Origin: a virus
IMG/VR virus record: IMGVR_UViG_3300005253_000252
Location: 1 to 35,639 of that record
Length of the DNA stretch: 35,639 nt
Direction: 5' to 3' (one strand)
A model generated the notes under the pieces. The model did not search any database, was not told the DNA's origin, and worked only from the letters and a program-made list of their open reading frames with translations. The number at the start of each line of letters is the position of its first letter. The stretch's first letter is position 1. Below, in pieces: positions 1 through 35,639 of the stretch. A program made the translations under genes and the position numbers.

Positions 1-206
1 TATATATATAAATACTATATATTAATAAATATTTATTATAAGAATAAGATATATAGATAAACAGATAATAATAAACAATAACTGTTTATTGTATAATAAC
101 TGTTCGTTGCTTTTCCATGTCGAGGGGGGGGGTTGTTTACTATTTACACCGTTACACGGTTACGTGTTTACACGTTTACAATGTAGACTATTATGTTATA
201 TATTAC
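1..206. other. AT-rich leader with G9 run and 8-bp tandem units; candidate origin
   Basis: No gene is visible here. Positions 1-110 are almost pure A/T, including a perfect ACAATAA-CTGT-TTATTGT palindrome. The word AATAACTGTT recurs near 76, 105 and 241. A run of nine G lies at 124-132. Five adjacent 8-bp units follow at 143-182 (TTTACACC, GTTACACG, GTTACGTG, TTTACACG, TTTACAAT). An easily melted stretch next to short direct repeats is the usual layout of an iteron-type origin, so this is an inferred origin or control region. No replication initiator site was recognised. The G run could also be a sequencing-sensitive homopolymer. Confidence 0.4.
143..182. repeat. Five degenerate 8-bp tandem repeats (KTTACACG-like)
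   Basis: Units start at 143, 151, 159, 167 and 175 with an exact 8-bp step, each containing TTAC near its start. A related TTTAC sits at 136. The array is non-coding, lies beside AT-rich DNA and occurs once in the window. It could be a set of binding sites for a replication or regulatory protein. Confidence 0.55.
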
Positions 207-229
207 CTATGTTCAACGGATGAACATAG
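207..229. repeat. Conserved dyad, copy 1 (CTATGTTCA-N5-TGAACATAG)
   Basis: Perfect 9-bp inverted repeat with the 5-nt loop ACGGA, lying 58 bp upstream of the -35 box of the first promoter. No T-run follows, so it is not an ordinary terminator here. It shares the downstream flank CATAGCCATTTCA with copy 3 near 10625. Confidence 0.75.
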
Positions 230-286
230 CCATTTCATGATAATAACTGTTGATCCAGATGTGATAATGTAGACATGAAATAAATG

Positions 287-315
287 TTGAAGTCTGGTTT
301 GTAATGTCGTATATT
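287..315 (+). promoter_or_regulatory. Sigma-70-type promoter P1 for the left small-gene operon
   Basis: A TTGAAG -35 box (287-292), a 17-bp spacer and a TATATT -10 box (310-315) precede the first gene. The same arrangement with the same words (TTG-AGTCT at the left, AATGTCGTATATT at the right) occurs at 4956-4984. The repetition is stronger evidence than either box alone. No phage RNA polymerase gene was seen, so host polymerase is the likely reader. Confidence 0.7.
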
Positions 316-330
316 GTATATGTGTAATTG

Positions 331-348
331 TGTCCATCAAAATGGACA
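331..348 (+). promoter_or_regulatory. Leader stem-loop just after promoter P1
   Basis: A perfect 7-bp stem, TGTCCAT/ATGGACA, encloses a CAAA tetraloop. If transcription starts about 7 bases after the -10 box, the hairpin would sit within the first ~25 nt of the mRNA, upstream of the Shine-Dalgarno site at 371. It may stabilise the transcript 5' end; a DNA operator is the alternative. Confidence 0.45.
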
Positions 349-386
349 TTGACAGTCTAACCAAATTAAGAAGGGAGGTGATTTAT

Positions 387-602
387 ATGTTCAGGAATAA
401 TACCATAGATCCTATTGAATTGGATAACTGGATAACACGAGAACCTGATTATGGAGCTTGTCATATTTGTGGTAAGGAAGAAGGTTGTTGTGAATGTCCC
501 TTCTGTGAAGTTTGTATTGATGTCAAGAAAGTAAATGAAATGTATCATGAAGATGTTTGTGTAGACTGTGTGAAAGAGGAAATTAAACAAAGAAATAAAT
601 AA
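387..602 (+). CDS. Small cysteine-rich zinc-binding-type protein
   Basis: Encodes 71 residues with nine cysteines (C25, C28, C34, C35, C37, C40, C43, C58, C61), arranged mostly as CxxC pairs, so it probably binds one or two zinc ions. The start at 387 is chosen because AAGGGAGGTGAT precedes it at normal spacing; an upstream in-frame GTG at 330 lies inside the leader hairpin and lacks such a site. First gene behind promoter P1. Role not recognised; by position it may be an early host-takeover protein. Confidence 0.8.
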   Translation: MFRNNTIDPIELDNWITREPDYGACHICGKEEGCCECPFCEVCIDVKKVNEMYHEDVCVDCVKEEIKQRNK

Positions 603-634
603 CAATTATTAAATTATGAAAGGAGGTGAATACA

Positions 635-934
635 ATGTCCTATATAGTAATTGAAATGATGTCTCCTGATGATGCCCACATTTGCAAGGAAACCCCAGAA
701 TATGGTAGCAAGATAAAATTCTTCAACTCAAAAGAGGAGGCACAGGAATTGGTTAACAACTGCCAGGATGGTATCGTTATTAATCTTGATGTTGAAACAC
801 CAGTGGATATAGTAAAAGGATTAATAAAAAGGTATCAAGAAACCGGCCTGACAAATGAAGAGGTTAAGGAAGAATTGGAAATGCTTATTGGTGAGCCTAA
901 ACATTATGGGGAGGATGTGACTGTAACCCCGTAG
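635..934 (+). CDS. Hypothetical acidic small protein
   Basis: Encodes 99 residues, rich in Glu and Asp. No catalytic motif is visible. The ATG at 635 follows AAAGGAGGTGAA at ideal spacing; the in-frame GTG at 626 is part of the Shine-Dalgarno sequence and is rejected. The C-terminal half (about 50-90) looks helical. Part of the left early operon, with short gaps to both neighbours. Function unknown. Confidence 0.75.
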   Translation: MSYIVIEMMSPDDAHICKETPEYGSKIKFFNSKEEAQELVNNCQDGIVINLDVETPVDIVKGLIKRYQETGLTNEEVKEELEMLIGEPKHYGEDVTVTP

Positions 935-966
935 TAAAAAACAAATCATAAAAGGAGGTGATATAT

Positions 967-1257
967 ATGAAGAATAAACCGATGATTAAATGTCCACACT
1001 GTGAGAATGAACAGTTGTTTGATCCAATCCTGCTTGAACATGGAGAAATTCATTTGGACCAGTGTAATGAATGTAAGAAGAAATTCCTGGTTGCCTGCAC
1101 TGAAACAGAGGTGAGAATCAAAGTAAAGACATTCATTTTACAGGATGCTGTGACATATTTCTTTACAAGAGGTTGGCTGGAAGGAAGGGAGGACTCACCC
1201 CTCGAACATTTAAAGTTTAATTTGAATAATAGTAAAATAAATTATAAAAGGAGGTGA
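967..1257 (+). CDS. Small zinc-ribbon protein
   Basis: Encodes 96 residues. An N-terminal CPHC (C9, C12) and a CNEC (C33, C36) form a classic two-knuckle zinc ribbon; the remainder is basic and unassigned. ATG 967 follows AAAGGAGGTGAT, which matches the usual 16S rRNA 3' end over 12 bases. Its stop lies inside the ribosome binding site of the next gene, so the two are probably translationally linked. Such ribbons in phages often bind nucleic acid or host proteins, but its partner is unknown. Confidence 0.8.
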   Translation: MKNKPMIKCPHCENEQLFDPILLEHGEIHLDQCNECKKKFLVACTETEVRIKVKTFILQDAVTYFFTRGWLEGREDSPLEHLKFNLNNSKINYKRR

Positions 1258-1262
1258 TATTT

Positions 1263-1469
1263 ATGCGAAATGCAGAGAAAATAATTGACGAGTTGATTAA
1301 GGAGTTTGCTGAGGATCTGCCAACCTTAGTAATTCAGAAACTTGGTGAGATTAGGAAGGCATTGACAACCGAGGAATTTGATGATAGTAGTGGTTGGGAG
1401 TTCATTGCTAATGAGGATTTCCAAAAACTTGTTGACTTGATGATTGATGAATGTAGGAAGAATAAATAG
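1263..1469 (+). CDS. Hypothetical small acidic helical protein
   Basis: Encodes 68 residues with alternating charged and hydrophobic positions throughout, consistent with an all-helical fold. ATG 1263 follows AAAGGAGGTGAT. No domain recognised. It sits inside the left operon between a zinc-ribbon gene and a conserved unknown phage gene. Confidence 0.75.
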   Translation: MRNAEKIIDELIKEFAEDLPTLVIQKLGEIRKALTTEEFDDSSGWEFIANEDFQKLVDLMIDECRKNK

Positions 1470-1477
1470 GAGGCAAC

Positions 1478-1696
1478 ATGAAAAGATCTAAACACATAAC
1501 TTGGTGTAAGCAAAGGGCTCAGAAATATATAGACTCCGGCGAACTTTCTACAGCCTTTATTTCAATGAATTCTGATCTAAACAAACATAAGGAAACTAAA
1601 GGTCATGTGGGAATTGAATTAGGGATGATGCTATTAGTGACAGGGAAATTAAATACAGCTGTAGAGATGCAAAAGTTTATTGATGGTTTTAATTGA
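1478..1696 (+). CDS. Conserved phage protein of unknown function
   Basis: Encodes 72 residues. The pattern of a WCKQRA segment, a SDLNKH segment and a closing GIELGMMLL...FIDGFN matches, from memory, a short protein found widely in unrelated phages and with no known role. ATG 1478 has AGGAGG eight bases upstream. It is predicted helical, with no signal peptide or metal site. The recurrence of this protein supports the phage assignment of the window. Confidence 0.8.
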   Translation: MKRSKHITWCKQRAQKYIDSGELSTAFISMNSDLNKHKETKGHVGIELGMMLLVTGKLNTAVEMQKFIDGFN

Positions 1697-1708
1697 TAGG
1701 AGGAAATT

Positions 1709-1975
1709 ATGAACAAAACACCTGAAAGGCAGGTAGGGGATAGTTTTACTCGTGCTGGTCTAAATGGAATTGATCTGGAGGGGAAAATACCCCAACACAA
1801 AAGAGAGTGTTCCCATTCCCTCGGTCTCGTCTACTACAAGGATGAACTCGATACCACTGTTAGTCAGGATAATATATCTGATGTGAGGGGGGAGTATAAT
1901 GAAAATGACATACAGTGGTTTAAATACTGTCCCTACTGTGGGATAGAGTTGTTACCAAAACATAGGGAGGAATAG
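1709..1975 (+). CDS. Hypothetical protein with CPYC zinc-knuckle motif
   Basis: Encodes 88 residues. C34 near H30/H36 and a C-terminal CPYC (C74, C77) could form one zinc site. Start at ATG 1709 behind AGGAGG. The end is followed after two bases by the next ATG. No function recognised; one of several cysteine-paired small proteins in this operon. Confidence 0.75.
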   Translation: MNKTPERQVGDSFTRAGLNGIDLEGKIPQHKRECSHSLGLVYYKDELDTTVSQDNISDVRGEYNENDIQWFKYCPYCGIELLPKHREE

Positions 1976-1977
1976 AT

Positions 1978-2226
1978 ATGAAAAACAAACCTGGAATACC
2001 AAATGAAGGGGATACTGTTAAAGTTGTTGAAATTGGGGAAATGGATTCTTACCCTGCAGAATCAAAGAATCTAGGTCAAGTAGGAATAGCAAGAGATGTA
2101 GATGCTGACTTTCATGAGGACAACTTTATTTCCCTAAATTTAGACAATGAAGGGGGAGTAGAGATAAACTGCTTCTTTCACGTAAAGGTAAAAATATTAA
2201 AAAGGAGGAAAGATGATAAAGAATAG
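1978..2226 (+). CDS. Hypothetical small protein
   Basis: Encodes 82 residues with a beta-rich pattern (EGDTVKVVEIG, ISLNLDNEG, FFHVKVKIL), suggestive of a small barrel such as an SH3-like or KOW-like fold; that reading is inference from pattern only. AGGGAGG precedes the ATG. It overlaps the next gene by 14 bases. Confidence 0.7.
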   Translation: MKNKPGIPNEGDTVKVVEIGEMDSYPAESKNLGQVGIARDVDADFHEDNFISLNLDNEGGVEINCFFHVKVKILKRRKDDKE

Positions 2227-2572
2227 AATTAATTATAAAGTCATTGACAAAATATTAGAGGAGACAAAGTCAACTCCTCGACAGCTGTTGGTTTGGTTGG
2301 AGTGGGGGTTTAAGTATGTTCATAAAGCAGATTATATCTGCACTGGAAAATTATATTTAGACAAATACTTCTTTCGTGGTGAGGGGGAGGAAGAGTATGT
2401 AGATAAAATTGAGGAGGAAAGAGTCAACATCTTTATCCCTCCAGTATTCATAGATACGGAGGAACATCCCATGCCTCGTATCCCAGCTTCAATCTGGACA
2501 TACCTGAATGCCTGCCCAGAACCTCGAAACATAATGATAGCCAGGTTTAAAAAACACTATAAATTAAAGTAA
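2213..2572 (+). CDS. Hypothetical protein
   Basis: Encodes 119 residues with no recognised motif. It is rich in aromatic residues (WLEWGFKYV near 28-36) and has a basic C-terminus. The ATG follows AAAAGGAGGAAAG inside the end of the previous gene. Member of the left early operon; function unknown. Confidence 0.7.
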   Translation: MIKNRINYKVIDKILEETKSTPRQLLVWLEWGFKYVHKADYICTGKLYLDKYFFRGEGEEEYVDKIEEERVNIFIPPVFIDTEEHPMPRIPASIWTYLNACPEPRNIMIARFKKHYKLK

Positions 2573-2591
2573 AAAGGGAGGTGAATGAAGA

Positions 2592-3080
2592 ATGCCAAAT
2601 TTAGAGACAGGAAAGAAGATGGTTAAAAATCGTATCACTGCTGAACAGGTTAAAAGGGGAGCAGAGCCAAACGATGATATACCTAAAACAGCAGTCCTAT
2701 CATTCAGAGGGGATATACGAGACCTCGCCACATTGGCAAGGATCTTTGATTTAGAAGGGATAAAGTATAATAGTAAAAGTGCCCTCATAGCTACTGGTTT
2801 ACACATGACGGCTGAAACTTTATCCTCGATTTTACAAAAGCAATATGACGAGCCACTTTTATTCAAATCAACCCTCGCCGCTGAGGAGTATTTGAAAAAT
2901 CAAAGTCGCCTACCATATAATTCCCTCACATTCAGACCGGCTAATGTTAATAAGGTAACCTCATTAATTCAAAAGGTAGCTGAATCAAAAGAGGGAATTA
3001 TTGAGAATGAACAGGTGGTATCGGAGGAGGTGAAGAAACGGGCAGATGAACTATTGAAGGAAGGAGAGGAAAATGGGTAA
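2592..3080 (+). CDS. Hypothetical protein, largest of the left small-gene operon
   Basis: Encodes 162 residues. The N-terminal region is basic; the middle (about 35-80) reads as alternating helices (RDLATLARIFDLEG, SALIATGLHM), possibly a helix-turn-helix or ribbon-helix type DNA-binding segment, which is inference. The C-terminus is charged and helical. AGGGAGGTGAATGAAG precedes the ATG at 2592. It overlaps the next gene by 8 bases. Confidence 0.75.
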   Translation: MPNLETGKKMVKNRITAEQVKRGAEPNDDIPKTAVLSFRGDIRDLATLARIFDLEGIKYNSKSALIATGLHMTAETLSSILQKQYDEPLLFKSTLAAEEYLKNQSRLPYNSLTFRPANVNKVTSLIQKVAESKEGIIENEQVVSEEVKKRADELLKEGEENG

Positions 3081-3294
3081 ACCTATTATAAAAGGAGAGA
3101 CTGTAATAATAATTGCTATTTGTCGAGAAAGTGCTTGGAATAGAGATAGACAGAAATACATAGGAAGGAAGGTTAAACTTATCTCCATTGAGAACTCAAC
3201 CTTTAGGAAAGGTTGGAAGTTTGTCAGGTTCCCTTCTCCTGAAACTGGATATGCTATAATGATGAGAGTAAAAGTAAGGAGGGTGAAAGAATGA
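3073..3294 (+). CDS. Hypothetical small basic protein
   Basis: Encodes 73 residues with a predicted beta-rich, strongly basic sequence (TVIIIAICRES, IGRKVKLISIE, RVKVRRVKE). It resembles small SH3-like or KOW-like nucleic-acid-binding folds in pattern only. It overlaps its upstream neighbour by 8 bases and its downstream one by 4, so it is translationally coupled. Confidence 0.7.
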   Translation: MGKPIIKGETVIIIAICRESAWNRDRQKYIGRKVKLISIENSTFRKGWKFVRFPSPETGYAIMMRVKVRRVKE

Positions 3295-3527
3295 CCTATG
3301 ATAAACTCCTCCAGGACATGATTAACAGTGCCAGGAAGGAATTGAAAGAAGGGTTATCCCAATGCACTGAGGCTCAACAGATGATGTTTAAAAGAATGTA
3401 TTCTCATAAAAACTTAGAATTGCCTATCAACGAGGTAGTGGATAACATGGAAGTGCGTAGAATCGAACGAGCTATGGATCAAGTTGAGAAAACAGTAAAG
3501 GCAAATAAGGAGGGAATGAATGGCTAA
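3291..3527 (+). CDS. Hypothetical helical small protein
   Basis: Encodes 78 residues, charged and helical throughout, with a possible coiled coil over residues 45-72. Starts with the ATGA overlap and ends 8 bases inside the following gene. No domain recognised. Confidence 0.7.
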   Translation: MTYDKLLQDMINSARKELKEGLSQCTEAQQMMFKRMYSHKNLELPINEVVDNMEVRRIERAMDQVEKTVKANKEGMNG

Positions 3528-3798
3528 ACTACCCTGCGGTTGCACTCCTGATGCCTCTGGATTTGGTTACTGTAAAGAATGCAAAAGAAAACTGAATGAA
3601 AAAATCTGGAAGGCTATGGGTGAGAAGGAAAAGCAGTATGATCAACACTTTGCTCCAGGTCAGAGTCAGACATTAGACAATGCTATATCTGACTATGATA
3701 GGGGAAGTTACGAAGGCTGTTCCTGTCACATAAATCCACCCTGCAGTTTTTGTGTAGGGAAAGATGATGAAGAATTAAATGAGGAGGAAAAGAAATGA
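3520..3798 (+). CDS. Cysteine-rich protein with two zinc-knuckle pairs
   Basis: Encodes 92 residues. The N-terminal cluster C6, C8, C18, C21 and the C-terminal cluster C67, C69, C75, C78 suggest two separate zinc sites joined by a helical linker. Acidic tail. AAGGAGGGAATGA precedes the ATG. It overlaps the next gene by 4 bases. Function unknown. Confidence 0.75.
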   Translation: MAKLPCGCTPDASGFGYCKECKRKLNEKIWKAMGEKEKQYDQHFAPGQSQTLDNAISDYDRGSYEGCSCHINPPCSFCVGKDDEELNEEEKK

Positions 3799-4025
3799 CA
3801 TTAAAACAACAGGAGAAATTATTCTGCCTTGCTATCATGTCTACATTAAAGATAGACGAGGCTCAGGCAGTCATGACAAGGTATCTTGAACTTCGGGATA
3901 CTGAAGAGGGGAAGGTGGGGTTGGAAAGGATTGAAAGAATGACCGAACAGAAACAGGAGATCAGTATAAAGCAAATTGAACATTTAGATAGAATTAGGAA
4001 GGATAAACCTATCAATGAGGAGTAA
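3795..4025 (+). CDS. Hypothetical helical small protein
   Basis: Encodes 76 residues, fully helical by pattern, with a likely amphipathic coiled coil in residues 40-70. Starts at the ATGA overlap with the zinc-knuckle gene upstream and is followed 2 bases later by the next ATG. No function recognised. Confidence 0.7.
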   Translation: MTLKQQEKLFCLAIMSTLKIDEAQAVMTRYLELRDTEEGKVGLERIERMTEQKQEISIKQIEHLDRIRKDKPINEE

Positions 4026-4027
4026 AT

Positions 4028-4198
4028 ATGAACGAGTATTATAAACAACAGGTTGACGAGTGGCTGGAGAGTAGGAAAACTGAATATTGCCAATCCTGTT
4101 TCAAAAGGAAGAAGGAAAAGGAAATGTTCTCCGGCTCAATTTGCATAGATTGTAAGGGAGGAGAGGAGGATAAACAACATGCCAAGAAAAACGCATAG
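4028..4198 (+). CDS. 56-residue zinc-ribbon protein
   Basis: Short gene found by reading the gap. It starts at ATG 4028 just after the upstream stop, preceded by GAGGAGTAA. CQSC (C21, C24) and CIDC (C39, C42) make a complete four-cysteine ribbon. The stop lies 20 bases inside the next gene. The four well-spaced cysteines argue that it is real despite its length. Confidence 0.75.
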   Translation: MNEYYKQQVDEWLESRKTEYCQSCFKRKKEKEMFSGSICIDCKGGEEDKQHAKKNA

Positions 4199-4532
4199 GA
4201 AATATGAGTTCATAGTAAAGAGGTCAAATGTTGAAACAGAAATGATATTCACAACAACTGCCAAATCAGATAGGGAGGCTATAACCAGGCTGGAAAAATG
4301 CCTCCAGATGTCAATAGGGGAACTGTTAAAAATAGAACCAAAGTCAGTATCAAAACCTATATATAGAAAGGAGGGCTATGCGTTTACAAAGGGGGATGTT
4401 GATAGGATAAAAAAGGGTTCATTACAAGCAAAGCAGTCAACAATCAACCTCATTCCCTTTCCCTATCTACACGAAGGGTTATTAAGGACGATGATACAGA
4501 AATTGAAACGAAAGGCTAATGCGAAGGAGTAA
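4179..4532 (+). CDS. Hypothetical basic protein
   Basis: Encodes 117 residues, strongly basic at both ends (MPRKTHRKYEF and a C-terminus rich in Lys and Arg). The first half alternates strands and a helix (YEFIVKRSN, EMIFTTTAKS, DREAITRLEKCL), like small phage proteins of unknown role. GGAGGAGAGGAGG lies upstream of the ATG. DNA binding is possible but not shown. Confidence 0.7.
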   Translation: MPRKTHRKYEFIVKRSNVETEMIFTTTAKSDREAITRLEKCLQMSIGELLKIEPKSVSKPIYRKEGYAFTKGDVDRIKKGSLQAKQSTINLIPFPYLHEGLLRTMIQKLKRKANAKE

Positions 4533-4535
4533 ATA

Positions 4536-4700
4536 ATGATAAAAACAGTAGTAATATTAGAACATGAAAAGGAGACACCAGGCACAAATAGGTATAAGGA
4601 GGTTCAGGAACAGGGGAAGCTTACACTATTAAATCATATATACCTGCAAAAATGGGTAGGGAATCCGAGTAAGATTAGAGTAACGGTGGAGGAAGTATGA
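4536..4700 (+). CDS. 54-residue conserved-looking small phage protein
   Basis: Short gene starting at ATG 4536 with GAAGGAG upstream. The order of features (TVVILEHEKETPGTNRY, then a basic beta strand, then KIRVTVEEV) resembles a small family seen in many phages that lacks a known function; this is from memory. It overlaps the next gene by 4 bases (ATGA). Confidence 0.65.
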   Translation: MIKTVVILEHEKETPGTNRYKEVQEQGKLTLLNHIYLQKWVGNPSKIRVTVEEV

Positions 4701-4870
4701 GTTTCATATACTCCATGAAGTGTAAGGAATGTCAAACGGATCTATTATACACAACCACCATAGATAGTGGCATGGATCTCTTTGTAGATGTCTCACCCTG
4801 TCCTGAATGTATCAAGGCTTCCTCTTTGGCAGCCCTTGGAATATACAAGGACAAATTAGGATTAGATTAG
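4697..4870 (+). CDS. 57-residue zinc-ribbon protein, last gene of the left operon
   Basis: Starts at the ATGA overlap with the previous gene, with GGTGGAGG upstream. CKEC (C9, C12) and CPEC (C35, C38) form a four-cysteine ribbon. The stop at 4868-4870 is followed 15 bases later by an intrinsic terminator, so it closes the operon. Confidence 0.75.
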   Translation: MSFIYSMKCKECQTDLLYTTTIDSGMDLFVDVSPCPECIKASSLAALGIYKDKLGLD

Positions 4871-4885
4871 GCCAATCAACAAATG

Positions 4886-4920
4886 TCCCTATGTTCACTC
4901 GTTGAACATAGGGATTTTTT
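4886..4920 (+). terminator. Intrinsic terminator built on conserved dyad copy 2
   Basis: Twelve-bp perfect stem (4886-4897 with 4903-4914), loop CTCGT, then six T. The inner 9 bp are the same CTATGTTCA/TGAACATAG seen in four other places; here three extra G-C/T-A pairs and a T-run make it a proper terminator for the left operon. Confidence 0.85.
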
Positions 4921-4955
4921 ATATATACAAACGCACAAAGAATATGAAATAATAC

Positions 4956-4984
4956 TTGCAGTCTCCCAATAAATGTCGTATATT
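4956..4984 (+). promoter_or_regulatory. Sigma-70-type promoter P2 for the endolysin operon
   Basis: TTGCAG (4956-4961), a 17-bp spacer and TATATT (4979-4984), with an overlapping TATAAT at 4984-4989. The spacer ends in AATGTCG exactly as in P1. It lies between the terminator and the endolysin start, 51 bp upstream of the ATG. Confidence 0.75.
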
Positions 4985-5034
4985 ATAATGTTGTTTTGGC
5001 ACAATAAAAATTACAATATTACAAAGGAGGCTGA

Positions 5035-5502
5035 ATGTTACAACCCCCTCGTTTTATCCACCCTAAAGAAGTAAAGTATAAAATCCCCTATCATCTTACC
5101 ATAGCATTGACTCAAATAGGCACTACCGAAATTCCAGGAAAATCTTCCAATTCAAAAATAGATGAATATTTAAAAACTGTAAACATACCAGGCAACGATG
5201 AGATCCCTTGGTGCTCTGCCTTTGTGAACTGGGTTCTCCTCAAGGCAAACTTGCAACCGGCTGGCGAACCTAATGCTCGCTCATTTCTCAGGTTCGGGGA
5301 AAGTTTGAGTGTTCCGGACATTGGTTGTATTGTAGTCTTGAGTCGAGGAGCTAAAAGTTGGCAAGGTCATGTCGGATTCTATCTCGACTACCACAGGGGT
5401 CTCATTAGAATTTTAGGTGGGAATCAAAAGAATAGGGTTGGTATAAATGCCTACTCTAGCAACAAGTTACTTGGGTATAGGAAGGTGAAATATGGAGATT
5501 AG
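5035..5502 (+). CDS. Endolysin-type peptidase, TIGR02594/NlpC-P60-like
   Basis: Encodes 155 residues that match the TIGR02594 family, a papain-like (CHAP/NlpC-type) cell-wall amidase or endopeptidase. The catalytic Cys60 is in WCSAFVNW, His112 in GHVGFY and the third polar residue is Asn130 in LGGNQ. No signal peptide is evident, so it would need a holin to reach the wall. AAAGGAGG precedes ATG 5035, and promoter P2 drives it. It probably cleaves peptidoglycan at lysis; a virion-associated wall hydrolase is the alternative. It is about 15 kb from the holin candidate. Confidence 0.85.
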   Translation: MLQPPRFIHPKEVKYKIPYHLTIALTQIGTTEIPGKSSNSKIDEYLKTVNIPGNDEIPWCSAFVNWVLLKANLQPAGEPNARSFLRFGESLSVPDIGCIVVLSRGAKSWQGHVGFYLDYHRGLIRILGGNQKNRVGINAYSSNKLLGYRKVKYGD

Positions 5503-5513
5503 ATTCTCAAGTA

Positions 5514-5582
5514 ATGAAGCCTGTATTATATTGGTGTGAGAAGTGTCATAAAACTATGTTGGAGGAGGCAGTGAAAGAATGA
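5514..5582 (+). CDS. Possible 22-residue CxxC mini-protein
   Basis: A very short frame between the endolysin and the next gene, overlapping the latter by 4 bases (ATGA). It contains one CEKC. No clear ribosome binding site precedes its ATG, so it may be only a leader. Listed because it fills the gap and ends in the coupling overlap typical of this genome. Confidence 0.3.
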   Translation: MKPVLYWCEKCHKTMLEEAVKE

Positions 5583-5833
5583 ACAGACGAACATTCCTAT
5601 CCCTCCTACCAAGCATACCACTTATTCCGAGGTTGCTTGGGGAAGATGATCCCTGGGCACTACAACCCTACGTTGATTGGCGAGATACAATGACAGCTAC
5701 TGCCCCTGTTAAATATTCAACAAGTTTAATAAGTTATCCAGAATTCCAAAACTTATTAAGAGCCTGTAGAACAATAGAGGCTAAACAGTGGATTGATAAA
5801 CATTTTCCTGAAATGATAAAGGAGAAAAAATGA
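5579..5833 (+). CDS. Small protein with twin-arginine-like N-terminus (first of two)
   Basis: Encodes 84 residues. It begins MNRRTFLSLLPSIPLIP, which has the RR-x-F-L pattern followed by a hydrophobic, proline-bearing stretch, as in Tat signal peptides, though shorter than usual. The rest is soluble and unrecognised. TTGGAGGAGG lies upstream. It overlaps a sister gene by 4 bases. It could be exported or membrane-anchored; its place after the endolysin makes a lysis accessory role possible, but this is inference. Confidence 0.7.
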   Translation: MNRRTFLSLLPSIPLIPRLLGEDDPWALQPYVDWRDTMTATAPVKYSTSLISYPEFQNLLRACRTIEAKQWIDKHFPEMIKEKK

Positions 5834-6075
5834 ATCGTAGAGTATTCCTCTCCCTCCTCCCTGCTATTCCAGCAGGCGTGAAGGCTGTTGCTGCTGGAGC
5901 AGTAACTCCTCCTATGGTAATTAGGATACTCCCCCATCCTATCTTTAGTTATGATACTTGGGCTGTAAATGACATTCTACTCCAAGCTCACATATCAAGT
6001 GTTAGGAGAAAAATAGAAAGAATAAGGATGATATTAAAAATAGAAGATTTAAGTTCTCCAAAGTGGAGAGTATAA
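5830..6075 (+). CDS. Small protein with twin-arginine-like N-terminus (second of two)
   Basis: Encodes 81 residues. The N-terminus MNRRVFLSLLPAIPAG closely repeats that of the gene before it, then an Ala/Gly-rich hydrophobic segment (to about residue 28) and a basic helical C-terminus. The two are diverged beyond the N-terminus, so either an old duplication or selection for the same targeting signal. ATGA overlap with the upstream gene. Function unknown. Confidence 0.7.
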   Translation: MNRRVFLSLLPAIPAGVKAVAAGAVTPPMVIRILPHPIFSYDTWAVNDILLQAHISSVRRKIERIRMILKIEDLSSPKWRV

Positions 6076-6105
6076 ATAGAAAACAAAAACAGAAGGAGAG
6101 TAAAG

Positions 6106-6555
6106 ATGGGAAAACCACAAACAATCAAAGCATCATTGACCCCTGATGCAGTCGAGAAATTAAAAGAGGGTAAGGATGGAGAGAAATATCAATCCCTCCC
6201 AGATGAAGGGTTGGAGGTTGAATTTCAGTATGACTTCGGGGATAACAATGCAGAGGCAGTCGCCCTATTCGGAGAGGGAGTTGTAAGGAGTTATATAGTC
6301 GGACACTGTTCATTCACAATCCAAGGCATTGCCAGGAGTATGTTGAAGGCTGGAAGATCAGCGAAGCAAATTCGAGCCCATTTCTTTGACGAGTCTACCG
6401 GACTGAATGTCTATCAACCAGGCGAGTATACCGGTCGTAAGACGGCAGTTGAAAAAGAACATGATCGTATCCTGAAGATGAGTCCAGAGAAAAGGGATGC
6501 GGAGATTACCGAATTGGAAAAAGTGTTGGCAAGAATTAAAAAGGAAGGTAAGTAA
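6106..6555 (+). CDS. Hypothetical conserved protein
   Basis: Encodes 149 residues without a recognised enzyme motif. The middle (AEAVALFGEGVVRSYIVGHCSFTIQ) is well ordered and followed by helices, ending in a charged coiled coil (120-148). AGAAGGAGAG precedes the ATG. Last gene before the terminator at 6576. The shape (ordered core, helical charged tail) is common in small phage DNA-associated proteins, but no role can be assigned. Confidence 0.75.
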   Translation: MGKPQTIKASLTPDAVEKLKEGKDGEKYQSLPDEGLEVEFQYDFGDNNAEAVALFGEGVVRSYIVGHCSFTIQGIARSMLKAGRSAKQIRAHFFDESTGLNVYQPGEYTGRKTAVEKEHDRILKMSPEKRDAEITELEKVLARIKKEGK

Positions 6556-6575
6556 CAAGGAGGTTTGATTAGGTG

Positions 6576-6608
6576 AGGAGAGGGCTTGAACAACCCTCTC
6601 CTATTTTT
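6576..6608 (+). terminator. Intrinsic terminator after the endolysin operon
   Basis: Nine-bp stem AGGAGAGGG/CCCTCTCCT (6576-6584 with 6594-6602), 9-nt loop, then ATTTTTAT. It is unrelated in sequence to the repeated dyad. It ends the unit that starts at promoter P2. Confidence 0.8.
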
Positions 6609-6652
6609 ATACCTATATATACCACAATATTACACAATTAGAAGGAGGTAAG

Positions 6653-6958
6653 ATGAGTTACGCAATAATTTGTGATGCGAGGAAAGGAGGGAAGTTAGGA
6701 ATAGAAACCCTAGCTCTCGTTGATAGGAGTCTAACTAAAAAGGTATGGTGGACTTCTGACGCTGAATATTTAATAATGCAATTCTTAAAAAAGTCAGCAG
6801 TAATATATTCTTGTAGTAAACTACATAGAAATAATGCAAGGGTTGTAAGTTATAATACAGCAGTGAGTTTAATCAAGAGTCAAGATAATGAAATAACTCA
6901 CCTTGAGGCACTTGCTTCTTCGGAGGTAGGTTGGGATGGGCATAAAGATTCATTCTGA
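6653..6958 (+). CDS. Hypothetical protein, possible RNase H-like fold
   Basis: Encodes 101 residues. The opening (YAIICDARKGGKLGIETLALVDR, split by strands) resembles the first hairpin of RNase H-like or viral exclusion proteins, but catalytic acids are not evident. The preceding 19-base stretch 6634-6652 (ACAATTAGAAGGAGGTAAG) is repeated exactly at 6964-6982 before the next gene, so the ribosome binding region was duplicated. First gene of the replication unit. Confidence 0.65.
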   Translation: MSYAIICDARKGGKLGIETLALVDRSLTKKVWWTSDAEYLIMQFLKKSAVIYSCSKLHRNNARVVSYNTAVSLIKSQDNEITHLEALASSEVGWDGHKDSF

Positions 6959-6984
6959 AGAATACAATTAGAAGGAGGTAAGGG

Positions 6985-7074
6985 ATGTATTATTTAACAA
7001 GAAAAGAAATTGATACTTTAATCGAAGCTCTCGGTAGTTGGGAGGAGGATAAACATGAACATACAATGCAGTAG
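6985..7074 (+). CDS. 29-residue small protein
   Basis: Starts at ATG 6985 behind the duplicated GAAGGAGGTAAG site and ends 20 bases inside the next gene. Acidic and helical (LTRKEIDTLIEALGSW). The strong ribosome binding site and its spacing argue for translation. No function recognised. Confidence 0.55.
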   Translation: MYYLTRKEIDTLIEALGSWEEDKHEHTMQ

Positions 7075-7171
7075 AAGAGATCTAATACTAGCCCTATTCA
7101 TAATAATATTCATAAGCCTAATCCTCGCCGGATTGATAGTAGGCTTCATGTTGTTAGTGGGCATAGTATAA
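7055..7171 (+). CDS. 38-residue single-pass membrane protein
   Basis: ATG 7055 follows GGGAGGAGGAT. A short polar N-terminus with RR at 8-9 is followed by one long hydrophobic segment over residues 11-38 (strings of I, L, F, G, V), so it is a one-helix membrane protein with almost no other part. Candidates are a pinholin-like or superinfection-type peptide; the endolysin lies 1.5 kb upstream. The role is inferred only from topology. Confidence 0.6.
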   Translation: MNIQCSRRDLILALFIIIFISLILAGLIVGFMLLVGIV

Positions 7172-7172
7172 C

Positions 7173-7505
7173 TTGCCGAAGGTGTTTATAATAAATAACA
7201 GCGGACATGATTACAGCCAGGCTAAAAAGTTCGGTGACCTCGTGTTCCTAACTACTGGACTAATAGCATCCTATAAAATCACCCTACATTACCGAATATT
7301 AGCTAACAAAATGAAAGATGCTCAGCCGGAGGACTATATACTTGTAACAAGTTTGGCGAGTTTAAATTGTATAGCCGGCTGGATCATGGGAACATTAGGG
7401 TATCCGCTGAATCTATTAATTCATGATAGTAAAACTGGGAAGTATGTGGAGAGGAAATTGTTTCCTCAACTTTTAAATAATACTGGAGGTAATAATGAAG
7501 AATAA
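7173..7505 (+). CDS. Conserved phage protein of unknown function (TTG start)
   Basis: Encodes 110 residues from TTG 7173. The opening MPKVFIINNSGHDYS, the later DYILVTSLASLN and the closing basic segment match a small family I recall from several phages with unknown role. A GTG at 7182 is a possible alternative start. It resembles a Rossmann-like alpha/beta fold (strand, helix, strand with ILVTSL, LNLLIHD). Overlaps the next short gene by 11 bases. Confidence 0.7.
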   Translation: MPKVFIINNSGHDYSQAKKFGDLVFLTTGLIASYKITLHYRILANKMKDAQPEDYILVTSLASLNCIAGWIMGTLGYPLNLLIHDSKTGKYVERKLFPQLLNNTGGNNEE

Positions 7506-7671
7506 AAAAGTAGACGAGAATAACAATAAAGACCTTCTAGATTTATGTAGACTTAATTTAATGGAAGAGAATATTACTGATTCTTCAGATATGGATAGAG
7601 AAGCTACACTTAAAGCTATTGAGTGGAAACGTAATAATCTTGTAAGCAAAATCAAAGAGGATAAAATATGA
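7495..7671 (+). CDS. 58-residue hypothetical protein
   Basis: Starts at ATG 7495 with ACTGGAGGT upstream. Charged helical sequence, with K/N-rich N-terminus. Overlaps the nuclease gene by 4 bases (ATGA), which supports it as a real coupled gene. No domain recognised. Confidence 0.65.
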   Translation: MKNKKVDENNNKDLLDLCRLNLMEENITDSSDMDREATLKAIEWKRNNLVSKIKEDKI

Positions 7672-8684
7672 TAGTCCTACAAAAGGAGACAAATATAAAA
7701 AAGATATACATCTACATGCCAGACGTAATCGAGCAAGCAAGAAAACTAATAAAGGAAGTAGAACAGCACCATATACAGGACTCCACAAAGTTACAAAAAT
7801 ATCTAACCTGTGAACGACAGTATTTCTTCGAATACGTCCTCGGTTTCCGACCTGAACGTCCTATCCACAACCTTGTATTCGGTAGTAGTTGGCATAAGGC
7901 GAAAGATGTATTGTTTTCAGAAGGGTATAGTATCAAGTCAATAGACAAGGCATATCAAGCATTTCTATTAGAATATAGGGTGGACTTTTCAGAAGATACC
8001 GATGATGATTACAAGGGAAAATTCCCTGCCAACGCTGAGCGTGCCCTTGTAGAATATGTTAAACAATATGCAGAGTATGACGACTTTAAAGTCCTCCACA
8101 CAGAAATAGCTATAACAGTCCCCATCGGTAGGAACAGAGTTATCTATGGTAAGATGGACGCAATTATGCAGGATAACAGGGGATACTTCTCCCTCGAAAC
8201 TAAAACTGCAGGTGCAGTGTGGTCATACACGCAGGAACAGTGGCTGATGAAGTTTCAAATAGATGCATATACTCATTTCCTGTATTGCTACTTCGACCCG
8301 AAAGATGTCTACGGAGTAATCGTTGATACTACTATATTTAAAAAACAGGATAAGGCAGGACGTTCACAGAATGAGCATGTGAGGATACCTGTCCCAAAAA
8401 CTCCCGAACGATTGGAGACTTGGCTCTGGGAGGCGAATACTATCTTCAGCAGGTTGGAGGAGGACTTTGATAAGATGAATGATGGGAAAGAGTCTGATAT
8501 ATACATGAAGTGTTTCCCGAGACGAACGGAATCCTGCATACAGTATAATAGAATCTGCCCAATGCACGACTTCTGCCACGCCTGGAACAATCCCCTATCG
8601 AGGGTTGGTGAGGTGCCGATGGGATATAAGGTTGAACATTGGGATCCTAGGAAAAAAGATGTTAAAGTTAAATTGAATGTGTAG
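7668..8684 (+). CDS. PD-(D/E)XK nuclease, Cas4/RecB-like
   Basis: Encodes 338 residues. The order of motifs fits the PDDEXK_1/Cas4-AddB superfamily: C48 near the N-terminus, H76 (SSWHKAKD), D164 (GKMDAIM), E177-T-K179 (the E-x-K motif), and Q197-x3-Y201. The C-terminal C290, C297 and C303 together with C48 match the four-cysteine iron-sulfur staple of Cas4 and AddB. It is a likely 5'-3' or bidirectional ssDNA exonuclease that makes ends for recombination. The next large gene is a Sak4-type ATPase. The residue 17 methionine is an alternative start, but it has no nearby ribosome binding site. Confidence 0.85.
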   Translation: MIVLQKETNIKKIYIYMPDVIEQARKLIKEVEQHHIQDSTKLQKYLTCERQYFFEYVLGFRPERPIHNLVFGSSWHKAKDVLFSEGYSIKSIDKAYQAFLLEYRVDFSEDTDDDYKGKFPANAERALVEYVKQYAEYDDFKVLHTEIAITVPIGRNRVIYGKMDAIMQDNRGYFSLETKTAGAVWSYTQEQWLMKFQIDAYTHFLYCYFDPKDVYGVIVDTTIFKKQDKAGRSQNEHVRIPVPKTPERLETWLWEANTIFSRLEEDFDKMNDGKESDIYMKCFPRRTESCIQYNRICPMHDFCHAWNNPLSRVGEVPMGYKVEHWDPRKKDVKVKLNV

Positions 8685-8693
8685 GAGGTATGT

Positions 8694-8825
8694 ATGTTTA
8701 CAATAATTTTCCAAATAGTCTGTATGGTAATTATGTCTATCTCCATTATTATCATTTTTCGTTGTGCCTATGAAACAAACAAGATGGCTAATGAAATGAA
8801 GAGAAAACGGGAGGAGGAAGAATGA
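8694..8825 (+). CDS. 43-residue membrane protein with basic tail
   Basis: ATG 8694 follows GTAGGAGGTATGT. Residues 1-24 form one hydrophobic helix (I, F, V, M, S), followed by a charged tail ending KRKREEEE, so an N-out or N-in single-pass protein. Stop overlaps the next gene by 4 bases. No known family. A nearby ATG at 8690 in another frame gives only 27 residues and is rejected. Confidence 0.55.
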   Translation: MFTIIFQIVCMVIMSISIIIIFRCAYETNKMANEMKRKREEEE

Positions 8826-9082
8826 GTTTACTAGGAAAAATAGAAGTAGTTAGAAATAAAAAGGAACCAACAATCAAGCAAAGATGGGCGAGGGAGAGAA
8901 ACCTTGCTATTGGTAATGTTCAGGGGATGGTAGTTCGACTATACCAACTAGGAAATTTAGACTCAATGACTTACACAGAACAGGTTCGGCTTTGTAATGC
9001 TAGGTCGACATTGATGGAACTACTTTCAAATCATGAGGAAAATAGAGATACATCCTGGCATGACTTTAAGATAGGAGGATGA
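8822..9082 (+). CDS. Hypothetical helical protein
   Basis: Encodes 86 residues, basic and helical, with no catalytic motif. GGGAGGAGGAAGA precedes ATG 8822 inside the end of the small membrane gene. Its place between nuclease and ATPase makes a recombination accessory role possible. Confidence 0.7.
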   Translation: MSLLGKIEVVRNKKEPTIKQRWARERNLAIGNVQGMVVRLYQLGNLDSMTYTEQVRLCNARSTLMELLSNHEENRDTSWHDFKIGG

Positions 9083-9085
9083 ATT

Positions 9086-9406
9086 TTGAAACTAGAACGT
9101 ATCCGAATATCCTACACCAACACTCCCTCTACCCAGTTGATATATAAGGTAGAAGTAATGATAACCTTTAACCTATTCAAGAGGATAATAGTTCCACAGA
9201 AACAAAGGGTATATACATTTACAGGGGACATTGATAATTGGTGGCAGGAGGTGAATATGCAACCAGTTATGAATAGAAAGCTAACTAGATTTTTGAATAA
9301 GATAGCAACGCAGGAAGAAAGGAGGAATAGGGATGCCAGAAATATTAGAAGTAACAAAGCAAATAGAAGAAATACAACAACAATACAAAGAAATGATGGG
9401 GGATAG
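9086..9406 (+). CDS. Hypothetical protein (TTG start)
   Basis: Encodes 106 residues from TTG 9086, supported by ATAGGAGGATGAA. The first 60 residues have alternating strands (RIRISYTN, YKVEVMITF, QRVYTFTGD), and the C-terminal 35 are an Arg/Asn-rich tail that overlaps the ATPase gene by 74 bases. Overlaps of 4 bases are the rule here, so the tail may reflect a late frameshift; a stop in another frame occurs near 9330. Function unknown. Confidence 0.6.
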   Translation: MKLERIRISYTNTPSTQLIYKVEVMITFNLFKRIIVPQKQRVYTFTGDIDNWWQEVNMQPVMNRKLTRFLNKIATQEERRNRDARNIRSNKANRRNTTTIQRNDGG

Positions 9407-10178
9407 CACTGCCATATCCATCCTACTCATGGGCATCTTCGGAGCCGGTAAGACACGCTGTGCTTGCACAGGTCGCCTACCCATATTAGTAGATGTATTC
9501 GATCCGAAGGGTACTGTCATATTCCACACTGACCCATACCTAAACAAATTAAGAAAGGAGAAGAGAATAATACTCCGCCCATTCTGGGCAGAGAATTCAC
9601 AGGAGCCAACCATGTATAAAAGTTGGGAGAAACAATGGATGGCAGATTGCAAATCCGGTTTCCTATCTCTATTTGGAACTTATGTAATTGACAGCGGCAC
9701 AACATGGATGGAGGCTATGGCGAACTACATCAGTAAAACAAAGGGGAGGAAATATGATTTAGGTGGGAAGGATATAACAGGAAATTTAAGAATCGAAGAC
9801 TACATCCCCATGTATAATATAATAATGGATGCTATCAAGATGACTTCCTCTCATGGCTGTGACTTTATCTACACCGCCCATTTACTAACAATAGAGGATG
9901 AGGTGACGCAAAGGATAACAGCCGTCCTTGATATATATAAAAGGTTGAAGAGTAAAGTCCCTAAATTGTTTTCGGAGAAATATGTCATGAGTAAAAGGGA
10001 AACTGCTGGCAGTCCGAAGCATGAGTTGATTATCCATTCAACAGGAAAGTTTGAGGCATCATCACAGTTAATGGCGAAAGGAGGTATTGCTGATATAGTT
10101 GAACCGGATTTAAAGGCATTGTTAAAATTGGCAGGGTTACCAGTGGAGGATAAACCTATACCCTGGATAACGACATGA
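9333..10178 (+). CDS. RecA-fold ATPase, Sak4/AAA_24-like single-strand annealing or recombinase
   Basis: Encodes 281 residues. Walker A is GIFGAGKT (34-41), and Walker B is TYVIDSGTT with D120. A core of alternating strands and helices (FIYTAHLL near 178-185) fits the AAA_24/Sak4 family of phage RecA-like recombinases. It most likely acts on ssDNA during replication-linked recombination. It follows the Cas4-like nuclease and precedes a DUF669-like ssDNA-binding candidate, a combination often seen in phages. Ribosome binding site AAAGGAGG at spacing 8. Confidence is high for the fold and moderate for the role. Confidence 0.8.
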   Translation: MPEILEVTKQIEEIQQQYKEMMGDSTAISILLMGIFGAGKTRCACTGRLPILVDVFDPKGTVIFHTDPYLNKLRKEKRIILRPFWAENSQEPTMYKSWEKQWMADCKSGFLSLFGTYVIDSGTTWMEAMANYISKTKGRKYDLGGKDITGNLRIEDYIPMYNIIMDAIKMTSSHGCDFIYTAHLLTIEDEVTQRITAVLDIYKRLKSKVPKLFSEKYVMSKRETAGSPKHELIIHSTGKFEASSQLMAKGGIADIVEPDLKALLKLAGLPVEDKPIPWITT

Positions 10179-10323
10179 GAAAGGAGGAGTTTAAAAGATA
10201 TTTAAAACAGTATACCATCCCTGAATTAAAAGCCTCCCCCAGGAAATCAGTGATGAGTGGAGGTTGAAGGGAGTAATTAATGTATTGTATAGGATGATAA
10301 TTGAAAGGAGTAAAAAGAAATGA
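10175..10323 (+). pseudogene. Small gene split by a one-base frameshift at a C run
   Basis: The frame from ATG 10175 stops after 30 residues, yet the adjoining frame continues without a break as SPQEISDEWRLKGVINVL and on to a basic end, closing in an ATGA overlap with the next gene at 10320. Adding one C to the five-C run at 10236-10240 joins the halves into a 49-residue helical protein of sensible composition. The break is therefore a natural mutation, a sequencing indel, or a -1 slip on CCC. ATG overlaps the ATPase stop by 4 bases, as is normal here. Confidence 0.6.
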
Positions 10324-10595
10324 GTGATGGAGCAGAAAGTGCAAAAAGGGAAAGTCAAGTAGGTCAAGAAATAAATGATTTACTTGTAACTATTGATAGT
10401 CTAGAAGAATTATTCCATTTGGTGGAATCAAGACTCGAGAACGTATTGACTGACAGAGTCCCTGTTAACGCTGATGAGAAGGAGAAAGAGTCAGCTCCCC
10501 GAGTTCCTCTTGCCTCCAGAATTAGAGAGATGCGGTTGAGAATACAGACAGTAAATGCAAATTTGAATGAATTTCAGGATAGGTTGGAAAACTAA
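10320..10595 (+). CDS. Hypothetical coiled-coil protein
   Basis: Encodes 91 residues, with heptad-like leucines in residues 17-44 and 66-90 separated by a charged Pro-containing linker. AAAGGAGTAAAAAGAA precedes the ATG. Located in the recombination block, just before the third copy of the conserved dyad. No known family recognised. Confidence 0.7.
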   Translation: MSDGAESAKRESQVGQEINDLLVTIDSLEELFHLVESRLENVLTDRVPVNADEKEKESAPRVPLASRIREMRLRIQTVNANLNEFQDRLEN

Positions 10596-10601
10596 ACATT
10601 C

Positions 10602-10626
10602 GCTATGTTCACCCATTGAACATAGC
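10602..10626. repeat. Conserved dyad, copy 3
   Basis: GCTATGTTCA/TGAACATAGC, a 10-bp perfect stem with loop CCCAT, 7 bases after the stop of the coiled-coil gene. No T-run follows; the downstream CATTTCA also follows copy 1. Lies in the untranslated gap before the DUF669-like gene. Confidence 0.75.
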
Positions 10627-10657
10627 CATTTCAAACAAAATAAAAAAGGAGTAAAGC

Positions 10658-11095
10658 ATGAACAACAGTTTATTAGACCTACACTTAGATAGTTTACCTG
10701 AACGCACAATCGTTCCAGGGGGTGAGGAATACCAGCTACAAATCCTAAAGGCAACATTGAAACCGAGTAAGAGTAGTGAAAGAGATCTAATCCAGGTAAC
10801 ATTCAAGATTCTCGACCAGCTAAATTCCCTACCAATCACTGACAATCTTTGTTTCCCTATTGAATCAGATTCAAAGGACACACAGTTCAACTTTTCTGAT
10901 CAGATCAGGAATTTCATGAACTCCTTTGGCATCAGTTTAAAAAAGCCAGGCGATCCTATCGAGGTAACGGAGGGTATGAATAAGGTACTGGTGTATAAAG
11001 AATGGAAAGGATTGGAAGGCTGGGCGTTTGTTGGGACTGATGAATACCAGGGTCAGCCAAAGAATACTATTACCAGGTATATTGTGAAAAAATAA
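10658..11095 (+). CDS. Putative ssDNA-binding protein, DUF669-like
   Basis: Encodes 145 residues. A glycine-bearing GEEYQLQILKATLKPSKS opening (in short blocks), a strand-rich core and closing EGWAFVGTDEYQGQPKN resemble the DUF669 type of phage protein, which is thought to bind ssDNA beside annealing proteins. An OB-like fold is plausible. It is the third member of the nuclease/ATPase/SSB set. AAAGGAGTAAAGC precedes ATG 10658. The family match is from pattern, so it stays tentative. Confidence 0.6.
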   Translation: MNNSLLDLHLDSLPERTIVPGGEEYQLQILKATLKPSKSSERDLIQVTFKILDQLNSLPITDNLCFPIESDSKDTQFNFSDQIRNFMNSFGISLKKPGDPIEVTEGMNKVLVYKEWKGLEGWAFVGTDEYQGQPKNTITRYIVKK

Positions 11096-11118
11096 CCTGC
11101 TTCGTCAGAGAGGCGGAT

Positions 11119-11204
11119 GGCTGGGTAGTCTCGTAATGGTATCGAGGGCAGACTGTAAATCTGTTGGAGTAATCCCTTGTTGGTTCAAGTCCAACCCCAC
11201 GCCA
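11119..11204 (+). tRNA. tRNA-Tyr (anticodon GTA), class II with variable arm
   Basis: Anticodon arm GCAGA-CTGTAAA-TCTGT (11148-11164) carries GTA at 11155-11157. The T arm is GTTGG-TTCAAGT-CCAAC (11179-11195), and a variable arm GGA-GTAA-TCC sits between them, as expected for tRNA-Tyr. The D arm reads TCGTAATGGTATCGA. The acceptor stem GGCTGGG pairs with CCCA and GCC only if C11200 is bulged. A73 follows; CCA is not encoded. It may supply tyrosyl-tRNA for late genes. The bulge lowers certainty of the exact ends. Confidence 0.75.
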
Positions 11205-11244
11205 CTGTTGTTAATTTAAAAGGGAATTTAAAAGGAGAGGAAAA

Positions 11245-11493
11245 ATGATAAACCGTTGTAGATTATCCATCGAATTACCTTATCAACTCCACAATAAACT
11301 CAACGATTTGTTAGAAGGTTGGCGTATAAAAAATCGCCTATACAAAGCCCTGACTGTGGAGATAGTGGAGATAATGGACAAGATGACTTCCCACCAAAGA
11401 AGGGTGTTCATCGTAGCTATTATAGAAAGTAAAATAAAATTAAGTGAATGGAGTGATACAGTAAAGGAGGGAATGAATGATGCCAAAGTATAG
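11245..11493 (+). CDS. Small protein with ribbon-helix-helix-like N-terminus
   Basis: Encodes 82 residues. The opening RCRLSIELPYQLHNKLNDL follows the strand-helix pattern of CopG/Arc-type DNA-binding proteins, with basic helices afterwards. A regulator role is possible but rests on pattern only. AAAGGAGAGG precedes ATG 11245. Overlaps the next gene. Confidence 0.6.
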   Translation: MINRCRLSIELPYQLHNKLNDLLEGWRIKNRLYKALTVEIVEIMDKMTSHQRRVFIVAIIESKIKLSEWSDTVKEGMNDAKV

Positions 11494-11779
11494 GAAAAAA
11501 CCAGTAGTAATTGAAGCAAGGCAATGGTTCAATTTGGGGGATCATCCAGAAGTTAAACAATACAATATTGCTATGCAAAAACTCGAAGATTTGCCTAAAA
11601 GTAATGGCGTTTTTTGTTCTGGTTGCAATAAAGAATTCATGCATCACGGCAATGTTAAGACTTTAGAAGGTTGGCATATCGTTTGTCCTGGCGATTGGAT
11701 CATCAAAGGGGTTAAAGGTGAGTTTTATCCATGCAAGCCTGACATCTTCGCAGCAACTTATGAAAAGGTGGAGGAATAA
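11480..11779 (+). CDS. Conserved phage protein (PGDWI-type), unknown function
   Basis: Encodes 99 residues from ATG 11480 (an in-frame ATG at 11477 is equally possible). The start KYRKKPVVIEARQW and the end PGDWIIKGVKGE with FYPCKPDIFAATY match a small protein I recall from many phages. C-terminal beta strands suggest a compact beta fold. Two cysteines (CSGC) lie mid-protein. AAAGGAGGGAATGA precedes it. Role unknown. Confidence 0.75.
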   Translation: MPKYRKKPVVIEARQWFNLGDHPEVKQYNIAMQKLEDLPKSNGVFCSGCNKEFMHHGNVKTLEGWHIVCPGDWIIKGVKGEFYPCKPDIFAATYEKVEE

Positions 11780-11780
11780 C

Positions 11781-11990
11781 ATGCAACTACAGGACATAAA
11801 ACCTTCCATCCTCTCCCTACCATTGGAGGAGGTAATGGCTATCCACAGGGAGGTGAGGAAGCAAAGGTGGATAACGAAACAGGTTAAAAAGGTAACGAAG
11901 GCAAAGACAGTTACGAAGAGTAAACAGGAAATTTCACAAAGTGAGGATAAAATTAAACAACTGTTAATGTTGTTGGGAGCTGATGTATGA
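11781..11990 (+). CDS. Conserved small basic phage protein, unknown function
   Basis: Encodes 69 residues from ATG 11781, which has GGTGGAGGAAT upstream; a longer in-frame reading lacks any ribosome binding site. The N-terminus MQLQDIKPSILSLPLEE resembles a widespread small phage family of unknown role; the rest is very Lys-rich and helical. Overlaps the next gene by 4 bases. Confidence 0.75.
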   Translation: MQLQDIKPSILSLPLEEVMAIHREVRKQRWITKQVKKVTKAKTVTKSKQEISQSEDKIKQLLMLLGADV

Positions 11991-12376
11991 TATACCTCGC
12001 AAGTCCATATTCGTCTGGGCATAAAATAGTGGGTAGCGAGAAAGATGCAATGCTAGTAGTTCGCTACCTTGAGGTGGAGGCAGCAGTAGCACAGTTAATT
12101 AAAGATGGAGAGATGGTTTACTCTCCCATAGTTCATCATCATCATCTAGCCTTGAGATATAAAATGCCTAAGGATTTTGACTTCTGGAGGAGAAGGGATT
12201 TCCACTTCATAGATCTATCCGAAATGCTCTTGGTTCTACAGTTAATAGGTTGGGATATTTCAGAGGGAGTCACGAGGGAGATAGATTATGCAAAAAGTAA
12301 GATGAAATCAATCAGATATGTAGTGCCAACTGAACTTAAAGTTCCAGGATTTAAAGCATATAGGGAGATCCCATAA
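11987..12376 (+). CDS. DUF1937 protein, nucleoside 2-deoxyribosyltransferase-like
   Basis: Encodes 129 residues. YLASPYSS (3-10) and GWDISEGVTREI (88-99, with E93) are the signature ends of DUF1937, which shares the fold of nucleoside 2-deoxyribosyltransferases. Those enzymes swap the base on a deoxyribonucleoside; phage members may process nucleotides or bind them. An HHHH run lies at 50-53. ATGA overlap with the previous gene. Substrate unknown. Confidence 0.75.
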   Translation: MIYLASPYSSGHKIVGSEKDAMLVVRYLEVEAAVAQLIKDGEMVYSPIVHHHHLALRYKMPKDFDFWRRRDFHFIDLSEMLLVLQLIGWDISEGVTREIDYAKSKMKSIRYVVPTELKVPGFKAYREIP

Positions 12377-12726
12377 TGGACTACCAACAAATCCTAAACA
12401 ACATGCCCAACCACCTCAAACCTGGTCTCCAGGGTCAGGAGTTGAAAGCAAGGGAGGGTCTCCTCATCCTATACCATATAGAAAACAACCCAACAAAGGT
12501 GGAGGAGATATTGAAAATGTCAGGGGTTAGGAAAGTAAAATTCTGTGACTGTTATAACGGCATCATAGGGTATAGGGTTATTAAGAAAGCAAGGAATGAA
12601 AAACCTATCATTTGTCGATGCACAATGAGGATGATAGGGCAGGGTAGAGAGGGTGTATTGTTAGTCGATTGGAAAGGATATGAAACCAGAGAGGAGGAAA
12701 TATTAAATGCAAGAGAAACAACGTAA
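12376..12726 (+). CDS. Hypothetical protein with CxC pairs
   Basis: Encodes 116 residues. C57/C59 (CDC) and C80/C82 (CRC) could form one metal site in the second half. N-terminal half is helical. The stop of the previous gene shares its last A with this ATG. Overlaps the methyltransferase gene by 20 bases. Function unknown. Confidence 0.65.
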   Translation: MDYQQILNNMPNHLKPGLQGQELKAREGLLILYHIENNPTKVEEILKMSGVRKVKFCDCYNGIIGYRVIKKARNEKPIICRCTMRMIGQGREGVLLVDWKGYETREEEILNARETT

Positions 12727-14068
12727 CCTACTTGACATAAAGGCAATTCTAAAGGAAATAGATATATCATCCATTAACCCTGGTCAGCGTGGGCGGAAGA
12801 AGATGAGGAATATAAAGGAGATGGAAATATCTATAAAGGAGAGGGGGTTAATTCACCCCATCGCTGTCATGTCATATAAAGAAAGATATAAAGGGTATAA
12901 TTATTTCCTCCTCGCCGGTGGGAGACGAATCCAGGCATTAAAGAATCTAAAGGAAACAAAAATACAGGCTCGAATATACCCCCCCGACCTCAACAGCTTC
13001 GAGATAACAAGTATAGAGTTAGAGGAGAATCTGAAGCGTGAAGCCCTAACAGATGGGGAGAGATTAACAATGGTGAAGAAAGTTCATGACCATTGGGAAG
13101 ATATGTATGGAAAGAAAACCTCAACCTCTCCTACTGCAACTGGGCATAGTAAAGCTAATACCGCCGAGCGTCTTGGTGTTTCGAAGGCAAAGATAACGGA
13201 GGATCTAAAGCTTGCAGAATATATAGAGGCTGTCCCTGAGTTAAAGGAGATGGATAGGAAGGAGATTGTAAAAACAATAAAGACTATGAAGAAAACCCTC
13301 GCCACTAAGGAAAAAGTAGCGGAGATAAAGAAGGAGAGGGAGGAGATTGGAAAGGTGGATAAACTACTCCCCCTTGAACAATCGTTTATAACAGGTAATT
13401 TCTATGAGAAGGCGAGGGAGATACCAAATGGAACTATCGACTTAATAGATTTAGATATAGATTACCCAATAGAAGTAGACGACAACATCCAGCACGCCAA
13501 CATTCAGGGTGAAAAGGAGAGGGGGGTTTATCAGGGGATCAGTAAAAAAGAATACCCTAAGATGATGAAGCTAGCTATGAGAGAATCATATCGAATGATG
13601 AATAATACAGGTTGGTGTATCATCTGGTTTGGGCGGGAATACTTTAAAGAAATCCAAACGTGGGGGGAGGAGATAGGATTTAAAACATGCTGGTATACAG
13701 GACGTTGGTTGAAGGGGGCTAAGCATGGTCATACAAGAAACCCACAGTGGTTCCTCAACCACACGATTGAGGAATTTTTCTATTTCAGGAAGAGTAGTTC
13801 AATCATTGATACTCCCCATGTAGATATATTTGAACACCCTCCTACTCCTCCATCTATTAAACAGCATCCATTTGAAAAACCTGTTAATTTAATGTATGAG
13901 ATACTACAAACATTCATTCATCCTGGGAGTAGGGTAGTCGTGCCATTTGCTGGGAGTGGTAATACATTGAAGGCATGTTGGCAGTATGGTTGTAAGGGAG
14001 TCGGGTTTGAATTAGGGGAGGAATATAAAGAAAGATTTATTGTTGATATAAGGAGTATGTTTACATGA
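12707..14068 (+). CDS. ParB-like nuclease domain fused to a beta-class DNA methyltransferase
   Basis: Encodes 453 residues. Residues 15-120 are a ParB/sulfiredoxin-like N-terminal domain with LAGGRR (69-74) and a conserved EENLKREALTDGERL box. Residues 145-170 look like the following helix-turn-helix. The methyltransferase half starts near 225; motif IV reads DIDY (250-253) instead of the usual DPPY/NPPY, and motif I is PFAGSGNT (413-420), so the order is beta-type (N4-cytosine or N6-adenine). The motif IV change removes the PP pair. The domain combination is known in phages; activity here is uncertain. It could protect phage DNA from host restriction. Confidence 0.85.
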   Translation: MQEKQRNLLDIKAILKEIDISSINPGQRGRKKMRNIKEMEISIKERGLIHPIAVMSYKERYKGYNYFLLAGGRRIQALKNLKETKIQARIYPPDLNSFEITSIELEENLKREALTDGERLTMVKKVHDHWEDMYGKKTSTSPTATGHSKANTAERLGVSKAKITEDLKLAEYIEAVPELKEMDRKEIVKTIKTMKKTLATKEKVAEIKKEREEIGKVDKLLPLEQSFITGNFYEKAREIPNGTIDLIDLDIDYPIEVDDNIQHANIQGEKERGVYQGISKKEYPKMMKLAMRESYRMMNNTGWCIIWFGREYFKEIQTWGEEIGFKTCWYTGRWLKGAKHGHTRNPQWFLNHTIEEFFYFRKSSSIIDTPHVDIFEHPPTPPSIKQHPFEKPVNLMYEILQTFIHPGSRVVVPFAGSGNTLKACWQYGCKGVGFELGEEYKERFIVDIRSMFT

Positions 14069-14184
14069 GAAGTACAGATGATGAGATAAGAAGGATAGCA
14101 CTGAATGAACTCGCGGATGAAGAGTTTAAGCAGGCAGTAAAAGAGGAAAAGGAGAAGATTAAAAAGGAGAGGGAGAAAGAATGA
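14065..14184 (+). CDS. 39-residue charged helical protein
   Basis: Starts at ATG 14065, overlapping the methyltransferase stop by 4 bases, and overlaps the next gene by 4 bases. Composition is almost entirely Lys, Glu and Arg, forming one probable helix. The chain of ATGA overlaps supports it. Function unknown. Confidence 0.6.
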   Translation: MRSTDDEIRRIALNELADEEFKQAVKEEKEKIKKEREKE

Positions 14185-14582
14185 AACTATTAAACAAAGA
14201 GGGAAAGAAAATAAAACTAATCATAGCCGGCTCCACTCACATACACAACAGGGAGGTGTTGGAAAAGGCGATAGAAAAATACAAACTAAAGGATAGGATA
14301 GAAGAGGTAGTTGTTGGACAGGAGCCTGGTATGGCACAGTGTGGTAGGATATGGGCGATTGAAAATAATATACCTGTAAAACGATTCGTGAGGTATAGGG
14401 GGACAGGTAATAATAGGAGGATGAGCATGTTGAAGAGGGGACAGATGTTAGAATACTCCGATGCCTTGTTGTTTATAACAGATGGCATAATATCAAAGGC
14501 TGATGGAATTAAAGATATGACAGATACAACTGATTTGGAAGTGTTTATTTACACTGTAAAGAAGGAGGAAGAAAATGTATGA
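14181..14582 (+). CDS. SLOG/DUF2493-like Rossmann-fold nucleotide-binding protein
   Basis: Encodes 133 residues with IIAGSTH (14-20), VVVGQEPGMAQ (43-53) and ALLFITDG (95-102), the three glycine-bearing turns of the DUF2493/SLOG family, which binds nucleotides or nucleotide-derived signals. Such proteins occur in phages and in defence islands; a ligand cannot be named from sequence. GGAGAGGGAGAAAGA precedes the ATG. Confidence 0.75.
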   Translation: MKLLNKEGKKIKLIIAGSTHIHNREVLEKAIEKYKLKDRIEEVVVGQEPGMAQCGRIWAIENNIPVKRFVRYRGTGNNRRMSMLKRGQMLEYSDALLFITDGIISKADGIKDMTDTTDLEVFIYTVKKEEENV

Positions 14583-14847
14583 AATAAAAATTACGAAGAT
14601 GCTTCTTAAGAAAGTGCCAGCTGGGGAAGATTGGGGGATTCTTAAAGAGGAACTTTACACAGACGAAGAGCTTGATCGAGGAGCTACCATCTATAGGGAG
14701 GCTGATAAAACTTTACCTGTAAAACGTAAGTATGGTTACACTCCGAAAATAGAGAAAGAGGAGCATGTTGAAGTAGACCTTTTAAAACAAACAGTTAGGG
14801 AGATAGATTTAATCTCGATAATAAAAGCCATCAATGGTATAAAATAA
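14575..14847 (+). CDS. Hypothetical conserved protein
   Basis: Encodes 90 residues, charged, with a YGYTPKIEKEE segment mid-protein and a helical C-terminus ending in VNGI-like IKAINGIK. This shape recalls small phage proteins near DNA polymerase genes, function unknown. AAAGGAGGAAGAAA precedes ATG 14575; overlap of 8 bases with the SLOG gene. Confidence 0.65.
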   Translation: MYEIKITKMLLKKVPAGEDWGILKEELYTDEELDRGATIYREADKTLPVKRKYGYTPKIEKEEHVEVDLLKQTVREIDLISIIKAINGIK

Positions 14848-14863
14848 AGAAGGAGGAGTAAAA

Positions 14864-17344
14864 ATGGATAGACGTGTTCCACCTGAAGGGAGTCCCGATA
14901 GTAAAATAGCATTCATCGGTGAAGCTCCCGCCCATCATGAGGTGATAGAAGGTCGCCCCCTTGTTGGGAAGACAGGACAATACTTCAACGACCTCTTATT
15001 AACAAGTAGGATAGCAAGGAGTGAATGTTACCTTGATAATATATTCGAGGTGGAGGTTAAGAAGATAAGGGCAAAGAGGGGACAGCAGAATGTAGATTTA
15101 TATTTCTCCCTTGACAAACGATTACTATATGCAACAGATACAGGGTTTACAAAGGAGGGGAGTGTATATGCTGACCGTCTTGTTGATAGGGTAAAGAGGT
15201 TGAATTGTAATATAATAGTTCCAATGGGTAATCCTGCAATGGAAGCCCTTACTGGAAAGAGGGGGATAGTAAAGTGGAGGGGGTCTATTATATATTCTGG
15301 TATAATAAATAAGAAAGTAATGCCGACCATTCATCCTGCTGCTATCTTTAGAACCTATATGTATAAACATTTTATCCTGTTCGATTTTAGGAGGGCAAAG
15401 GATGAGATGGAATCTCCTGTTTTTACTAATCCCTTTTGTCATTATGAACTAATAGGTAGTTTTCAGTATTATAAGAATTACCTAACCGAGGTAAGGGTTA
15501 AAGGTAAAAGTATAGCTTTTGATATTGAGGTTATGAATCAGGAAGTTTCCTGTATCTCATTCTCCACCTGCCCTACTCAAGCAATCTCTATCCCCTTCCG
15601 ATATAATAGAAAGGAATATTTCACCCTCCCACAGGAGATGGAGATCTGGCATCTCATAGCACAAATATTAGAGGATAAAGATATAAAAAAGACAGGTCAA
15701 AACCTAGCATTTGATAACTCCTTCCTCTTTGACAAGTATGGAATTGTAGTAAGGAATGTCGAGGATACTATGGTAGCCCACTCTACCCTATTCCCTGATT
15801 TTCCAGCAGGCTTGGACTTTATAACAAGCATGTATACAAAGGAACCATACTATAAAGATGAGGGGAAGGAGTATTTTAAATGGGGAGGGAGTGACCTCGA
15901 CTTCCTATTATACAATGCTAAGGATAGTAAAGTTTGTATTGAATCCTTCCCCCAGATACGCTCCGACCTTGAACGGTTACGTAATATAGAAACCTATGAA
16001 TGGCAGAAGAAGTTAATAGAACCAGTAACATACATGGGACAGAAAGGGTTGAGAGTAGATGAGGAGGGGATTGAGAAGGAGAAGATAACACAACAGAATA
16101 TCGCCAACGAATTGTCAGAGGAACTCAATAGTTTAATTGGCTTCACCATCAACGCAAACAGTAGTCAACAATGCAGTGCCTATTTCTACGTCAAGAAAGG
16201 CATCCCTCCATATAGGAGGACAGGAAAGATAACCTGTAATGAGGGAGCCTTGAAACGATTGGCGAGAGGAACGGCTCAAAGAAAGGGATTGAAAGAAGCA
16301 CATCTTATCCTACAAATTAGGAAGGCTAGGAATTTTGTTAGCAAATCCCTCGATGTAAAGTTAAAGAATGGACGCTTTGTCTGCTCCTACCGTCCAGTTA
16401 CTAAGATGGGCAGGTTATCATCCTCTGCTGATCTATTCGGCTATGGTAGTAACCTCCAGAATCAACCAAAGGTTATGAACAACTTCTTCCTCGCCGATCC
16501 TGGTTACCTCATATACAATGTTGACCTATCCCAAGCTGATAATAGAAGTGTAGCATACATTGCCCCTGAACCTCGTATGATACGAGCTTTCGAAGATGGA
16601 GTTGATGTTCACTCCCTCACCGCATCCTTAATATTCGACATACCAGCAGAGAGAATAAAGGAGATGGATAAGGCAGGAACTAAATGTCCATTAGGATATG
16701 GGGATCAAACACACAGATATTGGGGGAAGAAAGGTAATCACGAATTAAACTTCGGTATGGGATATAGGAAGTTTGCCTATCAATTAGAATTGCCAGAGAA
16801 AGAAGGAAAGATGATACATACAAAGTATCATAGAGTCTATCCAGGGGTTCAACATGGATACCAGCTAATGGTGCGAAACCAACTAGGAAGTAATAACAGA
16901 ATACTGGAGAACTGCTATGGACGAAAATATTTGTTTAAAGATAGGTGGGGAGATGGTCTCTTCAATCAAGCATACGCTTTCATTCCTCAATCTAATACAG
17001 CAGATACTATCAACAGACGAGGAATCATCCCTCTATATTACTATCAAGAAAGTTTCGAGGGGGTCGAGATACTTAGACAAGTGCATGATTCAATTAATTT
17101 TCAAATCCCAACAACTCGAGGCATCGACTACCATATTCGAGTCCTACGAAGTATTAAAGAAAATCTCGAGCAACCTCTTATCTGGAAGGCAACTCAATTT
17201 ACAATTCCAGCCGAGTTCTCAGTTGGATTGAATCTTGGCGCTCGATATAAGGGAAAGGAGTTAGTGAATCCAGATGGGCAGATGGAGATTGATATGGGAG
17301 GAGATTTAAAGGGACAATTATCTAAATATTGGAGGGAAGGATGA
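14864..17344 (+). CDS. DNA polymerase A with N-terminal uracil-DNA-glycosylase-like domain
   Basis: Encodes 826 residues. Residues 10-180 have the family 4/5 UDG pattern: GEAPAHHEV (19-27), RPLVGKTG and TIHPAAIF (155-162), without the cysteine cluster of iron-sulfur UDGs. The 3'-5' exonuclease follows: D220/E222, D284, Y350 and D354. Polymerase motif A has D554 (YNVDLSQ). The O-helix reads KKGNHELNFGMGY (622-634), with F630 and Y634 but His626 where E. coli Pol I has Lys758. Motif C is HDS (741-743) rather than HDE. It is the replicative polymerase. Ribosome binding site GGAGGAG. Confidence 0.9.
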   Translation: MDRRVPPEGSPDSKIAFIGEAPAHHEVIEGRPLVGKTGQYFNDLLLTSRIARSECYLDNIFEVEVKKIRAKRGQQNVDLYFSLDKRLLYATDTGFTKEGSVYADRLVDRVKRLNCNIIVPMGNPAMEALTGKRGIVKWRGSIIYSGIINKKVMPTIHPAAIFRTYMYKHFILFDFRRAKDEMESPVFTNPFCHYELIGSFQYYKNYLTEVRVKGKSIAFDIEVMNQEVSCISFSTCPTQAISIPFRYNRKEYFTLPQEMEIWHLIAQILEDKDIKKTGQNLAFDNSFLFDKYGIVVRNVEDTMVAHSTLFPDFPAGLDFITSMYTKEPYYKDEGKEYFKWGGSDLDFLLYNAKDSKVCIESFPQIRSDLERLRNIETYEWQKKLIEPVTYMGQKGLRVDEEGIEKEKITQQNIANELSEELNSLIGFTINANSSQQCSAYFYVKKGIPPYRRTGKITCNEGALKRLARGTAQRKGLKEAHLILQIRKARNFVSKSLDVKLKNGRFVCSYRPVTKMGRLSSSADLFGYGSNLQNQPKVMNNFFLADPGYLIYNVDLSQADNRSVAYIAPEPRMIRAFEDGVDVHSLTASLIFDIPAERIKEMDKAGTKCPLGYGDQTHRYWGKKGNHELNFGMGYRKFAYQLELPEKEGKMIHTKYHRVYPGVQHGYQLMVRNQLGSNNRILENCYGRKYLFKDRWGDGLFNQAYAFIPQSNTADTINRRGIIPLYYYQESFEGVEILRQVHDSINFQIPTTRGIDYHIRVLRSIKENLEQPLIWKATQFTIPAEFSVGLNLGARYKGKELVNPDGQMEIDMGGDLKGQLSKYWREG

Positions 17345-17688
17345 TGCATTATGGAACAAAAGATTGGAACGATTCTTCTACAAGCTGGAGTGGATTATTA
17401 GAGTTGGAATATATTAGATTTCTTTCAAAATACGGAAGTGTTCCTGATGCAATTCTTGTAGGGAGTAAGACTTATAGTAACTTTATAGTTGAAATAAATA
17501 GAGAACGAACAATACAGTTAGATGGGGGCGTTGTAGAGGATTTATTATATTGGAGAGGATTAAAAATAAGAAAGGCTAATTTCTTTTCAATAGGCATTAT
17601 GTTCTTGCTAGCAGGAACTGGAATTAAAGGAGAGGAATCTCCAGGAAAGAATCAGGATTGGACAATAGAAGAAAGGAATAAAAAATGA
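17341..17688 (+). CDS. Hypothetical protein
   Basis: Encodes 115 residues from ATG 17341, which overlaps the polymerase stop by 4 bases; ATG 17344 is equally plausible and better spaced from GGAGGG. Contains an ordered SVPDAILVGSKTYSNFI segment and a LLAGTGIKG stretch. No domain recognised. Overlaps the MazG-like stub by 4 bases. Confidence 0.7.
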   Translation: MMHYGTKDWNDSSTSWSGLLELEYIRFLSKYGSVPDAILVGSKTYSNFIVEINRERTIQLDGGVVEDLLYWRGLKIRKANFFSIGIMFLLAGTGIKGEESPGKNQDWTIEERNKK

Positions 17689-17768
17689 GCGATATGTCAT
17701 TTAACAGATACCAAGAACTGGCGGAGAAGACAGCCATCTATCCGAAGGAGGGGCAGGAGGTATTATGA
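17685..17768 (+). pseudogene. MazG-like N-terminal stub (27 residues)
   Basis: The peptide FNRYQELAEKTAIYPKEGQ matches the start of phage MazG-like nucleotide pyrophosphohydrolases (pattern recalled: a YQELA helix, then TAIYP and a glycine), which normally run to about 100 residues or more, with catalytic EExxE motifs. Here it ends after 27 residues, inside the ribosome binding site of the next gene, and no continuation is visible in any frame. It is either a remnant or a short coincidental peptide. Confidence 0.5.
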
Positions 17769-18016
17769 GAGATAAAGAAAGGACAATGAAAGGGTTTGCT
17801 TGTATTCCTATTACCTTTCCGAATCAAGATATTACTGAATGGGTTGAGATTAAAATTAATAGAATAGAATCTATGCGAGTTAGAGAACACAACCTTACGG
17901 GTGCGAACAATGTTATGATTACTATGTTCTCAGGAGAGGTTTACCTTGCTAAGTGTGGATTGAAGGGTTTAAAGGTAGCTCTCGAAACTCAGATGGAGGA
18001 AAATGATGGTAGATAA
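17765..18016 (+). CDS. Hypothetical small protein
   Basis: Encodes 83 residues with a beta-rich middle (ITEWVEIKINRIESMRV, then a VMITMFSGEVYLA strand pair). No known domain. ATGA overlap with the stub upstream; GGGGCAGGAGG precedes. Overlaps the next gene by 14 bases. Confidence 0.65.
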   Translation: MRDKERTMKGFACIPITFPNQDITEWVEIKINRIESMRVREHNLTGANNVMITMFSGEVYLAKCGLKGLKVALETQMEENDGR

Positions 18017-18488
18017 AAAGGATAAAATCCACCCCTTCGCCAGCAAGGATGGCAAGACAATAGACATGAATAAGATGCACACCTGGGTAGAGAAAAATGT
18101 AAGTTGGCTAACAGAGTGGCTTACCAACGTAGTGACAATGGAGAAAGCAGGTATGGATAAATCAACTGTTACATTCCAAACATTTCAAATCCAACTAACA
18201 AATCCTCCTCCTCTTGGCATTATACAAGCCGGCAATGCTATAAAGGTATTATTAATACAACAATGTATCACCGGAAGAAGGGCAATCAATCCTCCTCAAT
18301 TCCAGGGCTTCTATCAAGCAGTAGGTAGGTTACCAAAAAATGGGGACTCGATTCTATTCACAGCAATCGAGTGGTTCAAGTTAAACTACATAGCAGGAAG
18401 TAATATAATGTTAGCGGAGAATAGTAGCATCCCGAAAGTGGCAATCCTAAGAACAACCTGTGCAGTGAATTATATAGTCCAGAAATAG
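18003..18488 (+). CDS. Conserved hypothetical protein
   Basis: Encodes 161 residues. The block VTFQTFQIQLTNPPPLGIIQ and the later NPPQFQGFYQAVGRLP look strongly conserved in style, but no enzyme motif is present. Mixed alpha/beta. Lies between the polymerase and helicase genes, so a replication accessory role is possible. GATGGAGGAAAATG precedes. Confidence 0.7.
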   Translation: MMVDKKDKIHPFASKDGKTIDMNKMHTWVEKNVSWLTEWLTNVVTMEKAGMDKSTVTFQTFQIQLTNPPPLGIIQAGNAIKVLLIQQCITGRRAINPPQFQGFYQAVGRLPKNGDSILFTAIEWFKLNYIAGSNIMLAENSSIPKVAILRTTCAVNYIVQK

Positions 18489-18500
18489 AAGGAGGAAAAA

Positions 18501-18674
18501 TTGGAAGATAAAAAGATAGAAGAACTTGCAGACTTACTTATTGAAGCCAGCCTTAAAACAGAGTATGGTAACTATATGTGTCATGGGGAATAGCATAGTT
18601 ATAAAAAAGATTTGAGTAAAGAGCAAATCATTGAGGTAGTAAAAAATTTTCTAGCGAAGGAACAGGATAAATAA
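18501..18674 (+). pseudogene. Small gene interrupted by an in-frame amber codon
   Basis: TTG 18501 follows AAGGAGGAAAAA and opens a helical frame that meets TAG at 18591-18593 after CHGE. The same frame then runs on for 26 sensible codons (HSYKKDLSKEQIIEVVKNFL) to TAA at 18672-18674, four bases before the helicase start. Other genes here end in TAG, so TAG is a stop in this genome; this is therefore a nonsense mutation, an error, or occasional readthrough. Intact length would be 57 residues. Confidence 0.6.
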
Positions 18675-18677
18675 TAA

Positions 18678-19889
18678 ATGAGAGAGCTACCCGATTGGAT
18701 TGATGGTTGGATGCAGTATATGAAGAATAGTGAAGCTCCTCAACTCTACAATAAGTGGGTAGCTATATCCATGATAGCTGCTGTGTTGGAGAGGAAGGTT
18801 TGGCTACGCTGGGATAAGGAAATATATGTAAACTTCTTCATAATCCTCGCCGGTCCACCTGCTGGAGGGAAAGGAACAGCAATGGAGCCAGGAAGGTTGA
18901 TGTTAGAGGAGATGTCAATTAATATAGCAGCCGACTGTTCATCAAAGGAGCAGTTGGTAGTAAGGTTAAAGGAGCCAACCACTAATTTTGAATACCCCCC
19001 TAGATCAAATATAATACACCCCTACTCTGCCATGACAGTATTCTCAGAGGAGTTCACTGTGTTCCTCGGTTATGGGAATATAGATTTAATCGGTTGGTTG
19101 TCAAATTGGTATGACTGTCGTGACCCCTGGAACTATGAAACCAAGCATCAGGGCAAAGCTCACATTGATGGACTGTGGGTAAATTTAATAGGAGCAACCA
19201 CCCCCGATTTGTTACGTGATGCCCTCCCGACCGAAACATTTGGAAGCGGACTCAATAGCCGGATCATATATGTTTACGCCCCAGGACGTGGTAAATTGAT
19301 CGTATTTCCGCACAAAAAAACAGGACAACCGGAATTGTGGAATAAATTGAATATTGATCTTCAAAACATAAAATTGGAAGTAGGAGCCTATACGCCCAGT
19401 GAATCATATGAGAAGGTGTGGGGGGAGTGGTATCCTCTCCAACGCCAGCATCCCTTTACACAGGACTCATACATGATCCACTATGCAGGACGGAGAGCTA
19501 CTCATATACATAAACTATCCATGATAATGAACGCCTCGAGAAATGGAGGAATGATATTGACAGATGAGGATTTTAAAAGAGCCTTGAAAATCTTAATCAC
19601 TACCGAACGCCACATGAAGAGGACGTTTGCTGGAATGGGGAAGAATAAATTTGCAGCTACCATGTATAAGATAGGAGAGGTTATAAGGATGAGGGGGAGT
19701 ATACAGTATTCGGAATTGTTAGAGAAGTTTTACTACGATGCTGACAATAATGAAATGTCTACCATCCTCGCCACGTTGGAAGTTGCAGGGAAGATTAAAT
19801 GGGAATATGGGGAGAGTAGAAAATTGAAAGAGGCAATGATAATTTGGAATAAAAAAGAGGAAGCGGATGAATCCACTCCCTCAATATAA
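18678..19889 (+). CDS. DUF3987-like ATPase, candidate replicative helicase/primase-helicase
   Basis: Encodes 403 residues. Walker A is GPPAGGKGT (59-67); acidic residues in VFSEEFTVF are a likely Walker B, and helices follow with RR residues suitable as arginine fingers. The C-terminal region (about 330-390) resembles a winged helix (SIQYSELLEKFYYDAD). DUF3987 proteins are found in phages at the place of a replicative helicase, and no other helicase is seen here. Last plus-strand gene of the module; converges on the minus block with a 6-bp gap. Confidence 0.75.
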   Translation: MRELPDWIDGWMQYMKNSEAPQLYNKWVAISMIAAVLERKVWLRWDKEIYVNFFIILAGPPAGGKGTAMEPGRLMLEEMSINIAADCSSKEQLVVRLKEPTTNFEYPPRSNIIHPYSAMTVFSEEFTVFLGYGNIDLIGWLSNWYDCRDPWNYETKHQGKAHIDGLWVNLIGATTPDLLRDALPTETFGSGLNSRIIYVYAPGRGKLIVFPHKKTGQPELWNKLNIDLQNIKLEVGAYTPSESYEKVWGEWYPLQRQHPFTQDSYMIHYAGRRATHIHKLSMIMNASRNGGMILTDEDFKRALKILITTERHMKRTFAGMGKNKFAATMYKIGEVIRMRGSIQYSELLEKFYYDADNNEMSTILATLEVAGKIKWEYGESRKLKEAMIIWNKKEEADESTPSI

Positions 19890-19895
19890 CAACAA

Positions 19896-20165
19896 CTAAT
19901 CAATAGTTGGCAACTGAAATCCCCCCTCTTCAGCCGTATCCTCACAGGTCTCGAAGAACAATTCCAACCCTCGATCATCATAGTTATTATCAGTGTCCTC
20001 AACAACATCCCTCAACCAAACCTTAGCGAGGGCATAGCCGGATTGAATACCTTTCACCTGATCCTCAGATAATTCCTCCCCTTTAACCCTAGCATCAATA
20101 GCAGACTTTGCTCCACGGATAAATACAGGGGCTAATAAACTTAATGATGTAGTCCAGAAACTCAT
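19896..20165 (-). CDS. Conserved small phage protein, last gene of the minus-strand block
   Basis: Encodes 89 residues. Short hydrophobic N-terminus (SFWTTSLSLLAPVFIRGAKSA, in part), then a helical acidic body with GEELSEDQVKGIQ. I recall similar small proteins at the ends of phage virion operons, beside holin-like genes. Start overlaps the upstream gene by 4 bases (ATGA). A membrane-active or lysis accessory role is inferred from position and N-terminus only. Confidence 0.65.
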   Translation of the reverse strand: MSFWTTSLSLLAPVFIRGAKSAIDARVKGEELSEDQVKGIQSGYALAKVWLRDVVEDTDNNYDDRGLELFFETCEDTAEEGGFQLPTID

Positions 20166-20404
20166 GGTTCCTCCTTCTTTTCTTTTTTAAACATTGCCTT
20201 CTCCTTAGTGAAGATAGGCTGACCCTTTACCCCCTTGACAGCTTTATGTCCAACTCCTACTGCCAGCATACTTGCCCCCAATCCCATAATATAAGGGGAC
20301 ACCATCTGCCCAACACCTGGGATATAATTAACAGCAGCTCCTAGACCAAGTATACCTAATCCCCCTAGACTTTTGGAAACCCTTTTTAAAAGGGATTTAA
20401 ACAT
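20162..20404 (-). CDS. Small Gly-rich hydrophobic protein, holin candidate
   Basis: Encodes 80 residues. A basic N-terminus (MFKSLLKRVSKSL) precedes two hydrophobic, glycine-rich segments (18-33 and 37-54), followed by a charged KEKKEEP tail. Two short membrane segments with a charged tail fit a class II holin, which would release the endolysin encoded at 5035; that is inference. AAAGGAAGGAGG precedes it. The conserved dyad (copy 4) lies just upstream. Confidence 0.6.
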   Translation of the reverse strand: MFKSLLKRVSKSLGGLGILGLGAAVNYIPGVGQMVSPYIMGLGASMLAVGVGHKAVKGVKGQPIFTKEKAMFKKEKKEEP

Positions 20405-20436
20405 AAAACCTCCTTCCTTTTTATTTTACAATATCG

Positions 20437-20459
20437 CTATGTTCAACGGATGAACATAG
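20437..20459. repeat. Conserved dyad, copy 4
   Basis: CTATGTTCA/TGAACATAG with the same ACGGA loop as copy 1. It sits between the stop of the 70-residue gene (20461) and the holin candidate. No T-run follows on the minus strand. Confidence 0.75.
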
Positions 20460-20460
20460 G

Positions 20461-20673
20461 TCATTCATTTCTTAATTCATCTGTGGACACAAATGTTGCT
20501 GCTTTTATTTCCTTTTTATTATCGTAATACTCGTAAATATACCCACCTGGAACTCGAAGGATACTGAGATTCTGATCAACTATGAATTCCCTCTCCCCTA
20601 TCACCAACCTGTTCAATGCACTAACAGTTAATATCATACTACCTCCTAATAAAAGTTTATCGTTCAAGTCCAA
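20461..20673 (-). CDS. Hypothetical small protein
   Basis: Encodes 70 residues; a short hydrophobic N-terminal stretch (LLLGGSMILTVSALN) is followed by a beta-rich body (FIVDQNLSILRVPGG, YIYEYYD). Start lies 17 bases inside the end of the giant gene upstream. No family recognised. It could be a minor virion or lysis protein. Confidence 0.6.
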   Translation of the reverse strand: MDLNDKLLLGGSMILTVSALNRLVIGEREFIVDQNLSILRVPGGYIYEYYDNKKEIKAATFVSTDELRNE

Positions 20674-23600
20674 AATGATCTATTGCCTCTGCCTTCCGAA
20701 ATAACTCAGCCCTCTTAACTTCCCTTGCCAGGGGAGTCATTAATTTAAATTCCAGAACAGTCGGAATTTGTTTGGGATCTAAACCATATAGTATAGCATC
20801 CTGCCATTCATCATTACCTATAGGTATTCCCCTCAATAATTTCCTACTAATTCTCCTCCAGGCTTTGTGTCTGTTATCAGACCGGATAGCTGTGTTTTTT
20901 ATCCATATACTTTTCAACACCTGATACTGTGTCTTACTTGTAGGAGGAGCGCCTAACAATAACATAGTCCTATCCCATAATCCTCCAATCTGATAGGCTC
21001 TATTATTCTCACTATCTGTTATCCAGACATTAGGTTTTCTATAATTCTCCTTCAAATTTTTATAGGCCTTTGCAAACTTCCCTGCCATAACCTCATCCCA
21101 GACCATGATGGACTTATCCAAGTCCTTCCAGTATGTCATAAGGGGGGATAAGGATGCTACCCAATTAATAGCCTCGTCCAGTATATAAGCCGGCTCCTCC
21201 GAACCCGATACCTTAGCCATACCTAATTGTAGGGTAGGAAGTATAACCTTTTTATAAAGTTCAAGGGCATCCCCCAAGAAAGGTCCAGCCAGCTCCTCCG
21301 GTCGACTAGGTAATTGAAAGGTAGCGGGTGCTGATATATCAACTCCAAACGCCCCACCTATTCCCCTTGTCAATACATCTCCAATTATTCCTTTCTCCTT
21401 AACCAACCATTCTTCCAAATCATCCAGCAATCCGATAGCTCCTATCCAAGGCAAACTCTTCAGCATATATACAACACCTCTCGGTCCAGCCATCATGAGT
21501 TGTAAACCTATCATCCTATAGATTTGCCTACCTCGCAGGGTTGACAGGAATTGTATCTGTCCTATCAAATAGGTTTTAAACTGCCCTATCAATCTCCCGC
21601 TTGGACTCCGTAGTATATGGGGTATAGCTGCTAGGTTATAGGCAAAATTTTGTAGTCGAAGGTTTATCTTCGCAGCTTCAGTAGCAGCCTGATCATCTAA
21701 TCCCATAACCTCCCTTTGATAAACATAATTAGCTGCGAAGCCATGAGGTCTTATAAACCTTTCCGGTAGTTGGAATAAACCAAGTGGTTGCCATAAAGGT
21801 ATCCTCGTTTGAATCTCTCCCCCCTCTCCAACTGCAAGGTCAATACCAAGTCCACCCTTACTCCTAACCTCCTCTAACTTTTTATCAAAATCAATCACTT
21901 CCCCTGTATTCGGATCAACATATTTTCCCGACTTCCAAACCTCTTTTCCTTTAAGGAAGAATTGTTGTCCAACTCCTACCCAAGTATTTCCAAAACCTCC
22001 CATTGCGTTAACTACTGCCGCAGTAGGACGATACCCTAATTTAAACCTAGCCCACCATTTCCTAGCTTTACCTATCCCCCTACTATAAGCTCCTGTTTCC
22101 CAACCAAAGTGTTTCATCACATCATCAGTTATAACATCACCAAGACTATACTTCGCCCCCATTACATAGTTAATTTGCTCCTGTATAATCACCTTAACAT
22201 CAGCAGTATATTCCTTCGGATCAGCTTTTACATTCTTCCTATACTGATCTATAATAGGCTGCATGATGATCCGTTTCTCCATAGCATATATATACCTAGG
22301 AAGGATTTCAAATATATCATCCTCCCCTTCAAACACATCTTTCCTTTTAACGTGAGGTTTGATTGGACTGGTAGATGCCTCAACTTCAAAGTCTGTCCGT
22401 CTTATCAATTCTCCTTGTTCATTCCGCTCCTTCCTCATTGCAAATGCTTTCTTCTTAGCCTCCTTCGCTGTCCTACCAAACCCTATTGTTTTCCTCTCCC
22501 CACCTCTAACATCCAGTATCCTGTATGAACCAAGTTCTATATTCGTTATGTATTCTTTAAGTCCCCAGTTCTTTATATTCTTAATCTTCTCCACTTCCCT
22601 AACCAGTCGCTTCGACTCCCTCCGAACGACAGCGTCCCTCTTAACTTTCCTTTTCCTCTCCTTTGTATTAGTCCAAGCATCTTCAGTTCCAAATCTTGCC
22701 AACTGCCGTTCATTAAACTCCCTTTTACTAATCCCCTCTATGTCGTATTTATCCTCCACCTCCGCTTTAGCTATAGCCTCCATATCCACCCCTTCTACAA
22801 GTAGTTTATCAAGTATAACATTATCAACTTCCGACAGGGAAAGTCGAAGTCTTTGTATCTCCTTCTTCTGATACCTATCCTTAACAAATTCAAATAGATG
22901 TATAATACCCCCCTTACTATCCGCTCCCTCTATAACCCTTTTCATCCTTGGGTTCTTGGCATATATCTCTTCAAGATCCTGCTTGGCTGATAGGATAGAT
23001 ACAGTTTGTGCATTAGGATCCTGGGCAACATAGGCTCGCTCCATTGCCCTCCTCGTTTCCTTCCTTTCCTCTTTACTCATTTTATAGTTTAACTTATTAT
23101 ACCAAGCTTCATAATCTCTCATCATGGTGTTGAGGTATTGCTCCCCCTCCAATACAGCAGTAGCATCCTTCCTAGCTTTTTCTTTCCTACGCAGGGCGAA
23201 CTCAGGGAATTTTAACAGCTGTAATATTTTCCATATATGATCTGGTTTTTTATATTCTATTTCTAGATCCTCATCAGTAGTTCCTTCTGGAAGTGGATCA
23301 TCCCCCAACACCTGTCCAATTATATCCGCTCCAGGGTTAACATCATACTCAACAGGGGCTGGACCTTTCCCTGCTAAATGTTTCAACCATAGACTTTTAT
23401 CCGTCTGTTCTTTTGCCCATTGTAAACGAGTATTCGCATCCTGTCCTGATATTGATCGGACGATCATTTCATAGTCACTATCGGTAAGAGGTGTTTGTGT
23501 AAACCCTTTTACTGGATCATATTGTATCTTGGCATCAAGCTTAGCTCCTAATGCCTCTTTGTATTTTTGTAGGGTAAGAGCCTGTTCAATATCTATTCCT

Positions 23601-25528
23601 GTTTTCCTCGTGGATAGATATTCCCCTGTTGCATTTACTAATTTTTCCAGTGCTGTATTCTGCCCTACCACTCCGAAGAATTCAGCAATGGCATCTAGTA
23701 AAGTCTGCCACATTGTTTTCTCTTTCGGTCCACCCAGGTGTATTGTTTTCAGGAACGCTTGAAAATCAGGATTAGTTAACCCATGTGTTATAAACTCTAT
23801 CTCACTACTTAATCCAAGAGAGGTTCCAAATTCTTGATCTCGATTACTCTCAGCTAATCTTCTTAACTCCTCTATCGTTTTAACAAATTTAGCTTCACTT
23901 GAGGATAAGTTCTCAGGATTAGCTCGAAAGGGAGCCACTGTTCCAAAGTGAAGCAATTCATGAGCAACGGTTCCTAAAATTTTATCACTGGTTTTCTCTT
24001 TTCCTCCTTCATATCTTGTAAAACTTTCTCGACTAAAAACAATATTATTAGTCCCAAGCTCAAAAGTCCCAAAGGAACCTTTAAGATCATCAACTAGAAC
24101 AACCTGAGCTCCAAGGGGAAGAACCTCCCTCAACTTAGATAGAATTTCGACAACAGGTTTATTGCCTAACTTCTCAGCATTTCTAATAGATGCATCTATT
24201 GTTTTCTCTACTGTAGAAATCCCAGTAACTTTTGATTCAACCATTTCCCCCTGAGGTGCATATCTAAGTATAGTCTCCCCTATCTCATAGACATTCTTTA
24301 TTCTGAAAAGGGGATTTACATTCTGCCCCCTTGCAGTATCAATCTCATTCTGCATTTCCCTAATCTTCTGCTTCCAGGCTAATACATCCTCATCCTTTAT
24401 ATTCAACACACCATAGGCAAGGGCATCATCAGTTGTCTCCAACTTTGGAAACTTCCCCTCTTTCTCCAACGTCTCCAACCTTGCCTTTGTAACTTCCTCC
24501 TCGGATGGAGGTGGTGGTAATGGAGGTTTCTTTGCCGGAGGTGTTGCTTCATCGCTCCTAGCTACTGCCTCCAAAGTACTCAACCCTCCAGCAACACTTG
24601 GCCCAAGCACAGCACCAACAGCACCAGCTTCAGCTGACCTCACTAGATTCTGCGGATCTTTCACAGCCTTCCACATATTAGTCAACACACCTTCAGCATC
24701 CTTATATCCAGCACCAGCTAATATCTGCGTCCACTCCTGCAGGAACTCCGTTCCTCCTTCAACAGGAGCAGTGATTAAAGCCTGAGTAAATTTACGAAGT
24801 AGTCCTTTCCCTCCAATCCTCTTCAACATAAATCCAATACCTAATTTCTCCAACAATCCATTAATCCCTCCAACAGTTCCACCTATCATAGCCTTTACTT
24901 CCCTTGGAAGAACATTCCCTGTTTGCTTCTCCCACTCATCTATCTCCTTCAAGGGTTCTGATCCCTCAGTTGCTACCATCAAAGCAGTTCCAAAAAGAGG
25001 ATTAGCAACGAAAGCACCTATCTGAATTCCCATCAATGGAAGAGCTTCAATAGCTCCCTCTGCTATCCGTCTTGGACTAGTGAATACTTCCTTCAAACTT
25101 TTAGCAGGAGGTAATGGCTTTTCCTTTTTAGGTGTGGTAATTTTATTAACTAAATATTGAAGACTTGCTGATATCTCCTCCAATTCCTTACCACTTGGAA
25201 CAGTAGGCACAACAGATATTGAAGGTAGACCTAATCCTATAAGTTGGGGAATTCTAGCAAGGGTTGCTAAAGCAGATTTACCCCCTATCCCAAGAGACTT
25301 CCCAATCTCAAGATCAAATATAGAGTCCTCGGCAGGCTCAGAAGGAGGCTTATCGGAAGAAACCTGCTCCGGACTCACAGTCTTGAATTTCTTCTTAAAC
25401 TCCTCTGGGGTTAATCCTTGTTGTTCCTCCTGAGTAGGGGTAGTAGAAGTTGGCTTTAAATGTTCCAGAGAACCAAAGCGCTTAGTGAACTCATCAGGCG
25501 TTAATCCCTTTACTGGATCTTGAGCCAT
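20657..25528 (-). CDS. Giant virion-type protein with HELLH metallopeptidase motif and LPD38-like C-terminus
   Basis: Encodes 1623 residues. Two N-terminal repeats of GLTPxEFxKxF begin near residues 8 and 38. A hydrophobic Ala/Gly-rich part spans about 150-320. HELLH at 523-527 is the zincin active-site pattern, preceded by hydrophobic VA as usual. A long charged helical middle (about 730-1050) leads to a C-terminal part with membrane-like segments (MIGLQLMMAGPRGVVYML) that resembles the large polyvalent protein domain LPD38. Length and place fit an internal ejection protein delivered with the DNA. Peptidase activity is not proven. TAATG overlap with its neighbour. Confidence 0.75.
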   Translation of the reverse strand: MAQDPVKGLTPDEFTKRFGSLEHLKPTSTTPTQEEQQGLTPEEFKKKFKTVSPEQVSSDKPPSEPAEDSIFDLEIGKSLGIGGKSALATLARIPQLIGLGLPSISVVPTVPSGKELEEISASLQYLVNKITTPKKEKPLPPAKSLKEVFTSPRRIAEGAIEALPLMGIQIGAFVANPLFGTALMVATEGSEPLKEIDEWEKQTGNVLPREVKAMIGGTVGGINGLLEKLGIGFMLKRIGGKGLLRKFTQALITAPVEGGTEFLQEWTQILAGAGYKDAEGVLTNMWKAVKDPQNLVRSAEAGAVGAVLGPSVAGGLSTLEAVARSDEATPPAKKPPLPPPPSEEEVTKARLETLEKEGKFPKLETTDDALAYGVLNIKDEDVLAWKQKIREMQNEIDTARGQNVNPLFRIKNVYEIGETILRYAPQGEMVESKVTGISTVEKTIDASIRNAEKLGNKPVVEILSKLREVLPLGAQVVLVDDLKGSFGTFELGTNNIVFSRESFTRYEGGKEKTSDKILGTVAHELLHFGTVAPFRANPENLSSSEAKFVKTIEELRRLAESNRDQEFGTSLGLSSEIEFITHGLTNPDFQAFLKTIHLGGPKEKTMWQTLLDAIAEFFGVVGQNTALEKLVNATGEYLSTRKTGIDIEQALTLQKYKEALGAKLDAKIQYDPVKGFTQTPLTDSDYEMIVRSISGQDANTRLQWAKEQTDKSLWLKHLAGKGPAPVEYDVNPGADIIGQVLGDDPLPEGTTDEDLEIEYKKPDHIWKILQLLKFPEFALRRKEKARKDATAVLEGEQYLNTMMRDYEAWYNKLNYKMSKEERKETRRAMERAYVAQDPNAQTVSILSAKQDLEEIYAKNPRMKRVIEGADSKGGIIHLFEFVKDRYQKKEIQRLRLSLSEVDNVILDKLLVEGVDMEAIAKAEVEDKYDIEGISKREFNERQLARFGTEDAWTNTKERKRKVKRDAVVRRESKRLVREVEKIKNIKNWGLKEYITNIELGSYRILDVRGGERKTIGFGRTAKEAKKKAFAMRKERNEQGELIRRTDFEVEASTSPIKPHVKRKDVFEGEDDIFEILPRYIYAMEKRIIMQPIIDQYRKNVKADPKEYTADVKVIIQEQINYVMGAKYSLGDVITDDVMKHFGWETGAYSRGIGKARKWWARFKLGYRPTAAVVNAMGGFGNTWVGVGQQFFLKGKEVWKSGKYVDPNTGEVIDFDKKLEEVRSKGGLGIDLAVGEGGEIQTRIPLWQPLGLFQLPERFIRPHGFAANYVYQREVMGLDDQAATEAAKINLRLQNFAYNLAAIPHILRSPSGRLIGQFKTYLIGQIQFLSTLRGRQIYRMIGLQLMMAGPRGVVYMLKSLPWIGAIGLLDDLEEWLVKEKGIIGDVLTRGIGGAFGVDISAPATFQLPSRPEELAGPFLGDALELYKKVILPTLQLGMAKVSGSEEPAYILDEAINWVASLSPLMTYWKDLDKSIMVWDEVMAGKFAKAYKNLKENYRKPNVWITDSENNRAYQIGGLWDRTMLLLGAPPTSKTQYQVLKSIWIKNTAIRSDNRHKAWRRISRKLLRGIPIGNDEWQDAILYGLDPKQIPTVLEFKLMTPLAREVKRAELFRKAEAIDHFGLER

Positions 25529-26889
25529 TACTTATTCCTCACTGGATAGTATTTTCCATCTGTCCCTAAATAATATTGCCCTTCAGGAGTGTCGATTGGT
25601 TGGGTACCTGGAGCCATTGGCACAGCCGGGCCAAACCTCTCAGCTTCCTGCCTTCGGAAAGTTTCTGTAGGAGGAATACCTCGTGCTATATTACTAGTAT
25701 ACTCTTGCAAATTATTAGTAAATTCAATCCGCTCTTCATCAGAAAGGTATTTCATTACAGCTTGGAAATTAATAGCTCCTGACTGAGGATCTTTAAAAAC
25801 TGCAATAACATCCTTAGTTTCAAGCAACTCCTTACCTCCAGGTTGAGCTAATATTTCTTCCCTATACCTCTCCATCGCTGTTGGTAGGAAAGTAGAAGTT
25901 GTGTATTCATTAAACACATGATAATCAGCAGAGTTTAAATTACCAACAATCCCTCCACCAGCATCTCCTGGATAATTCGGAGCCCTAATGAAATCTCCAG
26001 TCCTCGTATTCAATGCAACACCCTTACCCATATTTAAATACTTCCCACTCATTCCTGCTATTTCCAATCGAGTAGCATTTGAAGCGGCTTCTACATCTTG
26101 CCTCTGTTCAACGGTCAAAGTTCCAGCCGCTCTCGCCTTTGATTCCTCAACAAGTTGTTCTTTATACTGTTTATTAATATCAAACTCCTCCCCCGCTAAC
26201 TTGGCATCTATAGCCTGTTGTTTCAATTCAGAAGGGATAATATTAAACCTAGGATCAGTTAAATCCCCACCTTCTTTCAACACCTGTTCATATTCACTCA
26301 AGGATCTATTCACTGCCAACTCAGAACCAAGAGCTCCTGCCATCTGTATACCTGGACTTGTTGGGGCAACTGCTTGTCCAAGTTTAGCGGTTACAAAAGC
26401 AAACCTAGGATCCTTTACAAACTCCCCCAACTTTTCATAGAAATCCAATTCGGGTTTAGCTCCTCCAACGAAATCTCCAGCTTTCACTTCTCCACCTACC
26501 CCTTGTGGAAGAGCTTCCTCAGGAGTAAATCCAATCTCCAGTCCGTCAGGAAGTTTTAAATTAGTAATTCTTGAATCTGGACTCCTTACGTCACCAATTA
26601 AACCCTGTATAATCTCGGGAGTAACAACAGGTTGATCAGGAACTATACCTGTCCCTCCTACAGGTTGTATTCCAGTAGGTAGGGATTTAAAACTAGGAGT
26701 AGTCTTTTCAGTAAGGGTAGGTCTAGCCGGTATGGGAGTTCCCCTTGTAACATCTACAGACTGTAGACCTGAAATAGTCTGCCCCTCAATACCTCCAGTA
26801 AGAAAATCACCAGCCCTACCTATCGCAGGTAGTAATTCAAAGGGGGCTCTAGGATTCCTAGGTCGACTACGATAATGGATTTTAAACAT
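25528..26889 (-). CDS. Hypothetical virion protein, possible ejection protein
   Basis: Encodes 453 residues from the ATG ending at 26889, behind TTAGGAGTAAAT; an in-frame ATG five codons earlier (26904) overlaps that ribosome binding site. Low-complexity Pro/Gly-rich N-terminal third, then Ala/Gln-rich helices (230-300), and a Pro-Gly-rich C-terminus. No domain recognised. It sits between two other internal-virion-like proteins, so an internal or tail-tube role is likely from order. Confidence 0.7.
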   Translation of the reverse strand: MFKIHYRSRPRNPRAPFELLPAIGRAGDFLTGGIEGQTISGLQSVDVTRGTPIPARPTLTEKTTPSFKSLPTGIQPVGGTGIVPDQPVVTPEIIQGLIGDVRSPDSRITNLKLPDGLEIGFTPEEALPQGVGGEVKAGDFVGGAKPELDFYEKLGEFVKDPRFAFVTAKLGQAVAPTSPGIQMAGALGSELAVNRSLSEYEQVLKEGGDLTDPRFNIIPSELKQQAIDAKLAGEEFDINKQYKEQLVEESKARAAGTLTVEQRQDVEAASNATRLEIAGMSGKYLNMGKGVALNTRTGDFIRAPNYPGDAGGGIVGNLNSADYHVFNEYTTSTFLPTAMERYREEILAQPGGKELLETKDVIAVFKDPQSGAINFQAVMKYLSDEERIEFTNNLQEYTSNIARGIPPTETFRRQEAERFGPAVPMAPGTQPIDTPEGQYYLGTDGKYYPVRNK

Positions 26890-26907
26890 ATTTACTCCTA
26901 ACATTAA

Positions 26908-27954
26908 TTATAAAGCCCAACCTAATACTGCCCCTGCAGTTGCTCCAGCTATCACACCAGGGACACCAAACTTACTACCTATCGAGGCTCCAGTAAGTGC
27001 ACCACCTAACACACTTTGTGCGGTAGATGGTGTTTGTGGTATTTGCCGACCTGTTGTTGAGCCTGTTATACTACTCAGGATATTCCCTGCATACAACATA
27101 GCCTCCATATCCCACAATGCCTCATCAACATCTATTGCCACTTGCCTATCCTCCTGCTCCTTCTTCGCAATGATAGTCATCCTCTCTACATCAACTTTAA
27201 TCTTTGCCAAATCCGTTACCAACTGTGTCTTCAACTGATTGAGGGAAGCCATGAGGCTCGGAGCCTGTGTGATGAGATTATCCTTATTATTCAACTGCAC
27301 TACATGAGCCTTTACATGAGCATCAATTCCACTTGTTACCAGCTTCATGTATATATTCCCTTTCAACTCCCTCTCATACTGATCGACCGAATTGGAGAAT
27401 TCAATCTGTTGCAGGGCAAGCCCTATTATAAAGGAAGATGTATGCACAGCATTTATATCAGCCATACCACCTGACCATAATCCAACATCCCTTAGAAATC
27501 GAGTCTTCTTATTATTCTCAAATGCTGTTACCATACTTGTAATACTGGATGAAGAAAGGGCACTTTCTACCGATACCAATAAGCCAGCAATAGCTGTATC
27601 GAGATTGTCAAGGAAATCAATATCCTCATAGGATGTAAATTTTGCTACAGCAGCTACTACATACGAAGCCCAATCCGTCTCCTCCACTATACCATCTACC
27701 AAAGTCTTTGCAGCTGCATACTGCTCATTCATCCTTGTTAAAGGGCTATCAGCTATAAGTGTAAGAGCTGTATTCGGATTAAAGGATGTTACAGCATCAT
27801 AGGGATTAGTAGTGTGAGCAGCATTTACCAAATCAACAATACTATTATCCAACGAATCAGCTGTTTTATCATTCAGCATTTCCTCTACAAAAGCTAGTAA
27901 TGTAGCCTGATGTGAAATAGCCCCCGATACAGAACCTCCACCATTACTACTCAT
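26908..27954 (-). CDS. Virion protein with C-terminal glycine zipper, ejection protein candidate
   Basis: Encodes 348 residues, predicted alpha-helical throughout, closing with a glycine-zipper membrane segment (GGALTGASIGSKFG then GATAGAVLGWAL, about 313-348). Such tails are common in internal virion proteins that insert in the host envelope. The stop of the upstream gene abuts this ATG with no gap. Function inferred from fold pattern and position. Confidence 0.65.
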   Translation of the reverse strand: MSSNGGGSVSGAISHQATLLAFVEEMLNDKTADSLDNSIVDLVNAAHTTNPYDAVTSFNPNTALTLIADSPLTRMNEQYAAAKTLVDGIVEETDWASYVVAAVAKFTSYEDIDFLDNLDTAIAGLLVSVESALSSSSITSMVTAFENNKKTRFLRDVGLWSGGMADINAVHTSSFIIGLALQQIEFSNSVDQYERELKGNIYMKLVTSGIDAHVKAHVVQLNNKDNLITQAPSLMASLNQLKTQLVTDLAKIKVDVERMTIIAKKEQEDRQVAIDVDEALWDMEAMLYAGNILSSITGSTTGRQIPQTPSTAQSVLGGALTGASIGSKFGVPGVIAGATAGAVLGWAL

Positions 27955-28419
27955 TTATACCTCCAATTTTAAAACTCTAAAACTAGTGTCCCAACCCAAT
28001 ACACCTGTCATTTGTATAATCCTCTCCACATCTGAAAAGGCTATTAGACTATGGTATCCCTTCACCTTCGCATACTTTTTTATCTCCCCTATAATCATTG
28101 TCCACTTTTGCAAACTAACTGGCTTATAAGCATATACTGAATATATCAACAAGTTTGGAACTTTACTTCCCTGATCCACAACAGGCATGAGGGTGAGTAA
28201 AACCCAGATATCCTCTCCCTCTGAAAAGAGCCAACACTTCATAGCTCCTCCTGTTAATAGGGGTAGGATTTCCTCCAACTCTCCATTGGTATTAGTAGGA
28301 GGGAGGGATAAAGCTATCCCTTCAGAAATAGCACTCCAATCCTCCAACACTTGCTCAGGCGTTAATTCTGCTAATTGGAACACTCCGTTGGAACCTTTTG
28401 TCTCCAATTTTAATTCCAT
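27955..28419 (-). CDS. GNAT-like virion-operon protein
   Basis: Encodes 154 residues. The run of IYSVYAYKPV, a helix (LQKWTMIIGEIKKYAKVKG), then SLIAFSD and VLGWDTSFRVLKLEV follows the strand-helix order of the GNAT acetyltransferase fold. GNAT-like proteins encoded in podovirus structural blocks are often internal virion or tail parts. The Q/RxxGxG/A acetyl-CoA loop is not clear, so enzymatic activity is doubtful. It starts 65 bases inside the upstream gene. Confidence 0.6.
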   Translation of the reverse strand: MELKLETKGSNGVFQLAELTPEQVLEDWSAISEGIALSLPPTNTNGELEEILPLLTGGAMKCWLFSEGEDIWVLLTLMPVVDQGSKVPNLLIYSVYAYKPVSLQKWTMIIGEIKKYAKVKGYHSLIAFSDVERIIQMTGVLGWDTSFRVLKLEV

Positions 28420-30001
28420 ACTCGATATAATCTATATCCAGTTTATCATATTCACTTACCCTTATCATAATCCTAAAATCAAGGGCAGCTATGGGGAAGT
28501 ATACTATCCCCTCCCTATTAACTTTTTTATAACTCGTCCTCTTCCAAGATGTATCTGTTCCAATCCTATACCTATAGTCCACTGCAACACTTAAGGAGGA
28601 GGCATCAACAGTAGGATCCCACATAGTCTCTGTCCCTGTAATCCTCACCCATTCCAATGTCTTCAACCCTACCATTCCTCCATCAAGAACATCAATACCT
28701 ATATAGCCAAACACATCTGCTATATCCACCATCTCGTTGCAGAAGCCTATTGTATTCCCCTGGAAATACTTTGTAGATGTTACAATTTGTTTATGCTCAT
28801 TCAATCCACCCTCACCTAGATAGAATCCCTGATCACCATTTGATATATAATACTCCCCAAAGCGGGAGTTATTTTGTGGATTACTACTATGTGATATTAT
28901 TATATCCGTCCCCAGCAATGGGTAGAAGAATTCCCTATACCCCAAAGGAGTAACTTCCAAATTTGAAGAGATCATAATCATCATGCCTGAATTATCAATA
29001 TAGACATGACTGTTATCATCTCCTGCTATTGCTCCCCTATTACTAATCCCACCAAGTCCAAGATCAATCTGTTCCATAGTTGGAGCTGGCCCAGCTGTCG
29101 GCTTCATAGCATTTACACCGCCATCACTATAATTTATTATATAATCCCCTAATGGCCGACTCGCCCTAACCATACCTTGAAAGGGCATAGGAACAAAACC
29201 CTGTTCATTCTTCTTCAGTATGTCCATTATAATAGGCTTTGATGCTCCATAGGAACTAGTTATAAATCCCGTCTGCCCCACTATTTGAGGGAAGAATAGG
29301 AAAAGGGCATCCCCTCCTCCTATACTACTCCACCATACAAAGTTATTCCCCACTGGCATCTTTACTGTATCCGCTCCCTCCTGTGTTGTTTGACTAATAC
29401 CCGTATCCTGATTAACAGCATACCAAGAATCCCATAAGGTTTCCCAAGTACTATCCCAAAATTGTGTTGGATCAAAGCCTCCGAATATCACTCTCCCCTT
29501 ATGATCGCATCCGCAGGATACAGGCACTCCATCATGGACATATACCTTAAATGTATCACCCAGCATCCTATCCTTCCCACAGCCGAAGACGGAACACTTA
29601 CCATTTGTTAGTATCCAGAAGTCCCAGAAATCAATAAACTCCCAATGTCCCCCCTCGGTTATAGACTTCTCATTATCAACATTTTCTGCATCGTATAATG
29701 TTAACTCATATATGGCACTCCAGTCATTGGGGTCAACGAAGTATATTTTATTCCTACTTGCCAACAACGTATACTTCTTCCCAACAAATAACTGAGGAAA
29801 GGGGAAGTCCAAGTCTAACAGGCCACCACCCAATATCTCCTCCGAGAATGGATTCACCACTGGTTCATAGGGAACGAGCCCAAATTGAGTAGACTTAAGA
29901 TTAATCAACTCAAAGAGTTGTTGCTCCCCTCTCCTAGTCTTATGATACCTTCTTAACCCAGCCTCGAAGGGCTTGGATATTGTATCCGAGAATTCTCTCA
30001 T
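28355..30001 (-). CDS. Large beta-rich tail/structural protein
   Basis: Encodes 548 residues with frequent W, Y, G and D and repeated strand-turn patterns (KIYFVDPNDW, WILTNGKCSV, HVYIDNSGMM), suggestive of a propeller-like or tail-hub protein. No catalytic motif was found. Its position after the capsid and adaptor genes fits a podovirus tail or stabilisation protein. The start overlaps the small basic gene by 4 bases. The family is not recognised with certainty. Confidence 0.7.
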   Translation of the reverse strand: MREFSDTISKPFEAGLRRYHKTRRGEQQLFELINLKSTQFGLVPYEPVVNPFSEEILGGGLLDLDFPFPQLFVGKKYTLLASRNKIYFVDPNDWSAIYELTLYDAENVDNEKSITEGGHWEFIDFWDFWILTNGKCSVFGCGKDRMLGDTFKVYVHDGVPVSCGCDHKGRVIFGGFDPTQFWDSTWETLWDSWYAVNQDTGISQTTQEGADTVKMPVGNNFVWWSSIGGGDALFLFFPQIVGQTGFITSSYGASKPIIMDILKKNEQGFVPMPFQGMVRASRPLGDYIINYSDGGVNAMKPTAGPAPTMEQIDLGLGGISNRGAIAGDDNSHVYIDNSGMMIMISSNLEVTPLGYREFFYPLLGTDIIISHSSNPQNNSRFGEYYISNGDQGFYLGEGGLNEHKQIVTSTKYFQGNTIGFCNEMVDIADVFGYIGIDVLDGGMVGLKTLEWVRITGTETMWDPTVDASSLSVAVDYRYRIGTDTSWKRTSYKKVNREGIVYFPIAALDFRIMIRVSEYDKLDIDYIEYGIKIGDKRFQRSVPISRINA

Positions 30002-30090
30002 TTCTTTTTCTTCCTCACCACTATTTTCTTCTTCCCTTTCTTACCATAGGGAAGGTGAACCTTTTTACCTTTTCTTATTACAACTGGCAT
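29998..30090 (-). CDS. 30-residue highly basic protein
   Basis: Begins MPVVIRKGKKVHLPYGKKG and ends in a Lys/Arg run; about half of all residues are Lys or Arg. GAGGTATAAC precedes the ATG, and the stop overlaps the tail gene by 4 bases. Tiny basic peptides like this occur in phage virion operons; DNA binding is a guess. The overlap and ribosome binding site support it. Confidence 0.6.
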   Translation of the reverse strand: MPVVIRKGKKVHLPYGKKGKKKIVVRKKKK

Positions 30091-30091
30091 G

Positions 30092-30280
30092 TTATACCTC
30101 TATTCCTTTTAAGTTAGGTTTAGCTAAAGTTTGCAATCCTTCAAGCTTCTCAACCCTCCCTCGCAACCTACCAACTTCCTCTCCAAGCGAACTAAGTAAC
30201 TGCTTCTGCTCAAGCATCTGCTTACCATACATTTCCTCAGCAGCTTTCTTTATCTCTACTGTTCTGATAGTTTTTGTCAT
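30092..30280 (-). CDS. Small coiled-coil protein
   Basis: Encodes 62 residues. Residues 8-50 form a coiled coil with leucine heptads (LEQKQLLSSLGEEVGRLRGR). Located between the adaptor-like and tail-like genes, AGGAGAATGA upstream. Possibly a minor structural or assembly factor. Confidence 0.65.
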   Translation of the reverse strand: MTKTIRTVEIKKAAEEMYGKQMLEQKQLLSSLGEEVGRLRGRVEKLEGLQTLAKPNLKGIEV

Positions 30281-30281
30281 T

Positions 30282-30494
30282 TCATTCTCCTATTGTCTCC
30301 TCAACAATTTCTCTAGTTTTAGACATTTCACACTCGAAATGATAGCTATAGATAATTCCACTAATCACCTCATACTGGTAACTACCATCAGTATAAATTT
30401 TGACAGCTGTCACCTGTCTTTTCAACTGCTCAGCATCTGTTTTCAAGTATATGAAACTACCAAGTGCAAATTTGTTTAGAATAGTAATAGCCAT
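30282..30494 (-). CDS. Hypothetical small protein
   Basis: Encodes 70 residues with alternating strands (LGSFIYLKTD, VTAVKIYTDGS, YEVISGIIYSY), a small beta-barrel type pattern. AGAGGATAATGATATGG-like site upstream. Its place next to the adaptor suggests a virion or assembly role. No family recognised. Confidence 0.65.
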   Translation of the reverse strand: MAITILNKFALGSFIYLKTDAEQLKRQVTAVKIYTDGSYQYEVISGIIYSYHFECEMSKTREIVEETIGE

Positions 30495-30498
30495 ATCA

Positions 30499-31248
30499 TT
30501 ATCCTCTCATTTGATTCCCTGCAAACTCCATTTCCTCCTTCACCATATCATGATCTATCCCCCTTAAATAAATATTCATAGCATTCTTCCAATCATTCAT
30601 TCCCTGCGTATTTTTATAGAACGCCTCCAGGGCAAAGTTAGTTGCTAGTATTAACAACTCTGGATATATTTCACTATGATAGGATATGTCAGCATCCACT
30701 AACATATTAGAAAAGAAGTCTCCAGTAATAGTTATTGTGTGTGTAGCATCTGTTTTCGGTCGGAAGGTTATTCCATTCTTACTATACCTATCATCCCCAA
30801 ATGTTATATCCTCGAAGTCCCTTGTAAACTCATCAGTGTAATTACCACTTGTCAAAGCCTTTTGTTCTGGGGATAAATTGGATAAGATGGGAGCATAATA
30901 ACGTGGTTGTCCAGCCGTAGATGAGGCTATACTATCCCCATACTCCTCCTGCAACCAGGAATATGTTTTCCTAATCAGTTGATACCTAGCCAAGCCTGTC
31001 CCTTTAATCCACACCTTCTTCACTGCCCTCAAATACTTTATCATCACCTTGTAGTCATTGACAGTTAAATCCTTTATATAACTACCCTCCGACTTCGGGT
31101 TTGGGAGGATAGTGTCCAGCAATCGTTGCCCAGCCTGGATGAAAAAGTTAGCTCCGTTGTCATCGTAGTCAGTGGGGCTAGTGTCAGCAATCAGATCCCT
31201 CCGACCACTTGTATCTATCCACTTTGTTCTAATTTCTAATAAATTCAT
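30499..31248 (-). CDS. Head-tail adaptor-like virion protein
   Basis: Encodes 249 residues from the ATG ending at 31248; an upstream TTG lies within the dyad and is rejected. Helical N-terminal half with RKTYSWLQEEYGD followed by GQPRYYAPI, an order I recall in podovirus adaptor proteins found just after DUF5309-type capsid genes. It likely joins the portal to the tail. AGGGAT is a weak ribosome binding site. The conserved dyad (copy 5) lies in its 5' leader. Confidence 0.6.
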   Translation of the reverse strand: MNLLEIRTKWIDTSGRRDLIADTSPTDYDDNGANFFIQAGQRLLDTILPNPKSEGSYIKDLTVNDYKVMIKYLRAVKKVWIKGTGLARYQLIRKTYSWLQEEYGDSIASSTAGQPRYYAPILSNLSPEQKALTSGNYTDEFTRDFEDITFGDDRYSKNGITFRPKTDATHTITITGDFFSNMLVDADISYHSEIYPELLILATNFALEAFYKNTQGMNDWKNAMNIYLRGIDHDMVKEEMEFAGNQMRG

Positions 31249-31259
31249 AATGAATATCC

Positions 31260-31282
31260 CTATGTTCAACCGTTGAACGTAG
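31260..31282. repeat. Conserved dyad, copy 5
   Basis: CTATGTTCA/TGAACGTAG, loop ACCGT; one base differs from the other copies and leaves a G-T wobble on the plus strand but a C-A mismatch in a minus-strand transcript. It lies between the capsid terminator and the adaptor start. Confidence 0.7.
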
Positions 31283-31286
31283 TGAA

Positions 31287-31307
31287 GGGGAGCTGTAGTG
31301 GCTCCCC
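31287..31307 (-). terminator. Hairpin after the capsid gene, probable terminator or processing site
   Basis: GGGGAGC/GCTCCCC stem of 7 bp with a 7-nt loop, 24 bases beyond the capsid stop on the minus strand. Only a short TT follows, so termination may be partial; that would let capsid mRNA exceed downstream mRNA. Confidence 0.55.
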
Positions 31308-31330
31308 AACAATACTACTCTTGGAAAGGA

Positions 31331-32653
31331 CTAAGCCGTATTATCCTTCCCAACGTTCCTCATCACCATGAACTGGTTGGGGAAATAAAACTTCCAACCA
31401 CCCACAGTGTAGAACCCATCAACCTTTGAATGTTGACCTGGAATCTGCATATCCGTTTCAAATGAAGTTCGTAGATTCAAGCCACCCCCAACGAGGGGAC
31501 TGAACTTCACATTCTTTGGATGCAACAGAACCATAGTATTCTGGTTCGTGGTCTCATGACTGAACAAAGGATGAGTTTTAAAGTGAACTGTCAAGCCAGG
31601 AATTATCCATGTAGTGACTTTAATTCCATAATCCTGTTGACTGACCTTCAACTGAATATCGCCATAAGCTTCCGCAAGATCATTAATTCCCAGCAGGGCT
31701 GCATCACCTGTAAAACAGATAACTTCATTCTCTCCATATCTACCCAACTGCATGAAGTAGGTATTCAACCATTTCTTACCAGCTTGCAGCCAGGTCTTGC
31801 CAGCATAATCCGAGCCGGTATCAGTTAAATAATCAAGAACATTTGCAGGAGCATTATCCGCTACAAAGTTAAATATACCACCGGTCATAGTCAACCGTTT
31901 ACCATTATCTCCTGAGGTATCATACGCCTTACCCCAGAATGCAGTGTTCTCAATATCCTGACTATGGGTATCGAGTAACTCTAACTTCGCCTCGTCATAC
32001 GCATCCCCAGTCCGAAGATGAGTAGCTCGTGCAATATCCGTTAAGTCTAACACGTCCCTGAACTCCTGAACCAACCCATCATACTTAGTCGGGTCGTATG
32101 CAACAGCAGCTGGGGGCACAGAACCCTGAGGAACTGCACTACTATATATCAACACCCTATCCACAGTGGCAAGGTTATAACTTGACGAGGTGCCATGATT
32201 ATCATCATCCTCAATCAACTTAACTGCTATGTAGCTATTGGCTCCATCAACAACTACATCTTTAACTTCCCCTCTCACATCGACCAACAACTGGTCACTA
32301 TCACGTAGGAGGACAAGATGAGTATCCTTAAACTCAACAACCAAGGCTGCTGCCAATTTAACATACACGATTGCAGTTGCAATACCATAGGTACTCTGGT
32401 GGCTCGCATACACATATGGGGTAGCAAGACCAGAATCAATATATACATTAGTAATATCCCCTGCCTTCGTAGGTAGAGTCTTCGTCCACCAGTGATAGTC
32501 AACACTATCCACATTCTCCTCCCTGAACATAGATTGCATTGCATATAGGGGAGCGCTGCCATTAGGATATTCCCTCATGATAAACTCTTCCCAACTTTCA
32601 GGAACCTGATCAGTCACCCAATCTCCAGTTCCTCTCATTCCTAAAAACGCCAT
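31331..32653 (-). CDS. Major capsid protein, DUF5309/SU10-like
   Basis: Encodes 440 residues with the layout of DUF5309-type capsid proteins: an N-terminal MFREENVDS/HWWTKTLP region, a polar insertion at about 100-180, a FRDVLDLTDIARATHLR helix, and the C-terminal FPNQFMVMRNVG. It builds the icosahedral shell. TAAGGAGAATTAAA precedes the ATG, and a strong hairpin follows its stop. Family from pattern memory; length is normal. The highest-expressed late gene is likely this one. Confidence 0.8.
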   Translation of the reverse strand: MAFLGMRGTGDWVTDQVPESWEEFIMREYPNGSAPLYAMQSMFREENVDSVDYHWWTKTLPTKAGDITNVYIDSGLATPYVYASHQSTYGIATAIVYVKLAAALVVEFKDTHLVLLRDSDQLLVDVRGEVKDVVVDGANSYIAVKLIEDDDNHGTSSSYNLATVDRVLIYSSAVPQGSVPPAAVAYDPTKYDGLVQEFRDVLDLTDIARATHLRTGDAYDEAKLELLDTHSQDIENTAFWGKAYDTSGDNGKRLTMTGGIFNFVADNAPANVLDYLTDTGSDYAGKTWLQAGKKWLNTYFMQLGRYGENEVICFTGDAALLGINDLAEAYGDIQLKVSQQDYGIKVTTWIIPGLTVHFKTHPLFSHETTNQNTMVLLHPKNVKFSPLVGGGLNLRTSFETDMQIPGQHSKVDGFYTVGGWKFYFPNQFMVMRNVGKDNTA

Positions 32654-32709
32654 TTTAATTCTCCTTATTTCAAATTAATAAAATAGGAGACAAGCCATCC
32701 ACTTAATCT

Positions 32710-32841
32710 CTATTTCTTTTTTAACTTAACTACTACCTTATCCTTCTTAGGCTCCTTATAAGCTGAAGGAGGTTTACAGTGGGGACAAGGTAAAGGTCCT
32801 CTACAAAAGGGACACACTTCTACTCCAATGGAGTCTTTCAT
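32710..32841 (-). CDS. 43-residue zinc-ribbon protein
   Basis: Read in the gap upstream of the capsid gene: CPFC (C10, C13) and CPHC (C19, C22), then a Lys-rich tail. AAGGAGGTATGT lies just upstream. Four cysteines in the right spacing plus a strong ribosome binding site make it real. A zinc ribbon here parallels those of the left operon. Role unknown. Confidence 0.65.
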   Translation of the reverse strand: MKDSIGVEVCPFCRGPLPCPHCKPPSAYKEPKKDKVVVKLKKK

Positions 32842-32851
32842 ACATACCTCC

Positions 32852-33766
32852 TTATGTTACAGGTAATACAGCTGCATCACGCCAATTCAAACCGCAGTAT
32901 CCAGTTCTCTTACTAACAGCATGATTATCATCTGCAAAATAGATAAAGTGACAATCATCAACAGTAAAAAATCCTACAGTTGGAGTTCCAGTAACTGTAA
33001 TTCCAATACCATTAGTTACATCAACAGTATGAAATTTACAGCCAAGAACTCTCCCATAGGGTCTGTTACCAGTAGTAGGCGTATGAACATAACCTGTACT
33101 TGCAGTTCCAATCTGGAAGAAGGAGTTTATAATAGCACACCGAGTTCCATTCAGTCTAGCTCCAACCAATCCACCACCTATCGTAAAAGAACAGTTCTCT
33201 ATAATAACATCAACAGAGTCATATACACCTGCACCTCCATCAACACCATATGTAGCAGCACCACTACCAAAATGGCAGTTACGTATATGTGTCTTATAGG
33301 TATTTACAGTAGTTGCAACATCAATACATTTATTAGCATTATTTTGAATAAAAGAAAGATTAGCAATCTCAACTTCATTCGCATTAATAGTAAAAATGAT
33401 ATGATCAGCTGCACTGGCTTTCAAGGAAGTAGTTCCAAACATATAATTAGTAGTGTTCATACCAATTAATCTTAACCCTTCCTGTGTTATATTAAGCACA
33501 GCACCTTCATCATATATTCCTTTTTGAATAAGGATAATATCATGAGCTCCTGCAGCAGCTAGGGATTCAGTAACAGTTTTAAAAGATCTCGCCCAGCTTT
33601 TACCATTACCACTGGTTAATATATCACTATCTACATACCAAATTTCACTAGAATAACCTGAGACTATTCCAGGAACATTACGTGCATATAGATTTCCAGC
33701 AATTCTTATACTTCCATCCAGATCTGGGATAATTCCCATTTGAATAAAATCACCTTGAATACTCAT
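32852..33766 (-). CDS. Right-handed beta-helix (pectin-lyase-fold) virion protein
   Basis: Encodes 304 residues. After an N-terminal adhesion part (1-60), successive turns of roughly 22-25 residues with stacked I/V and N positions (LRLIGMNTTN, VEIANLSFIQNN, THIRNCHFGSG, VIIENCSFTIGG, CAIINSFFQIG) mark a parallel beta-helix. Such proteins bind or cleave surface polysaccharide or decorate capsids; no catalytic acids were identified. GGGGGGTGG precedes the ATG. Placed among head genes, so a head-fibre or decoration role is also possible. Confidence 0.75.
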   Translation of the reverse strand: MSIQGDFIQMGIIPDLDGSIRIAGNLYARNVPGIVSGYSSEIWYVDSDILTSGNGKSWARSFKTVTESLAAAGAHDIILIQKGIYDEGAVLNITQEGLRLIGMNTTNYMFGTTSLKASAADHIIFTINANEVEIANLSFIQNNANKCIDVATTVNTYKTHIRNCHFGSGAATYGVDGGAGVYDSVDVIIENCSFTIGGGLVGARLNGTRCAIINSFFQIGTASTGYVHTPTTGNRPYGRVLGCKFHTVDVTNGIGITVTGTPTVGFFTVDDCHFIYFADDNHAVSKRTGYCGLNWRDAAVLPVT

Positions 33767-33777
33767 AATCCACCCCC

Positions 33778-34134
33778 CTACATGTCTGATTTAAGCACTA
33801 TCCACTGCCGACCTGTGCAGCGAAGAGTTGCATATTCATTATCTGCATTCATATTTAGGTCTGACCAATCGGCGAGGGTATCACCATTATCATAAATAGT
33901 ACCTCCACCACCGTAATCTGGAACAACTATATGCAGTATCATTCCCTTTGCCTCGGCAACTCTCGGGAGAAATAAATCCTGCGTCCATGAAGCACTATTA
34001 TAAACAACCACTACATTTTCATAGGGCTTGATATAATAATCATCTCCATTAGATCCAGTATTCCGAATAATCTTCGTACTGGTTTTATTCTCCTCAGCTG
34101 CTTTGGCATAAGCTTGCTGATTTCTTTTATCCAT
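33778..34134 (-). CDS. Decoration-like small virion protein
   Basis: Encodes 118 residues. The LPRVAEAKGMILHIVVPDYGG and DWSDLNMNADNEYATL segments match a recurring beta-sandwich type found in small capsid-associated phage proteins; from memory, function unproven. TTAGGAGTAAATA precedes the ATG. Between an unknown charged gene and the beta-helix gene. Confidence 0.65.
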   Translation of the reverse strand: MDKRNQQAYAKAAEENKTSTKIIRNTGSNGDDYYIKPYENVVVVYNSASWTQDLFLPRVAEAKGMILHIVVPDYGGGGTIYDNGDTLADWSDLNMNADNEYATLRCTGRQWIVLKSDM

Positions 34135-34151
34135 TATTTACTCCTAATAGG

Positions 34152-34661
34152 TTATTCGCCACGTCTATACCTAGACAAGTCACTCATTTGATCCTGTTGA
34201 CTTGACTGTTTCGTTTTCTTTTCTGTTTTAATAGGTATCGTTCGAGAGGCACCTGGTTTCCGAGGAATCCTTACTACCTTCTTTTTTTCCTCAGAGTCTG
34301 CCTGTTCCTCTTTGGTCTCTTTTATTCTGTCTCCTAGTATTGCTTGCACCTCCTGGTCTACTTGATTATAAACTTGCCCAAGTGTAAATTTGGGATTCTT
34401 TGTCTGTATCTCGTTCGTTTTTATAGCCACGAAGTCCTTCAATCCTGGATGCTTGATTGATAACTTTTCAAGCCCTGGATTCTTTCTCCAGAACTCCATA
34501 GCTGCTAAATGTCCTTTAACCCTCTGATCTATAATTTGAGGGACAATCTTCAACACGTCCTGAAATGCCTGTGTCCGCCCTCGTCTATTAGCTTCAGTTA
34601 CTACTTTATTCAACACCTTGTTCATGGAAGTAACATCCTTCTCATCAAAGGTTTCTCCCAT
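34152..34661 (-). CDS. Charged helical virion-operon protein, 5' end uncertain
   Basis: Encodes 169 residues from the ATG ending at 34661, with AAAAGGA four bases before it. It is helical and Lys/Glu/Gln-rich with a disordered basic C-terminus (SRYRRGE), a shape seen in scaffold-like assembly proteins, which is inference. The same frame stays open upstream for at least 29 codons (KGDPPAFLAPVEVKDIVYIE) to about 34750, where the sequence changes character. The gene may therefore be longer and cut by a junction. Confidence 0.6.
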   Translation of the reverse strand: MGETFDEKDVTSMNKVLNKVVTEANRRGRTQAFQDVLKIVPQIIDQRVKGHLAAMEFWRKNPGLEKLSIKHPGLKDFVAIKTNEIQTKNPKFTLGQVYNQVDQEVQAILGDRIKETKEEQADSEEKKKVVRIPRKPGASRTIPIKTEKKTKQSSQQDQMSDLSRYRRGE

Positions 34662-34739
34662 TGTATCCTTTTCTATATATACAATATCCTTTACTTCAAC
34701 AGGTGCGAGGAAAGCAGGGGGATCACCCTTCTTTTCCTC

Positions 34740-34770
34740 TTTCTTTTTTGGCTCTTGGAATAATAAATGG
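34740..34770. other. Apparent sequence junction (assembly chimera or recombination point)
   Basis: To the left, the minus-strand frame of the virion gene still reads as plausible protein; to the right, the plus strand reads as a tape-measure-like protein with no start codon or ribosome binding site. Both cannot be full genes. The two coding messages meet within about 20 bases of 34750. Confidence 0.65.
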
Positions 34771-35581
34771 ACTTGTTCCAGCTATTCGATTTTTTGGGTC
34801 TTTAGTTAGGCCACTTATTGGTAGCCTTACTGGTTTGACTGGAAGAATTTTTGCTATGGGTGCCGCAGGAACGGTTGCTAAAGGTGCAATAGCCATCTTT
34901 GCAGGGGTATTGAAATTGTTTGGCGCAATTGTTGTAGCTGCGGCAATTGCTTCTGGTTTTTTAGATGCTATACTTCGTGGAATTAATCCAATAATGGAAA
35001 AGTTTGGGTTTGAAACAGACAACGCAACTGACTCTCAAATAATTTTTGCTGAAGCTATTGGTTTAGCTATGACTATGCTAAGAGCAATGGGTATTTTTGC
35101 CGGAGAAGTTTTCATTCTTTTAATAAAACAAACAATTAATTTTGCTAAAGCTTTATTCCAAACGTTCTTGTTAATGGACGCAATAAGAAAAATGGATTTC
35201 TCAGAAGTGAACAGGCAGTTCCAAAACATTCAGATGACAATGAAAGAAATTTCAGATGATGTAAATACGGCAACAGACAATATAGCTGGTGGGTTTATGG
35301 ATATTGGTAGAAACATACAAGATATTAGAGACCGACAAAACCAAAGGATATTTAATAGGACAACTACTGGAGACCCAACGGTTTCTGGCTTAGTTGGATC
35401 ATTAGTTCAAGGCGCTCCAACAGTGCCAGCAACTGCTGGTGGAAGAGGAGACATTATATTTAGCCCAGTATTCAACTTAGAAGGGGCTGGACTAAACGAA
35501 AGCGAAATTGCTGCTTTAATAAATCAAAAATCAGAAGAAGAATTTGAGAGATTACTTGCAGCAGTAAGAGAACAAGGATAG
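34751..35581 (+). CDS. 5'-truncated tape-measure-like tail protein (C-terminal part)
   Basis: Encodes about 276 residues with no credible start; an upstream TTG at 34661 would lie wholly antisense to the minus-strand gene. Hydrophobic Gly/Ala-rich helices (LVRPLIGSLTGLTG, GTVAKGAIAIFAGVL, IVVAAAIASGFL) lead to an amphipathic coiled region and a closing GDIIFSPVFNLEGAG and SEEEFERLLAAV, like C-termini of tail tape measure proteins. Such a protein does not belong in a podovirus, which supports a foreign origin of this end. Confidence 0.6.
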   Translation, partial: ALGIINGLVPAIRFFGSLVRPLIGSLTGLTGRIFAMGAAGTVAKGAIAIFAGVLKLFGAIVVAAAIASGFLDAILRGINPIMEKFGFETDNATDSQIIFAEAIGLAMTMLRAMGIFAGEVFILLIKQTINFAKALFQTFLLMDAIRKMDFSEVNRQFQNIQMTMKEISDDVNTATDNIAGGFMDIGRNIQDIRDRQNQRIFNRTTTGDPTVSGLVGSLVQGAPTVPATAGGRGDIIFSPVFNLEGAGLNESEIAALINQKSEEEFERLLAAVREQG

Positions 35582-35591
35582 TGATTAATGT

Positions 35592-35639
35592 ATGGCAGTT
35601 CAAGATGAAAGCACAATGAAAACGAGTGGAACGGCAGTA
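35592..35639 (+). CDS. Partial CDS cut by the window end
   Basis: ATG 35592 follows AAGGA at 12 bases and opens MAVQDESTMKTSGTAV, running off the end. A start like this, after a tape-measure gene, would be a tail or baseplate protein, but 16 residues cannot decide. An ATG at 35588 in another frame stops at once. Confidence 0.4.
   Translation, partial: MAVQDESTMKTSGTAV

Follow-up and report, generated by a model that had tools for sequence, protein, structure and literature searches.

The leftmost few hundred bases of the DNA analysed here, a virus record of 35,639 bases (the window, by which we mean this whole stretch), raise the question of what a short tandem array lying beside a run of nine Gs and an A/T-rich stretch is for. 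The original prediction was that of an iteron origin with a melting zone. In iteron origins of phages and plasmids (the lambda origin and similar), short repeated units adjoin an A/T-rich stretch, and the window likewise has short units beside such a stretch. For uncultured phages, origins are difficult to locate since the repeat units change from one species to the next, and a recognisable layout would permit origin prediction from sequence in this group.

The array probably forms the right-hand arm of a bidirectional, mirror-symmetric origin, whose left arm and part of whose core were lost at the contig end. Many phages of only distant kinship show this layout too, which is why the array is taken as a probable origin arm; the other arm and some of the core would be missing since the contig stops inside the A/T-rich core.

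The array and the contig end

The five units that had been proposed at exact 8-bp steps (143-182) were borne out, namely TTTACACC at 143, GTTACACG at 151, GTTACGTG at 159, TTTACACG at 167 and TTTACAAT at 175, which match TTTACACG at 7, 7, 5, 8 and 6 of 8 positions, respectively. To these we add a sixth WTAC-centred unit, TTTACTAT, at 136, with 5 of 8 matches to TTTACACG and a 7-bp step ahead of the unit at 143. The nine-G run and the almost pure A/T DNA beside the array are also as originally described (Table 1); no other 100 bp of the window are as rich in A/T as positions 2-101 (89%), and a C7 run lies at 12979. As in iteron origins, short tandem repeats follow one another at regular steps in non-coding DNA (136-182) and are adjoined by an A/T-rich zone, the latter a matter of composition alone; as in the proposed two-armed origin of relatives, WTAC-type units 7-10 bp apart and oriented outward stand beside the presumed core. 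The first likely gene starts at 387, preceded by AAGGGAGGTG, and positions 1-386 hold no genes except two ORFs of 51 and 53 aa. This had been called the sole gene-free stretch of more than 300 bp, which is true provided that two ORFs at 4536-4870 (54 and 57 aa) count as genes, but with ORFs of at least 70 aa alone 4533-5034 becomes a second one.

Table 1. Features of the window discussed in the text
Feature	Position	Strand	Remark
A/T-rich stretch, cut by contig end	1-107		87% A/T; probably part of melting core
G9 run, edge between core and array	124-132	+	sole G run of at least 7 in window
Six-unit WTAC-centred array, one 7-bp then four 8-bp steps	136-182	+	probable right arm
Palindrome TATGTTCA-N5-TGAACATA, 21 bp	208-228		one of five dispersed copies
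Promoter-like site TTGAAG-N17-TATATT, ahead of first early gene	287-315	+	9/12 matches
ParB_N / DNA methyltransferase fusion	12707-14068	+	Pfam ParB_N, N6_N4_Mtase
Uracil-DNA-glycosylase / family A polymerase fusion	14864-17344	+	Pfam UDG, DNA_pol_A_exo1, DNA_pol_A
DUF3987 protein, predicted MCM-like AAA+ with C-terminal winged helix	18678-19889	+	putative candidate initiator-helicase

The units are imperfect and Tandem Repeats Finder gives the array a score of 41, ordinary among the 14 rows of the window (30-47), as would be expected if it had arisen by chance or slippage in A/T-rich DNA and its likeness to the arms of relatives were accidental. We regard this as very improbable, given that the lag-8 score of the array (23/32), the best of the window, was reached only once when the whole window was simulated 300 times under a first-order Markov model, and that just 2 of 500 shuffles equalled the five WTAC steps of 7-10 bp in the probable right arm of the window. 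The six WTAC sites at this spacing also form the longest such run of the window, the runners-up having two sites on the plus and four on the minus strand. In simulations of the local 400 bp, the score of the array was reached 4 times in 2000 at lag 8 and 7 times in 2000 with any period of 6-12.

The record is a linear fragment, a complete genome being excluded, and its base 1 cuts into the A/T-rich stretch. A near-identical record of 43,279 bases, IMGVR_UViG_3300005663_000093 (G001), differs from the window at 4 of about 27.8 thousand compared positions, up to window position 34747, and ends within the A/T-rich stretch at the identical base 1; it carries terminase-like and portal-like genes, which are absent from the window. 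Besides G001, no close relatives were found by DNA patterns or by polymerase and capsid scans of viral_contigs, a set that possibly omits very near records; genome_contigs gave zero relatives by nuclease alignment, a DNA similarity search of GenBank phages gave a single match (E 0.3), and Rfam and tRNA scans of the window gave no matches.

At the other end of the window, positions 34748-35639 are missing from G001, which instead runs into an acidic/lysine-rich scaffold-like ORF, portal and terminase, and the junction sits in A/G-rich low-complexity DNA. The last 0.9 kb of the window, including part of a 306-aa ORF (34661-35581), is therefore probably a chimeric assembly.

Judged by eye, the two ends of record G020 (L123/L124) share a 46-base overlap inside an origin-like structure, and the ends of G021 (L125/L126) are also within one. 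The ends of the window, G001, G008, G020 and G021 at this place suggest that the origin-like structure breaks assemblies, and the layout would help account for such contig breaks.

A two-armed layout in related phages

The circular genome of Desulfofustis phage LS06-2018-MD01 (OP947158) is syntenic, with identities of 38% (polymerase), 41% (DUF3987), 40% (capsid) and 36% (terminase). Its single G run of at least 7 is also a G9 (43209-43217), which has the top A/T window next to it, together with a 17-bp repeat in about three copies; an early plus-strand gene follows downstream at 43562. Inverted arms are present as well; the unit sequence is another one, however, and the G9 lies on the opposite side of the A/T peak. 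Because OP947158 shows this setting of G9, A/T-rich DNA and repeats, relatives were searched for more widely. In total, 55 loci were gathered by nuclease alignment and 30 by terminase, with G001 counted in both, and in 25 records from these loci a primase-like gene was located in 21, the terminase in 21 and the nuclease in 24.

Many of these relatives have inverted arms around an A/T-rich core, the arms often built of 8-9-bp units and sometimes accompanied by G or C runs. Record G005 has C7 to the left and G9 to the right of the core, with GGTTACGTTGGTTACGTTGATTACA in its right arm, while G024 and G025 have C6 on the left, G11 or G10 on the right and matching 40-bp arms. G007 has GTTGTTACGTTGTTACAATGATTACA, the arms of L024 and L026 measure about 86 and 102 bp, and in G002 the structure is present through locus L026. 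Core length is 69-295 bp in 20 tabulated structures, with bounds set by local alignment. The side of the G run varies; L011, G008 and G010 have it to the left of their A/T peak, and runs of at least 7 Gs or Cs occur within the structures of 6 of the 20 relatives.

The association of arms and core was assessed in L011 plus 18 of the 25 records, G008, G011 and G026 being excluded as cut short and G002, G016, G019 and G023 standing outside the test; G020, whose richest A/T window spans its record ends, gave no value, which leaves 18 regions. With a threshold of 14 that was picked, like the WTAC motif, post hoc once the arms had been inspected, and in a sample that includes the close kin G024/G025 and the similar G004/G007, 9 of 18 regions had an inverted-arm score of at least 14 at their most A/T-rich window, versus 3 of the 92 windows next in richness (Mann-Whitney p = 0.0017 on scores). 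The three high-scoring next-richest windows are the cores of G003, G005 and G025, and overall a flanked core was found in 13 of 18 regions of relatives with shared replication genes, counting G013 (37.5 at 4450). No flanked core was detected by this score in the other five (G012, G017, G018, G021 and G022), and in G005, G006, G010 and G014 some other inverted repeat of the region outscores that of the core.

G or C runs of at least 7 are concentrated in the structures, with seven of the nine in 20 regions falling inside them (7,713 of 266,454 bases) and two in the other 258.7 kb; the structure runs come from six genomes, among which G024 and G025 are kin. The right arms counted, 19 with that of the window and without those of G007 and G025, hold 15 WTAC pairs 7-10 bp apart, as against 2.65 ± 1.61 in shuffles (the largest count in 500 being 10), and none on the opposite strand. 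Five of the 15 pairs are given by the window and the others by G005, G006, G010, G012, L024 and L041, so that this type of spacing is common to the right arms of 6 of 18 relatives. Left arms hold 16 pairs versus 3.25 ± 1.88, a count that is dependent on the right arms. Since WTAC pairs are missing from 12 of the 19 right arms, the layout is more widely shared than the unit sequence.

Inverted repeats at L084 and L086 were left out of all counts, their cores resembling coding DNA. The contig of L019 starts in A/T-rich DNA and showed no clear array on reading, and the G10 run of L066 sits elsewhere in the genome than the place of the structure; G or C runs of at least 7 outside such a setting also occur in the fetched loci L049, L066, L093 and L098.

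Some GenBank records, MW202489 (L012), Microcystis phage Mel-JY34 (L013; PP438425, with the structure near 44.2 kb) and eight further DUF3987-bearing ones, among them MW202554, were scanned once the pattern had already been proposed. In L011, L012 and L013 the structure is the top inverted repeat of the whole record (26 vs 15, 20.5 vs 13 and 21 vs 17.5), as is the clear copy at the top A/T window of MW202554 (38 vs 13.5). The copy in vir526, whose host is listed as Methanomicrobiales, is just partial (29 vs 14), lying some 270 bp off the A/T peak. The structure was weak or negative in Kuura, PaP2, PaMx41, EBPR podovirus 3 (a partial record), Tiera and VS-ABTNL-3. Thus, 4 of the 11 DUF3987-bearing GenBank records examined have a clear copy, 1 a partial one and 6 no clear copy, the last including both Pseudomonas phages among the 11; DUF3987-bearing records found in GenBank number 25, and the 14 outside the scan are all Pseudomonas phages. 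MW202455, Serbin and SteamedHams, polymerase relatives outside the DUF3987 list, were negative.

The sharing of the layout among many relatives is well supported. What holds of the iteron reading is an origin-like site with a melting zone, for which the relatives speak by having an A/T core, repeat-built arms and G/C runs again where their early region begins; it falls short in that the array at 143-182 is probably just one of two inverted arms, and the other, with part of the core, would lie beyond base 1. Among titles and abstract starts of the open-access literature (preprints and most subscription papers being outside it), no description of a two-armed structure was recognised.

Replication proteins and known origins

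The genes conserved in relatives include those for the nuclease, a Sak4-like ATPase, the ParB-methyltransferase, the glycosylase-polymerase fusion, presumed to be the replicative polymerase, and the DUF3987 protein. The original prediction recognised no initiator gene, and indeed ten early proteins scanned gave no match to a known initiator; a conserved 149-aa early protein, considered as initiator, had no PDB match at E ≤ 0.001 (model pLDDT 82, pTM 0.45). The DUF3987 protein is nonetheless a candidate. A model built from 14 sequences, all 14 of which match DUF3987 in Pfam, has a pLDDT of 76 (moderate confidence) and a pTM of 0.72, and its residues 1-391, with the winged helix at the C-terminus, match MCM chains at a best Z of 20.0 (332 residues, rmsd 5.4). 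All of the best 50 structural matches listed are MCM chains or MCM-containing complexes, and the best Foldseek hit has an E-value of 5.6e-9. The protein would thus share an AAA+ domain and C-terminal winged helix, both predicted, with the MCM helicases of archaea and eukaryotes, but the Foldseek TM-score is about 0.5 (0.50 at the best E-value) and MCM is absent from the 12 Pfam families listed and from a PDB profile search. In the PaMx41 record the homologue is annotated as HHPred-similar to an archaeal origin-recognition protein, and in one study DUF3987 domains were predicted as helicases from domain context (PMC5862659). Going by the model, the predicted fold of the DUF3987 protein resembles that of MCM helicases, and the protein is a candidate initiator-helicase that would act at the array site. 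For bacterial viruses, and perhaps also for a methanogen virus, this points to a candidate initiator-helicase whose predicted fold is MCM-like.

Anatomy and position make the replication origin the most likely function of the structure. A phage initiator would bind the repeat units of two facing arms cooperatively, after which the A/T-rich core would melt; a pair of helicases, for which the MCM-like DUF3987 protein is the likeliest candidate, would be loaded in opposite directions, and the family A polymerase of the phage would then copy in both directions. We infer in this way a start of replication here, the identity of the binding protein, loading of the DUF3987 protein as a helicase and a left arm in this phage. 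It is a tentative and rather unlikely extension that these phages form a lineage with a symmetric two-armed origin, that two MCM-like DUF3987 helicases are placed on it head to head, the way MCM is loaded in archaea and eukaryotes, and that its repeat units change fast and follow the initiator of each phage.

Compared with iteron origins, the relatives differ in carrying two inverted arms that flank the core. Lambda iterons are longer than 8-9 bp, whereas the units here are of that size, and a known kind of initiator is absent among the ten proteins scanned. The oriS and oriL of herpes simplex virus have inverted binding sites around an A/T-rich spacer and resemble the structure of the relatives in this, although virus and proteins are unrelated and each arm here has several tandem units, often with a G/C run.

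A GC-skew plot had been proposed as a check of the origin. The cumulative skew peaks at 19869, the site of a gene-direction turn, and its turns coincide with such turns, lending no support to an origin at the array. Third-position skew of plus-strand genes was higher right of the site in only 4 of 15 relatives, and GC skew, which follows gene direction, was rejected as origin evidence.

Gene neighbourhood, promoters and dispersed repeats

In 14 relatives whose region ends at the nuclease gene, the structure lies 4.7-9.2 kb ahead of that gene and 2.3-14.7 kb from the terminase (approximate distances). ORFs of at least 70 aa, chosen mechanically, flank the 20 structures in the orientation +/+ in 12 cases, diverging in 4 and converging in 3, the left ORF being absent in 1. 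The steady nuclease distance, the variable terminase distance and the mostly +/+ ORFs weaken both packaging and divergent-promoter readings.

The array could be an operator, with repeated regulator sites for early promoters in A/T-rich promoter DNA and no role in replication. Two of the units, those at 167 and 175, carry TTTACA, which matches a -35 box, and are followed 16 and 18 bp on by -10-like hexamers (10/12 matches each); positions 1-700 hold 11 promoter-like sites versus 5.2 ± 2.0 in shuffles, 10 of 20 relatives have such a site (at least 9/12 matches) after the right arm, and the diverging ORF pairs are as an operator would have them. An operator would not need a pair of long inverted arms with an A/T-rich core between them, however, and with co-directional ORFs around 12 of 20 structures the symmetry is ill-suited to two diverging promoters. 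We consider a purely regulatory role unlikely.

A packaging, partition or recombination site, bound for instance by the ParB-methyltransferase, seems less probable still. The ParB_N-methyltransferase fusion, a speculative alternative candidate for the unit-binding protein, is kept in 39 fetched relative loci, and the terminase is 2.3-2.9 kb away in G012, L011, G024 and G025; across relatives, however, it is the distance to the early nuclease that is steady and that to the terminase that varies, and such a site leaves the A/T-rich core without explanation.

The palindrome downstream of the array (Table 1) recurs at 4890-4910, 10604-10624, 20438-20458 and 31261-31281, that is, 5 copies against 0.30 expected, and may be a terminator, an RNA-processing hairpin or a protein-binding site. 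The copies are in intergenic gaps, one has a mismatch, and that at 31261-31281 overlaps a possible gene start; with the same half-sites and spacer and at most 1 mismatch, the palindrome occurs 7 times in the G020 pieces and 6 times in the G021 pieces fetched. A promoter-like block, TTGMAGTCT-N8-ATGTCGTATATT, is present twice (287-315 and 4956-4984; 0 expected), each time 66-79 bp downstream of a palindrome copy. Identical translation-start leaders, ATAAAAGGAGGTGATATWTATG, were also observed at 948-969 and 1244-1265, ahead of two neighbouring small early genes.
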